Source of the DNA: Dulcicalothrix desertica PCC 7102
GTDB taxonomy: Bacteria; Cyanobacteriota; Cyanobacteriia; Cyanobacteriales; Nostocaceae
Length of the DNA stretch: 64,000 nt
Reading direction: 5' to 3'
Assembly: GCF_003991905.1 (NCBI RefSeq)
Contig: NZ_RSCL01000010.1
Coordinates: 248,001 to 312,000 of the forward strand
The notes under the pieces were generated by a model. The model worked only from the letters and a program-made list of their open reading frames with translations, searched no databases and was not told where the DNA came from. A program made the position numbers and the translations under genes. Below, in pieces: positions 1 to 64,000 of the stretch (positions are counted from its first letter, which is position 1; each line of letters begins with the position of its first letter).

Positions 1-1035
1 GCTAGTTTAGACACCCGCATTCAACGTTTAGATGCTCGTAACGATAGTGTTTTCGCTAAAGCAACTGTTGAGCAAGGTGGTGCTGCGGGAGTTGTCACTT
101 TCAAGGGAGGAGTCGCAATAAATCAAGTCCGTTTCACCGTTAATGCCAATAATCCTAGCGCTGCGGTTAGCGAATTGGTTGCTTTTGAGTTTGATGGTTC
201 AAGTAATGTTAACTTGAAACAACTATTGGATAGTGGTAAAGCTAAGGTAATTTCTTCTGTTATTAGCAACCGACCTACTGGTTTTGAGGGAGAGTCTGCT
301 CGAACTATAGGGTTTGCTGCTAATGCTAGAATAGGTTTTGCCTTAATTAAAAACGGTACAGCAGATGATATTCAAGCTGGAAAAACCAAGGAAGTTGTTC
401 TTTCCACTTCTAATAATTTTGTTTCCAATATCTCCACAAGTGGCTTTAATTTAGCCGTTGAAGGATTGAGTATTAAAGCCGAAACAGTAAGCGATATTCG
501 TCCTTTGGGAACTGCTTTACAATCAGGAGAGCAAGGTGAATTAATTGACTTACGTGACATTTCTGGTAAGGTCGAAGCAACCTTTACAATCAACCGGGAA
601 GCTGCATTCAATAACCAAGTTTACTTTTACAAAGTCAATAACGCTGATGGTTTAATTGGTAATTTAAACCCAGATAGTACCAGTAGCTCAGTTTATCTCG
701 ATGCTGCACTCAAAAATCTTGTTACAGGTGCAGATGGTAAAGCTGTCAAACTGGAAGTTGCTAATCAGGGAGAATCTACTATTAAAGCCATCGTTGATGC
801 TGGTTCAATTCTAGCTCCAATGTTAATCGCCAATAGTACGATTGAGCAATTAACAGATACTAATCCCAATAATAACCCCGCTGTTTTCTTCCCATACTTA
901 GGAGCTAATGTCAATAAAGTTGACCACTTGCGATTACTTGGAGATAACACCTTTGGATTTGAAGATTTAGTTGGTGGTGGTGATTTAGATTATAACGATG
1001 TGCTTGTCAAAGTAAGTTTGGCGCCCATCGTTTAA
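1..1035 (+). CDS. DUF4114-domain surface/secreted protein, 5' end missing
   Basis: The frame is open from the first base, so the true start lies upstream of the window; 344 residues are visible. The last ~25 residues contain FEDLVGGGDLDYND, the hallmark acidic, Asp/Gly-rich end of the DUF4114 domain, which is common at the C-termini of large cyanobacterial extracellular and calcium-binding-type proteins. The visible part is rich in Asn, Ser, Thr and Gly with short beta-type stretches and no membrane segment. A role outside the cell is inferred from the family; the specific function is unknown. The gene ends before a convergent glycosyltransferase gene with only 35 bases between them. Confidence 0.7.
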   Translation, partial: ASLDTRIQRLDARNDSVFAKATVEQGGAAGVVTFKGGVAINQVRFTVNANNPSAAVSELVAFEFDGSSNVNLKQLLDSGKAKVISSVISNRPTGFEGESARTIGFAANARIGFALIKNGTADDIQAGKTKEVVLSTSNNFVSNISTSGFNLAVEGLSIKAETVSDIRPLGTALQSGEQGELIDLRDISGKVEATFTINREAAFNNQVYFYKVNNADGLIGNLNPDSTSSSVYLDAALKNLVTGADGKAVKLEVANQGESTIKAIVDAGSILAPMLIANSTIEQLTDTNPNNNPAVFFPYLGANVNKVDHLRLLGDNTFGFEDLVGGGDLDYNDVLVKVSLAPIV

Positions 1036-1070
1036 TTTATAATAGATAAATAGGGTTAAACCCTATTTAT

Positions 1071-2327
1071 CTACTGGCAATACGCTGCATTAGGGGCATT
1101 TGCGGTGGCATGAGGTCTCAATTTCTTTACACATCTCCGCAAATCAATAATCGCTTCCTGAATATCTACATACATAAACCGCGCGTCCCAAACTCCCTCA
1201 TCGGACATACGCTGTTCTACTTGTTCAAACAGATGTCCAAACGTATTTGGTTGCGTTAATTCCTGTAGCAACCATTGAGTATCAATTCCCAAAGTATCCG
1301 AAATAGGCGCCACCTGATTTGAAGTCACCTGATAACCATTTAGAACACCTTTCCATATTTTTCGGAGTTGGTGACGTACGCGTAAACGTGTCTCAATAGC
1401 TTGAAAAGATTCAACAAGAAACACTTGATTTTGCCTTCCCATTTTTGTCCACTCATTCAATTGATTAGCCAAACCGTTATTTGTACGTCCAGTCTGTCTA
1501 GCTGAAGTTGTTACTCGCACTAATGGACTGTGGCGAAATCGCGCGTTCTCTCGTACTAAAGCATGGTAAAAAGCCACATCTTCAGGAGTTCGCACAGCTG
1601 GTAAACCACCAGCAAGCGCATACATTTCTGCGGTGACAGCCAAGGAAGCACCGTAGTGTTGATAGTGCCTAGGAAAAGGGTCAAACGGTTCTGGGTCAAG
1701 ATAACTTTCTAATTCTGCAATTAAATACCGATAACCGACCTCACGCAAAAAACAAGCTTTTGCATAAGGGTCTAGCTTCCTACGACCATCAGAACTTGTG
1801 ATTATTCTTCCTCCTATTGCATCGGCGCCGCAAGATATTTCATAAAGGTTAGCAGCAATCCAAGTAGGACTGACTTGTGAATCTCCATCCGTTGAAGCTA
1901 TAACTCCTCGCTTGCGCCCAATAATGCTTAAACGACGATATGCTTCATCCATCAAAATCTGGCGCACTCTGCCAATATAAGCTTGCTCTGGAGGAAGAGT
2001 CATTTCTACAAGATGCAATTCTAATTCTTGATGTTGTTTGGCAAAACTCCTTGCAATATCTGCTGAGTTATCGCTGCAATTATTCAAGAGTACTATGACC
2101 TCGTAGCGTTTGGTATCTAAACGTTGCCTTTCCAGGTCAAATTGATGCAACAAAGCATTTAGCGTATGCACCAAAGTTTGAGCTTCGTTGCGAACTGGAA
2201 CAATTACACAAACCTCGCAACTAGACAACGGCGCCTTTTGAACTAATACAGGTGAAAATGTAGGTAAAACGTGGTTGGGTTTTGCCGCTGGAAAGTCAGC
2301 AACTACTTGTAAAAGCTTACTTTCCAT
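1071..2327 (-). CDS. Family 2 glycosyltransferase
   Basis: A 418-residue protein. Residues ~40-170 form a GT-A fold of the GT2 type: the nucleotide-sugar binding start VCVIVPVRNEAQTL, then EVIVLLNNCSDNSADIA, then the metal-binding acidic motif STDGDS near residue 150. The C-terminal half is long and basic, without clear membrane segments, so it is probably a cytoplasmic or peripheral enzyme transferring a sugar from a nucleotide donor. Donor and acceptor cannot be told. It stands alone, convergent with the DUF4114 gene and 20 kb away from the main polysaccharide locus. ATG start. Confidence 0.8.
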   Translation of the reverse strand: MESKLLQVVADFPAAKPNHVLPTFSPVLVQKAPLSSCEVCVIVPVRNEAQTLVHTLNALLHQFDLERQRLDTKRYEVIVLLNNCSDNSADIARSFAKQHQELELHLVEMTLPPEQAYIGRVRQILMDEAYRRLSIIGRKRGVIASTDGDSQVSPTWIAANLYEISCGADAIGGRIITSSDGRRKLDPYAKACFLREVGYRYLIAELESYLDPEPFDPFPRHYQHYGASLAVTAEMYALAGGLPAVRTPEDVAFYHALVRENARFRHSPLVRVTTSARQTGRTNNGLANQLNEWTKMGRQNQVFLVESFQAIETRLRVRHQLRKIWKGVLNGYQVTSNQVAPISDTLGIDTQWLLQELTQPNTFGHLFEQVEQRMSDEGVWDARFMYVDIQEAIIDLRRCVKKLRPHATANAPNAAYCQ

Positions 2328-2637
2328 AAAAAATATTGCTTCCTTTCCAGAAGAATAAACAGATTGCGTTCATTCAAATTTAGAAATTATTTAATTTGTT
2401 AAGTTCATTTTGATAAGATTACTACATATTTGCAATACGTCTCCAGCATGATTATTTTTAATCTACCTACCGCATGATTTACATTGCTTACAAATCTACC
2501 AGAAGACATAAATTAAAATCATTTCTTCTTTTATATGACGTAGACTGTGTAACAGCATGAAAAATCCTGGAATAAAACGCAAAAACAAAAAGCTGTTACG
2601 CACCATCTACAAAAATAATATATTAAATAAAAAGTCA
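2328..2637. other. Intergenic region between glycosyltransferase and aminotransferase genes
   Basis: 310 bases, AT-rich. It holds the upstream region of the leftward glycosyltransferase gene and the downstream region of the leftward aminotransferase gene. I see no ORF, RNA gene or strong hairpin. Confidence 0.5.
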
Positions 2638-3834
2638 TCAAGTTAGGTTTTTAACAATTTCTTGTAGCGTTTTACCCAAACTGTTATACTGTTCGATTGA
2701 ATTGTAAATCTGTGCTGAAATTCTAAATAATAACTTTGATTCTCCGTGCCACGGAACTACTTGCACTTCAATTCCATACTTATCAAATAATTCATCATGA
2801 AGTGATGTATAAGTATATTTCTCTAATATCTTAGGAACGGTTAAAGTTGACATTGAGCCAATCATTTCTTCTGGACAGGGTGGCGCCATATTTAGCATTT
2901 CACAAATTATCTGTCTTCCCTGCATTACTAAATCGTGGTTGCGTTGCATTAATTCATTCCAACCACCATCTAAAAGTGAACCCATAAACTGTATAGATTC
3001 ACCTACACACATGTAAGCCGTTGGGTCGTCAGTACCCATCCAGTCAAATTCTAATTGATACAGACTTTTATGTGTAAGCTTAGAGTTGGCGCCGTGACTT
3101 ATAGTTAAAGGACGTATTTGTGACTGTTTTGAACGCTTAACGTACAAAAACGCAGCACCCTTTGGAGCGCACAACCATTTATGACAATTTCCTGTATAGT
3201 AAGTGGCGCCTATTTCACTCAAGTTTAAAGACAACATTCCGGGTGCATGGGCGCCATCTACTAGTACATCAACACCGCGCGCTTGTAATTCTTTGACTAA
3301 TTGCTGAATTGGAAATATTAACCCAGTTTGACTTGTTATATGGTCTAAAAGTGCTAACCGCGTTTTTGGTGAAACTTTTTCTATAACTGCTTTAATAACT
3401 TGCTCTGATGACTCAATCGGAAAAGGAACATCTGCTACTATCACCTTTGCACCCGCACAACTTGCTACAAAATCAAGCGCATTCCGACAAGCGTTATACT
3501 CATGGCTTGTAGTCAACAACTCATCATTGGGTGAAAACTTTAGCGAACGCAGTACAGCGTTAACTCCTGTCGTCGCATTAGGTACAAATACTAAATCTTG
3601 TGGTTCTACACCTAAAAAACAGGCAAGCTTATTTCTCGAATCATCTAATAATGGTTCCCATTCTCTACCAAAAAACCTTAATGGTTCATTTTCTAATTGC
3701 GAACGTAACTTTGCCTGCACTTCTAAAACAGGTCGTGGACAGGCGCCGAATGAAGCATGATTTAAAAAGTTTATATTTCTATCAAGTAACCAGTACCTTT
3801 GAAAATAAGAAGCGTGAGGCTTAAAATTCATCAT
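2638..3834 (-). CDS. Class V aminotransferase (isopenicillin-N epimerase / cysteine desulfurase-like)
   Basis: A 398-residue PLP enzyme of fold type I. It shows the early NHASFGACPRPV motif typical of isopenicillin-N-epimerase-like proteins, a cofactor-binding DGAHA (Asp203) and the Schiff-base lysine in NCHKWLCAPKG (Lys219). Length fits the family. Substrate is not predictable: relatives include racemases, selenocysteine lyases and ergothioneine-type lyases. No sulfur-transfer cysteine loop like that of IscS is obvious. The next gene upstream on the same strand is tRNA-Asn, so it probably has its own promoter in the AT-rich stretch at 3835-3879. The first two codons are both Met; either could start. 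Confidence 0.75.
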   Translation of the reverse strand: MMNFKPHASYFQRYWLLDRNINFLNHASFGACPRPVLEVQAKLRSQLENEPLRFFGREWEPLLDDSRNKLACFLGVEPQDLVFVPNATTGVNAVLRSLKFSPNDELLTTSHEYNACRNALDFVASCAGAKVIVADVPFPIESSEQVIKAVIEKVSPKTRLALLDHITSQTGLIFPIQQLVKELQARGVDVLVDGAHAPGMLSLNLSEIGATYYTGNCHKWLCAPKGAAFLYVKRSKQSQIRPLTISHGANSKLTHKSLYQLEFDWMGTDDPTAYMCVGESIQFMGSLLDGGWNELMQRNHDLVMQGRQIICEMLNMAPPCPEEMIGSMSTLTVPKILEKYTYTSLHDELFDKYGIEVQVVPWHGESKLLFRISAQIYNSIEQYNSLGKTLQEIVKNLT

Positions 3835-3879
3835 CTTACAAACCTCAACCTCTTCTATAATTATTCCGTATTTCTAATA

Positions 3880-3951
3880 CTCCCCAGGCAGGATTCGAAC
3901 CTGCGACCAATCGGTTAACAGCCGACCGCTCTACCACTGAGCTACTGAGGA
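3880..3951 (-). tRNA. tRNA-Asn (GUU)
   Basis: The complementary strand folds into a full cloverleaf: acceptor TCCTCAG with CTGGGGA, D arm GCTC/GAGC, anticodon arm GTCGG-CTGTTAA-CCGAT giving anticodon GUU, and T arm GCAGG-TTCGAAT-CCTGC. The discriminator base is G and CCA is not encoded. 72 nt. This tRNA could be the cognate of the T-box-like leader at 56.4-56.6 kb if that leader reads asparagine. Confidence 0.95.
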
Positions 3952-4114
3952 ATGTGGCGCACAATTAATAATAGTAGAGGTAAAGTTTAAAAATGGCAAG
4001 TGTTTTTGAAAATTTTTTTTGCTTTTTCTGATTTTTTCTTGAAAGCCTTACAAATAAAGCATTTCAGACGTTGTAATCATGAGTATTAATTGACTATATA
4101 ATTATCTAAAAGCA

Positions 4115-4146
4115 GTGACTCCCTAATAGTAATATTAGAGAGTCAC
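4115..4146 (-). terminator. Perfect-arm hairpin downstream of the YacP-like gene
   Basis: A 32-base inverted repeat with arms GTGACTC/GAGTCAC and CTAATA/TATTAG around a 4-base loop. Read leftward it lies ~50 bases after the YacP-like stop codon and is followed by a short T-rich run, consistent with a Rho-independent terminator for that gene. The rest of the spacer 3952-4196 shows nothing else. Confidence 0.5.
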
Positions 4147-4196
4147 GCAACCGTGGTTATCGGTTAAGTTCATATTGTTGAATGCTGGTCAAGGAA

Positions 4197-4745
4197 TCAA
4201 GGTAACATACGCAACTCAGCTAAACGCTGACGTGCTTTATCATCGATGGAATTAGCTAAAAATCTACCGTTAGATTGTTTACGTGGATTATACTTCTGAC
4301 GCGCACGACAAACGTTTGTTTGAACATCGTGACAAAGTTGTAAAGCGGACATCCACTCGGCGCCGTAACCTTGTATCATCAGTTGCTGTGCGCGGTCCGA
4401 TGTAGCGACAATGACACGCGATATTAAAGACTGGGCAATGTGATGACGGTAAGATGCACAACTTTTTTCTATATAAGTATCTGCTGTTTGGTTAAACTCA
4501 GTGTAATGAACAGATAAAAGCTCTGTTATTACCTCTCGATTGCTGCAAGTGTTTTGATACTGGGCATCGAAAACGATTTGAGTTTGATAGCCTTTAAAAG
4601 CACTGTAATTAATCATAGATTCTACTAATTCACCACGTGCTGCCTCAAGACCAGCTGTATCACGAGTCTTTTTTAGGCAAGACCAGGCGCCTATTATATT
4701 GTAGCCGTCCACTAATAGAACGGCTGGTGCAAGAGAACGGGACAT
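4197..4745 (-). CDS. NYN/YacP-like (PIN-fold) ribonuclease
   Basis: 182 residues. The N-terminus LLVDGYNIIGAW carries the catalytic Asp and Asn of NYN-domain nucleases, followed by IVFDAQ and VIVATSDRAQQ, which supply the other acidic positions of the PIN-like active site. This is the YacP family, whose Bacillus member Rae1 cuts mRNA on the ribosome; that activity is known of the family and inferred here. Length fits the family. A near-perfect inverted repeat with arms ATTGTAAC/GTTACAAT (4813-4833) lies about 70 bases upstream of the start and could be an operator. Confidence 0.8.
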   Translation of the reverse strand: MSRSLAPAVLLVDGYNIIGAWSCLKKTRDTAGLEAARGELVESMINYSAFKGYQTQIVFDAQYQNTCSNREVITELLSVHYTEFNQTADTYIEKSCASYRHHIAQSLISRVIVATSDRAQQLMIQGYGAEWMSALQLCHDVQTNVCRARQKYNPRKQSNGRFLANSIDDKARQRLAELRMLP

Positions 4746-4812
4746 GGTTTATATTCACAAATTTTCAAGAGTTAACAAATCGTTCATAACTCTTATAATA
4801 ATCCAAGTCCCT

Positions 4813-4833
4813 ATTGTAACATCATGTTACAAT
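4813..4833. promoter_or_regulatory. Inverted repeat in the YacP upstream region
   Basis: ATTGTAAC-ATCAT-GTTACAAT, eight-base arms, 68-88 bases before the YacP-like start codon. The half-sites resemble a dimeric-regulator operator, but the spacing is one base too long for the NtcA pattern GTA-N8-TAC. Function is inferred only. Confidence 0.3.
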
Positions 4834-4840
4834 TTAAGTT

Positions 4841-4937
4841 ATGAGTAATGAGTGCTGAGTGCTAAGGAACGAATTTAGGAGTTAGGAGTTAGGAGTTAGG
4901 AGTTAGGAGTTACTACTCAGCACTCAGCACTCAGCAC
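4841..4937. repeat. Short tandem heptamer repeats (TTAGGAG)n with flanking inverted GTGCTGA units
   Basis: About five consecutive TTAGGAG units at 4875-4911. Upstream GTGCTGAGTGCT and downstream CTCAGCACTCAGCACTCAGCACT units are inverted copies of each other and can pair across the array. These are the STRR-type heptamers typical of heterocystous cyanobacteria. They lie between the YacP-like gene's upstream region and the end of the ABC ATPase gene. Confidence 0.85.
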
Positions 4938-4940
4938 TTT

Positions 4941-5609
4941 CTACTCCTCTGTTTCCATTAATCGTTGTTTAAGTCGCTGTGAAGAGCCACTATCAACGAG
5001 TACGCCTTTTTCGAGTAAAAAAGCTCCATCACAGTAATTTAATTCGTCCAAGCGGTGTGTCACCCAAAGAGCGGTGATACCTCTACTTTTAACTAAGCGA
5101 CGAACACCATCAACAAGTTCGAGTTGGCTATCAGGGTCAAGTAATGCCGTTGGTTCATCTAATAATAGAACTTCACAATGACGTGCCAAGGCGCCAGCGA
5201 TGGCAACGCGCTGCTTTTGTCCACCGCTCAATGCATAAATTGGGCGCTTTTGCAACGAAAGTAGGTTGACAGCATTTAATGCTTCTTCAACTCTAGCTTT
5301 CACAGCTTTGGACGGTAGTTTTTCTTCTACCAGTCCAAATGCCACATCAGCACCGACTGTAGGCATAACTAATTGGTGGTCAGGGTTTTGGAAGACAAAA
5401 CCAACGGGTTGCAAAGTTTTAATTTCACCCGATAGTGGCACCAATAGTCCAGCTAACAGCCTTAATATAGTTGATTTACCGCTGCCATTAGTGCCTAAAA
5501 GCATCCAAAACTCACCTTTGGGCACTTGCAACGAACAAGATTTAATAACTTCTTGCCCAGAAGTCCAGTTAAAGTTTAAATCTTTGACCTCAATACCTAG
5601 TTGTACCAT
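4941..5609 (-). CDS. ABC transporter ATPase, ECF/CbiO type
   Basis: 222 residues with all ATPase motifs: Walker A GTNGSGKST (39-47), Q-loop FQNPDHQ (73-79), signature LSGGQ (127-131), Walker B VLLLDEP (146-152), D-loop and H-loop WVTHRLDE. The FQNPDHQ Q-loop is characteristic of energy-coupling-factor ATPases for cobalt, nickel and vitamin uptake. No membrane or substrate subunit is encoded nearby, so its partners are elsewhere; the single-domain cyanobacterial homologues are often orphan. It lies 21 bases downstream of a 90-residue hypothetical gene on the same strand, suggesting co-transcription. Confidence 0.85.
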   Translation of the reverse strand: MVQLGIEVKDLNFNWTSGQEVIKSCSLQVPKGEFWMLLGTNGSGKSTILRLLAGLLVPLSGEIKTLQPVGFVFQNPDHQLVMPTVGADVAFGLVEEKLPSKAVKARVEEALNAVNLLSLQKRPIYALSGGQKQRVAIAGALARHCEVLLLDEPTALLDPDSQLELVDGVRRLVKSRGITALWVTHRLDELNYCDGAFLLEKGVLVDSGSSQRLKQRLMETEE

Positions 5610-5630
5610 GCTGCTGTTTTTGCGTGCTGC

Positions 5631-5903
5631 TTATTCAGCAGTAACCGCAAAGAAACCAGGAGGTCTACCAGTACCAATTGCTGAACCTTCTTTCTGAGTC
5701 ACTTGTAACCCAGAAATTTCACTTGCTCGAACGGCAATTTTCTTCTCTGTCTTACCTTCACACTTTAGCTCAATAATATCTGGGGTACCTGAGCGCATAG
5801 CTGTTGTAATCAGTTGGTAAACTGCCTCAGCATCTTCAGAAGACTTACGTTGTATCGAAAGAGGGAAAGCGGTATTTTTTACAGTTAAATCGATGGTGAA
5901 CAT
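5631..5903 (-). CDS. Small conserved hypothetical protein
   Basis: 90 residues: an N-terminal half with alternating hydrophobic strands, a central IIELKCEGKTEKKIAVRASEISG and a short Gly/Pro-rich C-terminus. No membrane segment or signal peptide. I recall this type of protein only as a conserved cyanobacterial hypothetical; no function can be assigned. It is the first gene of a probable two-gene unit with the ECF-type ATPase (21-base spacing), so a link to that ATPase is possible. Confidence 0.65.
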   Translation of the reverse strand: MFTIDLTVKNTAFPLSIQRKSSEDAEAVYQLITTAMRSGTPDIIELKCEGKTEKKIAVRASEISGLQVTQKEGSAIGTGRPPGFFAVTAE

Positions 5904-6330
5904 TTCAGCTTTACTTCATTAAATCTCAGCCATCATTCTAGCGCGCAGAGTTGAGACAGTACATGTACGGTCTTTACAACTCCTGACTCCTAACTCTTGT
6001 ACGGGCGGGTTTACTTGTGTCTTGGTTGATGATGGAAAATTTCGGTGAACCCGCCCCTATCTTTCTAAATATATTTTACTTATTCTTAATATTTCTCTAC
6101 AATTGCTGTATTGTATGCTACGTATGCATTATTGCCCTGTTTCGTGCTGAGTTATATTAAAAACCCCCCTGGAAAAATAAGTAAATAGGCTTTACTATAT
6201 TAGAGAGAGTAAAAAATTGTTAACTGGATTTGACGTCTAGTTGATTATCTGTCTAGAAGCCAATACTTTTATTTCGGCACATAGATAGGTAAAATTCTTG
6301 TAATTATAATATCCTGGAGATTCTCTAGTC
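5904..6330. other. psbD upstream region with repeats
   Basis: 427 bases separating the divergent 90-residue gene and psbD. It holds a 28-base palindromic repeat copy (5950-5977), a TCCTAACTC heptamer remnant, and a pair of inverted GGGCGGGTTTAC/GTGAACCCGCCC arms at ~6003-6056. The psbD promoter should lie in the AT-rich 6060-6300 part; TTGACG at 6230 is a possible -35 box but I see no convincing -10 partner. Confidence 0.45.
5950..5977. repeat. 28-bp palindromic repeat, degenerate copy
   Basis: Core AGTACATGTAC with outer arms GAGAC/GTCTT. Same length and pattern as the copies at 19632, 39622, 58765 and 62795. Confidence 0.65.
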
Positions 6331-7389
6331 ATGACCATTGCAGTAGGACGTGCCCCCAGAAGCCGTGGGTGGTTTGACGTACTCGACGACTGGTTAAAGC
6401 GTGACCGTTTCGTGTTTGTAGGTTGGTCAGGGATTTTACTATTTCCCTGTGCTTTCCTAGCACTAGGCGGTTGGTTAACTGGAACAACTTTTGTAACTTC
6501 TTGGTATACTCACGGGTTAGCATCTAGTTACTTAGAAGGTTGTAACTTTTTAACAGTAGCTGTTTCAACTCCTGCAGATGCAATGGGACACTCATTGTTA
6601 CTGCTGTGGGGACCTGAAGCACAAGGTGACTTTACTCGCTGGTGTCAATTGGGTGGTTTGTGGGCATTCGTAGCATTGCACGGCGCCTTTGGATTGATTG
6701 GCTTTATGCTACGTCAGTTTGAAGTTGCTCGCTTGGTAGGAATTCGTCCTTACAACGCAATTGCTTTTAGTGCGCCTATCGCTGTATTTGTCAGCGTATT
6801 TTTGATGTACCCCTTGGGTCAATCATCATGGTTCTTTGCTCCTAGCTTTGGAGTAGCAGCAATTTTCCGTTTCTTACTGTTTTTACAAGGTTTCCACAAC
6901 TGGACACTTAACCCCTTCCATATGATGGGTGTAGCAGGTGTACTTGGTGGTGCGTTGTTGTGTGCTATTCACGGTGCAACAGTAGAAAACACATTGTTTG
7001 AAGATGGTGACGCATCGAATACCTTCCGTGCGTTCAACCCAACTCAAGCAGAAGAAACCTATTCGATGGTGACTGCAAACCGTTTCTGGTCACAGATTTT
7101 TGGTATTGCTTTCTCTAACAAGCGCTGGTTGCACTTCTTCATGTTATTTGTACCTGTAACAGGGTTGTGGATGAGTGCAGTTGGTATTGTTGGTCTTGCT
7201 CTTAACTTACGTGCTTACGACTTCGTATCACAAGAGTTACGTGCCGCAGAAGACCCTGAATTTGAAACCTTCTACACCAAGAATATTCTTCTTAACGAAG
7301 GTATTCGTGCTTGGATGGCGCCTCAAGACCAACCTCACGAGAAATTCATATTCCCAGAAGAAGTATTACCTCGTGGTAACGCGCTGTAA
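6331..7389 (+). CDS. psbD: Photosystem II reaction centre protein D2, stand-alone copy
   Basis: 352 residues, full length, nearly canonical D2. All functional residues are at standard numbers: Tyr160 (TyrD) with His189, His197 (P680 chlorophyll ligand), His214 and His268 (non-haem iron and QA region), His117 (peripheral chlorophyll). D2 pairs with D1 in the thylakoid membrane and binds pheophytin and QA. The usual psbD-psbC arrangement, where psbC starts inside the end of psbD, is absent: a strong terminator follows 43 bases after the stop. This is therefore a monocistronic psbD, matching the second psbD copies (psbD2) that other cyanobacteria induce under high light. Regulation is inferred from family knowledge. 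Confidence 0.97.
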
Positions 7390-7431
7390 GCTTACGAATG
7401 TTTAAACATTAACGCTACGAGCATTAAGAGG

Positions 7432-7460
7432 AAAACCCTACCTTCAAGGTAGGGTTTTTT
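7432..7460 (+). terminator. Rho-independent terminator of psbD
   Basis: AACCCTACC-TTCAA-GGTAGGGTT followed by a T run, 43 bases after the psbD stop. It closes the transcript before any psbC could follow. Confidence 0.9.
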
Positions 7461-7596
7461 ATGGAATTTTACTAAAAAACAGTAGACACGTTCCCATTAG
7501 TATGTGCTATATTTGTTTACAGGAATAAACACCCAGAAGCTTTAAGTTTCTGCCTTTTGAGACTAAGACCGTTTAGGCAACAAGGAGGTGATGCCC

Positions 7597-7668
7597 ATGA
7601 TAGAAAGTAGTATACGCATGGGTCATCAGGTTGCAGTTAGCCGGCTGTGCGCCGGGGCTGTTCTCTAG
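7597..7668 (+). CDS. 23-codon leader ORF with near-perfect Shine-Dalgarno
   Basis: ATG, 23 sense codons and TAG. It is preceded at 7581-7591 by AAGGAGGTGAT, an 11-base match to the anti-Shine-Dalgarno end of 16S rRNA, ending 5 bases before the ATG. The product is short, has two Met, ends in the hydrophobic CAGAVL and lacks a convincing membrane segment. It lies inside the structured region between two copies of GACTAAG that compete for the same partner. A leader peptide whose translation changes RNA folding is an inference. It may also be a true microprotein. Confidence 0.45.
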   Translation: MIESSIRMGHQVAVSRLCAGAVL

Positions 7669-7771
7669 GAGTTACTCTTAGTCTGCTTATCTGACTAAGT
7701 TAGCTTAAGTGGCTAGATTATGCTTGGAGTTCCTTCCGGCAGTCTGGTTGCAACCTGAAGACCCGACTAGA

Positions 7772-7809
7772 CCGCCCTTACTTAAGTCACCTGATTTAAG
7801 TAAGGGCGG
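7772..7809 (+). terminator. 14-bp GC-capped hairpin closing the leader element
   Basis: CCGCCCTTACTTAA pairs with TTAAGTAAGGGCGG around a 10-base loop. It is followed by a moderately T-rich stretch (ATAGTTTTATAG) rather than a clean T run, so it may terminate, attenuate or protect the 3' end of the upstream RNA. Confidence 0.55.
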
Positions 7810-7915
7810 ATAGTTTTATAGATTGTTTTACTGATGTTTTACGTAAACATAAACAAATCGCTGTAAAATGCCTATATCAGGATAAAGTGCAGACTAGATA
7901 TAAGGTATGTAAAAC

Positions 7916-8197
7916 ATGGCGCCATTACTAAACGAATCAGAGATTCAAGAACGTGTACAAGTGTTAGATGGATGGAATATTGAATCCAAGACACTGCGTG
8001 CAACACGTAAGTTTAAAGATTTTATTCAATCAGTAGATTTTGTCAATAAGCTGGTGGCGCCTGCGGAGTCAGCAGGACATCACCCAGATATAGAAATTTC
8101 TTATAACACAGTAAAAATAACTTTAACTACCCATGATGCAGGTGGGTTGACGCAGAAAGATTTTGACTTAGCTCAAGTTATTTCGCAAATCATTTGA
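7916..8197 (+). CDS. 4a-hydroxytetrahydrobiopterin dehydratase (PCD/DCoH family)
   Basis: 93 residues, the usual size of bacterial pterin-4a-carbinolamine dehydratases. The active-site signature is seen in SAGHHPDIEISYNTVKITLTT (His-His-Pro-Asp, and a later Thr-His). These enzymes dehydrate 4a-hydroxytetrahydropterins; cyanobacterial copies without an aromatic amino acid hydroxylase may act on other pterins, and some relatives near RuBisCO aid carboxysomes. No such genes lie here. The leader-like element at 7559-7815 precedes it and could control it. ATG start at 7916. Confidence 0.88.
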   Translation: MAPLLNESEIQERVQVLDGWNIESKTLRATRKFKDFIQSVDFVNKLVAPAESAGHHPDIEISYNTVKITLTTHDAGGLTQKDFDLAQVISQII

Positions 8198-8665
8198 AAT
8201 ACACGTGGCACCATAGAAACAGTATTTTTGATGAGTATTTAATAGAAATTTGCAGCAAATATCAAAAATAACTGAATTAATACTACGGTAATCAAAAATT
8301 GTTCAGTATTTAGACTGATACGGATAGTATAAAAATTGGGAAACAGTTTGAGAAACATCTACTGATAGTAATGGATTCGTAATTAAAAATATCCTTTATT
8401 GGGTATGTGACAGTTAGACATGTGAACGCTATCATCTTGTCAGAAGGCAAAAAAGTTGCTTTATAATGTAAAAGTTATAAGCAGCTTTATTGCATAAGTT
8501 AACTGTGAGAATAGTTAGCGTAACTCTATTAAATTTGCTAGAACTAGAATTGTAGATGCGGGCACTTTTGCCTGAATCTAGCAGTCAAGAACAGAAGTAG
8601 CATTAACTAAACAATTAGTTGCAGCAAACAAAATGTCTACACGAGGTGTGAGGAGAACAGTAAAA
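8198..8665. other. Intergenic region before the porin gene
   Basis: 468 bases. A 10-bp inverted repeat (TATTTTTGAT at 8223 with ATCAAAAATA at 8261-8270) lies just after the dehydratase and may act as its terminator. The rest is AT-rich and should hold the porin promoter; I see no further gene. An in-frame ATG at 8633 is judged too early to be the porin start. Confidence 0.4.
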
Positions 8666-10549
8666 ATGTCAAATATATTGTGGAAATCTTTGGTGGTAAG
8701 CCCAGCAGTCCTAGGCGCGACGCTTTTGGTGTCAACGTCCGCATTTGCAGCTGGTAGCAAAACAACTCAAGTGAATGCACCAGAGTCAAAAGTAGCTTCA
8801 AACGAAGCTGCATTAACAGCATCCACAGACAACACAACAAAGACAACATCAGTCTTTACAGCAGTTACCCCTATCGAAACTGCTCAAAAAACAGACTTGT
8901 TGGCACAAGCGCAACCACAACAAACTAATGTCAACAGTCTTGACCAAATCAATAAATACGGTAACGAAGGAAGAGGAAACTCTCAAGGACAAGTAACATC
9001 GGTTTCTCAGTTTTCCGATGTACAGCCAACAGATTGGGCTTTCCAAGCATTGCAATCGTTGGTAGAACGTTATGGTTGTATCGCTGGTTATCCTAACGGT
9101 ACTTATCGTGGAAACCGCGCATTAACTCGTTATGAATTCGCAGCAGGATTAAACGCTTGTTTAGACCGTGTTAATGAGTTAATTGCAACCGCAACCGCTG
9201 ATTTGGTAAGAAAAGAAGATTTAGCAACCTTACAGCGTTTGCAAGAAGAGTTTTCGGCAGAATTAGCAACCTTGCGTGGTCGCGTTGACAACTTAGAAGC
9301 ACGTACTGCTGAACTAGAAGCAAATCAGTTTTCAACCACAACCAAGCTAGTGGGTGAAGCTATCTTCGCTGTAACCGACGCATTTGGCGACCAAGTAGAC
9401 AGTCGTAATAACACAGTTCTGCAAAACCGCATTCGTCTTGACTTACAAACCAGTTTTACTGGTAGAGACGTATTGCACACTCGCTTGGCTGCTGGCAACG
9501 CAGGACGTTTCGACTTGGGTGCTGGCAACGTAAATGACGTTAACAGTACTTTTGAAGGAACTCAAACCTTTAACGTAATAGGAGGTAGCAATGCCAGTAA
9601 TGGGGTAGCTTTAGATTGGTTAGCTTACTATGTGCCTATTGGACCTGCTCAATTGTATGTAGCAGCAACAGGTGGTGTTCATGCAGATTATGCAGCAACC
9701 AACAATCCATACTTTGAAGACTACGATGGTGGCAACGGTGCCCTATCAACCTTTGCATCTCAAAACCCCATATACCGAATTGGTGGTGGTGCTGGTGCAG
9801 CGTTAAATATTCCATTTGGCAGAAGTGGCGGTATTCTTAAGCCTAGTTCTATCACTGTTGGTTATTTAGCATCAGATAATCCTACTCCTAATGGTGATAA
9901 TCAAGGACCAAATATTCCTACTCCTGGATCAGGTTTATTTGGTGGTAATTATGCAGCCCTAGGGCAATTAAATTTCAATTTGGGTGAGCGCATTGCTTTA
10001 GCTGCAACCTACGTACACGGTTATCATGGTGCAGGTAGCACATTATTCGATGCAGGGGGTTTTGGTGGTACTGGCGACATAGTTAGCCCAACTACTGGTC
10101 TGACAAGGAACACAAATATTCCTCTTGTTGGTACTCGCCAAGCTAACTTTAATGAAACTGCAACTTCGAGTAATTCTTACGGCGCCTCGGTTGCATTTAG
10201 ACCTAGCGATAGGTTATCTATCAGTGGTTTCGTTTCTTACCACGACTTAAATAGCCAAGGTGCTAACAATGACCGTGAAGCTTGGAGTTACGGTGCTGGT
10301 ATTGCTTTACCTGACTTTGGTAAAAGAGGTAACGTTCTTGGTATCTTCGCAGGCGCCCAACCTTATTCGTTTAATCGTGCAGGTAGTGGTCAAAGAGATG
10401 TACCGTACCACATCGAAGGTTTCTATAAGTACCGTGTTAGCGATAATATCTCCATCACTCCTGGTGTAATTTGGTTGACCTCTCCTGGTCAAAGCAACAA
10501 TAACGATGATGCCATCATCGGTACTTTGAGAACCACTTTTACATTCTAA
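8666..10549 (+). CDS. Cyanobacterial SLH/OprB-type outer membrane porin (iron uptake porin family)
   Basis: I place the start at 8666, where GAGGAG lies 8-13 bases upstream and a good signal peptide follows (MSNILWKSLVV, hydrophobic VLGATLLVSTSAFAA, cleavage after AFA). The mature protein has an SLH domain (VSQFSDVQPTDWAFQALQ to ALTRYEFAAGLNACLDRV), a coiled coil rich in Leu/Glu (VRKEDLATLQRL to LEARTAELEA), then a ~400-residue beta-barrel region rich in Gly/Asn/aromatics ending in Phe (TTFTF). This is the SomA/OprB-like porin plan of cyanobacteria: the SLH part binds peptidoglycan and the barrel passes small solutes or inorganic ions. 627 residues. Confidence 0.9.
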   Translation: MSNILWKSLVVSPAVLGATLLVSTSAFAAGSKTTQVNAPESKVASNEAALTASTDNTTKTTSVFTAVTPIETAQKTDLLAQAQPQQTNVNSLDQINKYGNEGRGNSQGQVTSVSQFSDVQPTDWAFQALQSLVERYGCIAGYPNGTYRGNRALTRYEFAAGLNACLDRVNELIATATADLVRKEDLATLQRLQEEFSAELATLRGRVDNLEARTAELEANQFSTTTKLVGEAIFAVTDAFGDQVDSRNNTVLQNRIRLDLQTSFTGRDVLHTRLAAGNAGRFDLGAGNVNDVNSTFEGTQTFNVIGGSNASNGVALDWLAYYVPIGPAQLYVAATGGVHADYAATNNPYFEDYDGGNGALSTFASQNPIYRIGGGAGAALNIPFGRSGGILKPSSITVGYLASDNPTPNGDNQGPNIPTPGSGLFGGNYAALGQLNFNLGERIALAATYVHGYHGAGSTLFDAGGFGGTGDIVSPTTGLTRNTNIPLVGTRQANFNETATSSNSYGASVAFRPSDRLSISGFVSYHDLNSQGANNDREAWSYGAGIALPDFGKRGNVLGIFAGAQPYSFNRAGSGQRDVPYHIEGFYKYRVSDNISITPGVIWLTSPGQSNNNDDAIIGTLRTTFTF

Positions 10550-10570
10550 AATTGTTAGCAATTTTGAATC

Positions 10571-10608
10571 ATAAGTCTTTCAGTCGAAAGCTCGTCAGAA
10601 AGACTTAT
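10571..10608 (+). terminator. 11-bp hairpin after the porin gene
   Basis: ATAAGTCTTTC pairs with GAAAGACTTAT around a 16-base loop, 22 bases past the porin stop. No T run follows; it may stabilise the mRNA 3' end ahead of the true terminator at 10634. Confidence 0.5.
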
Positions 10609-10633
10609 AGGTAGGAGAATAGAACAAAATTTG

Positions 10634-10670
10634 GAATTCCCTGCGATATCGCGGGGAATTATTTTATTTT
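10634..10670 (+). terminator. Rho-independent terminator of the porin gene
   Basis: AATTCCC and GCG arms pair with CGC and GGGAATT through a palindromic GATATC centre, followed by ATTTTATTTT. Confidence 0.75.
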
Positions 10671-10744
10671 GTGGGGAAACCGAACAAACCCCAGTGGAGA
10701 ACCGGAGTATACTATAGGAAATCTCTATAATAAATTGGCCGCCT

Positions 10745-11182
10745 GTGGAACTATCTTGTAAATCGGAATATGCGATATTGGCATTATTGGAACTGGCGTC
10801 CCAGTACCAAAACGGAGAACCATTACAAATTCGACAAATTGCGGCACAGCAAAATATACCTGACCGTTATTTGGAGCAATTATTAGCAACTCTTAGACGT
10901 GGAGGTATTCTCAGAAGTCAACGCGGTTCTAAAGGAGGCTACCTTTTAGCGCGCGAACCTTGGAAGATTTCAATATACGAGGTTTTAATTTGTTTGGAAG
11001 GTTTTGATATCCGAACTAACGAAGAAGAAGTCAAGCCTAAAACACCAGATAGCTCAGTTATTGAAGAAGTTTGGCAAGAAGCTCGCCAAGCCGCAAATGT
11101 AGTTTTACAGAATTACACTCTTGCTGATTTGTGCGAGAAGCGTGATGCACGCAAACAATTGGATATTATGTATTACATTTAG
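10745..11182 (+). CDS. Rrf2-family transcriptional regulator (CymR-like)
   Basis: 145 residues, GTG start. The N-terminal winged helix is typical: SEYAILALLELASQY, then DRYLEQLLATLRRGGILRSQRG and the wing GSKGGYLLA. The three-cysteine Fe-S cluster seen in IscR and NsrR is absent (only Cys5 and one C-terminal Cys), so it is not an Fe-S sensor by that route. It lies 144 bases upstream of cysK in the same direction. In Bacillus the Rrf2 protein CymR works with CysK to repress sulfur genes, so a similar pairing is plausible here by inference. Confidence 0.85.
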   Translation: MELSCKSEYAILALLELASQYQNGEPLQIRQIAAQQNIPDRYLEQLLATLRRGGILRSQRGSKGGYLLAREPWKISIYEVLICLEGFDIRTNEEEVKPKTPDSSVIEEVWQEARQAANVVLQNYTLADLCEKRDARKQLDIMYYI

Positions 11183-11313
11183 TGCTGATTGCTGAGTGCT
11201 GAGTCGTGAGTTATTAGTTATTAGTTAAATAATTTTTATTTAATTCTCTCTAACTCCTTACTTCCAACTCCCAACTCCTTACTCAGCACTCAGCACTCAG
11301 CACTCAGCACTTT
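11183..11313. repeat. Inverted STRR heptamer array between the Rrf2 gene and cysK
   Basis: GTGCTGA-type units at the left and CTCAGCA units (four in a row) at the right, with AACTCC and TTAGTTA runs between. The ends are complementary and could form a hairpin between the two genes. Confidence 0.8.
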
Positions 11314-11325
11314 GAACTATTAACT

Positions 11326-12279
11326 ATGAACATTGCTCGTGATATTACTGAACTGATTGGTCGCACTCCTTTGGTGCAGTTAAATAGAATACCCCAAGCT
11401 GAGGGGTGTATGGCGAAAATTGTGGTGAAGATGGAAAGTATGAACCCTTCTGCTTCGGTGAAAGACCGGATAGGGGTGAGTATGATTAATGCTGCTGAAG
11501 CTGAGGGTTTAATTTTTCCAGAAAAGACTGTACTTGTTGAACCTACATCTGGAAATACTGGAATTGCGCTGGCAATGGCTGCTGCTGCTAAGGGTTATCG
11601 GTTAATTTTGACGATGCCTGAGACAATGAGTGGTGAACGGCGAGCAATGTTACGGGCATACGGCGCCGAGTTAGTATTAACACCTGGTATTGAAGGTATG
11701 GGTGGCGCCATTCGACGCGCGCAGGAAATAGTTGATACTACGCCTTATGCGTATATGTTACAGCAGTTTCGTAACCCAGCAAACGTCCAAATACACCGTG
11801 AGACAACTGCTCTAGAGATTTGGCAAGATACCGATGGAAAGGTTGATATGGTAGTTGCTGGTATCGGTACTGGAGGAACAATTACGGGTGTTGCTGAGGT
11901 TATTAAAGCTATTAAACCTAGTTTTAAAGCAATTGCTGTAGAACCAAGCAATAGTCCTGTGCTTTCAGGGGGACAACCAGGCCCTCATAAAATTCAAGGT
12001 ATTGGCGCCGGTTTTATCCCGCAAGTCCTTAAGGTAAAATTAATTGACGAGGTTATTACCGTCAGTGATGACCAAGCAATAGCTTATGGGCGCCGTTTAG
12101 CACGCGAAGAAGGATTATTATCTGGAATTTCTACTGGCGCCGCATTATATGCTGCAATTCAAGTAGGTAAACGTCAAGAAAACGCTGGACGTTTAATTGT
12201 AATGGTTCAACCTAGCTTTGGTGAAAGATATTTAAGCACACCTCTATTCCAAGATTTAGAATCAAAAGTGGGTCAATAA
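11326..12279 (+). CDS. cysK: Cysteine synthase A
   Basis: 317 residues. O-acetylserine + sulfide gives cysteine. The PLP lysine is Lys46 in SASVKDRIG; the substrate loop is TSGNTG (74-79) and the phosphate cup [10 protein letters not shown] is near residue 180. All family landmarks and normal length are present. It follows an Rrf2 regulator, fitting sulfur control, and is separated from it by a repeat array that may hold its promoter or a terminator. A J-domain gene follows 32 bases downstream and may be co-transcribed. Confidence 0.95.
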
Positions 12280-12311
12280 CTTTACCCCACAAAGGTTGAT
12301 ATATTTAGTTA

Positions 12312-13001
12312 ATGACTGATACAAATCACTACGACACCCTTAAAGTCAGTAAAAATGCTAGCCAAGCGGAGATTAAACAGTCTTATCGCCGCTTGGTTAA
12401 ATTGTTTCACCCAGATACTAATCCAGAAACTTCTGACTCTGAAGAAATTATTCGTATTAATGCAGCTTATGAAGTGTTAGGTGACGAAAAAAGTCGCAAA
12501 AGCTATGACCGTGGACTAAATAAAAATTCGCAAGTTCGTGAGAATGATTATAGTCAGCGAACACGAACAAAACAACAAGGCAAGCGCCAAACAGGGCGAG
12601 ATATTGACGAATTAGTCGAACAATGGCTACAGAGAATCTATTTTCCAGTAAATGATACACTGACTTGGATTTTAGAATCGCTACAAGAACAAATCGACAA
12701 TTTATCGGCAGACCCCTTCGATGATGACTTGTTAGAAGCATTCCAAGAATATTTAGACGACTGTCGTGCAAAACTCAAACAAGCGCAAACCTCATTTCGC
12801 TCACTCCCAAACCCACCATTATTAGCGAGAGCAGCAGCACATCTTTATTACAGCTTGAACCAAGTTAGTGACGGTTTAGACGAATTTAAATATTTTCCAC
12901 TCAACTACGACGAAAACTATTTGCACACAGGACAAGAAATGTTTCGTATCGCAGAACATCTGTTATATGAAGCACAAGAATCTGTAGATATTTACAAGTA
13001 G
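12312..13001 (+). CDS. J-domain (DnaJ-like) protein
   Basis: 229 residues. Residues 1-70 are a J domain with the essential His33-Pro34-Asp35 in LFHPDTNPE and YEVLGDEKSRKSYDRG, so it should stimulate an Hsp70 (DnaK) ATPase. No Gly/Phe region, zinc finger or membrane anchor follows; residues ~95-229 are helical, acidic and of unknown role. It is thus a type III co-chaperone, probably with a specialised client. It lies 32 bases after cysK on the same strand. Confidence 0.85.
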   Translation: MTDTNHYDTLKVSKNASQAEIKQSYRRLVKLFHPDTNPETSDSEEIIRINAAYEVLGDEKSRKSYDRGLNKNSQVRENDYSQRTRTKQQGKRQTGRDIDELVEQWLQRIYFPVNDTLTWILESLQEQIDNLSADPFDDDLLEAFQEYLDDCRAKLKQAQTSFRSLPNPPLLARAAAHLYYSLNQVSDGLDEFKYFPLNYDENYLHTGQEMFRIAEHLLYEAQESVDIYK

Positions 13002-13099
13002 CGTAAATTGTATGGCAAACCCATCAACACCTTTTGGATTATACAAGATACTATTGATATAGTTGTAACTTACCCAAGTTAATATAAAGGAGTACATTT

Positions 13100-13336
13100 A
13101 TGGATGTTGCGGCTACATTCGCAGAAATAAAAGAATTAAGTGTCAAAGAACGGATTCAGATAGTTCAAGAAATTTGGGACAGTATCAGCCAGCAACCAGA
13201 ACAACTGGAGTTGACTGAGGTACAAAAGCAAGAGTTATCGAGACGTTTAGCTGCTCATGAAGCGAATCCTAACGCTGTAGTTTCTTGGGAAGAAGTAAGA
13301 TCTCAAGCTTTGGCGAGGGCAAGAGTTTCCGAATGA
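13100..13336 (+). CDS. Antitoxin of the addiction-module component family (ParE/RelE partner)
   Basis: 78 residues with clear ribosome site AAAGGAG seven bases before the ATG. The sequence pattern (KELSVKERIQIVQEIWDSI, then ELSRRLAAHEANPNAVVSWEEV) is that of the short antitoxins paired with ParE/RelE toxins: an N-terminal helix pair and a C-terminal segment that covers the toxin. The toxin normally starts around the antitoxin stop; here only its C-terminal half remains (13335-13493). Confidence 0.85.
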   Translation: MDVAATFAEIKELSVKERIQIVQEIWDSISQQPEQLELTEVQKQELSRRLAAHEANPNAVVSWEEVRSQALARARVSE

Positions 13337-13493
13337 GCCTCAGTCATTCACTATTGTTTTTAAAGACGCTCGTCGTGCTGTAATTCCAAAATTTCCTTAC
13401 TCTATTTTATATAAAATTGAAACCAATAATATAGTGGTGATTGCTGTGTTTCATAGTAAACGCAATCCGAAAATATGGCAGCAGCGAGCATAG
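13335..13493 (+). pseudogene. Truncated ParE/RelE-type toxin remnant
   Basis: Directly overlapping the antitoxin stop, one frame reads 52 codons to a TAG with no good start. It encodes EPQSFTIVFKDARRAVIPKF, then PYSILYKIETNNIVVIAVFH and ending NPKIWQQRA. This matches the second half of ParE toxins (arginine-rich strand, FPY, and the terminal VFH..R.P..W). The N-terminal ~45 residues are gone, so the toxin has been inactivated by a deletion that joined it to the end of the antitoxin gene. Confidence 0.75.
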
Positions 13494-13626
13494 CCAGCAT
13501 AAACATCAACATACTGTCAGCACAATCGTAAGTAGTGAAAACACAACTAACTACTAGGTGCCTTATTGGTTTATGCTGGTAGTAGTGAAACGTTAAGAAA
13601 TTTTAAATTCTGCTGCCAAGGTACTC

Positions 13627-14499
13627 ATGCAATGCATTGTTAATCGCCGCGCACAGTTTTCGGCAAGTCACCGCTATTGGTTGCCGGAGTTGAGCGAAGT
13701 TGAGAATTTTGAGAAATTTGGTGCATGTGCTAAATTTCCCGGACATGGACATAACTATGTTTTATTCGTTTCCTTGCTTGGGGAACTTGATGAATATGGC
13801 ATGGTGCTAAATTTATCTGATGTCAAACACGTAATCAAGCGGGAAGTCACAGGTCAACTAGACTACTCGTTTCTCAATGATGTGTGGTCGGAGTTTCAAG
13901 AAACTTTGCCAACGACAGAAAATATTGCACGGGTAATTTGGGACAAATTAACACCGCATTTACCTGTGGTTCGTATACAGCTATTTGAACATCCTGAACT
14001 TTGGGCAGATTATATGGGCAATGCAATGGAAGGTTATCTTACCGTCAGTACTCACTTTAGTGCCGCACACCGTTTGGCACATCCGAGCTTAAGTGACGAA
14101 AAAAACTTTGAGATTTACGGCAAATGCGCGCGTCCTAACGGTCATGGGCATAATTACCATTTAGAAGTGACCGTTAAAGGTGATATTGACAAACGTACAG
14201 GTATGTTAGTTGATTTAGGCGCCCTACAAAAAGTAATTGACGATTATGTAGTAGAACCCTTTGACCATACCTTCTTAAACAAAGATATTGCTTACTTTAG
14301 TGAAGTAGTACCCACTGCCGAAAACATCGCACTCTATATAAGTAACGTACTACGGGCACCAATTCAAAATATAGGTGCCAGTCTTCACAAAATTAAACTC
14401 ATCGAGAGTCCCAACAACTCCTGTGAAATATACTGCAACAACTCTCAACAAAACATACCTTCTACAACACAAAGCCAACCACTGTTAGCACAAGTATAA
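13627..14499 (+). CDS. queD: Double-domain 6-carboxytetrahydropterin synthase-like protein (QueD/PTPS)
   Basis: 290 residues formed by two QueD/PTPS domains in tandem. Domain 1 has zinc histidines His15, His40, His42 and Cys34; domain 2 has His148, His173, His175 and Cys167. Domain 2 keeps the full catalytic triad Cys167-Asp213-His214 (FDHTFLN). In domain 1 the His is Tyr80 (LDYSFLN), so it may be inactive or altered. QueD turns 7,8-dihydroneopterin triphosphate into the queuosine/deazapurine precursor. The neighbouring 64-residue gene gives no further clue. ATG start; a single-chain pair could form the half-ring of the usual hexamer. Confidence 0.88.
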   Translation: MQCIVNRRAQFSASHRYWLPELSEVENFEKFGACAKFPGHGHNYVLFVSLLGELDEYGMVLNLSDVKHVIKREVTGQLDYSFLNDVWSEFQETLPTTENIARVIWDKLTPHLPVVRIQLFEHPELWADYMGNAMEGYLTVSTHFSAAHRLAHPSLSDEKNFEIYGKCARPNGHGHNYHLEVTVKGDIDKRTGMLVDLGALQKVIDDYVVEPFDHTFLNKDIAYFSEVVPTAENIALYISNVLRAPIQNIGASLHKIKLIESPNNSCEIYCNNSQQNIPSTTQSQPLLAQV

Positions 14500-14508
14500 T
14501 CCAATGTA

Positions 14509-14529
14509 GAACAGGCATCCTGCCTGTTC
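14509..14529. repeat. Perfect 9-bp-arm palindrome between queD and the 64-residue gene
   Basis: GAACAGGCA-TCC-TGCCTGTTC, a compact hairpin 10 bases after the queD stop. Possible terminator without T run, or an interspersed repeat related to the GGGCATCC-type inverted repeats at 41.5 and 50.3 kb. Confidence 0.6.
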
Positions 14530-14555
14530 AGCAACTCTCTCTTGGAGAACATTGG

Positions 14556-14750
14556 ATGCAATTATCACCGAAAGCTGTTCGCTTTATCATAGAGGCACTA
14601 GATTATCGAATCAAAGCTTATAAAGAAAGCTTCAACAATATACATGCTGACTCTGATGAAAATTTTTATCTAGCAAATGACATTATATACTTAGAAGCTA
14701 TCCGTGAAGAATTGGCGGAGGCGATAGTTCAAAAGTTAGAAAAAGTATAA
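14556..14750 (+). CDS. Small conserved hypothetical protein
   Basis: 64 residues, ribosome site TTGGAGA nine bases upstream of ATG. Predicted all-helical and soluble with an acidic C-terminal helix (YLEAIREELAEAIVQKLEKV). No catalytic motif. It follows queD by 56 bases, across a hairpin. Function unknown. Confidence 0.65.
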   Translation: MQLSPKAVRFIIEALDYRIKAYKESFNNIHADSDENFYLANDIIYLEAIREELAEAIVQKLEKV

Positions 14751-14853
14751 ACATGTCATTAGTCGCGTAGCGAAGAATCTAGAGTTTTGCTATATATAAC
14801 CATATATAAGATGCTTCACTACGTTCAGCATGACACAGAAAGGTTAATGTCAA

Positions 14854-15771
14854 TTATGCGACTTTAGCGATAATAGTACGGTGCCGAGGACTATTAGAAG
14901 CAATGACAGGCGCCGTAAAACCTGCTTCAATTAATGCTTGTTCTATATCCAAGCTAAAATAATCGTCCAAATAAGGTTCTGTACTTTTGAGCAGAGTAAA
15001 TACATAAGGAGGCATCATTTTAAATGCTTCTGCCCTCGGATTCATATCCATTATTGCTAAATGACCGTTCGGACGTAATAGCCTTCGCGCTTCAGCAAAA
15101 ATTTGTTTAGTGGCAGTTTGTGGTAATTCGTGACAAACAAGAAATATTGAAACTAAATCAAACGAAGCATTAGGTAAACCAGTTGACTCTGCTGCTGCAT
15201 GAACCCAGTTGATTTTTGCTTGTCGCTCCTGTGCGCGATAATGGGCAACAGCCAAGAAGTAAGGTGATAGGTCTAAACCTGTAACTTGTGCGTTTGAATA
15301 TAAATATTGCAGTGCAAAAGTACTCATGCCAACACTACATCCGATGTCGAGAATAGTTTGAGGTGGGTTTGGTATATGCTTTATAAGAATATTGTGATAA
15401 TTTTGGCGCAGTTTTGTATCACCTTGGGCGCCTGCATCTTGCCAGATTTTTGCATGGACAGCATATGCAGCAGATTCGACTTCAAAAGCTGCTAGCCAAC
15501 TCATATTACCACTTTCGTAAGCATGAAAGGAAGTTAGATAATACTCTGGGTATGATAAATCGGGATTTTTGACTTGAGCCAAATCAGATTGCCAGTCACG
15601 GGTTTTTAATGTGTCAACTTCGTTTTTCCAGGGTACACCAAGTTCATGCGCGCGTTTTATCATCATTTGACGTGCTTGATGTTTAGCAAAGTTAGCCAAT
15701 GGTTTAATCGCTAGTACCCCGTTTACTAAACGCGATGCTATATCTGGAGTGTTTTTAATGGCAGCAGTCAT
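14854..15771 (-). CDS. Class I SAM-dependent methyltransferase
   Basis: 305 residues. The Rossmann core starts near residue 140 with motif I ILDIGCSVGMSTFAL, then the acidic loop VTGLDLSPYFLAVA, motif II around AESTGLPNASFDLVSIF and RRLLRPNGHLAIMDMNP. This is the UbiE/Methyltransf_11 kind. The first ~130 residues are an extra helical region common to a cyanobacterial/plant group of these enzymes. Substrate unknown. It stands alone with its own upstream region. Confidence 0.82.
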   Translation of the reverse strand: MTAAIKNTPDIASRLVNGVLAIKPLANFAKHQARQMMIKRAHELGVPWKNEVDTLKTRDWQSDLAQVKNPDLSYPEYYLTSFHAYESGNMSWLAAFEVESAAYAVHAKIWQDAGAQGDTKLRQNYHNILIKHIPNPPQTILDIGCSVGMSTFALQYLYSNAQVTGLDLSPYFLAVAHYRAQERQAKINWVHAAAESTGLPNASFDLVSIFLVCHELPQTATKQIFAEARRLLRPNGHLAIMDMNPRAEAFKMMPPYVFTLLKSTEPYLDDYFSLDIEQALIEAGFTAPVIASNSPRHRTIIAKVA

Positions 15772-16016
15772 AAAATTCGCTTCTTTTTACAAAAAAGGTT
15801 TCAAAATCTCAATAAAATCAATGCTAATCTAAAGCTGCTTTTTGAAAAAGGTCAGAAAGCGTGTATTTCAGCTAACTGGTATTACAGGTATTTTAAGTAA
15901 ATTTGTATTTAAACGTCGCAAATTGGTACTACTGGTTTAGGCAAATAAGTAGCACAGGTGGGGCGCCTATGCTACGTTAAGGAGTAACTCATCCGTTACA
16001 GGAGTGGTACCGTTGC

Positions 16017-17684
16017 CTATTTTGCGGTTTTTGGTTTGAGTGATAACAACATTTCCATTTGGGTTGTTGATTCATTGTTACTATTGGCTGTTACTCCTAT
16101 TCCACGAATTGAGTTGAGAATTGCTGCTGTGTCGGGTGTTATTGGGCCTGCTGCGGTTGCAAATTTGTTGACTATCAACATGGTTTTATCCATATCTATA
16201 TATATATATCCACCGTTAGGTCTTTGTAATGACCCTGTGATGGTTTTGAATGAGTCGCTATTGTCTAAAGGTTGCCCACCTTTAATTGATAAGGTATCAG
16301 CGATGGGACCACCTAGTGCTATAAATACTGTGTCTTGGTCAAGCCAACCATGTGCTAATAGTCCACCTTGGTTAGGTATTTGCCACTCGGTTATGTCTCT
16401 ATCACCTATTTTACGTGCTTGCACATTTACGTTTTGCGTTTTAACTATGTTGTCGATTTTTGAAAAAGTTGCTTCGGCTGTTTTGCGGTCGCTTGTGTCA
16501 AATACAAAGGCGCCACCAAATCCAAAACCTGCTAGGACTCCTTGGTCAGAAGGTATTGCTGCTAATCCAAATTCGCCGTCCATCCAACCAAAAACATCTT
16601 TGTCTAAATCTATATTTACAGATTGAAGTTGTCCTCGTGCTTGTTGAAGTGCTTGGTTTAGTTCTGGATAATTTTTAGATTCTTCAGTAACTGCTTTCCA
16701 CCAGCGGCTTATTCCTTGTCCACTGACCAAAGCGAGTGTATTTGCTGGGAACTGAGAAACTACTTTAGAAGAACTTGGTTCATATTTATACTTTAAAAGT
16801 TTGGGGTCGATGTTAGCTACAGCTTTCATCCGCACGCCGTCATTATCAATACCAATACCTGCAACCATTGATTTAACTTGCTTTAACTGGTCTAAAGTTT
16901 GGCGAGGTATCTGTTTTGCTTGAGAACTATTTTTGATTAATTGCTCAAACATACTAGCATAATCTGGTACATATATCTGGGCAACTGCGTTTTGAACATC
17001 GACACCTTTGCTCAAAATTTCGCTGGCGCCTTGTTTACTCGCAAATGAGGGTTCGCCTTTAACGGTATCTATAGCTTGTTCGATGGCTATTTTATCTTGG
17101 GAGAATACTAAGTAATTATTATTGTTTATAATAGCGCTGTATGTAGGTTTGCCCTGTCCTTGGGTTTCGGTGATTTTTTCACCCTTATAATCAATTTCTT
17201 GGCTTTTTACGTCTTTTTGCGATTTTAAGCGATTTGCAAGATTTAAAGCGCTAATTTTATCTTTAATCCCAACCACCATCAAAACGTTCGGTTCTTGGGT
17301 TGCTTGAGGAGTTGCTTGAGTCGGTTTTGCTGGGTTAGATGGTAGAAGCGCTACCATTACACCACTTATCCAAGGCTTTAAGTCTTTTTCGTATGAAATA
17401 TTACCATCAGCTAATGTTGTCTTATTAAAAGCTTCTAATGAATTAGATACAACTTTTTGAGCTTCTGGTGTACCAAACTGCGACAGTTTAGACCAAGCTT
17501 GTGGGTCAGTTGTTATATATGTGGCTACTAATGCGTCATCTGGAACTACTCGCGCGCTCGCTATGGCGCCAGAACTATCACCAGAAGGACCCTTGAAAAA
17601 ATACATGTAGGCAGCAATACCACCAACTGCTACAGCCGCAGCACCAATCGCTGGGATTAAAAATTTTGACTTACTCTCAGGCAT
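16017..17684 (-). CDS. DUF3352-domain membrane-anchored protein
   Basis: 555 residues. One N-terminal membrane segment (FLIPAIGAAAVAVGGIAAYMYFF) anchors a large extracytoplasmic region starting with VVPDDALVATYITTDPQAW, the typical start of DUF3352 in cyanobacteria. The region repeats strand motifs such as DKISALNLANRLK and YLVFSQDKIAIEQAI twice (second set near VFDTSDRKTAEATFSKI), suggesting two related subdomains. It is expected in the periplasm or thylakoid lumen; the role is unknown. Single gene. Confidence 0.75.
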   Translation of the reverse strand: MPESKSKFLIPAIGAAAVAVGGIAAYMYFFKGPSGDSSGAIASARVVPDDALVATYITTDPQAWSKLSQFGTPEAQKVVSNSLEAFNKTTLADGNISYEKDLKPWISGVMVALLPSNPAKPTQATPQATQEPNVLMVVGIKDKISALNLANRLKSQKDVKSQEIDYKGEKITETQGQGKPTYSAIINNNNYLVFSQDKIAIEQAIDTVKGEPSFASKQGASEILSKGVDVQNAVAQIYVPDYASMFEQLIKNSSQAKQIPRQTLDQLKQVKSMVAGIGIDNDGVRMKAVANIDPKLLKYKYEPSSSKVVSQFPANTLALVSGQGISRWWKAVTEESKNYPELNQALQQARGQLQSVNIDLDKDVFGWMDGEFGLAAIPSDQGVLAGFGFGGAFVFDTSDRKTAEATFSKIDNIVKTQNVNVQARKIGDRDITEWQIPNQGGLLAHGWLDQDTVFIALGGPIADTLSIKGGQPLDNSDSFKTITGSLQRPNGGYIYIDMDKTMLIVNKFATAAGPITPDTAAILNSIRGIGVTANSNNESTTQMEMLLSLKPKTAK

Positions 17685-18121
17685 TGTTGTCTATCCTTGT
17701 TTTCTCAAATCGTCAAATTGCTTTTGGGTCATCAACGTAAGCGCAGAAAATATATGGATTTCTTTTCCAGCTCCACTAATTTAGCGGTAACTACTGATAA
17801 AATTAGTATTTCCTCAAACTAAGAAGGGCTAAAATCTGTTCCAAAATACTACTTCAAGTGCAAAACACGCAAATCCGCATTTCTGTTGGATATTGTCAAT
17901 GCACGTTTACTACCCATATCAAAACTCACCATGCTTAAAACAACATAAACCAGTTATTTTAAGTTATACAGGTATCAATAGGGTACTTTTACTATATTGA
18001 TTGGCAAGTGCAGGCAAGTAATTTGTCAATAACCTGCTAATCACCAAATTTGGTAGCAGCAATTGCTGTTTCTTTTAAGAGAATTTCGTTAAATCAGGAT
18101 AATTAAGGTCACTTAACGTCG
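17685..18121. other. Divergent intergenic region
   Basis: 437 bases between the divergent DUF3352 and aminopeptidase genes, so it must hold both promoters. AT-rich. I see no ORF, RNA gene, hairpin or repeat copy of note. Confidence 0.45.
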
Positions 18122-20716
18122 ATGTCGCAGTTTTATTTTGATACGGAAAAAAGCCATTATAAGTCTTTTGAGTTACCAGGAGCTAAACCGCATTACACAC
18201 CTGACCGTCCCGGACAGGTTGAACACATATTTCTTGACATCAACCTTGATGTAACCAAACAGAGTTATCACGGAACTTGCACTATCAGGCTCAAACCAAT
18301 TCGCGATAGCCTTCACAGCCTAACCCTCGATGCTGTTAATCTCAATATCGAAGGTGTGGAAGTCGATACACAAGCGCAAAAGTTTGATTACGATGGCGAG
18401 CAGCTTTTTGTTCACCTCGATTCACCCACACAAGCTGGAAAACTAATCAACATTAGTATTAAATACTTGTGTACTACACCACAGCGTGGTATTTACTTTA
18501 TCAAGCCTGACAAGCATTATCCGAATAAACCCATACAAGTCTGGACTCAAGGGGAAGACGAAGATTCACGTTTCTGGTTCCCATGTTTTGATTACCCAGG
18601 ACAATTATCTACGAGCGAAATTCGGGTTCGTATACCTAAACCATATATTGCCATTTCTAACGGTGAGTTAATTAGTACTACTTCAGATGGTGGCGATTAC
18701 AAAATCTATCATTGGTTACAGAAAGAAATTCACCCAACTTATTTAATGACATTAACAGTGGGTGATTTTGCTGAAATTCGCGATGAATGGAATGGTAAAC
18801 AGGTAACTTACTACGTCGAAAAAGGGCGTGAAGAAGATGCTGTGCGTAGTATGGGCAAAACTCCCCGGATGATGGAGTTTTTGAGCAAAAAGTATGGTTA
18901 TCCTTATCCTTTTCCCAAATATGCTCAGGTTTGCGTCGATGACTTCATTTTTGGAGGTATGGAAAATACCTCCACTACTGTATTAACTGATAGATGTTTA
19001 CTCGACTCTGTAGCAGCACTCGATAACCGTAATACCGAAAGCTTGGTTGTTCATGAACTTGCACACCAGTGGTTTGGCGATTTAATCGTTATTAAACATT
19101 GGTCACACGCTTGGGTTAAAGAGGGTATGGCGACATACTCTGAGACTATGTGGACTGAACAAGAGTATGGCGCTGAGGATGCTGCTTATTATCGCTTAAA
19201 TGACGCGCGTAGTTATCTCTCTGAAGATGCGGAACGTTATCGGCGCCCAATGGTAACACATGTTTACCGCGAAGCTATCGAACTTTATGACCGCCACATC
19301 TACGAAAAAGGCGCCTGTGTTTATCACATGATACGCACTGAATTAGGCGAAGATTTATTTTGGAAAGCTATACAAACGTTCGTACAAGATAATGCTCATA
19401 AAACAGTTGAGACAATAGATTTATTGCGGGCAATAGAAAAAGCGACTGGACGAAATTTAATGTTTCTGTTCGACCAGTACGTATATCGCGGAGGACATCC
19501 AGATTATCATGTTACTTACTTGTGGGATAGTGATGCCAACCTTGCAAAGGTAACAGTAAAACAAACTCAACCTGATTTGTTTGACCTAAAAATTCCTATT
19601 GGGTTTGGTGTAAAAAATGATGATGTGGCGTGTAGAGACGCGATTAATCGCGTCTCTACTTTTACCGTGCGAATTCATGAGCGAGAACAAAGCTTTTATT
19701 TCCCGCTTACCGAAAAACCTTTGTTTATTAGTTTTGATGTAGGCAACAATTATCTCAAAACTGTCTCTTTAGAATATCCAATACCTGAACTAAAGGCACA
19801 GCTTGAGTTTGACCCACATCCAACTTCCCGAATTTATGCTGCTGTTGCCCTTGCTAAAAAGGGTGGTTTGGAGTCGCTGAAAGCACTTGGAAAAGCGTTG
19901 AAGAATGACTCATTTTGGGGTGTACGGGCGGAGGTAGCGAAACAAATTGCAAATATATACCTTGACCAAAGTTTTGATTTTCTTATACCTGGTTTAAAAG
20001 ATGATAGTCCTTATGTACGTCGTGCTGTCATCGAAGCGCTTGGTAAAATTAAAACTTACTCAAGCTATAAAGCCCTTAAATCGGTAGTTCAAGAAGGAGA
20101 TGCTAGTTATTACGTTGAAGCTGCTGCTTGTCGTAGTATTGGAGCAATTGCTGGTGCGACGGGTGACGAAAAGCCTAAAGAAGAAAAAGTTATTAAAGTT
20201 CTCAAATCTGTTTTAGAAGATAAAGCTGGTTGGAACGAAGTCGTTCGCAGTGGCGCCATCGCTGGACTCAGTGAAATGAAAACCTCTGAAACGGCGTTAG
20301 ATTTGATACTTGAATATACCAAGCTTGGCACCCCTCAACCGTTGCGTTTATCAGCAATTCGGGCATTAGGGAAAATATCCATTGGTCAAAATGCTACTAA
20401 CTTGGAACGAATACTGGAGCGATTAACCGAGCTTGCACGCGATAGTTTCTTTCTAACACAAGTTGCGGTAGTTGTTGCTTTGGGGCAGATGGAAAATCAG
20501 AAAGCTATGACTATTTTAGAAAATTTAGCCCGTCAAACTCCCGACGGTCGAGTTCGACGGTTTGCGGATGAAGAAATAATTCAAGTTCTTCAAAAAATTG
20601 GCAAAGAGAACGGACTAAATTCCTTACGTCAAGAATTAGACCAACTCAAACAACAAAATCAAGAGCTACGAAGTCGCTTAGAAAGTTTGGAGGCAAAGTC
20701 AGAGAAAAAGGAATAG
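18122..20716 (+). CDS. M1 family zinc aminopeptidase with C-terminal HEAT repeats
   Basis: 864 residues, cytoplasmic. The exopeptidase motif GGMENTS and the zinc site HELAHQWF (residues ~310) followed by the third ligand in WVKEGMATYSE are intact, so it should remove N-terminal residues from peptides. From ~residue 555 the protein changes to HEAT/PBS-type helical repeats (about seven, e.g. DDSPYVRRAVIEALGKIKT) and ends in a coiled coil (LRQELDQLKQQNQELRSRLE). Residues ~504-513 are encoded by a 28-base palindromic repeat present elsewhere between genes, so an insertion seems to have been tolerated in frame. Confidence 0.9.
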   Translation: MSQFYFDTEKSHYKSFELPGAKPHYTPDRPGQVEHIFLDINLDVTKQSYHGTCTIRLKPIRDSLHSLTLDAVNLNIEGVEVDTQAQKFDYDGEQLFVHLDSPTQAGKLINISIKYLCTTPQRGIYFIKPDKHYPNKPIQVWTQGEDEDSRFWFPCFDYPGQLSTSEIRVRIPKPYIAISNGELISTTSDGGDYKIYHWLQKEIHPTYLMTLTVGDFAEIRDEWNGKQVTYYVEKGREEDAVRSMGKTPRMMEFLSKKYGYPYPFPKYAQVCVDDFIFGGMENTSTTVLTDRCLLDSVAALDNRNTESLVVHELAHQWFGDLIVIKHWSHAWVKEGMATYSETMWTEQEYGAEDAAYYRLNDARSYLSEDAERYRRPMVTHVYREAIELYDRHIYEKGACVYHMIRTELGEDLFWKAIQTFVQDNAHKTVETIDLLRAIEKATGRNLMFLFDQYVYRGGHPDYHVTYLWDSDANLAKVTVKQTQPDLFDLKIPIGFGVKNDDVACRDAINRVSTFTVRIHEREQSFYFPLTEKPLFISFDVGNNYLKTVSLEYPIPELKAQLEFDPHPTSRIYAAVALAKKGGLESLKALGKALKNDSFWGVRAEVAKQIANIYLDQSFDFLIPGLKDDSPYVRRAVIEALGKIKTYSSYKALKSVVQEGDASYYVEAAACRSIGAIAGATGDEKPKEEKVIKVLKSVLEDKAGWNEVVRSGAIAGLSEMKTSETALDLILEYTKLGTPQPLRLSAIRALGKISIGQNATNLERILERLTELARDSFFLTQVAVVVALGQMENQKAMTILENLARQTPDGRVRRFADEEIIQVLQKIGKENGLNSLRQELDQLKQQNQELRSRLESLEAKSEKKE
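19632..19659. repeat. 28-bp perfect palindrome inside the aminopeptidase coding sequence
   Basis: Arms GTAGAGACGCGATT and AATCGCGTCTCTAC. The same repeat family occurs between genes at 39622 and 58765 (perfect) and 5950 and 62795 (degenerate). Here it lies in frame and encodes CRDAINRVST. Confidence 0.85.
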
Positions 20717-20723
20717 GTATTAT

Positions 20724-20748
20724 GTAAGGTGGGCACTGCCCACCTTAC
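20724..20748. terminator. Bidirectional hairpin between convergent genes
   Basis: GTAAGGTGGGCA-C-TGCCCACCTTAC, 12-bp perfect arms, 7 bases after the aminopeptidase stop and 10 bases from the end of the convergent small gene. Likely shared terminator; also resembles an interspersed palindromic repeat. Confidence 0.65.
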
Positions 20749-20758
20749 TATAACTCTC

Positions 20759-21103
20759 TTACTGTTGCCAAATATCCATCGTTCTAACTTCGTTGTTTAA
20801 AACAGATTGTTCAGATTTTGGTATCGCGAAAACTATAGTACCTACAATTACAGCAGCAAATGTAGTCTGGCATACAAGTTTCATTTTTACGATGCCGCGA
20901 TGATATTTTTTCATCGCTGGTTTTTTGTGTTCGTTAACTTGTCTAACACTTCCTGTTACTACAGCTTGATGTAATTCCATCAGAGCGTCTACATCTTCTT
21001 CATAATGACTGTATTTGAGTAAATTATGCAATTGCTGAATTTCTATATTACTAATATATCCAGTTTCAATCGCCTGTTTTACTATTTTGAGGATTGAGCG
21101 CAT
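20759..21103 (-). CDS. Hypothetical protein with one membrane segment
   Basis: 114 residues from the ATG at 21103 (AGG nine bases upstream). A GTG 33 bases further upstream (21136) would add 11 residues, less likely. The N-terminal ~75 residues are helical (SILKIVKQAIETGYISNIEI, DVDALMELHQAVVTGSV). A basic stretch and a single hydrophobic segment (LVCQTTFAAVIVGTIVFAI) follow near residue 85-100. No family recognised. Its promoter is in the long spacer shared with the polysaccharide locus. Confidence 0.55.
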   Translation of the reverse strand: MRSILKIVKQAIETGYISNIEIQQLHNLLKYSHYEEDVDALMELHQAVVTGSVRQVNEHKKPAMKKYHRGIVKMKLVCQTTFAAVIVGTIVFAIPKSEQSVLNNEVRTMDIWQQ

Positions 21104-21136
21104 GTTTATAACCTGTGCATAAGGGTTGGAACGCAC

Positions 21137-22018
21137 TGTAACTGTCTACTTTCTGCCTGTGTTATGCTGCACCAAATATACAATACACCTTGTTATTTAT
21201 GCTTCCCCCGCTTGGTTCACCCAAGTGGGTGATTCATAAAATAGTACTTGCCTGTATACCTACTCCTTTCCGCTTAATATACTTTGCCTGCCTATCAAAA
21301 AAAAGGCGCCTAACAACTTGACGGACTATCTATCTGTTACATCCCTAATCATCAATAGATTTGATGGTTTTTATTAATCTATGCCACAAACCACGAGTAT
21401 ACATAGCTAGCAAGTAGTATCATTAAGCCTTAAACATTAATGTGAGAAATTCTACCAGTTGTCAAGCATCTAACGAGTTAACTAAATCACAATAGTGCAG
21501 ATAAAATAAATAAAAATACCTATCAAAAGTCAGAAGTTAATTTAACTCAATTATCCTTTTATTAAAACATGCCGCTCTTTATGTGGCTCATACTTATACA
21601 ACTCGCAATTTTCAAAAAAAAACCGAAACCCTTGCTAAATAGGCTTATCAGCTATTTTGGTATTTACCATTTATCGCATAAAAGTTGTATTTGATACTTA
21701 TTGTTTTTAAGTATATATACTTGACAATAACTCAAATATAAAGTTATTATAAAGCTTTAAGGGTGAAAGATTCAAAAAAGTATACAATTACACTCTTTTT
21801 GTGTACGATATTGAGCTTTGATCTATATTGAAGATAAAAAAGATACTATGAGTATCAAGTTTTCATGAAGATTAGACGAAAAAAGTGCAAATAAAGTGTG
21901 AAGCGATTACGATTTTAAAAGTGTGATGAAGTTTATATGTAAAACCAGCAAAGCTTCTGTGTGCTAATTATGAAGGTGAGAATCCTTCTATGTGTTTTCA
22001 CGATTATCCAAGGTTGTT
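21137..22018. other. Long AT-rich spacer before the polysaccharide locus
   Basis: About 880 bases with no credible ORF or RNA gene. One GGCGCC copy at ~21305 and some A-runs. It separates the leftward small gene from the first glycosyltransferase, so the promoter of the ~20-kb polysaccharide locus probably lies here. Confidence 0.45.
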
Positions 22019-23272
22019 ATGATGCGTAAACCAGTTCTAACAATTTTTTACCAATTCAATCCTTGGAACAGTACTATCGGAGGAATTCAGACTCTAATTA
22101 GACTTTTCATCAAGTACGCACCCAATGATTTTGAGGTGAGACTTGTTGGGACAGGAGATAAAGGAGATAAAAATATCGGTGAGTGGCAAGAAGCTGTTTT
22201 TGCTGGTAGACCGATAAAATTTTTGCCTTTATTCGCTTTAGAGAATGATAATGTTAGAAATTTGATACCGACAACAGTCAAGTATACTGCGGCTTTGTTG
22301 GGACGTAATTTCGCTTCTGATTTCATGCATTTTCATCGTTTGGAGCCAACTTTAGCCACTTGGCATTGGCAAGGTGAGAAAACGTTGTTTATCCACAATG
22401 ATATTCACGCGCAAATGAAAGCAGAAGGCGATAAGAAGGCGATTCTTTGGCGAAGATTCCCAAAAATTTATTTTGCTCTTGAAAGTTTATTGGTGCGTCA
22501 GTTTAATCAAATTTTGTCGTGCAATACTAAGTCGGCACAATTTTATCAACAGCACTATCCTAATTTGAGCGACCGTATAGCTTACATCAAAAATTCATTT
22601 GATGACGAAGTTTTTTATCCATTGCATCGCGATGAACGCGCGTCTATGAAACACGAATTAGCTCGAAAGTTCGCTAAGAAGGAGCAAACGAAATTTATTT
22701 TGTTTGCTGGTAGGTTGCATCCTCAGAAAGACCCTGTGTTACTTGTACAGGCATTATCTGTTATGAAAAAACAATTAAATAGCCAGTCAAATGAACAAGA
22801 CGTTCATTTATTAATCGTTGGTGAAGGTGAGTTGGCACCACAACTGCGGGATCAGATAGATAATTTAGGTTTAACAAACTCTGTCACAATGTTGGGAGCT
22901 TTAAATCAAGCTGAGTTGGCAGATTTACACCGTGTTTGTGATGTATTTGCTTTAAGTAGCGCATACGAGGGTTTACCATTAGTTGCTTTGGAAGCTCTTG
23001 CTTGTGGAACTCCAGTTGTGACAACACAAACCGGAGAAACGCCATTACTATTAACTCATGACAGTGGAGTAGTTTGTAATGAACGAACCCCGGAATGTAT
23101 TGCTTCTGCACTGCATCAAGTTTTAAGTAAAAGTAATAATTTTTCGCAAGAAGCTTGCACGCGCGTTGCTCGTCCATATGCTGCTCGCACTGTTGTAAAT
23201 GAGGTTTTCGCTGATATGTTGCTTATTTGGAGTAAAAAAGTACGAGTTTTACAAGAAATACCTACAAATTAG
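22019..23272 (+). CDS. Family 4 glycosyltransferase, first gene of the polysaccharide locus
   Basis: 417 residues from ATG at 22019 (AAGG 8 bases upstream); a GTG at 21992 is possible but less likely. GT-B fold of GT4: N-terminal acceptor domain, then ILFAGRLHPQKDPVLLVQAL and the donor-site EX7E in SSAYEGLPLVALEALACGTPVV. It should transfer a sugar from a nucleotide sugar to a growing lipid-linked glycan at the cytoplasmic membrane face. First of at least thirteen co-directional genes; 176 bases precede the next gene. Confidence 0.88.
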   Translation: MMRKPVLTIFYQFNPWNSTIGGIQTLIRLFIKYAPNDFEVRLVGTGDKGDKNIGEWQEAVFAGRPIKFLPLFALENDNVRNLIPTTVKYTAALLGRNFASDFMHFHRLEPTLATWHWQGEKTLFIHNDIHAQMKAEGDKKAILWRRFPKIYFALESLLVRQFNQILSCNTKSAQFYQQHYPNLSDRIAYIKNSFDDEVFYPLHRDERASMKHELARKFAKKEQTKFILFAGRLHPQKDPVLLVQALSVMKKQLNSQSNEQDVHLLIVGEGELAPQLRDQIDNLGLTNSVTMLGALNQAELADLHRVCDVFALSSAYEGLPLVALEALACGTPVVTTQTGETPLLLTHDSGVVCNERTPECIASALHQVLSKSNNFSQEACTRVARPYAARTVVNEVFADMLLIWSKKVRVLQEIPTN

Positions 23273-23448
23273 TCAATTCGTTGAATTGCATAATTTATAT
23301 GTTAGAAATAGAACTCGTTTATTTGAACCAATTGAAACGAACAATCAGATTCAACACAGTTGAATTAACTAGGGGGAAAAGAAGAAGAATAAAAAGTAAT
23401 GTTACTAAGTTCATGAGTACACTTTGAGTTATTTATTTTACTTGGGTT

Positions 23449-24636
23449 ATGAGAATAGCTGTTATTGGTGCAAAGGGTCTACCGCCTTTACAAGGTGGGA
23501 TAGAGCATTACTGTGCGGAACTTTATCCGCGTATGGTTACTCAGGGTTGCAGTGTCGATTTATTCGCTCGCGCTTCCTATACAGAAACTAAATTGGGTAA
23601 ACGTTATGACTATAAAGGGGTTAACGTTATACCTTTACCTGGCTTGAAAATGCGTGGAATTGATGCTTTCGTCACTTCCGCTCTTGGCGCCATCGCTTCT
23701 TCTACTAGTCACTACGATATAATTCACTTTCACGCGCTTGGTCCATCGTTATTTACATGTTTACCGCGCATTGCTTCAAATTCTAAAATTGTTGTTACTT
23801 GTCAGGGACTTGACTGGCAAAGAGCAAAATGGGGAAGTTTTTCGAGTGGTCTGATACAACTGGGTGAGCAAGCAGCCGTCAAATTTGCTCATGGTATTAT
23901 TGTTGTTTCGGATGCGCTTCAGACTTATTTCCAGCGGACTTATGGTAGGCAAACTGTTTATATCCCCAATGCTCCTGCGTCTTATGCGGACTCTGACTCA
24001 CAGTTCAATTATGGTAAAGAGTTGGGTTTAGAAAAGGGACGTTATATACTATTCCTGGGTAGAATGGTTCCCGAAAAACGTCCTGATTTACTTATTGAAG
24101 CATTTTCAAAATTACAACAAACGGGGTGGAAGTTAGTATTGGCTGGTGGTGTCAGCGACACTAAAACTTATACTGCCGAGATATTAAACAAAATTTCCAA
24201 CAACCCTAACATTGTCTTTGCTGGAGAATTGCGAGGTGTGCGGCTTGCAGAGATTGTACGAGGCGCCGGGTTATTTGCACTACCTTCTGACCTCGAAGGA
24301 TTACCTTTAGCAATGCTAGAAGCCATGCGCGAAGGCATTCCTGTTGTTGCGAGCGACATCCCTCCCCATCAACAATTAGTAGCAGGACGTGGAATACTAT
24401 TTGAGGCTGGGAATGTAGATTCTTGTCTACAGTCGCTTCAATGGTCAATTCAGAATCCACAAGAATGTGCGAAAATGGCAAAAAATGCTCAAATTTATCT
24501 ACAAAACAACTATAGTTGGGAACGAATCACCTCTGATACGATGCGACTATACACAAAATTGCTCAATTCACCTCTATCTGAAGGAGCATTAGAGACAACA
24601 GAAAGTGGACTTTTTACTATAACAGGAAAGAAGTAA
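23449..24636 (+). CDS. Family 4 glycosyltransferase
   Basis: 395 residues. N-terminal MRIAVIGAKGLPPLQGGIE is the classic GT4 start for WcaK/RfaG-like enzymes with a glycine-rich acceptor loop; YILFLGRMVPEKRPDLLIEA and the EX7E motif (PSDLEGLPLAMLEAMREGIPVV) complete the donor site. Expected to add one sugar of the repeat unit. Tyrosine-kinase gene follows after 151 bases that contain an inverted GAAACC/GGTTTC repeat element. Confidence 0.88.
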   Translation: MRIAVIGAKGLPPLQGGIEHYCAELYPRMVTQGCSVDLFARASYTETKLGKRYDYKGVNVIPLPGLKMRGIDAFVTSALGAIASSTSHYDIIHFHALGPSLFTCLPRIASNSKIVVTCQGLDWQRAKWGSFSSGLIQLGEQAAVKFAHGIIVVSDALQTYFQRTYGRQTVYIPNAPASYADSDSQFNYGKELGLEKGRYILFLGRMVPEKRPDLLIEAFSKLQQTGWKLVLAGGVSDTKTYTAEILNKISNNPNIVFAGELRGVRLAEIVRGAGLFALPSDLEGLPLAMLEAMREGIPVVASDIPPHQQLVAGRGILFEAGNVDSCLQSLQWSIQNPQECAKMAKNAQIYLQNNYSWERITSDTMRLYTKLLNSPLSEGALETTESGLFTITGKK

Positions 24637-24663
24637 GTATGGTATTAGTTTTTTGTCATTCAA

Positions 24664-24740
24664 AAAGAAACCCGGTTTATATTGAAAATCGTTGTTTTGA
24701 TTGCAATTTATCGATAAGAAACTGGGTTTCTGGAAACTAA
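24664..24740. repeat. MITE-like inverted repeat element, copy 1
   Basis: Ends AGAAACCCGGTTT and AAACTGGGTTTCT flank a centre related to that of the element at 61041-61117 (AAAATYGTYGTTTT, ATTRCAA). Two copies of ~75 bases, both between genes. Confidence 0.55.
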
Positions 24741-24787
24741 TAAAGAATGACAATTAACTGTCAACAATAACCGTAAGGGTATATGCA

Positions 24788-26926
24788 ATGGAAAAGGGCT
24801 TTTGGTCAGTATTGTCAGTTTTAAAACGGCGTGGATTACCTGCTTTAATTACTTTTACTGCGGTAATTGGTGGAGCGGTTGCTTATTTGAAAGTAACTCC
24901 GCGTCTATATGAAAGCTCATCAAGATTGATATTTGATGATAGACGAACGAGTGTTTCTGAATTAGGACGTGACTTATCACAAACATCAGTAACTAGTCCA
25001 GGAAATAGCCCTCTTGCAAATCAAGCGGAGTTAATTAAGTCTGAACGGATTCTTACTCAAGCATTAGCGATAGTAGGAAATTCAGATGTAGAAAATTCTG
25101 AGGATGGGCAAAATGGGTCAACTAAACTTACTGTCGATGAATTAAGTCAAGGAATAAGAGTCAAAACTATTCCTGCGACTAATATTCTCGAAATTAGTTA
25201 TCAATCAAAGAATCCAGACCTTGCTGCCGCATATGCAAATGCCGTAGCAATGGCGACGATTCGCGATAACATTAAATCGATAAGTTCTGAAGCTACCAAA
25301 GTTCGCCAATTTTTACAGCAGCAGCTACCGCAAGCGCGAACCCAACTTCAAGCAGCAGAAGCGGCAGAAAATAATTATCGTCAGCAAAGTAGCATCGTCG
25401 ATTTTGACGAACAAACCAAAAGCCTTGTTCAAAGTGTGGCATCCCTTGAAGACCAACAGCGTACTCTTGCAACACAACTTCAAGAAGCAAATTCACGCCT
25501 TGACTCGTTGCGTCAAGTAACCCAAGCTAAAGGACTTGATACAGCATATGAATCTGTTCGGGGTGGTCAAGACCAAGAACTGCAAAAATTGCGTGCCAAA
25601 CTTGCCGAGCAAGAGACTCAACTTATCGAGGCTCGGTTAAAATTTACTGATAGTCATCCTACTGTCGTTAAAATGTTGCAGCAACGCGATGCTCTCCGCA
25701 ATCTTTATGCCCAAGAACTCTCGCGTGTCGCTCCAGGAGCTGGCGTCAATAATTCAAATAATATAGCGGGCGACCCAATCAGCCAAGATTTAACGTCCCA
25801 ACTTATAACAAATGAAATTGAAAGAGCGGCAGTTGCACAAAAGCTTCAGCTTACCCAAAATAATATAGCCCAACTCCGAAACCGACTCACCCAACTTCCC
25901 CTCCAACAACAACCCCTTACTGCTTTAATTCGTAAACGCGAAGAAGCTGCTGCATCACTCAAATTTTTACAAGCCAAATTTGAAGAAGCACGTATTGCCG
26001 AAGCGCAAAAAGTTAGTACCCTGCAAGTAATTCAAGCTGCAAAAGCCGCAAGTTTCGCTAGTTCTCCCAAACCTAACGTTGTACTTGCCCTTGCTGGCGC
26101 CTTCGGTTTACTGTTAGCAACTGGTGTGGTCATCCTCTTAGAAGTAATGGATAACACCCTACATGATGCTTCTGAAGCTGAAGAATTACTCAAATTACCT
26201 TTACTTGGCGTATTACCACGTTTACCAGCTAAAACATTAGCATTAGAACCCGCTGACGGTTTTCTCGATAATGTCGCTTTGGTCGAACCATATCGAATGC
26301 TATTTAAATCGCTCGAATTTCGTACTTCTGAACTACAGTTATTAGTAGTAAGTAGTACTATTTCCGGTGAAGGCAAATCTATTGTGGCTTCGCACCTTGC
26401 TGCTGTATCAGCCATGTTATCACGACGAACTTTAATAATTGACGCTGACTTACGGCGCCCTGTACAACATACTATTTTTAATCTGCCAGGGAAACCAGGT
26501 ATTAGCGATATAGTCGAAGGAAATATCAGTTTAAAAGAAGCCGTACAGCCTACCGAAATTGAAAATCTTTCAGTACTGACATGTGGCGGAATATACGGTA
26601 GACCATCGCAAATACTAGAATCAGCAGCTATGAAAAAACTCATAGCAGAAGCTGCTGCTAACTATGATTTTGTCATAATTGACACACCTCCATTGAGCGC
26701 TTGTGCCGACACAGCCACCCTAGCCAAACAATGCGAAGGTGTGCTAATGGTAACACGTCCGAACATCACTGTTAAAGAAGTACTTCAACGCGCAGTTTCC
26801 GAATTAAACAACAATCACATACCCATCGTTGGAGTAGTAGTTAATGGTATGACTTCGCAAACTGAACAATATTACCGCTATCCCATGAGCGGTTATCAAA
26901 TGAAACGTCTAAAAGCCAAAATTTAA
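24788..26926 (+). CDS. Wzc-type polysaccharide co-polymerase / bacterial tyrosine kinase
   Basis: 712 residues. An N-terminal Wzz domain with a first membrane helix (ALITFTAVIGGAVAYL), a long periplasmic coiled-coil part (~residues 170-430), a second membrane helix (VVLALAGAFGLLLATGVVILL) and a cytoplasmic BY-kinase: Walker A SSTISGEGKSIVASHL near 523, Walker A' LIIDADLRRP, Walker B FVIIDTPPLS. The C-terminus has a small tyrosine cluster (EQYYRYPMSGYQ), the expected autophosphorylation site. Wzc proteins control chain length and export in Wzy-dependent systems. No Wza or Wzx is encoded nearby. Confidence 0.93.
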   Translation: MEKGFWSVLSVLKRRGLPALITFTAVIGGAVAYLKVTPRLYESSSRLIFDDRRTSVSELGRDLSQTSVTSPGNSPLANQAELIKSERILTQALAIVGNSDVENSEDGQNGSTKLTVDELSQGIRVKTIPATNILEISYQSKNPDLAAAYANAVAMATIRDNIKSISSEATKVRQFLQQQLPQARTQLQAAEAAENNYRQQSSIVDFDEQTKSLVQSVASLEDQQRTLATQLQEANSRLDSLRQVTQAKGLDTAYESVRGGQDQELQKLRAKLAEQETQLIEARLKFTDSHPTVVKMLQQRDALRNLYAQELSRVAPGAGVNNSNNIAGDPISQDLTSQLITNEIERAAVAQKLQLTQNNIAQLRNRLTQLPLQQQPLTALIRKREEAAASLKFLQAKFEEARIAEAQKVSTLQVIQAAKAASFASSPKPNVVLALAGAFGLLLATGVVILLEVMDNTLHDASEAEELLKLPLLGVLPRLPAKTLALEPADGFLDNVALVEPYRMLFKSLEFRTSELQLLVVSSTISGEGKSIVASHLAAVSAMLSRRTLIIDADLRRPVQHTIFNLPGKPGISDIVEGNISLKEAVQPTEIENLSVLTCGGIYGRPSQILESAAMKKLIAEAAANYDFVIIDTPPLSACADTATLAKQCEGVLMVTRPNITVKEVLQRAVSELNNNHIPIVGVVVNGMTSQTEQYYRYPMSGYQMKRLKAKI

Positions 26927-26979
26927 TTCCTAACTCCTTATTCCTAACTCCTAACTCCTAACTCCTAACTCCTAACTCC
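26927..26979. repeat. (TCCTAAC)n heptamer array between wzc-like and ligase genes
   Basis: Seven or so TCCTAAC units, the reverse complement of the TTAGGAG family, filling the whole spacer up to the next ATG. In this orientation it gives no Shine-Dalgarno for the ligase gene. Confidence 0.85.
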
Positions 26980-28407
26980 ATGCTGACTCGTACTCGTTCC
27001 CATTTACTAGCGTTGTTTGTCTCACTTTTAGGAGTGGGTATAGCTGTGATGTCTGGGTTTATGGCAGGTGCAAGTCCAATGCTTTTGGGACTGGGGTTTG
27101 CGACAGTACCAATTGTTGCGTTTTTCTTTATGCAGTTTGAAGTCGCTGCAATTGGATTATTAGTACTGCGAAGTGCGCTCGACCCATTTTCAGGAATGCA
27201 ACTTCCAGCAGCGTTTGCTATTGGTGTTAGTGCTTTGACTCTGCTGTATGTAGTAGTGCAGCTAATAACTAAAAAACAAGTAATTACTGAAAAGTTATGG
27301 TGGATATTTGCCACTTGGGTCGCTTTACAGTCTTTATGGCTAGTACTAATGTTTATAGGTGGCTTGGGGTCGGATGCTTCACAAATACAAACGAGTTTAC
27401 GTGAGTGGGTACGAATTTTTTCTTGGTTGATGGTTTATTTGCTAATGTTGCAGCTTAAAGACAAAGTTCATCCAGAAATCATTGTCTCAAGATTATTTTT
27501 AGCGTTAATTGCACCTAGTACTATTGCATTAATGCAAATTTTTGCACCATCGCTTTTGCCTCCAATGTTTGGTGGTGGTGGAGATGAATACGGCGCCATT
27601 GGTGCAAGTATATCGCGCGTGAATGGTACACTAGGACACCCCAATACATTCGCCACATTTTTACTGTTATTCATTGGGTTAACGTTATGGAAACTAGGTA
27701 AAGCAAAGCAGCGCTTATACTGGTTGTGCTTACTGGGACTATTAGCGTTTTTCTACGTTGCAACCAAAGCTTTGTTTGCTTTAGCTATGCTTGGTGTTTT
27801 TCTTTTGGTATTTATTGCTCCAAAGTTGAGTTTACCAAAAATTATTGGCGGCGCCTTACTATTTGCAATAGCCATCGCCTTATTTGCCAGCACAGAATTT
27901 GGACAACAGCGTCTTGCATCACTCACAAGTACACCTTTGTTTAACTCCAACATAGACATATCACGTGCAATTTTATTATCAGCAAGCGACGGAAATAGTT
28001 TTAACTGGCGCATAGCACAGTGGACATTTTTACTACAAGCTTGGGAACACCAGCCAATATTAGGATATGGACTGGCAACGTGTAAACAATTAACTGTTTT
28101 TGATGCATATGCACATAACGACTATATCCGTGCTTTAGCAGAAGGTGGAATAATCGGATTTGCTACATTTATATTATTATTCATGGCACTATTTACATAT
28201 TTATTACAAATCTTTCGTACAGCACAACCAAATAGTAAACAAAGAAACTTATGTTTAGTTCTACTTGCAATGCTATCTGCCATTATGGTGGGAATGTTAA
28301 CTGAAAATATTTGGAGCCATACCACATTATTTTTCTATTTATGGACATTAATATCCGTAGCAGGATGGCAATGGAACGAAAAGTTAGTAGAAAGTGCTGA
28401 GTGCTGA
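26980..28407 (+). CDS. O-antigen ligase / polymerase family membrane protein (Wzy/WaaL)
   Basis: 475 residues with about ten to twelve hydrophobic segments and a large extracytoplasmic loop (~residues 180-230 and 310-370), including the typical RVNGTLGHPNTFATFLLL and HNDYIRALAEGGIIGF motifs of the Wzy_C family. It either polymerises repeat units or attaches glycan to an acceptor. The upstream spacer is pyrimidine-rich and gives no ribosome site, so translation may depend on the preceding gene. The last codons (ESAEC) are made of a GTGCTGA repeat. Confidence 0.88.
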   Translation: MLTRTRSHLLALFVSLLGVGIAVMSGFMAGASPMLLGLGFATVPIVAFFFMQFEVAAIGLLVLRSALDPFSGMQLPAAFAIGVSALTLLYVVVQLITKKQVITEKLWWIFATWVALQSLWLVLMFIGGLGSDASQIQTSLREWVRIFSWLMVYLLMLQLKDKVHPEIIVSRLFLALIAPSTIALMQIFAPSLLPPMFGGGGDEYGAIGASISRVNGTLGHPNTFATFLLLFIGLTLWKLGKAKQRLYWLCLLGLLAFFYVATKALFALAMLGVFLLVFIAPKLSLPKIIGGALLFAIAIALFASTEFGQQRLASLTSTPLFNSNIDISRAILLSASDGNSFNWRIAQWTFLLQAWEHQPILGYGLATCKQLTVFDAYAHNDYIRALAEGGIIGFATFILLFMALFTYLLQIFRTAQPNSKQRNLCLVLLAMLSAIMVGMLTENIWSHTTLFFYLWTLISVAGWQWNEKLVESAEC

Positions 28408-28439
28408 GTTTTGAGAAAAAGAATTAGGAGTTAATTATC

Positions 28440-29453
28440 ATGAATATGCCAATACCAAAAGTATCAATAGTAATTCCAGCATATAACGCGATGAAATATC
28501 TACCAGACACTCTCCAAAGTGTCTGGCATCAGACTTTTACCGATTTTGAGGTCATTTTAGTCGATGATGGAAGCTCAGATGATATAAAACAATGGGCTTC
28601 TCAAATCACAGATTCACGGTTTAAGTTTATTTTACAACCAAACCAAGGTGCATCTGTTGCACGCAATACAGGCATTTTAGTTTCTCAAAGTGAGTATATC
28701 GCCCTTTTAGACGCTGATGATTTATGGGCGCCAACTAAATTAGAAGCACACGTTTTTCAATTAGACAATAATCCGAACGTTGCGTTGAGTTATAGTTGGA
28801 CGGCAATGATGAATTCTCAAGGCCAACCAACAGGTAGATTACTAAAACCAACCGCTGATGGTAATGTATATTCAAAACTACTAGTTAAAAATATCATTGA
28901 CTGTCCCTCAGTTGTAGTTAGACGCAGTTGTTTTAATAAAGTTGGTTTGTTTAATACAAAAATTCGATATAACGAGGACTGGGAAATGTGGATTAGAATA
29001 GCCGCAGTTTATGAGTTTTCGGTCATCAAAGAACCATTAGTCTACTACCGACAGCACCCTAATAATGTTTCTAAAAACTGGCGCCAGATGCAGCTAGGTT
29101 TTAATGAAGTCATCAAAAATGCTTTCAAGTTAGCACCAAGGGAACTTCAGCATTTGAAAAAGCCAAGTTATGGGCATGCTAATTTAGTACTAGCTTGGAA
29201 AGCATTGCAAAGCAAAGACAAAGATTTTCAACTTGCAGCAAATTTTCGCGCTTCTGCTTTACGTTACGATCCCAAACAAATTTTATCGCCAGAGTTTTGG
29301 CGCCTGAGTGTCGCCATAGCATTAATGCGTTACTTGGGTATAGGAGGTTATAACCGTTTTTTAGAATTTGCTTACGCACTCAGAAAACGTCTTTCTAACC
29401 AAACATCTACACCCACAACACAAAACTGGAAACCAAACGAAATATTTTTCTAA
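28440..29453 (+). CDS. Family 2 glycosyltransferase, paralogue A
   Basis: 337 residues. GT2 core: VSIVIPAYNAMKYLPDTLQS, VDDGSSDD, NQGASVARNTG and the DxD motif LLDADDLW; a catalytic NEDWEMWIR. Very similar in length and order to the gene at 30678, so the two arose by duplication. The ribosome site AGGAG nine bases before the ATG is part of a TTAGGAG heptamer. Cytoplasmic face enzyme adding a sugar to the repeat unit. Confidence 0.9.
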   Translation: MNMPIPKVSIVIPAYNAMKYLPDTLQSVWHQTFTDFEVILVDDGSSDDIKQWASQITDSRFKFILQPNQGASVARNTGILVSQSEYIALLDADDLWAPTKLEAHVFQLDNNPNVALSYSWTAMMNSQGQPTGRLLKPTADGNVYSKLLVKNIIDCPSVVVRRSCFNKVGLFNTKIRYNEDWEMWIRIAAVYEFSVIKEPLVYYRQHPNNVSKNWRQMQLGFNEVIKNAFKLAPRELQHLKKPSYGHANLVLAWKALQSKDKDFQLAANFRASALRYDPKQILSPEFWRLSVAIALMRYLGIGGYNRFLEFAYALRKRLSNQTSTPTTQNWKPNEIFF

Positions 29454-29466
29454 CCCCTTATCGACC

Positions 29467-30675
29467 ATGAAAGTATCTATAGTAGTCGGTGGAAGATGGC
29501 ACGCAATAGAACTCGCACGCGAGTTACATAAAAACGGTTACTTACACCGACTTATAACCAACTACCCTAAATTCAAAACACGCAGTTGGGGTGTACCTGA
29601 TGATAAAGTCGTTAGCTTACCCCTAACATTACTATTAAATAAAGCCATTGAAAAAGTTGGTGGCGCCAAATTAGTTCGTAAATCATTACCTACTATATAT
29701 CAAATGTTCGCCTCCGCAGCTGTTCGTCATCTGGAAGGCAGTACATTAGTTCATGGTTGGTCGAGTTGCTCACTTCCAGCAATTGAGTGGGCAAAGCGAA
29801 ATAATGTACCATTTCTTTTAGAGCGAAGTTCAGCGCATATCAGTTACCAAGCAAAATTATTAGAAGCAGAATATCAAAAATTTGGGCTATCCTGTACAGA
29901 AATTCATCCGCAAATAGTTAAGACAGAATTAGCTGAATATGAATTAGCAAATCAAGTAGCAGTTCCAAGCTACTTTGCTGAACGTAGTTTTATCGAAGAA
30001 GGATTTCAAAAAGACCGTTTAGTTCATAACCGTTTTGGTACAAATTTAAAAACCTTCTCACCTGGAGTTAAGCAAGATGATGTATTTCGTGTTGTTTACG
30101 CTGGTTCTCTTAGCGTTCGCAAAGGAATACATTATCTTGTCGAAGGTTTTTGCAGTGCAAATATTCCCAACAGTGAACTTTGCTTAATTGGAGGTGCTAC
30201 ACCAGAAACAGCACAACTAATTGCATCTGGAGACTCACGGGTTAAGTGTATTGGTCACATTCCCGAACCAAAGTTAGCTGAATACTACCATCAGAGCAGT
30301 GTTTTTGTATTACCTAGTATTGAAGATGGATTTGCATATGTCATCTTACAAGCAATTGCCTGTGGTGTACCGTTAATTTGCACTACAAATAGTGGTGGTG
30401 AAGACGTATTGCGTATTAATAATGCATCACCAGTTAAGTTGGAAAATAGTATAGACGAGTATCCAGGAGGTTATATTATTCCTCCAGCGAATAGTGAAGT
30501 TATCGCTTCACTGTTAACAAAACTTGCAAATAACCCAGAGTTACTAGCTCAAAAACAGCAAAATGCGCTTGCATTTAAATCTGAAGACTTGAGTTGGGAA
30601 CAATATGCACTACGGGCAGTGGAAGCATATAAAAAGTTAGGAGTGAGGAGTGAAGAGTTAGGAGTTAGGAGTTAA
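29467..30675 (+). CDS. Family 4 glycosyltransferase
   Basis: 402 residues from ATG 29467; an in-frame start 99 bases upstream lies within the preceding gene and is rejected. MKVSIVVGGRWHAIELAREL start, RVVYAGSLSVRKGIHYLVEG and EX7E region (PSIEDGFAYVILQAIACGVP) mark a GT4. The last dozen residues (LGVRSEELGVRS) are translated from TTAGGAG-type heptamer repeats that run into the stop codon and on into the next gene's ribosome site. Confidence 0.88.
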   Translation: MKVSIVVGGRWHAIELARELHKNGYLHRLITNYPKFKTRSWGVPDDKVVSLPLTLLLNKAIEKVGGAKLVRKSLPTIYQMFASAAVRHLEGSTLVHGWSSCSLPAIEWAKRNNVPFLLERSSAHISYQAKLLEAEYQKFGLSCTEIHPQIVKTELAEYELANQVAVPSYFAERSFIEEGFQKDRLVHNRFGTNLKTFSPGVKQDDVFRVVYAGSLSVRKGIHYLVEGFCSANIPNSELCLIGGATPETAQLIASGDSRVKCIGHIPEPKLAEYYHQSSVFVLPSIEDGFAYVILQAIACGVPLICTTNSGGEDVLRINNASPVKLENSIDEYPGGYIIPPANSEVIASLLTKLANNPELLAQKQQNALAFKSEDLSWEQYALRAVEAYKKLGVRSEELGVRS

Positions 30676-30677
30676 GT
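30637..30677. repeat. Heptamer repeats forming a C-terminus and a ribosome site
   Basis: Consecutive TTAGGAG-like units code for the end of the upstream glycosyltransferase and, at 30667-30671, provide AGGAG six bases before the ATG of the next gene. Confidence 0.8.
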
Positions 30678-31691
30678 ATGGTAAAAGTTTCTGTTATTAT
30701 CCCAGCTTACAATGCAATGAGGTACCTGCCACAAACTTTAGATAGTGTGTTGCAGCAAACTTTCATCGATTATGAAGTCATAATTGTTAATGATGGTAGT
30801 TCTGATTCTATTATTGAATGGGCGCCGCAATCAAAGGATTCACGAATTCGATTAATTACGCAATCAAATCAAGGTGTATCAGCAGCACGAAATACAGGTA
30901 TTGTCAATAGTCAAGGTGAGTATATTGCATTTTTAGATGCTGATGACTTATGGGTGCCGGAATATTTAGAGAAACAAGTAAAACATTTAGATAAATATGT
31001 AAATGTAGGTGTAGTTTACACTTGGACAAAATTAATAGATGAATTAGGAAATTCGATAAATCGTATTTTTGCATCTCATGCATCGGGAATGATATGGAAG
31101 GAATTACTACTTAAGAATGTTATATCAACTGGTAGTTCCGCAATGGTGCGGCGCCAATGTATAGAAAATGTAGGTGCTTTTGATACACAACTTGCCCATG
31201 CTGAAGATTTAGACTTTTGGCTACGAATAGCTAAAAAGTATGAGTTTGGTGTTATAAAAGAACCTTTAATCTACTATCGACAGCATCCATATAACGTTAC
31301 TAAAAACCGTACAAAAATGATGCATGGACTACAAACAGTTTATGAAAGAGCATTTGCAACGGCGCCGTTAGATATGCTGTATTTAAGAAATCAAGCTTAC
31401 GCAAGTTTATTTATCGGGTTTGCGTGGTTGGCAATTGATGATCAAGATATAAAAACAGTAATTAAATATCATAAACAAGCGTTTTTACATTATCCCTTTG
31501 TTTACTTCAAGGAAAGTTATTTGAGACTAAATTTAGCTATTTTTATGATGCGTTTATTTGGGAATGAAGGTTATAACGGAGTGCGAAATTTAACACGCGA
31601 TTTTAAATGCATAATATTAAATTTTACAAAACACATCGAGAAACCGGATGCTCTCTTACGAGTTTTGTTCAAAAGTTTTAATGTCTCATAA
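30678..31691 (+). CDS. Family 2 glycosyltransferase, paralogue B
   Basis: 337 residues, same length and motif order as the gene at 28440 (VSVIIPAYNAMRYLPQTLDS, VNDGSSDS, NQGVSAARNTG, FLDADDLW, AEDLDFWLR). Start set by the AGGAG within heptamer repeats six bases upstream. Only two bases separate it from the stop of the previous gene, so translation is probably coupled. Adds a sugar to the repeat unit; donor unknown. Confidence 0.9.
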   Translation: MVKVSVIIPAYNAMRYLPQTLDSVLQQTFIDYEVIIVNDGSSDSIIEWAPQSKDSRIRLITQSNQGVSAARNTGIVNSQGEYIAFLDADDLWVPEYLEKQVKHLDKYVNVGVVYTWTKLIDELGNSINRIFASHASGMIWKELLLKNVISTGSSAMVRRQCIENVGAFDTQLAHAEDLDFWLRIAKKYEFGVIKEPLIYYRQHPYNVTKNRTKMMHGLQTVYERAFATAPLDMLYLRNQAYASLFIGFAWLAIDDQDIKTVIKYHKQAFLHYPFVYFKESYLRLNLAIFMMRLFGNEGYNGVRNLTRDFKCIILNFTKHIEKPDALLRVLFKSFNVS

Positions 31692-31726
31692 AGAAGCCCG
31701 GTTTTTTATAAAAGGGAAGTCTTTTT

Positions 31727-33001
31727 ATGTATATATTTGTTTTGGAAGAAAAACCAACTTCACAGCGGGGTGGACAAGAGTTAGTATTATTCGATATTTG
31801 TCGCGGTTTAGCTCAACGAGGGCATAAAATTGTACTGCTTTATTCGGATGAAGAAAATTTGTTGGAACAATATCAAAAGTTTTGTATTCAAACTATAAAA
31901 GTAAAACAGTTTCGAGTTTATCGTCCTTCACACATTATTAAATTCTTGACTAGTATTTTGCAAATCAAGCATCAAATTACTAGTACAGCGCCAGAATATA
32001 CGTCAGAAAGCAGTATTGTTCTGAGTAACCAGTATCAAGATACCTTTATAGGTCGCATTCTCGCGTTTGCTCTGAATATTCCGCTTGTTTGCTATCTTCA
32101 TCTGCCACCACCGCAATTAGCCACATGGCGCCAAAAACTAAAATTAGATTTTAAAGAATTAAAGCACCGTATTGCAATGCTTAATTTGAGTACTCAAATT
32201 AAAATTGGACTTCAAGGAGTTAAGCAATATATAGCTGTTTCAAAACAAACCAAAGCCGATTGGATACAAAAAGGCTATCAAGGAGATATAATTAACGTAG
32301 TTCATAATGGCATCAATTTAGATAAATATAAACCAACTACCAACTTTCAACAACGAAAACAATGGAATATTCCTGATGATTGCCGTGTAATTTCTTATGT
32401 CGGTAGACTCGACAAGGAAAAGGGATTAGAGATTTTATTAAATGCCTTTGCCTTATTACATAACCTTACCAAAACCAATAATAATGTCAATCAAATTAAA
32501 CTTTTGATTGCGGGTAAACCTGTACTGTTAGGAGAGGAATATCAAACAAGCTTAGAACAATTAAGTATTAATTTAGGAATTCAAGATTACGTCAGCTTTC
32601 TTGGTTATGTAAGTGATACAACAAGTCTATATCAACTCAGTGATGTAACAGTTTTGCCGAGTCGATGGTCGGAACCATTCCCACGTTCGATTATAGAATC
32701 AATGGCATGTGGTACACCTGTAGTTGCAAGCCGTACCGGAGGGATACCCGAAAGTTTGACGGAAGAATTTCAGCGAGGACTTTTTGAACCAGGGAATGAA
32801 ACCGACTTAGCAAATACTCTGAATAAAATTATTAATTGGAGACAAGAAGACCCACAACTAGGCGCCCGTTGTCGTAACCACGCGGTTTCCAAATTTAGTA
32901 TTAACAGAATGATAAACGACATCGAGAAAAGTTTAGAGCAATTCAACCCTATCGTACTAATTTATGAAAACCAAGGAACAAGCCAAAGAACTTATAATTG
33001 A
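31727..33001 (+). CDS. Family 4 glycosyltransferase
   Basis: 424 residues: MYIFVLEEKPTSQRGGQELV (acceptor loop GG), SYVGRLDKEKGLEILLNAF and the donor-site EX7E in PSRWSEPFPRSIIESMACGTPVV. GT4 fold. Its 3' end overlaps the start of the Wzm-type permease by 38 bases, so the two are translationally coupled; this ties glycan synthesis to ABC export. Confidence 0.88.
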   Translation: MYIFVLEEKPTSQRGGQELVLFDICRGLAQRGHKIVLLYSDEENLLEQYQKFCIQTIKVKQFRVYRPSHIIKFLTSILQIKHQITSTAPEYTSESSIVLSNQYQDTFIGRILAFALNIPLVCYLHLPPPQLATWRQKLKLDFKELKHRIAMLNLSTQIKIGLQGVKQYIAVSKQTKADWIQKGYQGDIINVVHNGINLDKYKPTTNFQQRKQWNIPDDCRVISYVGRLDKEKGLEILLNAFALLHNLTKTNNNVNQIKLLIAGKPVLLGEEYQTSLEQLSINLGIQDYVSFLGYVSDTTSLYQLSDVTVLPSRWSEPFPRSIIESMACGTPVVASRTGGIPESLTEEFQRGLFEPGNETDLANTLNKIINWRQEDPQLGARCRNHAVSKFSINRMINDIEKSLEQFNPIVLIYENQGTSQRTYN

Positions 33002-33803
33002 AGCGGGTCGAACCGAAGGTCAATATTGGCGAGACTTATGGAAGTATAGAGAATTATTCTATTTTTTAGCATGGCGTGATATTTTAGTTCGCTATAAGCA
33101 AACTATTATTGGTATGGCATGGGCATTAGTGCGTCCATTCTTAACAATGATAGTGTTTACATTTGTATTTAGTAACATCGCAAAACTTCCTAGCGAAGGA
33201 ACGACACCATATCCCATCATGGTTTTTGCGGGGTTACTACCGTGGCAGTTTTTTTCTGGCGCCTTAAGTGAATGTAGTAATAGTTTGATTAATAATGCCA
33301 ACTTGCTTTCTAAAGTTTACTTTCCTAGATTAATAGTTCCTACAAGTGCAGTTATTGTTAGCTTTGTAGATTTTATGATATCGGGAATCATTCTACTTGG
33401 GTTAATGGCATATTACAACTTTATTCCCGACTGGCGAATTCTGACACTACCATTATTTATAGCTATTGCGTTTGCAGCAAGTATGGGCGCCGGCTTATGG
33501 TTAGCAGCGTTAAATGTAGAGTATAGAGATTTTCGGATTATTGTTCCGTTCATAGTACAGTTTGGTTTATATGTGTCTCCAGTTGGGTTTAGCAGTCAAG
33601 TTATTGATGAAAAATGGCGCCTGTTATATTCACTCAACCCAATGCTAGGTGTAATTGACGGGTTTCGTTGGGCAATATTAGGAGGGGAATCTAATATATA
33701 TTTACCAGGATTCGCTTTGTCAACTGCGCTAGTAATATTGTTGCTTGCAAGTGGCGTTTGGTACTTTCGCCGTATGGAACGTACTTTTGCTGACGTTATT
33801 TAA
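32964..33803 (+). CDS. Polysaccharide ABC exporter permease (Wzm type)
   Basis: 279 residues, ABC-2 membrane protein with about six hydrophobic segments. Typical start: ELFYFLAWRDILVRYKQTIIGMAWALVRPF, then the Gly-Ala-rich helices and FIVQFGLYVSPVGFSS, RLLYSLNPMLGVIDGFRW. It exports an undecaprenyl-linked polysaccharide or O-antigen through the inner membrane together with the ATPase encoded 16 bases downstream. ATG 32964 is inside the preceding gene; the alignment with family N-termini supports this start. Confidence 0.92.
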   Translation: MKTKEQAKELIIEAGRTEGQYWRDLWKYRELFYFLAWRDILVRYKQTIIGMAWALVRPFLTMIVFTFVFSNIAKLPSEGTTPYPIMVFAGLLPWQFFSGALSECSNSLINNANLLSKVYFPRLIVPTSAVIVSFVDFMISGIILLGLMAYYNFIPDWRILTLPLFIAIAFAASMGAGLWLAALNVEYRDFRIIVPFIVQFGLYVSPVGFSSQVIDEKWRLLYSLNPMLGVIDGFRWAILGGESNIYLPGFALSTALVILLLASGVWYFRRMERTFADVI

Positions 33804-33819
33804 TTTTATTTAAAAACCT

Positions 33820-35073
33820 ATGTCTAAACCTGTAATCAAAGTTGAAAATTTAAGTAAGAAATACGTTATTCAACATCAACAAGATAGCTATAAAACATTT
33901 CGCGGTGCCATTACAGATGCGGCAAAGTCGATAGTTCGTGCAGTCACCCCACGTAGCAGAAACTCAATAAGTTTAGACCGTGAAGAATATTGGGCACTAA
34001 ATGACGTATCGTTTCAAATTCAACAAGGTGATAGAGTCGGCATTATTGGACGTAATGGGGCAGGAAAATCTACACTGCTTAAAATTTTGAGTCGAATTAC
34101 AGAACCAACAACTGGCAAAATTCGTATTTCTGGAAGAGTCGCTAGCTTATTAGAAGTGGGAACCGGGTTTCACCCCGAATTAACAGGTCGAGAAAATATT
34201 TTCCTAAATGGCGCCATTTTAGGAATGAGTAAATCAGAAATTAAACGAAAATTCGATGAAATAGTTGATTTTGCCGAAATCGATAAGTTTCTCGATACCC
34301 CTGTTAAACGTTATTCATCTGGTATGTATGTTCGCCTAGCATTTGCCGTAGCAGCACATTTAGAACCAGAGATATTGATTGTAGATGAAGTATTGGCAGT
34401 TGGAGATGCTCAATTTCAGAAAAAATGTTTAGGTAAAATGGGGGAAGTTGGCAAAGAAGGAAGAACGGTTATATTTGTTAGCCATAATATGCAAGCTGTT
34501 AGACGTTTGTGTACGCAAGCTATCTATTTAGAACGAGGTGTAACTTTACCAGTAAACGATGTTGAAGATGCAATTTCACGTTATTCATCTCAAGCATCAA
34601 TGTCCGCATTTGATGTAGACCTTGACTTAATGCGACGTAACAGCGGATTTGGTGATAAAGCACGCTTATTGCGTTTGAATTTGGCGACGAATACTACCTT
34701 TAGTTATGGAGAACCGCTAGATTTAATATTTACCGTCCAATGTTTTCAACATATATCAGATTTAGCAATAGGTATTGGTTTTGAAACGCTCGATGGAAAC
34801 CGTGTCATGACATTAGACTCTGACCACGAACAACCAGCGTTAGAAATGCCAGCAGGTGTTCACGAAATACATTTTCATCTACCGCGAAATCCACTTCATC
34901 CTAATATATATTCAGTTTCACCAGCAGTACTGTCAAATGCTTGCTTACTTGATTATATTCCTGGTGATATTACTTGGGAAGTTGGTTCAGGACCGCGAGA
35001 TACTGTAGGAGATAGAGGATATGGTGGTTGTCGCTTGCCAATTAAAGTCTTAGTTTCTAGTCATGCTCGCTAA
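33820..35073 (+). CDS. Polysaccharide ABC exporter ATPase with Wzt C-terminal domain
   Basis: 417 residues. ATPase part: Walker A IGRNGAGKSTLLK, signature YSSGMYVRLAFAVAA, Walker B ILIVDEVLAVGDAQFQ, H-loop FVSHNMQ. The extra ~150-residue C-terminal domain (from ~ residue 265) is beta-rich, as in Wzt proteins that bind the capped end of the glycan before export (GTGFHPELTGRENIF is the typical O-antigen transporter loop). It couples export to a specific terminal modification; no obvious capping methyltransferase lies nearby. Confidence 0.92.
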   Translation: MSKPVIKVENLSKKYVIQHQQDSYKTFRGAITDAAKSIVRAVTPRSRNSISLDREEYWALNDVSFQIQQGDRVGIIGRNGAGKSTLLKILSRITEPTTGKIRISGRVASLLEVGTGFHPELTGRENIFLNGAILGMSKSEIKRKFDEIVDFAEIDKFLDTPVKRYSSGMYVRLAFAVAAHLEPEILIVDEVLAVGDAQFQKKCLGKMGEVGKEGRTVIFVSHNMQAVRRLCTQAIYLERGVTLPVNDVEDAISRYSSQASMSAFDVDLDLMRRNSGFGDKARLLRLNLATNTTFSYGEPLDLIFTVQCFQHISDLAIGIGFETLDGNRVMTLDSDHEQPALEMPAGVHEIHFHLPRNPLHPNIYSVSPAVLSNACLLDYIPGDITWEVGSGPRDTVGDRGYGGCRLPIKVLVSSHAR

Positions 35074-35116
35074 TATATTATGTATAAACTATTTGAAGTA
35101 AATCAAATTATTTAAT

Positions 35117-36466
35117 ATGAAAGTAAACAGTATAGTAAACACTACAAAACAGGATAAAATCAAAATACAAATAGTTAGTCGTACTATTTTATTAGCTAAC
35201 TCCTTTGGCAACGCGGCATATATCTTAGACTTTTTAAGATATTTACAGCAAACTGGTATTGATACAGAATTTATACTCCTTGATGAATCACCAAACGGTC
35301 GGAATCTATGGTATCTTATCCCTGAAAGTCTTAGAACTGTAACTAAAGTTGTAGCGATTGACCATTTTACAGTTGGTTCCTATCTTGTATCTAGTTCTAT
35401 ATCTAACTGGATAATCGAATCACTTAGGTTTATGTATAATTTATTGCTACCCAACAGAATAAAAAATATTTATCGTCGAAACCGAGACAAAAAAGAATTA
35501 CCTCCTAGATATATATTACCTCTCAAACTTTGGGATAGATTGCTGGCGCCTAAAGAAATTGAATTCGTAAATTCACAGGTAGTTCGCTATCAACCTGATG
35601 TTGTAATTGCTAACTATGCTCATTTAAGCGATATATTCGATGCTCTTAAAGAAAAGACGAATATATTAAAAGTTATACTTACCCATGATGTCCGTCATCA
35701 GCGTACAGCTCAATTCCAAAAATTAGGACTCGATAGCTTTGAAGTTGAATGGAACCGAGAAAAAGAACGTCATGCATTAAAAAAAGCACAGGTTCTTTTA
35801 GCTATTCAACAAGAAGATTGTAAGATTTTTCAAAATATGGTGCCGGAATCTAAAGTTATTTGTATGCCACTTGCAGCTACATGTAAGTCGCATCAGTTTC
35901 CACAAGTGCCAGGTCGCTGTTTATTTGTTGGTAGCAATGCCAACCACAACTACTATGGATTAAAATGGTTTTTAGAGAATGTATGGGACAAAATTATCCA
36001 GCTAAATCCTAATAGTAGTCTTCATATTTGCGGTAATATATGTGATTTAATTAAAGAAACTTACCCCAACGTTCATATATTAGGTGTAGTTAAAGATTTA
36101 AAACCAGAATACAGCGCTGCTGAAGTTTGTTTAGTACCTTTACTCGCAGGTAGCGGACTGAAAATTAAGCTTGTAGAAGCAATGTCTTACGGTCGTGCTT
36201 GTGTTTCAACTAGTGTTGGTATTCAAGGACTACCTGAAATTTCAGGTCATACCACACTTGTAGCAGATACCGCTGAGGACTTTGCTAATTCTGTACATAC
36301 ATTATTTACTGATAGTCAAAAGCGAAAATTAATGGAGCAACAAGCATATAGGTACATTGAAGAAAATCTTTCGCCACAATCAGTATATCAACCATTTGTT
36401 GATTATATTTACCAACATGTGCAGCACCAACAAACCAATACCTTAGATACTATGGTTGCTGTATAA
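35117..36466 (+). CDS. Glycosyltransferase, GT4/GT1-like
   Basis: 449 residues. C-terminal domain has CLFVGSNANHNYYGLKWFLE, SLHICGN and AAEVCLVPLLAGSGLKIKLVEAMSYGRACVSTSVGIQGL, the donor-binding pattern of GT-B enzymes in the 'glycosyl transferases group 1' set. N-terminal half is less conserved and lacks membrane helices. Part of the same transcription direction, between the exporter and the galactofuranose module. Donor unknown. Confidence 0.8.
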   Translation: MKVNSIVNTTKQDKIKIQIVSRTILLANSFGNAAYILDFLRYLQQTGIDTEFILLDESPNGRNLWYLIPESLRTVTKVVAIDHFTVGSYLVSSSISNWIIESLRFMYNLLLPNRIKNIYRRNRDKKELPPRYILPLKLWDRLLAPKEIEFVNSQVVRYQPDVVIANYAHLSDIFDALKEKTNILKVILTHDVRHQRTAQFQKLGLDSFEVEWNREKERHALKKAQVLLAIQQEDCKIFQNMVPESKVICMPLAATCKSHQFPQVPGRCLFVGSNANHNYYGLKWFLENVWDKIIQLNPNSSLHICGNICDLIKETYPNVHILGVVKDLKPEYSAAEVCLVPLLAGSGLKIKLVEAMSYGRACVSTSVGIQGLPEISGHTTLVADTAEDFANSVHTLFTDSQKRKLMEQQAYRYIEENLSPQSVYQPFVDYIYQHVQHQQTNTLDTMVAV

Positions 36467-36541
36467 ACTAGAAATGTTATAAATCACACTACTCAAATAG
36501 ATTCATTCATTAAAATTCAAATCAAAGTAGGAGATAAGTAT

Positions 36542-38368
36542 ATGCAAGTCATAAGCAGATTACAATTACCGAACACTTTAGACACTTCTGATTTATACCT
36601 GAAGTTAGAAGGTAATCCATCTATAGATTTTGATGCTCACAAAGTTATATTGCATCAAAGTGACAAAATATCTTTCAATACATACTTTAACTCGATTTAT
36701 GAAAGTTTCTACACTCAGTATACAATTCTTAATGAATTCAAATATCAACTCAAGCTTACAGGCGCCTTTAAAGTAGTAGCTTATCGAGAGCGATTTGAAA
36801 ATCAAAAAGAACTCATTAAAAGCGAAAGGGTTGAGAATCAAGATTTATCAAATTATGTTGAGTTTAGTCTGCCACTTCTGAAGTCGTCACCAGATGCAGG
36901 TAGAATTTATTTAGAGATAACTTGTTTGAGTGAAGATGGTCTTTTTGTCGAAGGGTCGTTAGTAACTCAACAAGAAAAAGTACGCGATGTTAATTTAGCT
37001 ATTATTACCTGTACCTTCAAAAAAGAAGCCTATGTGACAAAGACGGTAAATGCAATTACCCTCGACAACTTATTACAGAATAAGAAGTTCAAACTATTTG
37101 TAGTTGATAACGGCAAAACACTAAAACAAAGTGATTTTAACGATTCGAGAGTAACACTTGTTCCTAATCGCAATGTTGGTGGGAGTGGCGGTTTTACCAA
37201 AGGTCTAATCGAAGCATTGCAATCTGGTGTTTATACACACTTCTTATTCATGGATGATGATATTGATTTAGATAGCGAAGTTATCTACAAGCTTTTCTCG
37301 TTGTACGAGTATGGAAAGCAAGATTTTGCTATCGCTGGTAGTATGCTTGATTTGTATAGAAAACATATTTTGTATGAAGCTGGTGCGCTTTATAACAAAT
37401 ACACCGATAAAGAAGGAAATGTTAAAGATAGTGATTTTGCAACTGTTCCTCTCAAACACGAAGCTGATTTAAGCGATTCTTCAGCACTTAATTCGCTTTT
37501 GTTAGAAGATAATATTGATTATGGCGCCTTTTGGTTTTTTGCCTTCTCTAAAGAAGTAGTTGATAATATTGGACTACCGTTACCATTCTTCATCAAAATT
37601 GATGATATGGAATTTGGATTGAGAGTTAAGCAATATTTGAACCAACCTATAGTAGCATTTCCTTCTATAGCTGTTTGGCACGAACCTTTTTACGCTAAAA
37701 ATCCTGGATGGGATGCTTATTATTGTATGCGTAATATGTTGGTGACTAATGCGATACATGGGTACTCAAAATACTGGGTTGCTTTAAAAAATTTATCAGG
37801 GGCAGTAATCTACAATCTACTGCTATTCGATTACAACAATGCATCAATATTTATTAAAGCTTTCGATGATTTTTTAGCGGGGCCAGACTTTATTAAGCAG
37901 AATGATGCAGAAATTTTGCATACGCAAATCTGTAAATATAGCAAAAGCCATAAAACCCAAACAGCAACACCTTCATCTGTCAATTTAGATAAAGATTACA
38001 AAATAACTAAAGTTGGAAAAGTTCAAAAGCTTGTAAGCTTGTTAACATTGAACGGACATTTATTGCCAAGCTTCATGATTCGCGATGAAAGTGCATTTAT
38101 CAGCTACCCTCGAATTGAAGCACAACGCGATTCAATTTGCAAAGCATTCAGCAATAAACGAATTGTAATGAAGGTAAACGATATACCTGTTTTATATCAA
38201 AACGAGTTAGATCAGCGAGCTGCATTTAGTATACTATCAGCTTGGATGAAGTCAGTAGTTAAAACTACTTTGCAATGGTCAAATATCAATAAACAGTGGA
38301 AAGAAGCAGCAGACGAATTTACCTCGTTAGAATTTTGGCAAACTTATCTTAAACCTCGTCAAAGTTAG
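36542..38368 (+). CDS. GlfT2-like galactofuranosyltransferase, paralogue 1
   Basis: 608 residues. The N-terminal ~165 residues are a beta-sandwich domain; then a GT2 core with AIITCTFKKE, the characteristic PNRNVGGSGGFTKGL loop and the metal site FLFMDDDIDLDSEV (DDD), then acceptor motif FIKIDDMEFGLRVKQY with catalytic Asp, and WHEPFYAKNPGWDAYY. This is the plan of mycobacterial GlfT2, which polymerises galactofuranose from UDP-Galf. It stands 32 bases before the UDP-galactopyranose mutase gene, which makes that donor. A paralogue with the same architecture follows the mutase. Confidence 0.9.
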   Translation: MQVISRLQLPNTLDTSDLYLKLEGNPSIDFDAHKVILHQSDKISFNTYFNSIYESFYTQYTILNEFKYQLKLTGAFKVVAYRERFENQKELIKSERVENQDLSNYVEFSLPLLKSSPDAGRIYLEITCLSEDGLFVEGSLVTQQEKVRDVNLAIITCTFKKEAYVTKTVNAITLDNLLQNKKFKLFVVDNGKTLKQSDFNDSRVTLVPNRNVGGSGGFTKGLIEALQSGVYTHFLFMDDDIDLDSEVIYKLFSLYEYGKQDFAIAGSMLDLYRKHILYEAGALYNKYTDKEGNVKDSDFATVPLKHEADLSDSSALNSLLLEDNIDYGAFWFFAFSKEVVDNIGLPLPFFIKIDDMEFGLRVKQYLNQPIVAFPSIAVWHEPFYAKNPGWDAYYCMRNMLVTNAIHGYSKYWVALKNLSGAVIYNLLLFDYNNASIFIKAFDDFLAGPDFIKQNDAEILHTQICKYSKSHKTQTATPSSVNLDKDYKITKVGKVQKLVSLLTLNGHLLPSFMIRDESAFISYPRIEAQRDSICKAFSNKRIVMKVNDIPVLYQNELDQRAAFSILSAWMKSVVKTTLQWSNINKQWKEAADEFTSLEFWQTYLKPRQS

Positions 38369-38400
38369 TTGTATTTAGTTGTATAAGGGGAAATATTAAA

Positions 38401-39567
38401 ATGAAAGTAGATTGGTTGATAGTGGGAGCAGGTTTTTCTGGGTGCGTTCTCGCTGAACGTATTGCATCCCAACTTGGACAGCGTGTCCTTCTTATGGATA
38501 AGCGTGACCATATTGGTGGCAATGCTTATGATTATTACAATGAACATGGTATTTTAGTTCATAAGTACGGACCACATATCTTCCACACTAAATCAAAAAA
38601 AGTTTGGGACTACCTCTCTCAATTTACAGAATGGCGCCCATATTTTCACCATGTTCTAGGAGTCGTCGAAGGTAAAAAAGTACCAATACCTTTCAACTTA
38701 AATTCACTCTATGCACTATTTCCACCCAAGTACGCTGAAAAACTTGAAGAAAAACTGCTGGATAACTTCGGGTTTGGAGTAAAAGTCCCTATTCTTAAAT
38801 TACGAGAAAGCGCAAACGGTGAACTCGAATTTTTGGCAAACTACATTTACGATAACGTTTTCGTCCGTTACACCGCTAAACAGTGGGAACTAAAACCCGA
38901 AGAACTCGATAAAGCAGTAACCGGAAGAGTACCAGTATATATCAGTCGTGATGACCGCTACTTCCAAGACCCATACCAAGCAATGCCAAAGTATGGTTAT
39001 ACAGAAATGTTCCGCAAAATGTTAGCGCACCCCAATATCAAAGTACTTCTTAACGCTGACTATCGCGAAGTCATCAACGACATCAAGTTTAACCGCATGG
39101 TTTACACAGGTCCAGTTGATACGTTCTTTGACTATATGTATGGTGAACTGCCATATCGAAGTTTAAGGTTTTCTTTTGAAACCTTAGACCAAGAACATTA
39201 TCAAGAAGTTGGCACAGTTAATTATCCTAACGAGTACGATATTACTCGCATCACCGAGCAAAAATATCTCTCTGGACAAACGTCTCCCAAAACTACTTTA
39301 GTTAAAGAGTATCCTCAAGCATATGTTCCTGGTCTTAACGACCCATATTACCCTGTCCCGCGCGAAGAAAACCGTGCGCGCTATGAACTTTACCTCAAAG
39401 AAGCGAACAAACTCAATGGTTCAGTAATATTTGCCGGACGCTTGGCAGAGTACAAATATTACGACATGGACCAAGCAGCATTACGTGCGTTAGGTTTATT
39501 CGAGAAAGAAGTTCAAGAAAAAACCCCAGATACGATAATTGGTAGTATGCCAGTTATTATTGCTTAA
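38401..39567 (+). CDS. glf: UDP-galactopyranose mutase
   Basis: 388 residues, full length. FAD-binding GxGxxG in WLIVGAGFSGCVLAERIA, then LMDKRDHIGGNAYDY, YGPHIFHTKSKKVW and the active-site RVPVYISRDDRYFQD. It isomerises UDP-galactopyranose to UDP-galactofuranose, the donor for the two flanking GlfT2-like enzymes. Ribosome site AGGGGA ten bases upstream. Bacterial galactofuranose genes of this type mark glycans not found in animals. Confidence 0.97.
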   Translation: MKVDWLIVGAGFSGCVLAERIASQLGQRVLLMDKRDHIGGNAYDYYNEHGILVHKYGPHIFHTKSKKVWDYLSQFTEWRPYFHHVLGVVEGKKVPIPFNLNSLYALFPPKYAEKLEEKLLDNFGFGVKVPILKLRESANGELEFLANYIYDNVFVRYTAKQWELKPEELDKAVTGRVPVYISRDDRYFQDPYQAMPKYGYTEMFRKMLAHPNIKVLLNADYREVINDIKFNRMVYTGPVDTFFDYMYGELPYRSLRFSFETLDQEHYQEVGTVNYPNEYDITRITEQKYLSGQTSPKTTLVKEYPQAYVPGLNDPYYPVPREENRARYELYLKEANKLNGSVIFAGRLAEYKYYDMDQAALRALGLFEKEVQEKTPDTIIGSMPVIIA

Positions 39568-39621
39568 TATGATTGGCACCATCTCTAATTTGTCAATCTA
39601 ATTTATTGTACATAAACCCTT

Positions 39622-39649
39622 GTAGAGACGTTACATGTAACGTCTCTAC
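39622..39649. repeat. 28-bp perfect palindrome between glf and the second GlfT2-like gene
   Basis: Arms GTAGAGACGTTACA and TGTAACGTCTCTAC. Same family as the copy within the aminopeptidase gene and at 58765. It may also act as a terminator hairpin after glf. Confidence 0.85.
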
Positions 39650-39672
39650 ATACGTTAACCCAGGAGAAATAA

Positions 39673-41487
39673 ATGCAAGTCGTTAGCAGATTACAACTAC
39701 CCAAAACATCAGAAACTGCTGATTTATACGTAAAATTAGATGGTAATACACAAATTGACTTTGATGCAGGTAAAATTATTTTACATCAAGGTAGCACTAT
39801 ATCTTTCAACACTTACTTTAACTCAATTTACGAAAATTATTATACCAAATACACAACTCTTAACGAATTACAATATCGATTAAAACTTGAAGGCGCCTTT
39901 GAAATATTAGTTTACCGAGAACGCGAAAAAGCAAATACAAGAGAGTTGATATACAGCGAAAAAATTCAACACACAGATTTTTTAAACTATGTTGATTTAG
40001 CTCTCCCACTTTCGGCGCCGGATGCAGGTAGAATCTATTTAGAAATAAAGTGTTTGAGTGAAACAGGTTATTTTGCCGAAGGAGTATTAGTTACGCAGCA
40101 AGAAAAACAACGTGATATTACGCTTGCAATTATCACTTGTACATTCAAAAAAGAAATTTATGTCAAAAAGACAGTAGATTTAGTCACACAAGATAACTTA
40201 CTACAAAACAAGAAATTTCAATTTTTTGTAGTTGATAATGGTAAAACGTTAAATCAGAGCGATTTTCCTTCTGATAGAGTAACACTACTGCCTAATCGTA
40301 ATCTCGGAGGTAGCGGTGGTTTTGCAAAAGGATTGCTTGAAGCTTTACAATCAGGTCTTTACACACACTACTTGTTCATGGATGATGATATTGAACTTGA
40401 TAGTGAAGTAATTTATAAACTTTTTCCCTTATATGAATATGCAAAACAAGATTTTGCTATTGCAGGGGGAATGTTAGACTTGTATAGAAAGTGTATTTTA
40501 CATGAAGCTGGAGCTTTGTACAACAAATATACTGATGATGAAGGGAATCGAGAAAACCGAGATTTTAATATTACCTCTCTCAAAAAGAATACCGACTTAA
40601 GCGACCCTAATAATCTTAATCTATTTTTAGTAGAAGACCAAGCAGATTATGGCGCCTTCTGGTTTTTTGCGTTCTCACATGAAGTAGTGGAAAATATTGG
40701 ACTACCATTACCTTTCTTCATCAAAATTGACGATGTAGAATTTGGTTTAAGAGTTAAGCAATATTTAAATAATGCAATTGTACCATTTCCATCGTTAGCA
40801 GTATGGCATGAACCTTTTTATGCCAAAAATCCCATATGGGATATCTATTACACCTTACGCAACGTACTTATCGCTAATACAATGCATGGGTATTTAGAAT
40901 ATTGGGCTACATTAAAAACAATATCCGGAGGAATGTTTTATAATTTGTTGCTTTTCAACTACAACAGCGCGCAAATGCATGTCAAAGCTTTTGAGGATTA
41001 TTTGAAAGGCCCTGACTTTATCAAAAAAAATGACTCTGAAGCGCTACATAATCAAATATCAGCGTCTGTCAAAAATTTCAAAAGCCAACAAGTAATATCA
41101 TCATCAGAAGACGTACCGAAAGATTATCAAATCACTAAAGTTGGAAAACTGCAAAAACTGATGACATTGATAACGCTCAACGGTCATTTACTACCACCAT
41201 TCATGATTCGTAATGAAAGCGCGTTTATACACTACCCTGAAGAAATGACAAAACGCGATTCTATCTGCAAAGCATTCTCCAAGAGAAAAATTATAATAAA
41301 GTACAGCAAACTACCAGCTTTATATCACAACGAGCTAGATAATAAAGCTGCATTCAACATTTTGTCAACTTGGATAAAGTCCATAATTAAAAGCACTTTC
41401 GGATGGTCACGTATCACCAAACAGTGGAAGCAAGCATCAAAAGAATTAGCGTCAACAACATTTTGGCAAAACTACCTAAACTCATAA
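39673..41487 (+). CDS. GlfT2-like galactofuranosyltransferase, paralogue 2
   Basis: 604 residues with the same domains as the gene at 36542: N-terminal beta domain starting MQVVSRLQLPKTSETADLY, GT2 core with PNRNLGGSGGFAKGL, FMDDDIELDSEV, FIKIDDVEFGLRVKQY and WHEPFYAKNP. The two share well over half of their residues by eye, so a duplication around glf is clear. Mycobacteria split the work between GlfT1 and GlfT2; here the two paralogues may build different linkages, which is inference. Ends the polysaccharide locus. Confidence 0.9.
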   Translation: MQVVSRLQLPKTSETADLYVKLDGNTQIDFDAGKIILHQGSTISFNTYFNSIYENYYTKYTTLNELQYRLKLEGAFEILVYREREKANTRELIYSEKIQHTDFLNYVDLALPLSAPDAGRIYLEIKCLSETGYFAEGVLVTQQEKQRDITLAIITCTFKKEIYVKKTVDLVTQDNLLQNKKFQFFVVDNGKTLNQSDFPSDRVTLLPNRNLGGSGGFAKGLLEALQSGLYTHYLFMDDDIELDSEVIYKLFPLYEYAKQDFAIAGGMLDLYRKCILHEAGALYNKYTDDEGNRENRDFNITSLKKNTDLSDPNNLNLFLVEDQADYGAFWFFAFSHEVVENIGLPLPFFIKIDDVEFGLRVKQYLNNAIVPFPSLAVWHEPFYAKNPIWDIYYTLRNVLIANTMHGYLEYWATLKTISGGMFYNLLLFNYNSAQMHVKAFEDYLKGPDFIKKNDSEALHNQISASVKNFKSQQVISSSEDVPKDYQITKVGKLQKLMTLITLNGHLLPPFMIRNESAFIHYPEEMTKRDSICKAFSKRKIIIKYSKLPALYHNELDNKAAFNILSTWIKSIIKSTFGWSRITKQWKQASKELASTTFWQNYLNS

Positions 41488-41489
41488 AT

Positions 41490-41519
41490 TCTTGTGGAGC
41501 GGGCATCCCTGCCCGCCCC
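41490..41519. repeat. Inverted GGGCATCC-type repeat
   Basis: TGTGGAGCGGGCATCC-CTGCCCGCCCC, a hairpin of the same family as the repeats at 50320-50395 (GGGCATCC/GGATGCCC). Lies between two convergent genes and may serve as a terminator. Confidence 0.55.
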
Positions 41520-41523
41520 CTAT

Positions 41524-42885
41524 TTAACCAACAACAGGCAACCCAGCCAAAGCCATCCCAATCTCTTCTGAACTGTATTCCAAATCAACCAAAAGCCCAG
41601 CTTGATAATCCGTATAAGCCTGCATATCAAAATGACCATGACCGCATAAATTAAACAAAATGGTTTTACTTACACCTTCTTCCTTACAACGCAACGCTTC
41701 ATCAATGGCGCCTTTCACAGCATGGTTAGCTTCAGGTGCAGGCAAAATACCTTCCGCACGAGCAAAACTCAAACCAGCAGCAAAACAATCAAGCTGTCCA
41801 TATGCTTTTGGCTCAACCAAACCCAACTCAACAATATGGCTTAACAAAGGCGCCATTCCGTGATAACGTAATCCACCCGCATGAATTCCTGTAGGTATGA
41901 AAGTGCTACCTAAAGTGTGCATTTTTACCATAGGTGTTAAATGTGCCGTATCACCAAAATCATAAGCATACTTACCTTTAGTTAAAGTCGGACAAGCAGC
42001 AGGTTCTACCGCGACAAAGTTAATATCTTGTTTTTCACCACGAAGCTTGGCGCCGATAAACGGAAAAGCAATACCAGCGAAATTACTACCACCACCAGTA
42101 CAGCCAACAATAATATCAGGATAATCACCAGCCATTTCTAATTGAGCTAACGTCTCAATACCAATAACAGTTTGATGTAGTAGCACATGATTTAGAACAC
42201 TACCCAAAGCATATTTAGTTTCGGCATCTTGTACCGCCATTTCCACCGCTTCGCTAATAGCAATGCCCAAACTACCAGTACTATTAGGATATTCCTGAAG
42301 TATTTTGCGTCCCGACTCAGTTTCATTACTCGGACTAGCAATAACTCTGGCGCCGTAAGATTCCATAAATGCTCGACGGTAAGGCTTTTGATGATAGCTA
42401 ACCTTAACCATGTAAACTTCAACATCTAAACCAAAAAAGGCGCCGGCAACAGCAAGCGAAGAACCCCACTGTCCGGCTCCAGTTTCAGTTGTTAAACGTT
42501 TTGTACCCGCAATTTTGTTGTAATAAGCTTGAGGAATAGCCGTATTTGGTTTATGACTACCAGCAGGACTAGTACCTTCATATTTATAATAAATTTTAGC
42601 TGGAGTATCTAACGCTTTTTCTAAACGTCGGGCACGGTAAAGAGGAGTTGGGCGCCATTGACGGTAAATAGATTGTACTTGCTCTGGAATTTCAATAAAA
42701 CGCTCAGTACTAACTTCCTGCTCAATTAACTGCATTGGAAACAGTGGTTCCAAATCACCAGGTGTAATTAATTTTCCCGTACCAGGATGCAACACAGGTG
42801 GCATTGGCTCAGGTAAATCAGCCTGAATATTATACCACGAATCAGGCATTTGATTTTCTGAAAGTAAGTATTTAATAGTATCCAT
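41524..42885 (-). CDS. Tryptophan synthase beta chain-like protein, TrpB2 type
   Basis: 453 residues. PLP lysine Lys112 in AGSHKPNTA, cofactor glycine loop [11 protein letters not shown] and TETGAGQWG. The length, the N-terminal [16 protein letters not shown] and the [10 protein letters not shown] segment are those of the TrpB2 group rather than the classical TrpB that partners TrpA. TrpB2 converts indole plus serine to tryptophan or salvages indole; in cyanobacteria it is usually an extra copy beside trpB1. Single gene with several GGCGCC sites; convergent with the polysaccharide locus. Confidence 0.88.
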
Positions 42886-43187
42886 AATTTATCAAGTAAA
42901 TATTAATACTCATAGCTTGGGTAGAGGCTTTGCAGAACCCAACACCAATATCTACATATATATTACAGCTTGCGAAGATTATATATTTGTCATATTTTTC
43001 GTAGGTAAGAAGATTGGCAACGGAGTCTGGAATGGATGTAACGGATAAGTAATTTTAAAGAACTGGAATTTGTTTGTAACAAATAAATCATCCGTTACAT
43101 CTGTTGAATCCGTTGCTAATCAACCCATTAAAACTAATGACATGAACTATTACAACTTAATATCATTAATTTTGTCGGACATCTGTG
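42886..43187. other. Intergenic region with inverted GGATGTAAC repeats
   Basis: 302 bases between two leftward genes. At 43016-43125 GGATGTAACGGAT and ATCCGTTACATCTG units face each other around ~50 bases, forming a long imperfect hairpin of the same kind as at 49190-49262. No gene seen. Confidence 0.55.
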
Positions 43188-44348
43188 CTACAAGACTTCA
43201 CTCAAATCATTATCAGCATAGCCAGTTAATTCAACATAGCCCTTTGCTTCAACCCTTTCCCCTTTCATCTCACCATTAAAACCAACCGCACCTTCCCAAT
43301 AAACAGTGGAAATATCTAATTCTTGATTAGCCATTAACGGTTTTCCTTCCAAAGATAAATCTAATTTTGGAATATTAATCTGCCATTTTGAAGGATACTT
43401 AGCGCCATTATTCGGACTTTTCCAAGTATCTAAAACTTCTATTTGCCAATCTGTTGGCGCCAATTTTTGAACACTTCCATCAGCAGCAATAAAATTCCCA
43501 CTAGAAAGTGGTTCAATTGTTCCATCTTCACGACGTAGCAAATACAGCATTAAAGCCGTATCGTTATTTAACTGTAGAGAAAACCAATCCCAACCAATAT
43601 CACCTTTACTCAAGAAACTAGTAGAAAACTCGTGGTCTTTCCAACTTTTACCCGTAACTTGATAACTTTTATCTCCTATTGTTACAGTTCCAGCAGTTTT
43701 CTGCTGCACTATCGAATAATAATAAGATGCATTTCCAGGTTCTACACCTTTACGACTGTAACCTTTATCCCCTTGCAATACAGGTGGAATTGTTTGTTCT
43801 AGTACTAAATTTAAACTAACTTTATCAGTTTGTGCTTTTAGTTGAACTTTACCAGGCGCCATTTCTGACACAGACCAATTATTTAACCACACTCCATAAG
43901 GTTCAGACTGTGCTGAGGCAATATTAGCTGCTCCACGACTAAATTGTTCTTTTGGATAAAATTTATTAGCCGCAATATCACTGATAGTAAAGTGAGCAAA
44001 ATATACTTGATTACTACGCCATTGCGAATTAGAGGTAAGTGTAACTTGTGGAGTTAACGCGCGTCGAAAGAAAGTTAACTCATATCCAAAAGGGCGCCCT
44101 GTATCGGTTTCCAAATTACCAGTATAGTACCACCACTCGGTTTGATAATCATTATGGGGTCCCAAGTCACGAGGAAATTCTAACTGTCGAGGCGCCAGTG
44201 CTTGTTTAAATTCACCAATAACAGGTTGATTATCAGCTAACCATTGAACTGTAGTACCTGTAGCAGTAACTCGTTGCCCAGGATAAAGGAAAGCAATGGC
44301 GCCAACGATAACGGCAATTGCTGTAATTATAGAAAATAGCTTTTTCAT
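43188..44348 (-). CDS. CrtC/AttH-type lipocalin-like secreted protein
   Basis: 386 residues with an N-terminal membrane segment or uncleaved signal (LFSIITAIAVIVGAIAFLYPG). The FPRDLGPHNDYQTEWWYYTG motif, then GYELTFFRRAL, VYFAHFTISD and DHEFSTSFLSKGDIGWDWF are those of the CrtC/AttH (hydroxyneurosporene synthase-like, lipocalin_9) family. Relatives hydrate carotenoids, but most annotated cyanobacterial copies lack proof of activity. Expected outside the cytoplasmic membrane. Single gene. Confidence 0.78.
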   Translation of the reverse strand: MKKLFSIITAIAVIVGAIAFLYPGQRVTATGTTVQWLADNQPVIGEFKQALAPRQLEFPRDLGPHNDYQTEWWYYTGNLETDTGRPFGYELTFFRRALTPQVTLTSNSQWRSNQVYFAHFTISDIAANKFYPKEQFSRGAANIASAQSEPYGVWLNNWSVSEMAPGKVQLKAQTDKVSLNLVLEQTIPPVLQGDKGYSRKGVEPGNASYYYSIVQQKTAGTVTIGDKSYQVTGKSWKDHEFSTSFLSKGDIGWDWFSLQLNNDTALMLYLLRREDGTIEPLSSGNFIAADGSVQKLAPTDWQIEVLDTWKSPNNGAKYPSKWQINIPKLDLSLEGKPLMANQELDISTVYWEGAVGFNGEMKGERVEAKGYVELTGYADNDLSEVL

Positions 44349-44569
44349 TTTGAGGCACGCGAGTTAAATATACTTATATAATACGTAAACACCAGCTATG
44401 GGGAATACAATAGAACTTTAGTACTTGAAGTCAATAAATTGTTATGGTGAGACTGCAACTTAAACAAATTAAAATCCTACATTACCAACTAAGAAAAATT
44501 ACAATAATTATCAATTTCAGTATTTTCATTTATAATTAAATCTATAAACATAACAACCTTGAAAAGAAA

Positions 44570-45190
44570 ATGGCTTTTAGCGATTACAGAATCATTGCCG
44601 AAGTACTTCAAGAATATCAGGTGACTTACATCGAAGATAATTTTATAGTTGAAACAGCATTTAATATATCAGACTACTTTCGTGAAGACTTAGAATTAAT
44701 GCTGCGCGATGCAGTTGTCGATTGTTCAGAGTATGCAATTTGTGAAAATCTGATTTACCCTGTTATAAAAGAAGTTTGGAAAGCCTACCGTAGTAAGTTT
44801 ATTTTGTGGAGTCACCGTTCTTTAAATTGTGACAAAAAATTATCAGGATACCCTGAATATATTTTAGCAACAAAGTCTCCTCTAGGAAAAATCGTATTCG
44901 ATAAACCCTATTTTATTTTAGTCGAAGCCAAACAAGATGACTTTGAAGGCGCCTGGGCACAGTGCCTAGCAGAAATGATTGCCGCTCAAAGACTAAATAA
45001 TAAATTGAAAGTAACTATCTACGGTATTACTTCTAACGGAGGATTTTGGCAGTTTGGCAAATTAGAAGAAAGTATTTTTACTAGAAACATAAAATACTAT
45101 ACCATTCAACAATTAGACGAACTATTCGCGGCAGTTAATTACACTTTCCAGCAATGTGAAATTCAACTAGAAAATTTAGTAGCTGCATAA
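44570..45190 (+). CDS. Conserved hypothetical protein, possible PD-(D/E)XK fold
   Basis: 206 residues. The stretch KPYFILVEAKQDDFEGAWAQCLAEM has the strand-ExK-helix pattern of nuclease-like PD-(D/E)XK domains (Glu and Lys of VEAK, with acidic residues upstream). Upstream Asp is not clear, so catalysis is uncertain. Similar proteins occur singly or in small families in filamentous cyanobacteria. No methylase or toxin partner nearby. Function unknown. Confidence 0.6.
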   Translation: MAFSDYRIIAEVLQEYQVTYIEDNFIVETAFNISDYFREDLELMLRDAVVDCSEYAICENLIYPVIKEVWKAYRSKFILWSHRSLNCDKKLSGYPEYILATKSPLGKIVFDKPYFILVEAKQDDFEGAWAQCLAEMIAAQRLNNKLKVTIYGITSNGGFWQFGKLEESIFTRNIKYYTIQQLDELFAAVNYTFQQCEIQLENLVAA

Positions 45191-45261
45191 ACAGACTTGA
45201 TATGAGAACACAAAACCAAGATTTTACAATGAAATGGCACGCACGGTTTTACTGAAAAAAT

Positions 45262-46050
45262 ATGACAAACATCGAAATTAACACTTCAATTGTTCAAATA
45301 CCTAACAATGGCTTACAAATAGATGCTTATGTAGCTCAACCAGTATTGTCAGGAACGTTTGGCGCCGTTATGGTTTTTCATGAAATTTTTGGAGTTAATA
45401 GTAATATCAGAGATATTACCGAATTAATTGCGAAACAAGGATACGTAGTAGTGGCGCCTGCAATGTATCAACGTATTGCTCCCGGTTTTACCGCTGACTT
45501 TAGTCAAAAAGATATAGGATTTAGCCCAGAAGCCTTTCGGCTTGGCTTACAATACTACCAACAGGTAAAATATGAAGAAATATTAAGTGATATTCAAGCT
45601 ACTATTGCCTACCTAAAAACTTTACCTAATGTAAAAGCTTCGGGTATTGGCGCCATTGGTTTTTGTTTTGGGGGTCACGTTGCTTATATGGCGGCAACTT
45701 TACCCGATATCAAAGCGACAGCTTCGTTTTATGGTGGTGGAATTACCACTTCGAGTTATGGCGAAGAAATTCCAACCATTAATCGCACAAGAGAAATAAA
45801 AGGCGCCATTTATACATTTTTTGGCACAAGAGATGTATATGTATCACAGTCAGAAAACGAACAAATCGAGGCAGAATTAAAAAAACATCAAATAAATCAT
45901 CGTGTAATTAGATATGATGCAGAACATGGATTTTTCGCAGGATTATTCGTAGACAAGTACCCATTCTTAAAGCAGCACCCCAGTTACAACCCTGATGCTG
46001 CTGCTGATGCTTGGAAACATGTTTTAGAACTTTTTCAAAACAACTTGTAA
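45262..46050 (+). CDS. Dienelactone hydrolase family protein
   Basis: 262 residues, alpha/beta hydrolase. The catalytic Cys135 lies in GFCFGGH, the family version of GxSxG; Glu41 follows His40 in FHEIFG; the acid and His are in FFGTRDVYV and DAEHGFF. These match the Cys-His-Asp triad and the helper Glu of dienelactone hydrolases. In cyanobacteria the natural ester or lactone is unknown. Monocistronic by context; cytoplasmic. Confidence 0.88.
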   Translation: MTNIEINTSIVQIPNNGLQIDAYVAQPVLSGTFGAVMVFHEIFGVNSNIRDITELIAKQGYVVVAPAMYQRIAPGFTADFSQKDIGFSPEAFRLGLQYYQQVKYEEILSDIQATIAYLKTLPNVKASGIGAIGFCFGGHVAYMAATLPDIKATASFYGGGITTSSYGEEIPTINRTREIKGAIYTFFGTRDVYVSQSENEQIEAELKKHQINHRVIRYDAEHGFFAGLFVDKYPFLKQHPSYNPDAAADAWKHVLELFQNNL

Positions 46051-46099
46051 TTAAATTATAAAATTCCTGATTTATTGAAGTCGGGAATCTTTTTTACAA

Positions 46100-46642
46100 T
46101 TAATCTCGATAATAAGGCTCATTTTCTAATAAATATTTAACATCAGAGTCTAGTAAATCTGATTGGTGTGGTACAGAAATACGATACATCTTTACCTGAT
46201 AAGAGTGCTTACCAATTTTATGTCGTTTACTATAACCAAAAATGCCATCTCTTAAAAAAACTGTACCACCTTTCATTTTTATAACTGCTTTGTTGTTAAA
46301 AACTCTTAAATCCTCATCTCCTGACCAACTAACTGTCAGTTGGTTATCTTGATATCTTCCTTGGATATGAGGGTCCCAAGCTGTGTCTCGTTTTGGGTCA
46401 AACATCACTGGATGGTGAAGTCTTTTATTGCTAGGATAATTTTTTGTATCAGCTTCTCTAGCTCTTTGTTTAACTCTTTTTATTCCGAAGCAGGCACTTG
46501 CAAAAACGACCATGACTATGCCGGCAATTCCTGCAAATGACTCGGCGTCAATACCATTATCTCTACTAAAAGCTGATGGGTTCCGGATGAAGGGGTTATT
46601 ATCCGGAATTGATGTAAAATTGTTTTTGGGACCTCTTGCCAT
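46100..46642 (-). CDS. Hypothetical membrane-anchored protein
   Basis: 180 residues. N-terminal ~35 residues are polar and disordered, then one membrane helix (FAGIAGIVMVVFASACFGI), then a basic linker and a C-terminal beta-rich domain (~80-180) with DNQLTVSWSGDEDLRVFNNK. No family recognised. It is convergent with the dienelactone hydrolase gene and divergent from cobL. Confidence 0.55.
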   Translation of the reverse strand: MARGPKNNFTSIPDNNPFIRNPSAFSRDNGIDAESFAGIAGIVMVVFASACFGIKRVKQRAREADTKNYPSNKRLHHPVMFDPKRDTAWDPHIQGRYQDNQLTVSWSGDEDLRVFNNKAVIKMKGGTVFLRDGIFGYSKRHKIGKHSYQVKMYRISVPHQSDLLDSDVKYLLENEPYYRD

Positions 46643-46755
46643 TGTTGTAGACTTGAAATTTTATATCTTTAGTTTAGTTTATGGCTTTCTTTTTTACCAC
46701 GGAGACACTCTTAGCGCAGAGAGTTATTGACGAGAAGAAAATGATATAGCAAGGT

Positions 46756-47976
46756 ATGTATGAAATGAAATGGTTATCTGTAGTTGGGATAGGTGAGGAT
46801 GGGCTTTCGGGGTTAGGTAATATTGCACGGTCTCTAGTTGACCAAGCATCTATATTGGTTGGTGGACGGCGCCATTTAGCGATGCTCAGTAATAATGATG
46901 GTCGGGAAAAAGTTGTTTGGAGTTCACCGATACAGCAAACTGTGGAAGAAATTATTAGAAGGCGCCCGAAGTCTGTTTGTGTTCTTGCTAGTGGTGACCC
47001 AATGTGTTTCGGGATTGGAGTTACGCTCACACGTTTTATTGATATATCAGAAATGACTATTATTCCCGCACCTTCTGCATTTAGTCTTGCTTGTGCGCGT
47101 TTAGGATGGTCTTTGACTGACGTGGAAACTTTTAGTTTGTGTGGGCGCCCAGTTGAATTAGCTAATTCATATTTTTACCTTGGCGCCAAATTACTTATTT
47201 TAAGCGCGGATAAACATACACCTGGAATTATTGCTGATAACTTGACAAAATCAGGATTTTGTGAAAGCAAAATTACGATTTTAGAACGAATGGGTAGTGT
47301 TGATGAGCGCATTGTTACAGGTATTGCTTCGCAAAATGGCGCCAATTTTAGAGATTTAGCGGATTTAAATACTATTGCAGTTGAGTGTATAGCTGATGTT
47401 GGAGTTACTGGCTTATCAAGATTAGCAGGTTTACCCGATAATGCTTATCACCATGATGGACAGTTAACCAAGCGCGAAGTTAGGGCAGTAACTCTAGCTG
47501 CACTGGCGCCAAAACCAGGAGAATTGTTATGGGATGTAGGTGCAGGTTGTGGTTCGATATCTATAGAGTGGATGCGAAGTCATTCTTCGTGCCGTGCAAT
47601 TGCAATTGAACAAAGTACATCAAGATTAAAATATATATCTGATAACGCAGCAAGTCTGGGTACTCCATATATAGACATAATTCAAGGAAAAGCACCTAAT
47701 GCTCTACAAAATTTATCTACACCCAATGTCATATTTATAGGTGGTGGTGTAACATCCGAGGGGGTATTAGAAACTTGTTGGCAAGCATTACCTAAAAATG
47801 GGCGCCTAGTAGCGAATGTCGTCACTATAGAAGGAGAGCAAAAACTATTTGAATGGTATCAAAAAGTTGGAGGAGAATTATCTCGCATTGCAATTCAAAG
47901 AGCAGAACCTATAGGTAAATTTATGGGGTGGAAAGCAATGGCGCCTGTTACACAATGGTCTGTAATAAAATCATAA
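46756..47976 (+). CDS. cobL: Precorrin-6Y C5,15-methyltransferase (CbiE-CbiT fusion)
   Basis: 406 residues. Residues ~1-220 are the CbiE tetrapyrrole methylase (WLSVVGIGEDGLSGLG; VLASGDPMCFGIG); residues ~230-400 are CbiT (WDVGAGCGSISIEWMR SAM site). The pair methylates C5 and C15 and decarboxylates the acetate side chain of precorrin-6B on the way to cobalamin. Start at ATG 46756 or 46765; AAGG lies before the first. cobK and cbiD, steps near this one, lie within 3 kb on the other strand, making a small cobalamin cluster. No B12 riboswitch motif is visible upstream. Confidence 0.95.
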   Translation: MYEMKWLSVVGIGEDGLSGLGNIARSLVDQASILVGGRRHLAMLSNNDGREKVVWSSPIQQTVEEIIRRRPKSVCVLASGDPMCFGIGVTLTRFIDISEMTIIPAPSAFSLACARLGWSLTDVETFSLCGRPVELANSYFYLGAKLLILSADKHTPGIIADNLTKSGFCESKITILERMGSVDERIVTGIASQNGANFRDLADLNTIAVECIADVGVTGLSRLAGLPDNAYHHDGQLTKREVRAVTLAALAPKPGELLWDVGAGCGSISIEWMRSHSSCRAIAIEQSTSRLKYISDNAASLGTPYIDIIQGKAPNALQNLSTPNVIFIGGGVTSEGVLETCWQALPKNGRLVANVVTIEGEQKLFEWYQKVGGELSRIAIQRAEPIGKFMGWKAMAPVTQWSVIKS

Positions 47977-47995
47977 TTTTTCATAATCTCTGAAA

Positions 47996-48346
47996 CTATT
48001 TATACTCTTCATTTTCTATGCATTTACGTAAATTTTGAAGAATTATTAATCTATATGTAGCATCTTGATAATTTTGCTTAGATGAAGAATTACCTAAAGA
48101 ACCAACTAATTCGTCACTCTCTTGAACAATAGCGTTACGGAAGAAGTCGCTGAATTTCCTCCGGTTCATACCTTCAAGTTGAATTGCAGAAACTTTTGCA
48201 GTTTCTCCATCTACCGTAATTTCTTGAGTTTGAGGTTGACCAATTTTAGAAAATTGGGATTGAGCTAACCAATGATAAAAATCATCAGAAATTTCAATAG
48301 CTTCAGCTTCTTCTTTATTATGTAAATAAAATGTGATATCTAACAT
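47996..48346 (-). CDS. Hypothetical protein within the cobalamin cluster
   Basis: 116 residues with an excellent ribosome site (AGGAGGA eight bases before ATG). Soluble, acidic; N-terminal TFYLHNKEEAEAIEISDDFY, central VDGETAKVSAIQLEGMNRRK. No known motif. It lies downstream of cobK on the same strand, 60 bases away, and is convergent with cobL (19 bases apart). A role in cobalamin synthesis cannot be claimed from position alone. Confidence 0.6.
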   Translation of the reverse strand: MLDITFYLHNKEEAEAIEISDDFYHWLAQSQFSKIGQPQTQEITVDGETAKVSAIQLEGMNRRKFSDFFRNAIVQESDELVGSLGNSSSKQNYQDATYRLIILQNLRKCIENEEYK

Positions 48347-48406
48347 TAACTATCCTCCTGAACTATCAATTGTGTAAACTTAACTTCAAAACTTTCTTCA
48401 AAAAAT

Positions 48407-49162
48407 TTAATAAACACCTAGTTTAGACACTAACCACGCCATCGCACCCTCAACGCAAGCAGTCCTTTTTACTTCTGGCATTGCTGAACGCTGTACCATT
48501 AGGACTTTTATGCCTAGTTCCCGTGCTGCGATAATTTTTGCATAAGTGGCGCCACCACCGCTATTTTTACTGACAATAGTATCTATATCGTACTCAAGCA
48601 AAAGTTTCTTTTCGTCTTCGAGTGAAAAAGGTCCACGTGCAAGTAATAATTTGCCCTGCGGTAAAGGTGTGTCGGGTGAGGGAGGGTCTATCGCGCGCAT
48701 CAAAAACCAGATATTATTGAGATTGGCGAAAGGCGCCAGTTGTTGTCTACCAATGGTGAGAAATACTCGTTTTGCTAAACTAGGGAGAATATTTGCTGCT
48801 GTTTCGACACTTTCTACTTCTATCCAGTTATCATTTTTGTCTTTTTCCCATGCGGGACGAACAAGCATTAAGCTAGGTATTTTAACTTCCTTGACAGCTG
48901 CTGCTGCATTCCATGATATTTGGGAAGCAAATGGGTGAGTTGCGTCGATAAGTAAATCTATTTGTTCTGTTTGTAAATATTTTACTAAGCCATCAATACC
49001 ACCGAAACCACCTATCCTAACAATTCCTGATACTTCACCCGGTTGGCTAGTGCGACCTGCAAGTGACACTCTTACCTCCAAACCAGGTATGTTAGAAGCC
49101 ATTGCCGCAAGTTCGGAAGCATCACCAGTCCCACCCAATATTAACAATCGTTTCAACATCAT
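48407..49162 (-). CDS. cobK: Precorrin-6A / cobalt-precorrin-6A reductase
   Basis: 251 residues. N-terminal LILGGTGDASELA is the nucleotide-binding start of CobK/CbiJ, with DATHPFASQISWNAAAA, FLTIGRQQL and ISKNSGG-type motif (VSKNSGGGATYAKI). It reduces precorrin-6A (or its cobalt form) with NADPH, just before CobL/CbiET. First codons are Met-Met; either may start. It lies 62 bases after cbiD on the same strand; the spacer consists of GGATGTAAC-type repeats. Confidence 0.92.
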   Translation of the reverse strand: MMLKRLLILGGTGDASELAAMASNIPGLEVRVSLAGRTSQPGEVSGIVRIGGFGGIDGLVKYLQTEQIDLLIDATHPFASQISWNAAAAVKEVKIPSLMLVRPAWEKDKNDNWIEVESVETAANILPSLAKRVFLTIGRQQLAPFANLNNIWFLMRAIDPPSPDTPLPQGKLLLARGPFSLEDEKKLLLEYDIDTIVSKNSGGGATYAKIIAARELGIKVLMVQRSAMPEVKRTACVEGAMAWLVSKLGVY

Positions 49163-49184
49163 ACACGTATGTAAATAGACCCAA

Positions 49185-49262
49185 CTAGCAACGGATAGAG
49201 CGGATGTAACGGATAATTAATTGGTCATGAAAAACCATCCGTTACATCCGTTGCATCCGTTG
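49185..49262. repeat. Inverted GGATGTAAC repeat reaching into cbiD
   Basis: AACGGATAGAGCGGATGTAACGGAT units face ATCCGTTACATCCGTTGCATCCGTTGC units around a short centre. The right arm is the translated 3' end of cbiD. Related copies at 43016, 56308 and 62613. Confidence 0.8.
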
Positions 49263-50298
49263 CCAGAATTACCCCCTTACGGTCAAATAAAATAACTTTC
49301 ACTCTTAAACAAACATCAGCATATTTTTTCACATAACTCTCCGCTTTCTGGCTAATTTTCTGTGCCAAATACCCAAATACATTATCTGCCAACCCCAAGT
49401 TAATTAAAACTTTATGTGCTGCGTCTGCTGTCTTCGCTTCTAATACTGCTTTTACTGCTTGCATATCTCCCCCTATTTCTACTACAGCAGCAGCTATAAT
49501 TTCTAACTTCGCATCAGCTAAATGACTCGATGTATTAAAAATACCGCCGGCTAATTTAATTAACTTTCCTTGATATCCTAATAATAATACTGAACTCGCT
49601 TTATACAATCCTGCTTCCACAAGCAAGGCGCCTATCCAGTTTCCAGTTTGTACAATAACATCTTCTGGTATAGATAAACGTTGTGCGACAGAGAAACCAT
49701 TGCTACCTATACAAAATACTAAATTCGGATTATTTTTAACTTTGTCTTGTAAATTAGTACGGAATTCTTCTAAGTGTTCTTCAACACTTAGTGGTTTTGA
49801 AATACCGCTGGTACCTAGTAAAGCTAAACCTTCTAATATACCGAAAGCTTCATTTGATGTACGTTGTGCAAGCAGGCGCCCTTCTGGAAAAATAATTCGT
49901 ACTGTCGCAGTTTTATCTTCGGGTATTATAGATAATAAATTTGTCTCAAATAATCGACGAGCAAAGCTGTAAATAGCTGCTTCACCCATTTGATTTTTGC
50001 CTAACCCTTCACCCGCTTCAAGTACCAATACTTGCTCTTGTCGTGGTGATAACTTTACTAATGCCCAAATTGGAGTATTCTTTGTTAAATCTAAATTGTC
50101 TCCTGGGTCGCTTTTTGTAATAGCCAAAGCTGTATGCGTTTCTAAACCAGCAACTTGCTGTATCTCTATTATTGCTGTATTGTCAAGCAAATCAAGAGTA
50201 ACAGTAGATATAGATTCTGTTGTATTTTGTAAGCGAAGCAAAGCAGCCTTTGCCGCAGCAACCGCGAAAACTGGTAGAGTGTAACCTGTACGTGCCAT
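49225..50298 (-). CDS. cbiD: Cobalt-precorrin-5B C1-methyltransferase
   Basis: 357 residues. MARTGYTLPVFAVAAAKAAL start, then GEGLGKNQMGEAAI, LALLGTSGISKPLS and LLLGYQGKLIKLAGGIFNTSSHLADAKLEI, the CbiD signature, so it ring-contracts/methylates at C1 in the anaerobic-type cobalamin route. Normal length except for the last ~12 residues (ATDATDVTDGFS), which are encoded by the GGATGTAAC nonamer repeat and look like a repeat-derived extension. First gene of a unit with cobK. Confidence 0.93.
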   Translation of the reverse strand: MARTGYTLPVFAVAAAKAALLRLQNTTESISTVTLDLLDNTAIIEIQQVAGLETHTALAITKSDPGDNLDLTKNTPIWALVKLSPRQEQVLVLEAGEGLGKNQMGEAAIYSFARRLFETNLLSIIPEDKTATVRIIFPEGRLLAQRTSNEAFGILEGLALLGTSGISKPLSVEEHLEEFRTNLQDKVKNNPNLVFCIGSNGFSVAQRLSIPEDVIVQTGNWIGALLVEAGLYKASSVLLLGYQGKLIKLAGGIFNTSSHLADAKLEIIAAAVVEIGGDMQAVKAVLEAKTADAAHKVLINLGLADNVFGYLAQKISQKAESYVKKYADVCLRVKVILFDRKGVILATDATDVTDGFS

Positions 50299-50317
50299 TA
50301 GATAATTTTAAATTTCT

Positions 50318-50408
50318 CTTGTGGGATGGGCATCCCTGCCCGTCCCAAAAGTTTAATACAAAAGGCGGGCAAGGATGCCCGCTCCACAAGATATATCTCC
50401 ACAAGAGA
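50318..50408. repeat. Inverted GGGCATCC/GGATGCCC repeats between cbiD and hsp20
   Basis: TGGGATGGGCATCCCTGCC followed at 50362 by GGCGGGCAAGGATGCCCGC and flanked by CTTGTGG/CCACAAG ends. A long imperfect hairpin; a partial copy is at 41490. Confidence 0.7.
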
Positions 50409-50417
50409 TATAGATAA

Positions 50418-50933
50418 TTATGCCTTTTGAACTGGCACATCTAAAATTTTTGGCGCCTCCCACGGTGCATTTGAACCAGGTAGCGCACGGTTGTCGTCAC
50501 CGAAGTTGATTTTCACGACTTTAGATTTGGTATCTTGGTCTTTGGGTAATATCAAAGTTAAGATACCATTTTTGAATTCAGCATTTACCTGTTCGTTTTT
50601 CACAGGTATTGGTAAGTTAATAACTCGTTCAAATTTACCATACTGAAATTCCGTATGATAAAAGCCCTGTTCATTTGAGTTATTATGGTAATGTATTTCA
50701 CCCTTGATTAATACTGCTTGTCGTGCGACATGAACCTCTAAGTCTTTACCGTCAATACCAGCTATTTCAGCGCGTAAAATCAAGCTGTCGTTTGTGTCTC
50801 TTAATTCGATATTTGGTTTTTGTATTGCTGGTAAGTTATAGCTACTACCTCCAAATATCTCATCAAACATTCTATCCATTTGACGGTGTAAGACTTGAAT
50901 TTCTTGAAAGGGGCGCCAGCGTATTAGTACCAT
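50418..50933 (-). CDS. Small heat-shock protein (Hsp20/alpha-crystallin family)
   Basis: 171 residues. N-terminal amphipathic arm (VLIRWRPFQEIQVLHRQMDR), alpha-crystallin domain ~45-145 with DSLILRAEIAGIDGKDLEV and the A-x-x-x-n-G-v-L signature AEFKNGILTLILPK. ATP-independent holdase that keeps unfolded proteins soluble; cyanobacterial members also guard membranes. Divergent from the hydrolase at 50989, with only ~55 bases between, so the two promoters overlap. No CIRCE element is visible in that gap. Confidence 0.92.
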   Translation of the reverse strand: MVLIRWRPFQEIQVLHRQMDRMFDEIFGGSSYNLPAIQKPNIELRDTNDSLILRAEIAGIDGKDLEVHVARQAVLIKGEIHYHNNSNEQGFYHTEFQYGKFERVINLPIPVKNEQVNAEFKNGILTLILPKDQDTKSKVVKINFGDDNRALPGSNAPWEAPKILDVPVQKA

Positions 50934-50988
50934 ACTTATAATTCACATAAATGCCTTTTCTTTGAATATAGCGAGAATTTTCAAAATT

Positions 50989-51840
50989 ATGCCTGTACGT
51001 TATACTCATACAAAAACTGATATCGAGCTATCATACCTCGAATGGAATCAAGGAAACGAGCCACTGCTGTTGTTGCACGGTATGGCAGATAATGCCTTAG
51101 TTTGGCTGAGTACTGGTGAGTATTTAGCACGTGATTATCATATTGTGGCGCCAGATATGCGTGGTCATGGTGAAAGCGGCAAACCTGAAAAAGACTATTA
51201 TAGTTTTGAGCTAGCAATAAATGACCTCGAAGCACTAATGGATAAACTCGGTTGGTCATCTGCTCATGTAGTAGCACATTCGTGGTCGGGAAAGCTTGCG
51301 GCAATTTGGGCACGCAAAAGTAGGGGGCGCCTGCGGAGTATGATATTGGTAGACCCAATTTTTATTTGGAAAATACCTAGCGTTTTTAAGTTAACTTTTC
51401 CATTTTTATACAAAGTATTACCTTTCCTCCAAGGAATGGGGCCTTTCTCTAGTTATGAAGCTGCTATAGAAAAAGCCAGACAAATGAACCAATATAAAGA
51501 TTGGACACCTTTACAGCAAGAAGTTTTTCAAGCCAGTATTGAGCAAAAATTAGATGGAACTTGGGGTAGCAAATTTACTATAGCCGCACGCGATGGAATT
51601 TTTGAGGAAGTTATGCGCGCTCCTGGTTTTACAACACCCATTGATACACCGTCTTTGTTTATCCAGCCAGAAAAAGGTGTAAATCGTCAAGAATGGCAAC
51701 TCAAACCCTATAAAACTTACCTAAAAAATTTACATGTGACTAGAGTACCCGGTAATCATTGGGCATTTTTGACTAAACCGGAAGAGTTTAATCGAACGGT
51801 TGAAAAGTTTTTGGGAGAGCAAAAAGACTTATTGACCTAG
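50989..51840 (+). CDS. Alpha/beta hydrolase
   Basis: 283 residues from ATG 50989; a TTG at 50962 would add nine residues without better evidence. Oxyanion region LLLHGMADNALVW, VVAPDMRGHGESGKPEKDYY, nucleophile elbow VVAHSWSGKLA (Ser in AHSWS), late His in PGNHWAFLT. Fits the Abhydrolase_1/6 family with cap insertion. Substrate unknown. Its stop overlaps a 36-residue membrane protein gene on the opposite strand by 12 bases. Confidence 0.85.
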   Translation: MPVRYTHTKTDIELSYLEWNQGNEPLLLLHGMADNALVWLSTGEYLARDYHIVAPDMRGHGESGKPEKDYYSFELAINDLEALMDKLGWSSAHVVAHSWSGKLAAIWARKSRGRLRSMILVDPIFIWKIPSVFKLTFPFLYKVLPFLQGMGPFSSYEAAIEKARQMNQYKDWTPLQQEVFQASIEQKLDGTWGSKFTIAARDGIFEEVMRAPGFTTPIDTPSLFIQPEKGVNRQEWQLKPYKTYLKNLHVTRVPGNHWAFLTKPEEFNRTVEKFLGEQKDLLT

Positions 51841-51939
51841 AAAACCTGTCAGTAAAAGTGGCGCCAGAATTAGTACGGCTAAGATAACCACCACAGTTAC
51901 AGGGTCGATGTTGATAATGTTCTTGTCAGGTTCTGGCAT
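51829..51939 (-). CDS. 36-residue single-membrane-span microprotein
   Basis: A short ORF on the minus strand, ATG at 51939, TAA at 51829, with a strong ribosome site AAGGTG six bases upstream. The product has a polar start (MPEPDKNIINIDP) and one hydrophobic helix (about residues 14-33, VTVVVILAVLILAPLLLTGF) ending LGQ. This is the size and plan of small thylakoid subunits of photosystems, cytochrome b6f or NDH-1, but I do not recognise it as PsbX/T/30, PetG/L/M/N or a Hli protein. It overlaps the end of the convergent hydrolase gene tail to tail. Confidence 0.6.
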   Translation of the reverse strand: MPEPDKNIINIDPVTVVVILAVLILAPLLLTGFLGQ

Positions 51940-52298
51940 ACTGCACCTTGTGTTAACTTCATAGCTAATTTTACATAAAAATATCATTTTGTTTCTAGAT
52001 GGCTCGCAAATAAACCCGAAATTTTACGGTTGGTGTCAGGCGCCTGTCTGGTGGAATATATAAATATAGGTATACTTACTGGATATTTCAGGGCTGTTTA
52101 AAATAGCTTTACTTTCGATTGAATATCTTTTGGTATAAACTATATAACACTTTATAGTGTAAATTTGTCTTGTAAATAAATACAAATAAGTTTTAAATTT
52201 TAAGTTGAAATTTTGAGAAGTTTGATATTGAATCTCAAACTCAACCTGAGCGAATCTAAAATTTATTTGGCTTTGGGTGCCAACATAAAATAATTACT
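51940..52298. other. Intergenic region between microprotein and PhoH-type gene
   Basis: 359 bases. Holds the microprotein promoter (leftward) and the PhoH-type gene promoter (rightward). AT-rich with one GGCGCC; no further ORF or hairpin stands out. Confidence 0.4.
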
Positions 52299-53618
52299 AT
52301 GAAAAAAACCTTTGTCCTTGATACCAACGTTTTGCTACATGACCCGACCGCGATATTACGGTTTCAGGACAATGATGTGGTGTTGCCTATTACAGTGATA
52401 GAGGAACTCGACCGCTTTAAGAAGCAAGCGGAAATGACGGGACGTAACGCACGTCAAGTATCACGTTCTTTAGATGCTTTACGTGAACAAGGTCATTTAA
52501 TTGATGGAGTCACAATTAATAACAGCGGTACCGTCAAAGTAGCTCTTTGTAGCAGAGAAATACTAAACTCGCTTCCGGTTGAACTCGCACACGGCAATGG
52601 AGATAACGCAATTCTTGCAGTTGCCTTAGAAATAAAACGGACAGGAGCATCGCACGTAGTCCTGGTAAGTAAAGATACAAACCTACGTATTAAAGCTGAT
52701 GCAGTTGGATTAGAAGCAGAAGACTACGAAACCGATAAAGTTGATATCGATGAACTATATACAGGTACAGCAGAAGCACTTGTTGAGACATCAGAGGTTG
52801 ACGAACTATATAAATTGGGATGTGTGATGCTTGATACCAAGTTTTTCCCAAACCAAGCTGTAACTCTTGTCGATAAATCAAACCCTTCACACACAGGTTT
52901 GGGAGTAGTTAGCCACGGTAGAATTATTCCTCTAGCTAAAATTTCTAACGGTAGCGTTTCGCGCATTCAACCCCGTAACCGTGAACAAAAATTTGCTCTT
53001 GATTTATTATTGAACGATTCTATACCTTTGGTAACGCTAGTTGGCAAAGCCGGTACCGGAAAAACACTGCTTGCTATTGCCGCAGGACTACAAAAAGTTG
53101 CTGACGAACGTATCTACACTCGGTTACTTATATCTCGTCCCGTTGTCCCAATGGGAAGGGACATTGGTTTTTTACCAGGAGACATCGAAGATAAACTCAC
53201 TCCCTGGATGCAACCCTTGTATGACAACTTTGATTTAATCTTTGGTACACAAGACCCTTCTGGAAAACCCGCACACTGGCGCCGGGGACACGAAGAACTC
53301 ATTGAGCGTGGTATGCTGCAAATCGAACCATTAACTTATATTCGTGGTAGAACCATACCCAAACAGTTCTTGGTTGTTGATGAAGCGCAAAATTTAACAC
53401 CCCACGAGGTAAAAACTATCCTCACACGCGCAGGGGAAGGTACAAAAATAATATTAACAGGAGACCCAGACCAAATAGATAATCCATATGTTGACGCAGC
53501 AAGCAACGGTCTAACCTACATAGTAGAACGTTTCAAAGAAGAACCCCTAGCAGGTCACATCACCCTAGGCAAAGGAGAACGTTCTAACTTGGCAGAACGA
53601 GCAGCATTATTGCTTTAA
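52299..53618 (+). CDS. PIN-PhoH family ATPase/ribonuclease (YlaK type)
   Basis: 439 residues. Residues 1-~130 are a PIN nuclease domain (FVLDTNVLLHDP; VIEELDRFK; GDNAILAVAL, VVLVSKDTNLRIKA give the acidic cluster). Residues ~225-439 are the PhoH ATPase: Walker A VGKAGTGKTLLAIA near 248, LISRPVVPMGRDIGFLPGD, Walker B QFLVVDEAQNLTPHEV, and ILTGDPDQIDNP. PIN-PhoH proteins are ATP-driven RNA unwinders and ribonucleases. Heptamer repeats (GTGCTGA)n follow directly at 53621-53645. Confidence 0.93.
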   Translation: MKKTFVLDTNVLLHDPTAILRFQDNDVVLPITVIEELDRFKKQAEMTGRNARQVSRSLDALREQGHLIDGVTINNSGTVKVALCSREILNSLPVELAHGNGDNAILAVALEIKRTGASHVVLVSKDTNLRIKADAVGLEAEDYETDKVDIDELYTGTAEALVETSEVDELYKLGCVMLDTKFFPNQAVTLVDKSNPSHTGLGVVSHGRIIPLAKISNGSVSRIQPRNREQKFALDLLLNDSIPLVTLVGKAGTGKTLLAIAAGLQKVADERIYTRLLISRPVVPMGRDIGFLPGDIEDKLTPWMQPLYDNFDLIFGTQDPSGKPAHWRRGHEELIERGMLQIEPLTYIRGRTIPKQFLVVDEAQNLTPHEVKTILTRAGEGTKIILTGDPDQIDNPYVDAASNGLTYIVERFKEEPLAGHITLGKGERSNLAERAALLL

Positions 53619-53710
53619 GAGTGCTGAGTGCTGAGTGCTGAGTGCGAAACTCATGACAATAAGCTTGCAAATGTAAGATGCTCCCATTTTTCAATAATCT
53701 AAAATCTAAA

Positions 53711-54067
53711 ATGAGTATAGAAGTTTACGGTATTCCTAACTGTGGCACCTGCAAAAAAGCTTTGCAATGGCTACAAACTAATGAGATAGAGTACGAATTT
53801 ATTAATACTAAAGAAAGCCCTCCTGCACGGCAATTAATCGAAGCTTGGGTAAAGAGTTTAGGTTCGCTACCAATGCGGAATACTTCCGGTCAATCTTACC
53901 GTGCATTAGGTGAAGAAAGAAAAACTTGGAGCGATGAACAGTGGGTTGAAGCTTTTGCTCAAGACACCATGCTACTAAAGCGTCCTTTATTTGTAAAAGA
54001 GGAAACAGCAGTTATGGTTGGGTTTAAAGGTACAAATGAAGAAATACGCGAAAAATTGGGGATTTAG
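53711..54067 (+). CDS. Spx/ArsC-like (MgsR family) thioredoxin-fold protein
   Basis: 118 residues from ATG 53711; an upstream in-frame ATG at 53678 would add only repeat-like residues. MSIEVYGIPNCGTCKKALQW has the CxxC redox pair (Cys11, Cys14) of Spx/MgsR-type proteins; true glutaredoxin-coupled ArsC has CxxS-like or single-Cys variants. LLKRPLFVKE matches the family 'RPi' loop. It could be an arsenate reductase-like enzyme or an RNA-polymerase-binding redox regulator; the CxxC motif fits the latter or an uncharacterised group. Confidence 0.78.
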   Translation: MSIEVYGIPNCGTCKKALQWLQTNEIEYEFINTKESPPARQLIEAWVKSLGSLPMRNTSGQSYRALGEERKTWSDEQWVEAFAQDTMLLKRPLFVKEETAVMVGFKGTNEEIREKLGI

Positions 54068-54147
54068 ATACTGAGTATACTAAATACATGTATACTACAT
54101 CCGAGATGTGACAGAATCACTATAGTGTTGTAATTCATCCAGATTCG

Positions 54148-54561
54148 ATGTCTTCAAGTAATCAAACCCTCGATTTTGCAATCCAACGCTTGCGGGAAGT
54201 ACGTCGCTTACTGCTGCGTCTGCACAAAGCGCTTTTAGATTCGGAACGGACCTTATATGAGCAAATATACGGACATATCCAGTCGAGTAATGAGTTCCTT
54301 GGGCTAGTTATAAACCATGAGTGGTTTAACTGGCTACATGGAATTTCGCAGCTAATCGTCCGAATGGATGAAGTGTTGTTTTCAAAACAGCCTGTAGCAA
54401 TTGAACAGCCTAATGAGTTATTGGAGCAAGCTCGAACGTTACTCCAACCTAATAATGAAGGTACACCTTTAGAGCAGCGATACTTTCACGCAATTCAACG
54501 TGACCCTAATATTGCTTTGATGCACGCTGAATTGGCACAGATGCTTAGTGTTGAGCGTTAA
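54148..54561 (+). CDS. Conserved hypothetical helical protein
   Basis: 137 residues, soluble and helical: FAIQRLREVRRLLLRLHKALLD, then a Trp-containing stretch NHEWFNWLHGISQLIVRMDEVL and a C-terminal helix after a linker. No metal or catalytic motif. I recall such proteins only as unnamed bacterial hypotheticals. It follows the Spx-like gene by 80 bases and may share its transcript. Confidence 0.6.
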   Translation: MSSSNQTLDFAIQRLREVRRLLLRLHKALLDSERTLYEQIYGHIQSSNEFLGLVINHEWFNWLHGISQLIVRMDEVLFSKQPVAIEQPNELLEQARTLLQPNNEGTPLEQRYFHAIQRDPNIALMHAELAQMLSVER

Positions 54562-54585
54562 TATTTGTTGGAAGTACGTGGGTGG

Positions 54586-55494
54586 TTATTTTTGGGTGGG
54601 GTTGGCATAAAATCCTAGGTGGTTGGCAACTGGACGAGCTACCATTGGCAGTTTTGTATGAATTGGTGCGTTAAGAAGTTTGGCGCCATTGGGGGTAGAT
54701 ATTGCCAAGGTTGTTGAACCTCCTCCGTCAAGGTTTAGTGCTGTATAGGCGCCAAATTCTGTTATAAATTTAGTCAATTCGGTTTTAGTTAGTCCTTCAC
54801 TATATAAAGGTTGCTTACCATCTACTAAAACTAGCCATAACTTTTTACCTTCTTTGTCAACTGCTGCGGCAACACGCGGGTAAGGTTTATCTTTATTGTC
54901 AATTTTACTCTGGGTTTTGCCGCGTTGTATCAAAATTTCGGCACCTGCTATTCCATGAACTGTACCCGCAGGACATTCTTCACCACCTGGAATTTGAACT
55001 TGGTTATTTGCTGTAAAACACAATACATTCCACTTTGGTTCTACTGACGAATAGGTCTTACTATTTGATATAAGTTGTCCCAATACATTTGCCGTATCAT
55101 TTGTCTGTGGATAATAATCCCAAGGTGTAGCTTCGCGAAAAGGATAAAAGTAACTGCCGTTAATAGCTAGCTGTAGTTTCAACTCATTAACGAATTCAGG
55201 TATAGTTTTGGCTATAGTTTCTGTATCTGTTTTTAAAACACTTGCACCTGGAGTTACAAATGGCTTGACTCCAGGCGCCGTTAAGTCAATGCTGATGATA
55301 TGTATCAAGACCGGACGTGGTGTAACACGCGCTATACGCTGATAAATAATACCTTGAAATAATTCACGCTGCTCTGCTGTGCGAGGTGGGCGTATAAAAT
55401 GTAACCACCCATATAGTATTAATGGAAAACCCAGTATAATCGTTCCTATTATCAAGGCAATATTTTGCTTACGAATTTTGACTTGATGCTGCAT
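54586..55494 (-). CDS. Phosphodiester glycosidase (NAGPA-type) family protein
   Basis: 302 residues with an N-terminal membrane helix (IALIIGTIILGFPLILYGWL) and an exported domain. The LNLDGGGSTTLAI motif near residue 265 and INGSYFYPFREATPWDYYP are typical for the NAGPA family (N-acetylglucosamine-1-phosphodiester alpha-N-acetylglucosaminidase and relatives), thought to cut phosphodiester-linked sugars of cell-envelope polymers. Divergent from the pentapeptide gene with 27 bases between starts. Confidence 0.85.
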   Translation of the reverse strand: MQHQVKIRKQNIALIIGTIILGFPLILYGWLHFIRPPRTAEQRELFQGIIYQRIARVTPRPVLIHIISIDLTAPGVKPFVTPGASVLKTDTETIAKTIPEFVNELKLQLAINGSYFYPFREATPWDYYPQTNDTANVLGQLISNSKTYSSVEPKWNVLCFTANNQVQIPGGEECPAGTVHGIAGAEILIQRGKTQSKIDNKDKPYPRVAAAVDKEGKKLWLVLVDGKQPLYSEGLTKTELTKFITEFGAYTALNLDGGGSTTLAISTPNGAKLLNAPIHTKLPMVARPVANHLGFYANPTQK

Positions 55495-55521
55495 CGCTGG
55501 TTTTAGTTCCGAAAATCAAAT

Positions 55522-56334
55522 ATGGATTCTTCCCACCTTAACTTTTCAAATCAAAATTTGCAAAATCGCTCGTTTAAAGGACTTAATTTGAATGGCGCCA
55601 ACTTTAGCGGTGCGGATATTCGCGGATGTGATTTTAGTAATGCACAGTTAAAAGATGTTAATTTGACAGGAGCCAAGATTGGTCAATCGCCAAGGGTTTT
55701 TGTTTTTGTGCTAACGATTGCGTGTGTAGTAGCTATTATTACGTTTAAAGCAGTCAGTGAAATGTCGTTTGGTGTACTTGGACGCACTCCTGAAGAGTCA
55801 GCCTGGTCTTACAGTGTAGCTTTGTTTGTTAGTTTGGGTATAGCTGGGTTGTGCGCTAGTTTAAAGCGTATTATTAAAGAAAATTCTATTTTTTACCGTT
55901 TGACTACAATTATATCCGGCGCCGCTTCTGGAGCTTTACTTGGGTTTTATTATGGTGGTAGTAGTCAAGGTAATAATCCTCAAATTGCGGTGATATCGGC
56001 AGTTTTCGCATCTTTGGTTATGGCATTTGTATGCTTTAAATTTAAAACTGGGTTTGTACGGGTTGTGGTTGCGGTTACTGGTTGTATTACAAATTATGGG
56101 TTTGCTTTTTTACTTAGTAGTTTGGCGTTTGCCTTTCTAAGTATTCCAAATATTTTATTAGGAAGTATTTTTATATGTCTGACTTTATTTGCTACTGCAT
56201 CAACTATGTTTTGTTTGCTACAGGCAGTTAAAGAAATTACTAGTGTTGGTGTTACATCATTTAAAGGCGCCGATTTATCTAATGCTAAATTTGATGAGTC
56301 GGTTTGCAACGGATATAACGGATGTAACGGATGA
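55522..56334 (+). CDS. Pentapeptide-repeat membrane protein
   Basis: 270 residues. Residues ~10-55 hold about eight A(N/D)LxX-type pentapeptide repeats (LNGANFSGADIRGCDFSNAQ), then four to six membrane helices, then two more repeats (FKGADLSNAKFDE). The protein ends SVCNGYNGCNG, encoded by GGATATAACGGATGTAACGGATGA, i.e. the interspersed nonamer has become the C-terminus. Membrane protein of unknown role. Confidence 0.78.
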   Translation: MDSSHLNFSNQNLQNRSFKGLNLNGANFSGADIRGCDFSNAQLKDVNLTGAKIGQSPRVFVFVLTIACVVAIITFKAVSEMSFGVLGRTPEESAWSYSVALFVSLGIAGLCASLKRIIKENSIFYRLTTIISGAASGALLGFYYGGSSQGNNPQIAVISAVFASLVMAFVCFKFKTGFVRVVVAVTGCITNYGFAFLLSSLAFAFLSIPNILLGSIFICLTLFATASTMFCLLQAVKEITSVGVTSFKGADLSNAKFDESVCNGYNGCNG

Positions 56335-56377
56335 GTTATTTGTCACGTTGCAATGTTTTTAGATTTTATGTAGTATG

Positions 56378-56620
56378 GTTGTAACTCGTGGAAGAGGAAA
56401 GACCCCTCTGAGAGGTTTACTCGAAAAGGAAATGTTAATTAAGATGGTTAGCATTGGCGATTAGTAGGGTAAAACGTATGTGCAACGAGACTGCAACAAG
56501 GTGTCATGTTCATGGTGTGCTGACTTGAAGTTAACAGTGCGCGGGATGTGGAAGCTGGATGGTACCGCCGTTAATACGGTTCCAGCGAGTAAAACTTAAC
56601 CCATATAAGGGTTTTTTGTC
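56378..56620 (+). promoter_or_regulatory. Candidate T-box riboswitch leader upstream of the aspartyl-tRNA synthetase-like gene
   Basis: At 56554-56586 lies GCTGGA-TGGTACC-GCCGT-TAAT-ACGGT-TCCAGC: helix A1 (6 bp), the 7-base bulge TGGTACC, helix A2 (5 bp) and loop. This is the T-box antiterminator plan; TGGNACCGC is its most conserved stretch and the TGGN pairs with NCCA of an uncharged tRNA (tRNA-Asn/Asp end G-CCA, a U-G wobble). A hairpin AACCC/GGGTT with a T run (56598-56617) follows, which also contains the only ribosome site, AGGG, nine bases before the ATG. Upstream, CTCGT (56385) pairs with ACGAG (56485) and an 8-bp hairpin (56432-56454) sits inside, as a stem I should; a specifier is not certain (AAC at 56473 or GAT at 56459). 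Confidence 0.65.
56598..56617 (+). terminator. Terminator/sequestering hairpin of the T-box-like leader
   Basis: AACCC-ATATAA-GGGTT plus TTTT, ending three bases before the synthetase ATG. It can end transcription or hide AGGG, the likely Shine-Dalgarno. Confidence 0.6.
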
Positions 56621-57916
56621 ATGGTACTTTGCTCAAAAAGATTTATTGCTTCGTTGGAAGCGTCGTTAACTGAAGTAGTTGTGATTTGTGGATGGATACT
56701 GCATCTGCGAGAACTTGCTCGTACTACATTTATTGTCGTCAAGGATTGTAGTGGTCAAGTGCAATGTGTTGTAGCTTCTGAGTTGGTGCGAGACTTGAAG
56801 CTCAAGCTCGATGAACCTTTGGAAATAAGAGGTAAAATCAAGCCCGATAAACGAGCTAAACTTGGTTTTGAGTTAGAAGTTATTGAGATTAATGTTCTTA
56901 ATCAAGTATCTATACTGCCTTTTAATTCCAGTTCAGATATTTCTGATATTGGTATCGAAACTATCTTGGCTTACCGTCCGTTGTCGCTGCGTCATAGTGA
57001 GATAGGTGATATTTTTCGGATACAAGCAGCTATTTTGCAATACTTTCGGCAATTTTTAGGCGCCAGATATTTTACTGAAATAGTCACATCCAAGATAGTA
57101 TCTAGCGGAACTGAGGGTGGAACTAATTTGTTTGAAATCAAATATTTTGAACGTCTAGCATACCTTGCTCAAAGTCCGCAGTTTTACAAAGAGTATGGTG
57201 TTTCAGGTTTAGAGCGAGTGTTTGAGACTGGTTACGTTTATCGTGCAGAACCTCACGCAAGTAGTAGACATTTGACGGAATATTACTCTTTAGATTTGGA
57301 AATGGGGTTTATTAACAGTGCTGAAGAAGTAATTGAGTTAGAACGAGAGCTACTAACGTTTATTTTTGAGCAGTTGAACCAAAACTTCGCAGACCAACTT
57401 AAACATTACAGAACAAAATTACTTCCCTCAATGTTGAATGTACCCACTTGGGAATTTACAGAATGTTTGAAACTACTTAATCATCACTTTGGTCGTAACG
57501 ACCTTATTGACGACCTAGACCCAGAAGCTGAACGTCAACTTTGTCAGCTAGCGGAAGCCGAAACAGGAGTCGCAGCGCTGTTTGTAATTGGTTTTCCTTT
57601 ATCTGCAAGACCTTTTTACACATACCCGCGTGGTCATGAAGGCGCCTCACAAAGTTTTGACTTATTATTTGAAGGCATTGAAATTACAACAGGTGGGAAA
57701 AGATTACACAAACGCGAAGATTTAAAACAATCCTTAACAAATCGTAATCTCAATCCCGCCTCATTTGAAAATCATTTACAAATGTTTGAACTAGGAATGC
57801 CACCACATGGAGGACTAGCAATTGGTTTAGAACGTTTAACTTCCCGAATCTTAAATCTACCCAACGTTCGACAAGCATCGCTTTACCCACGCGACAGGTA
57901 TCGAATCACACCATAA
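56621..57916 (+). CDS. Archaeal-type (non-discriminating-like) aspartyl-tRNA synthetase
   Basis: 431 residues, matching archaeal AspRS (~430-440) rather than the ~590-residue bacterial AspRS. OB-fold anticodon domain (VVICGWILHLRELARTTFIV), class II motifs: TEGGTNLFEIKYFERLAYLAQSP (with insertion-free start), motif 2 YRAEPHASSRHLTEYY, motif 3 GLAIGLERLTSRILN and the end PRDRYRITP. The bacterial GAD insertion is missing. Archaeal AspRS and the AspRS2 set often charge both tRNA-Asp and tRNA-Asn with Asp, the latter then amidated by GatCAB; this is inference here. Preceded by a T-box-like leader, so it may respond to uncharged tRNA-Asn or tRNA-Asp. Likely acquired horizontally, with its regulator. 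Confidence 0.88.
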   Translation: MVLCSKRFIASLEASLTEVVVICGWILHLRELARTTFIVVKDCSGQVQCVVASELVRDLKLKLDEPLEIRGKIKPDKRAKLGFELEVIEINVLNQVSILPFNSSSDISDIGIETILAYRPLSLRHSEIGDIFRIQAAILQYFRQFLGARYFTEIVTSKIVSSGTEGGTNLFEIKYFERLAYLAQSPQFYKEYGVSGLERVFETGYVYRAEPHASSRHLTEYYSLDLEMGFINSAEEVIELERELLTFIFEQLNQNFADQLKHYRTKLLPSMLNVPTWEFTECLKLLNHHFGRNDLIDDLDPEAERQLCQLAEAETGVAALFVIGFPLSARPFYTYPRGHEGASQSFDLLFEGIEITTGGKRLHKREDLKQSLTNRNLNPASFENHLQMFELGMPPHGGLAIGLERLTSRILNLPNVRQASLYPRDRYRITP

Positions 57917-57917
57917 A

Positions 57918-57977
57918 AGTGCTGAGTTATGAGTGCTGAGTGCTGAGTTTGGAATAATACTCAGCACTCAGCACTTT
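57918..57977. repeat. Inverted heptamer repeats between convergent genes
   Basis: AAAGTGCTGAG..GAGTGCTGAGTGCTGAG faces CTCAGCACTCAGCACTTT. The two arms pair and would act as a bidirectional terminator for the synthetase gene and the convergent lysozyme-like gene. Confidence 0.8.
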
Positions 57978-57984
57978 CAACTAA

Positions 57985-58692
57985 TTATTGAATATCCTTC
58001 AAAGTTGTATCGTAACCGCTAAACATTTCTAAATAATCTAAAATTGAAGTACCAAATTCATCGCGCGAAACTTTACCCTGTACAAGTAAATTTACCATGT
58101 TATCTGGCCCGCGTAAGTGTGTAGCAGCAAGAAGACCCGAAAGTGTAATGGTGATAGTTTTTAATTTATTACCATCTTTAAACTTGATGGGTTTATTAAG
58201 ATACTGATTGATTGATTTGCCTCGCTGTTTGAGTAGAGAGTTTACATCTTGCCAGTACACAGCAAAAGCTTCTTTGATTGCTGTTTCTTGTACATTTGGG
58301 GAATTTAAAAATTTGTTTTTACTATCAATACCACGTTTGTTAGTCCACGTTCCACGCCAATAATTCTTATCGGCGCCATTCCCATAGTAAACTTGTGCCT
58401 TGTAATAACCCAAACGTCTTAATAAAACTTCTGCAAACTGATACTTACCAAGGAAATATAATTGAGGATTAATAAATCTATACGCAGTGGCGCCTGTTCT
58501 GCCTGTCTCACGTTCTCCAAGCGCATTTAACATGTCTTGAAAGCTACCTTTTCTTTTTGAAGCTTGATTTTGTTTTGTATTAACTATTTCAGCCTGTGTA
58601 CATAGATAAGGGTATTTTACATTGACAGTGTTATTTATATCAGTAATTTGAACAGTTAATAACTGCGAGATTAAAAGTAATGTAGAATACAT
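57985..58692 (-). CDS. Secreted lysozyme-like / transglycosylase-like protein
   Basis: 235 residues; N-terminal hydrophobic segment (MYSTLLLISQLLTVQI) is a probable signal peptide. The central ALGERETG...YRFINPQLYFLGKYQF...LGYYK resembles the catalytic Glu and GYLGKYQFG motif of lysozyme-like peptidoglycan hydrolases, and LSGLLAATHLRGPDNMVNLL the later helix. Catalytic Glu could be in GERETG. Role in wall turnover is inferred. ATG start 58692. Confidence 0.65.
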   Translation of the reverse strand: MYSTLLLISQLLTVQITDINNTVNVKYPYLCTQAEIVNTKQNQASKRKGSFQDMLNALGERETGRTGATAYRFINPQLYFLGKYQFAEVLLRRLGYYKAQVYYGNGADKNYWRGTWTNKRGIDSKNKFLNSPNVQETAIKEAFAVYWQDVNSLLKQRGKSINQYLNKPIKFKDGNKLKTITITLSGLLAATHLRGPDNMVNLLVQGKVSRDEFGTSILDYLEMFSGYDTTLKDIQ

Positions 58693-58764
58693 GTGGTTGC
58701 TTAGGTAAATTCAATCTCATTTTAAACCTAAGCTATGTTGATATAGATGTATCATGGAATACAT

Positions 58765-58792
58765 GTATAGACGTTACATGTAACGTCTATAC
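58765..58792. repeat. 28-bp perfect palindrome upstream of the lysozyme-like gene
   Basis: Arms GTATAGACGTTACA and TGTAACGTCTATAC; same family as 19632 and 39622. Confidence 0.8.
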
Positions 58793-58828
58793 AGGATTTT
58801 GAACGTAACAGGTTTTGGACGTTAGTGT

Positions 58829-60955
58829 TCAAGGAGTAATTCTCCAAATTTTAATAGTGCCATCTTCACTACCACTGACAAGTGTTTTGCCATCTGTAGT
58901 AAAAGCAATAGACCAAACGCGGCTATTATGACCTTGCAGGGTGCGAATTTCTTCACCACTGAAAGGATTCCATAATTTAATCATTGTGTCACTACTGGCA
59001 CTAGCTAACATTGTAGAGTCGAAACTAAAGGCAACAGACCAAATTGTATCGGTGTGACCTTGAAGCATTCGGTACTCCTGACCGTTGGATACATTCCAGA
59101 GTTTGATGGTTCTGTCGCTACTTCCACTAGCAATTTGATTACCATCTGGACTAAAGGCAATTTGCGTCACGGTATCTTTATGACCTTTTAAGGTACGAAA
59201 CTCTTCTCCAGTGGAAACGTTCCATAACTTAATAGTTTTATCATTACTTCCTGCTGCAACTACTTTACCGTCAAGACTAAATGCAACTGATGTAACTCTA
59301 CTTATGTGACCTTTAAGGGTACGAATTTCTTCTCCTGTGGCAATATTCCAAAGTTTTATTGTTTTATCAGAGCTACTTGTAGCAAGTGTTTTTTTGTCTG
59401 GACTAAAAGCTAAATCGGTAATAGCATCATTATGACCTACAAACGTGCGGATTTCTTGCCCTGTTTCAACGTTCCACAGTTTTGCTGTTTTATCAGTGCT
59501 ACCACTGGCTAAAGTTTTACTATCGGCACTAAAGACAACTTTCATTACACTTTGATTGTGACCTCTCAGCATACGAATTTCTTCACCATCCAGACTCCAC
59601 AGTTTGATAGTTTTGTCAGTGCTACCACTAGCTAAAGTTTTTCTATTTGCGCTAATTGCAACAGACATCACGTAACCTGAATGTGCTGAAATTGTTTGTT
59701 GCAAGAAAGCACTGCTGGGCAAACTACTAATCAAAAATGTTGGCGCCGTTGGAAATATTTTGTACCGCATATAGCCGTATATTTGCGTACCAGTTAAACT
59801 GACCACTAATACGGCGCTACTTATTAATAAAGATTTTGCTATTTTGGTATTTGCGAGGAACGCTGAACGTATAGATGCAAATTTAGCTAGGAATTGTGCT
59901 AGGGGTGAGGGTTTAAATAACCGTTGTGATGAGAACCGACGCTGATTGTTTGTTGATAAGGAAGGCAAAGGAATTTGTCCATTGGAGGTTGATGAAGTGG
60001 CGCCTATATCTAAATCCCTTTGTACTTCTTCAGCCGATTGATAGCGCTGGTTGATATCTTTTTTAAGCAGTTTATCAAGAATCTCTCCCAATTCATTAGA
60101 TACTTCATGTCGAAGATGATGGCGCCATGAATTTACCCAACTGTATCCGTATTCTGTCCATAGTTGGAATGGTGAAACACCAGTCATTAAATGAAAACAC
60201 GTGGCGCCTAGACTAAATAAATCACTAGCCGGATACGCTTCACCACCGTTAATTTGTTCAATTGGACTGTATCCAAACGAACCAATGGTTGTGCCTGGTT
60301 TAGTTTGGACTGTCGCAGTTAACTGCTTTGAGGCGCCGAAGTCAATCAAAACGATATCACCACCACGTTTGTGTATTCCTGATGTTGATGTATGTGGTGT
60401 CGAGCGAAAAGTACTGTATTGAAGTGAACGACGCATGATATTTTGAGGCTTGATATCACGGTGAATAACTCCGTGTTCGTGAATAAAATTCAGTACAGGT
60501 AACACGTACATAAATAATTCACGAATTTGAGCCTCATTAAAACTTGTTCGCTGTTGCAGTTCTCTAAATAAATTTTGACCTTCAATAAACTCTTGGACGA
60601 GATACAAATAATTATCTTGCTCAAAGTAGGCAAGCAACGTTGGAATTTGCGAATGTCTCCCAAGCTCTTGTAAACGTTTGGCTTCTTCCTTAAAAAGCTC
60701 AATAGCCTTATTTAAAGCCCATGTACCTTGGACTTTGGGTGCTAATTGCTTGACAACACAACGTTCATTAAGCTTATCAACATCTTCTGCCAAATAAGTT
60801 CTGCCAAAACCTCCCTCATCGGAAAGTACTTTAGTAACACGATAATGACCTCGAAGTAATATGGTCAGAGGTGCGCTGCAACTCTGGCAATACTGATTTG
60901 TGTCAGGATTGATAGGACTGGGGCAATCTGGGTTTAGGCAGCAGAGCATCTTCAC
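58829..60955 (-). CDS. Ser/Thr protein kinase with C-terminal WD40 propeller
   Basis: 708 residues. A short zinc-ribbon-like start (CLNPDCPSP...YCQSCSAPL), then a Hanks-type kinase ~35-315: glycine loop DEGGFGRTYL, VVKQ lysine, catalytic loop HRDIKPQN (~165), and IDFGASKQ. A membrane helix ISSAVLVVSLTGTQIYGYM separates it from seven WD40 repeats (e.g. GHNDAITDLAFSPDKKTLAT), a complete propeller for protein binding. This plan is common in filamentous cyanobacteria. Signals and targets unknown; a WD40-only gene lies just upstream. Confidence 0.92.
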   Translation of the reverse strand: MKMLCCLNPDCPSPINPDTNQYCQSCSAPLTILLRGHYRVTKVLSDEGGFGRTYLAEDVDKLNERCVVKQLAPKVQGTWALNKAIELFKEEAKRLQELGRHSQIPTLLAYFEQDNYLYLVQEFIEGQNLFRELQQRTSFNEAQIRELFMYVLPVLNFIHEHGVIHRDIKPQNIMRRSLQYSTFRSTPHTSTSGIHKRGGDIVLIDFGASKQLTATVQTKPGTTIGSFGYSPIEQINGGEAYPASDLFSLGATCFHLMTGVSPFQLWTEYGYSWVNSWRHHLRHEVSNELGEILDKLLKKDINQRYQSAEEVQRDLDIGATSSTSNGQIPLPSLSTNNQRRFSSQRLFKPSPLAQFLAKFASIRSAFLANTKIAKSLLISSAVLVVSLTGTQIYGYMRYKIFPTAPTFLISSLPSSAFLQQTISAHSGYVMSVAISANRKTLASGSTDKTIKLWSLDGEEIRMLRGHNQSVMKVVFSADSKTLASGSTDKTAKLWNVETGQEIRTFVGHNDAITDLAFSPDKKTLATSSSDKTIKLWNIATGEEIRTLKGHISRVTSVAFSLDGKVVAAGSNDKTIKLWNVSTGEEFRTLKGHKDTVTQIAFSPDGNQIASGSSDRTIKLWNVSNGQEYRMLQGHTDTIWSVAFSFDSTMLASASSDTMIKLWNPFSGEEIRTLQGHNSRVWSIAFTTDGKTLVSGSEDGTIKIWRITP

Positions 60956-61040
60956 AGCAACTTTGTTCCAGTATAGATGTTAATGATAGCGCTAGCTAAT
61001 AAATATCTCTGCTAATTTGCCTAATTTTTAATTATTTAAT

Positions 61041-61117
61041 CTATTTAAATTAAGAAACCAGGTTTCTGATTAAAAATTGTCGTTTTCATTACAAGTTGTA
61101 AACAAGAAACCTAGTTT
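61041..61117. repeat. MITE-like inverted repeat element, copy 2
   Basis: AGAAACCAGGTTTCT and AGAAACCTAGTTTCT ends around AATTGTCGTTTTCATTACAA; resembles the 24664-24740 element in ends, centre and length. It lies between two WD40 genes and overlaps no gene. Confidence 0.55.
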
Positions 61118-62230
61118 CTACAATTCTAGGTGCCAGACCTTAATAGTATTATCGAAACTGCTACTAGCTAGATTTTTGCTGTCTGGGCTAAAAGCAACTG
61201 ACCAAATACGGTTACTATGTCCGATGAATGTATTAATTGCTTTACCTTTTTGTACATTCCAAAGTTTAATAGTTTTATCCCAACTTCCACTAGCAAGAGT
61301 TTTACCATCTGGACTAAATGCAACAGACCAAACGCGGTCAGTATGTCCCTTTAAAGTACGTATTTCTTCATTATTTTCAAGGTTCCAAAGTCTAACAGTT
61401 TTATCCCACCCTGAAGAAGCAAGAGTTTTACCATCGGGGCTAATAGCCAATGCTGTAACCGCACTATCATCATGTCCAGCCAGAGTTTGTACTCTTTGCC
61501 CTGTTTTTAAATCCCAAATTTTGATTTTACTGTCGAATTGAGTAGCTGTAGCAATTATGGCTTCATGACCTCGTTTACTCAAACTAAATTCTTTCGGTAA
61601 CACTGTAATAGCCAGACTATTAATAACATCACAATTCCCATTAATCGTCCTGATTAATATTCCTTTCGTTACATCCCACACTTTAACATTCTGGTCCCAA
61701 CCTCCGCTAGCCAAAATGGCACCGTCTGGACTAAAAGCAACAGACTGTACAGATGCAGCGTGTCCAGTAAGAGTGCGAACTTGTTTCCCTATACTGGCAT
61801 CCCATAATTTTACAGTTCCATCCAAGCTGCCACTTGCGAGTATTTTACCGTTAGGACTAAACGCAATAGTATTGATTTCCTGAGTATGCCCTACAAGTGT
61901 GTCACGTAATTTTCCTGTAACTACATCCCACAGCTTGATTGTTTTATCGCTACTTGCACTAGCAATTGTCATGCCATCAGGACTATAAGCTACTACCGAC
62001 ACTGTTCCCAAATGTCCAGTCAGCGTCAAAGCTTGTGTTACCCCTGTTGCATGTGCCAAGGGACTTATTCGAGACATATTTGTTAATGGTTGCCAGTACC
62101 AGGCGCCTCCGAATCCTAAAAAAGCGATAATCAACATTAAAAATTTGTTGCAAGAAATATGCTTGATAGGTTTTATAAACTTTGTAAACTTTATAACATT
62201 AATTTGAGATAAAGACTTTTTAGCACTCAT
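61118..62230 (-). CDS. WD40-repeat protein with N-terminal membrane anchor
   Basis: 370 residues. A membrane segment (FLMLIIAFLGFGGAWYW, ~residues 31-47) anchors a seven-bladed propeller: repeats starting GHLGTVSVVAYSPDG, GHTQEINTIAFSPNG, GHAASVQSVAFSPDG, a degenerate fourth blade (GNCDVINSLAITVLPK), GHDDSAVTALAISPDG, GHTDRVWSVAFSPDG and GHSNRIWSVAFSPDS. No enzyme domain. It resembles the WD40 half of the kinase downstream of it, so the two probably come from one duplication. Likely a scaffold; partner unknown. Confidence 0.88.
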   Translation of the reverse strand: MSAKKSLSQINVIKFTKFIKPIKHISCNKFLMLIIAFLGFGGAWYWQPLTNMSRISPLAHATGVTQALTLTGHLGTVSVVAYSPDGMTIASASSDKTIKLWDVVTGKLRDTLVGHTQEINTIAFSPNGKILASGSLDGTVKLWDASIGKQVRTLTGHAASVQSVAFSPDGAILASGGWDQNVKVWDVTKGILIRTINGNCDVINSLAITVLPKEFSLSKRGHEAIIATATQFDSKIKIWDLKTGQRVQTLAGHDDSAVTALAISPDGKTLASSGWDKTVRLWNLENNEEIRTLKGHTDRVWSVAFSPDGKTLASGSWDKTIKLWNVQKGKAINTFIGHSNRIWSVAFSPDSKNLASSSFDNTIKVWHLEL

Positions 62231-62612
62231 ATTATATATACTGCATTACGGATTTTTCCAGTATTATCACTAAGTTCGGTTTGTAAACTTAGTCTTGTAA
62301 TTACGTACAATTAGCTGGTGAGAACACAAAATATATGAAAATTTCAAGGTAACTTTACGTATTTTTCTATAATAGATATAAAAATATCAATTATGAGAAG
62401 TTTCTTTAAATACATCCCTATACTAAGTGTATAAATGCGTCTATAATACTGATTTGCTCTAATGCTTCTATTGACTACAATCTATAGACATAGATAGTTC
62501 ATGTATATTACTGAAATTAAATATTGAATTCACACAATCTTTAAAAATCAACATAAAATTTGCCTAAATCTTTAAGAGAATTCGCGTTGCATTGTTCAAA
62601 GAGGGAAATTGG

Positions 62613-62640
62613 CAACGGATGTAACGGATGTAACGGATAG
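62613..62640. repeat. GGATGTAAC nonamer tandem copy
   Basis: GCAACGGATGTAACGGATG continues with another TAACGGAT. Same unit as in 43016-43125, 49185-49262 and 56308-56334. Confidence 0.8.
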
Positions 62641-62794
62641 ATGATTTTACACCAAAAGCAGATTCAAATTGCATTAGTCACGCAGCGTAAACGGAGTTTT
62701 CCCGTTATCCTAAGGATATCCCGAAGGGTAGGGTAGAATCTGAGTTCTGCCTTGGATATCATAATACAGCGGATTTAGTGTACATGCGGTGCAT

Positions 62795-62822
62795 GTAGAG
62801 ACTGTACATGTACGGTCTTTAC
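62795..62822. repeat. 28-bp palindromic repeat, degenerate copy
   Basis: GTAGAGACTGTACATGTACG then GTCTTTAC; same length as other family members and nearly identical to 5950-5977. Confidence 0.7.
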
Positions 62823-63021
62823 AAGGTTTTGGGCATTATGTATGTACCTCATATACCTGATATTTGCTGTAAAACTCTAGATTTTCCCGATTTGCAGTAT
62901 AAATAACGATAATTTGTGATAATCGGCTTTTAATAGTACTACTGGTTTACTTCAAAGCACCATTTTTGGTATTACTGGCTTAGTTTGCTTTCAGGCTGGC
63001 GCCCATTAAGTACTACTCTTT

Positions 63022-63233
63022 CACATCAAGTGACTATTCTTAATCTTACAATTACTTGAAATCTTTATTTTTGGTACTACTGGTTGAGCTAACCAGTAGT
63101 ACTGTTGGCTCGATTAGTTTCAGGTTGCCGCTTTGGAAGTCTACTACTGGTTCACATCAAGTAACTATTTTAAATCTTGCAATTACTTCAAATCCGTATT
63201 TTTGGTACTACTGGTTGAGCTAACCAGTAGTAC
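63022..63233. repeat. Tandem ~130-bp repeat with internal perfect hairpins
   Basis: Two copies of a unit CACATCAAGTRACTATT...TTTTTGGTACTACTGGTTGAGC, each ending in GTACTACTGGTT-GAGCT-AACCAGTAGTAC. A third, degenerate start lies at ~62934, and a fragment GGTACTACTGGTTTAG is at 15926. Confidence 0.75.
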
Positions 63234-63544
63234 GATTGGCGCCCATCAACTACTAAATAACTCGGCGAGAATAAACCAAAATTTGTTAAAAAACGTAAAG
63301 CTAGAAAATTAGTTTGTAGTAAGCGATGCGCTTCCACAGTGGCTACGAAGCTTTAATTATTTAAACCGACTTACTCGTTTATTTTAAAACGCTATCTCAT
63401 CTCTACATTACTCTCTGTGTGCAGACGCTCCGGAACCGAAGCGCATCTACGTGTCTCTGTGGTAATAGACTAAGTATTTTTAACTTATTAAGCGTAAAGT
63501 CTACAGAGGATGAGGTAACATAGCGTTGGTTATTTTAACTAGTT

Positions 63545-64000
63545 ATGACTCAAGATTTTCAGTTCTTAAAACGTCTATACAATGCTTTCGACCCGTTTCG
63601 TCCTTTGCCCGCAGGTGACCCAGCATACGTAAACTGTAATAGTGTGCGGGGAGATGGTGATATTTTGGTGGGAGTCGGTAGAGAAATTTTAATGTCCGAT
63701 AGAATGACCTGCCAGCTTTTCGGTGGTCATCGTGGCGCCGGAAAGTCAACCGAGTTGCTACGTCTTCAAGATTATTTAGATAAACAAGGTTGTTTTGTTG
63801 TTTATTTTGCCGCTTATGAAGAAGATATTGAGCCAGAAGACGCACAGTATACCGATATACTATTAGCCTGCACGCGACATTTACTTGAATCTTTAAAGGA
63901 TAACGCTAATCCGGCGCCTCTACTTAATTGGTTAAAAGACCGTTGGGAAGAATTAAAAGACTTTGCACTATCTGAAGTTTCTCTGGAAAAAATTGGTGTA
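63545..64000 (+). CDS. P-loop ATPase, 3' end beyond window
   Basis: ATG at 63545 opens a frame that stays open for 152 codons to the window edge. N-terminal FLKRLYNAFDPFRPLPAGDP precedes a Walker A FGGHRGAGKSTELLRL (~residues 60-75), then VVYFAAYEEDIEPEDAQYTD. This N-terminal plan is typical of STAND/AAA-type ATPases of cyanobacteria, which often carry WD40, TPR or effector domains further on. No Walker B is seen before the edge. A role in signalling or defence is possible but unsupported. No strong ribosome site. Confidence 0.75.
   Translation, partial: MTQDFQFLKRLYNAFDPFRPLPAGDPAYVNCNSVRGDGDILVGVGREILMSDRMTCQLFGGHRGAGKSTELLRLQDYLDKQGCFVVYFAAYEEDIEPEDAQYTDILLACTRHLLESLKDNANPAPLLNWLKDRWEELKDFALSEVSLEKIGV

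Follow-up and report, generated by a model that had tools for sequence, protein, structure and literature searches.

What controls an archaeal-type aspartyl-tRNA synthetase gene in a cyanobacterium, and which tRNA would its leader read? The question arises at a locus in a 64,000-nucleotide stretch of the Dulcicalothrix desertica PCC 7102 genome (hereafter, the window), where an initial annotation placed a T-box-type riboswitch in front of such a gene. T-boxes are known mainly from Gram-positive bacteria. The annotation held that none had been described in cyanobacteria, and the consulted portions of two older surveys agree: one counts zero T-boxes in 13 cyanobacterial genomes (PMC2494555) and the other likewise gives none in the group (PMC3766115). 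According to excerpts of the article on the TBDB database, its class II model was used on Actinobacteria and on T-boxes with a truncated Stem I that the class I model had found, and cyanobacteria do not appear in the excerpted main text (PMC7778990). A search of titles and abstract openings in one open literature collection also found no report of a cyanobacterial T-box. By its anatomy, the leader at 56383-56586 upstream of aspS2 is a T-box riboswitch (Table 1). We consider it very probable that it is a T-box with an ultrashort Stem I that would sense uncharged tRNA-Asp and turn on a spare archaeal-type AspRS (AspRS2).

Table 1. Features of the aspS2 leader and gene, in window positions.
Feature	Position	Strand	Details and basis
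Candidate -10 box	56371-56376	+	TAGTAT; offset conservation
Stem I, ultrashort	56383-56417	+	K-turn hairpin, 35 nt; covariation and row-by-row audit
Stem I, C-stem	56383-56387/56412-56417	+	
Stem I, K-turn	56391-56392/56410-56411	+	GA/GA
Stem I, upper stem	56394-56397/56405-56408	+	
Stem I, loop	56398-56404	+	AAAGACC, 7 nt
Proposed Asp specifier	56401-56403	+	GAC; kept in 16/16 leaders
Stem II	56418-56471	+	S-turn GAA 56423-56425 / AGTA 56463-56466
Stem IIA/B pseudoknot	56475-56495	+	CGT/ACG 56475-56477/56485-56487 crossed by TGCA/TGCA 56481-56484/56492-56495; covariation alignment
Stem III with flanks	56499-56553	+	Helix 56504-56508/56547-56551; RRRxG = AGGTG 56499-56503; AA 56552-56553
Antiterminator/antisequestrator	56554-56586	+	A1, T-box bulge, A2; covariation, folding, audit
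A1 and A1'	56554-56559 and 56581-56586	+	GCTGGA and TCCAGC
T-box bulge	56560-56566	+	TGGTACC, 7 nt; A2 from 56567
Terminator-like hairpin	56598-56613	+	AACCC/GGGTT; T run to 56617; covers AAGGG 56607-56611, a possible Shine-Dalgarno (SD) sequence
aspS2, archaeal-type aspartate--tRNA(Asn) ligase	56621-57916	+	431 aa; NF003483, 467.3 bits (cut-off 353)

The Infernal search proposed in the initial annotation returned a match to the Rfam T-box model (RF00230) at 56380-56587, with 38.4 bits (E 1.2e-6) against a gathering score of 93. The match spans the whole model (positions 1-219), and 5 nt of the leader stand for 74 model positions of upper Stem I. The score falls under the cut-off because upper Stem I is absent. 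This score is marginal and alone would not settle the identity of the leader as a T-box. In a ten-locus batch, RF00230 reported L001-L004 and L023 and gave no report for the window's own copy (L015), L021, L022, L024, and L026; in another batch L010 and L014 went unreported and L013 reached 64.3 bits. Of the 12 genomes with aspS2, a sensitive RF00230 genome scan detected its leader in all but G200 (11/12). Scans of a phylum sample (0/386 genomes matched) and of relatives (4/60) both missed the window's own genome and therefore lend little weight to absence. One further Rfam match of 30 bits (L105) lies mostly within two open reading frames, has no TGGNACC in the stretch inspected, and looks false.

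The alignment of relatives is more informative. After removal of duplicates, 16 leaders were compared: six from the window's genus (the window and five Calothrix), six from other members of the family (Nostocaceae), including Brasilonema, and one each from Oscillatoria sp. CS-180, a member of the Pleurocapsales, and metagenome-assembled genomes (MAGs) of Oligoflexia and Chlorobiota. RNAalifold, run without the T-box plan as input, recovered that plan with 33 pairs, 15 of which had changed on both sides. When the pseudoknot was written in, the structure comprised 36 pairs, and 98.4% of the cells across the 16 leaders were paired. The 15 doubly changed pairs compare with a mean of 5.3 in shuffled alignments and 1-3 in slid controls, and the covariation score of 0.292 with 0.170 in shuffles and at most 0.080 in slid versions. 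Furthermore, a covariance model built from ten leaders, leaving out the window's genus (R2), scored the window leader at 152.3 bits. Thus, the Infernal match, the covariation among relatives, and R2 all support the annotated T-box before a cyanobacterial gene for an archaeal-type AspRS; the alignment that had been suggested as a check contained both a conserved TGGNACC and compensatory changes, and in its sequence part did not refute the assignment. An ordinary leader with a terminator could resemble a T-box by chance or convergence, as the Rfam score below the cut-off, the leaders missed in larger batches, and the false-looking 30-bit match might suggest. The covariation and its controls contradict such a resemblance, as do the R2 score and the conservation that reaches the Oligoflexia and Chlorobiota MAGs, and we give it a negligible probability.

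The T-box in the window has a Stem I that lacks the apical tRNA-elbow-binding domain, a class II-type trait. The row-by-row audit found the loop ANAGACC, with its GAC, and tandem GA on both strands of the K-turn in all 16 leaders. Stem I by itself folds no better than its shuffles (z -0.40). The initial annotation had closed Stem I with CTCGT/ACGAG (56385-56389/56485-56489), a pairing that we rejected as the base of the stem: it is not kept in relatives (HK-06, FI2-JRJ7, and NIES-4105 read CTCAT and ACGAT), and its 56485-56487 segment forms part of the IIA/B pseudoknot. Its two candidate specifiers gave way as well to the GAC of the Stem I loop, which is the triplet in the specifier place. GAT (56459-56461) adjoins the S-turn strand, just 5' of it, and AAC (56473-56475) sits at the edge of the pseudoknot. 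GAC stands six bases before a conserved GAG, and the same GAC-N6-GAG spacing recurs in the long T-boxes before AspRS2 in Paraclostridium, Acetoanaerobium, and Nonomuraea (triplets by eye). Because GAC, an Asp codon, occupies the specifier place, the cognate of the leader is likely tRNA-Asp rather than tRNA-Asn.

A T-box sensing tRNA-Asn through AAC 56473 or another triplet is what a non-discriminating type of AspRS would suggest. The family model of the gene is named aspartate--tRNA(Asn) ligase, and the window encodes a tRNA-Asn (3879-3952, minus strand) with, by eye, the U1-A72 pair described as required for GatCAB in the consulted part of PMC4206432. T-box control of tRNA-dependent amidation has reportedly been described for C. 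acetobutylicum. These points are opposed by the GAC that fills the Stem I loop in every leader and the specifier place of the long T-boxes before AspRS2, and by the position of 56473-56475 at the pseudoknot edge, so that we regard sensing of tRNA-Asn as very unlikely.

Downstream of Stem I, the remaining elements of the proposed tRNA-Asp sensor are in place. The Stem II helix (56418-56422/56467-56471) shows changes on both sides in 5/5 pairs, and the GAA and AGTA strands of its S-turn are each present in 15 of the 16 leaders. All leaders have RRRxG before and AA after Stem III, a motif that, with the other audited features, is listed for T-boxes in the consulted part of a review (PMC7583486). 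We located the antiterminator, with A1, the TGGTACC bulge, and A2, exactly where the initial annotation had drawn it. It folds with an energy of -13.4 kcal/mol, which 2 of 200 shuffles equal. A G-U wobble closes A2 (56567/56580) and is present in 13/16 leaders, while TGGNACC lies between A1 and A2 in 15/16, the window included; the Pleurocapsales leader has a 2-nt alignment gap in the bulge.

The variable position of the bulge would face the discriminator base of the tRNA. Twelve genomes each gave one match to tRNA-Asp(GUC), ending in G73 by eye, with a pattern that allowed up to 3 mismatches and could miss a divergent copy. The TGGC of G080, G109, and G200 is a full Watson-Crick match to G73; in the window's genus, G024, G220, and G028 the motif reads TGGT, which makes only a G-U wobble with it. 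The tRNA-Asn of the window also ends in G73 by eye, in agreement with the annotation. The first 18 nt of the gene (56621-56638, ATGGTACTTTGCTCAAAA) do not vary among the six members of the window's genus. They contain a GGTAC complementary to the GTACC of the bulge, a possible contact with the start codon.

A scan of 56200-56800 for sigma-70 promoters found none. TANNNT stands exactly 6 nt before Stem I in 16/16 leaders (the next best offset has 5/16), and because this spacing is fixed the transcript probably begins at or just before Stem I. By analogy with the known T-box mechanism, from which we infer tRNA binding, the direction of control, and the physiological role, transcription would start just before Stem I and the Stem I loop would offer GAC to the GUC anticodon of tRNA-Asp, a contact that Stem II and the IIA/B pseudoknot would brace. 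The TGGN bulge of the antiterminator would then pair with the free NCCA end of the uncharged tRNA, and the antiterminator thus stabilized would allow aspS2 to be expressed. Charged tRNA-Asp would leave it unstabilized and aspS2 expression low.

How the sensor would act on the gene apparently differs among hosts, with several output designs on one sensor. The initial annotation proposed a terminator or SD-sequestering hairpin after the antiterminator. The hairpin and its T run are there, at about -5 kcal/mol. All six leaders of the window's genus keep the hairpin, its loop varying from 4 to 6 nt, but in none of them does it overlap the antiterminator, so that a switch of either kind would be no more than a candidate in this window. 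A competing helix is not conserved within the genus (shuffle p 0.028 for the window and 0.29-0.89 for the other five), and the free minimum-energy fold of each of the six leaders contains the antiterminator. The six family leaders outside the genus have an alternative pairing, in which the antiterminator-closing strand of A2/A1 can form a helix with sequence immediately upstream of the ATG (shuffle p 0.008, 0.124, 0.324, 0.056, 0.004, and 0.012). In these six, the pre-ATG helix is the free minimum-energy fold and excludes the antiterminator; enforcing A1 costs 0.6 to 8.5 kcal/mol. A competing helix had shuffle p values of 0.10-0.49 in the Oscillatoria, Pleurocapsales, Oligoflexia, and Chlorobiota leaders. 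The Pleurocapsales leader has a hairpin with TTTTT (-12.1 kcal/mol) that shares 4 nt with A1. The script that detected it returned no U-tailed hairpin for the leaders of Oscillatoria, Oligoflexia, and Chlorobiota or for 4/6 of the other family leaders; in G024 and G220 it returned one that is clear of the antiterminator.

The leader of the window's genus might instead be the relic of a T-box, its sensor conserved and its switch decayed, with aspS2 constitutive or otherwise controlled. The missing conserved competing helix, the antiterminator in the free fold of all six leaders, and a TGGT that only wobbles with G73 speak for such decay. Yet the sensor motifs are intact in all six leaders, which measure 207-209 nt and are alike by eye, and TGGT also occurs in the T-box before the AspRS2 of Acetoanaerobium. 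We therefore consider decay improbable and retain the reading of the leader as a working sensor of tRNA-Asp.

In ileS T-boxes the specifier likewise sits in a hairpin loop. Structurally closest to the aspS2 leader are the ileS T-boxes of Nocardia farcinica and Mycobacterium tuberculosis, described in the consulted parts of PMC7583486 and PMC10651847 as translational and with a short Stem I. The aspS2 leader and these ileS T-boxes alike have a short K-turn Stem I without an apical tRNA-elbow-binding domain, the Stem II S-turn, the IIA/B pseudoknot, RRRxG-Stem III-AA, the TGGN bulge, and the A2 G-U wobble, and the competing pre-ATG helix of the six relatives is a further likeness. The aspS2 leader differs from them in its Asp rather than Ile triplet, in its occurrence in Cyanobacteria, Oligoflexia, and Chlorobiota rather than Actinobacteria, and in the U-tailed hairpin that overlaps A1 in the Pleurocapsales.

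T-boxes are also found before AspRS2 in Clostridia (Paraclostridium, L040, 118 bits; Acetoanaerobium, L041, 107 bits) and in Nonomuraea (L042, 63.5 bits). They precede the same type of enzyme and share the GAC, but have a long Stem I, and the enzymes are only 39-44% identical to that of the window. The Paraclostridium leader, before a plasmid-borne aspS (L040 1088-1313), is followed by a possible second antiterminator at 1398-1428 (23.8 bits, E 0.3). In Rhodococcus, the AspRS2 leader (L043, about 1330-1520) appears by eye to have an ultrashort Stem I whose loop contains GAC; also by eye, CACCTCC could pair with GGAGGTG and would thereby hide the SD sequence. No model recovered this leader whole, including a second covariance model of the aspS2 leader (R1) run with filters off, and its Stem I folds no better than shuffles.

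As the initial annotation stated, the gene directly downstream encodes an archaeal-type AspRS. Its 431-aa reading frame scores above the NF003483 cut-off, and all 16 leaders precede an AspRS2 of this type. The 12 family genomes with aspS2 all encode a bacterial AspRS (12/12) and an AsnRS (12/12) above curated cut-offs. Because these ordinary enzymes are also present, AspRS2 is an extra, or spare, synthetase. In Deinococcus and Thermus, an extra AspRS and GatCAB make asparagine on tRNA-Asn, according to the consulted part of PMC4206432. A T-box would be a sensible means of withholding a spare enzyme, one that may be error-prone, until tRNA-Asp is uncharged. Just after aspS2, the window contains repeats of GTGCTGAGT and inverted copies of it (57917-57977, by eye).

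Gene and leader occur together in relatives, a pairing that, like the covariation and the conserved GAC, is read from the sequences themselves. The family contains aspS2 in 12 of 217 genomes, and R1 found the leader in 12 of 208, the same 12 that carry the gene. As all 12 were in the R1 training set, the informative results are that nothing else matched and that the leaders adjoin aspS2. A contig search with the AspRS2 protein gave ten loci, and a scan of the phylum sample found aspS2 in 2 of 386 genomes, the window's and G274 (L027, 41% identity), with no T-box match in the latter. The same aspS2 T-box is present in the Oligoflexia MAG (L013 3825-3988) and the Chlorobiota MAG (L014 3790-3959), both outside the groups with T-boxes in the consulted portions of the surveys. 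In a tree of 26 rows, the 16 AspRS2 proteins with the leader form one group (support 100/100), with the Oligoflexia, Chlorobiota, and FI2-JRJ7 rows coming from MAGs. Because this one group spans three phyla, the tree hints at joint transfer of gene and leader.

Tentatively, and with some doubt, AspRS2 may be a mobile cassette that carries its own ultrashort Asp T-box across Cyanobacteria, Oligoflexia, and Chlorobiota and whose sensor works by transcription termination in certain hosts, namely the Pleurocapsales and perhaps the window's genus. If so, an ultrashort sensor would control termination, although as a rule transcriptional T-boxes need a long Stem I. The locus would extend direct tRNA sensing to photosynthetic bacteria through an ultrashort Stem I that bears an Asp triplet, and offer a natural test of the minimal size of a tRNA-decoding RNA and of the movement of such switches between phyla with their gene. 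A scan of viral sequences with the Stem I pattern returned 0 stretches; the T-box pattern returned 37, two of which R1 matched, the better with 17.4 bits (L072). Two records of uncultured phages (L046 and L047, about 635 and 642 kb) each encode an archaeal-type AspRS, and neither R1 nor Rfam found a T-box near these genes.

A second T-box, above the Rfam cut-off, is present in 7 of 208 family genomes (L001 1501-1800, L097, L098, L099, L102, L103, and L104). The gene that follows it in L001 is IleRS-like by NCBIfam, with similar reading frames by eye at L097, L098, L099, L102, and L104. Unlike the aspS2 leader, these T-boxes exceed the Rfam cut-off, have a long Stem I (seen in the L001 alignment), and read AUC in 4/7. 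Automatic annotation of them may already exist.
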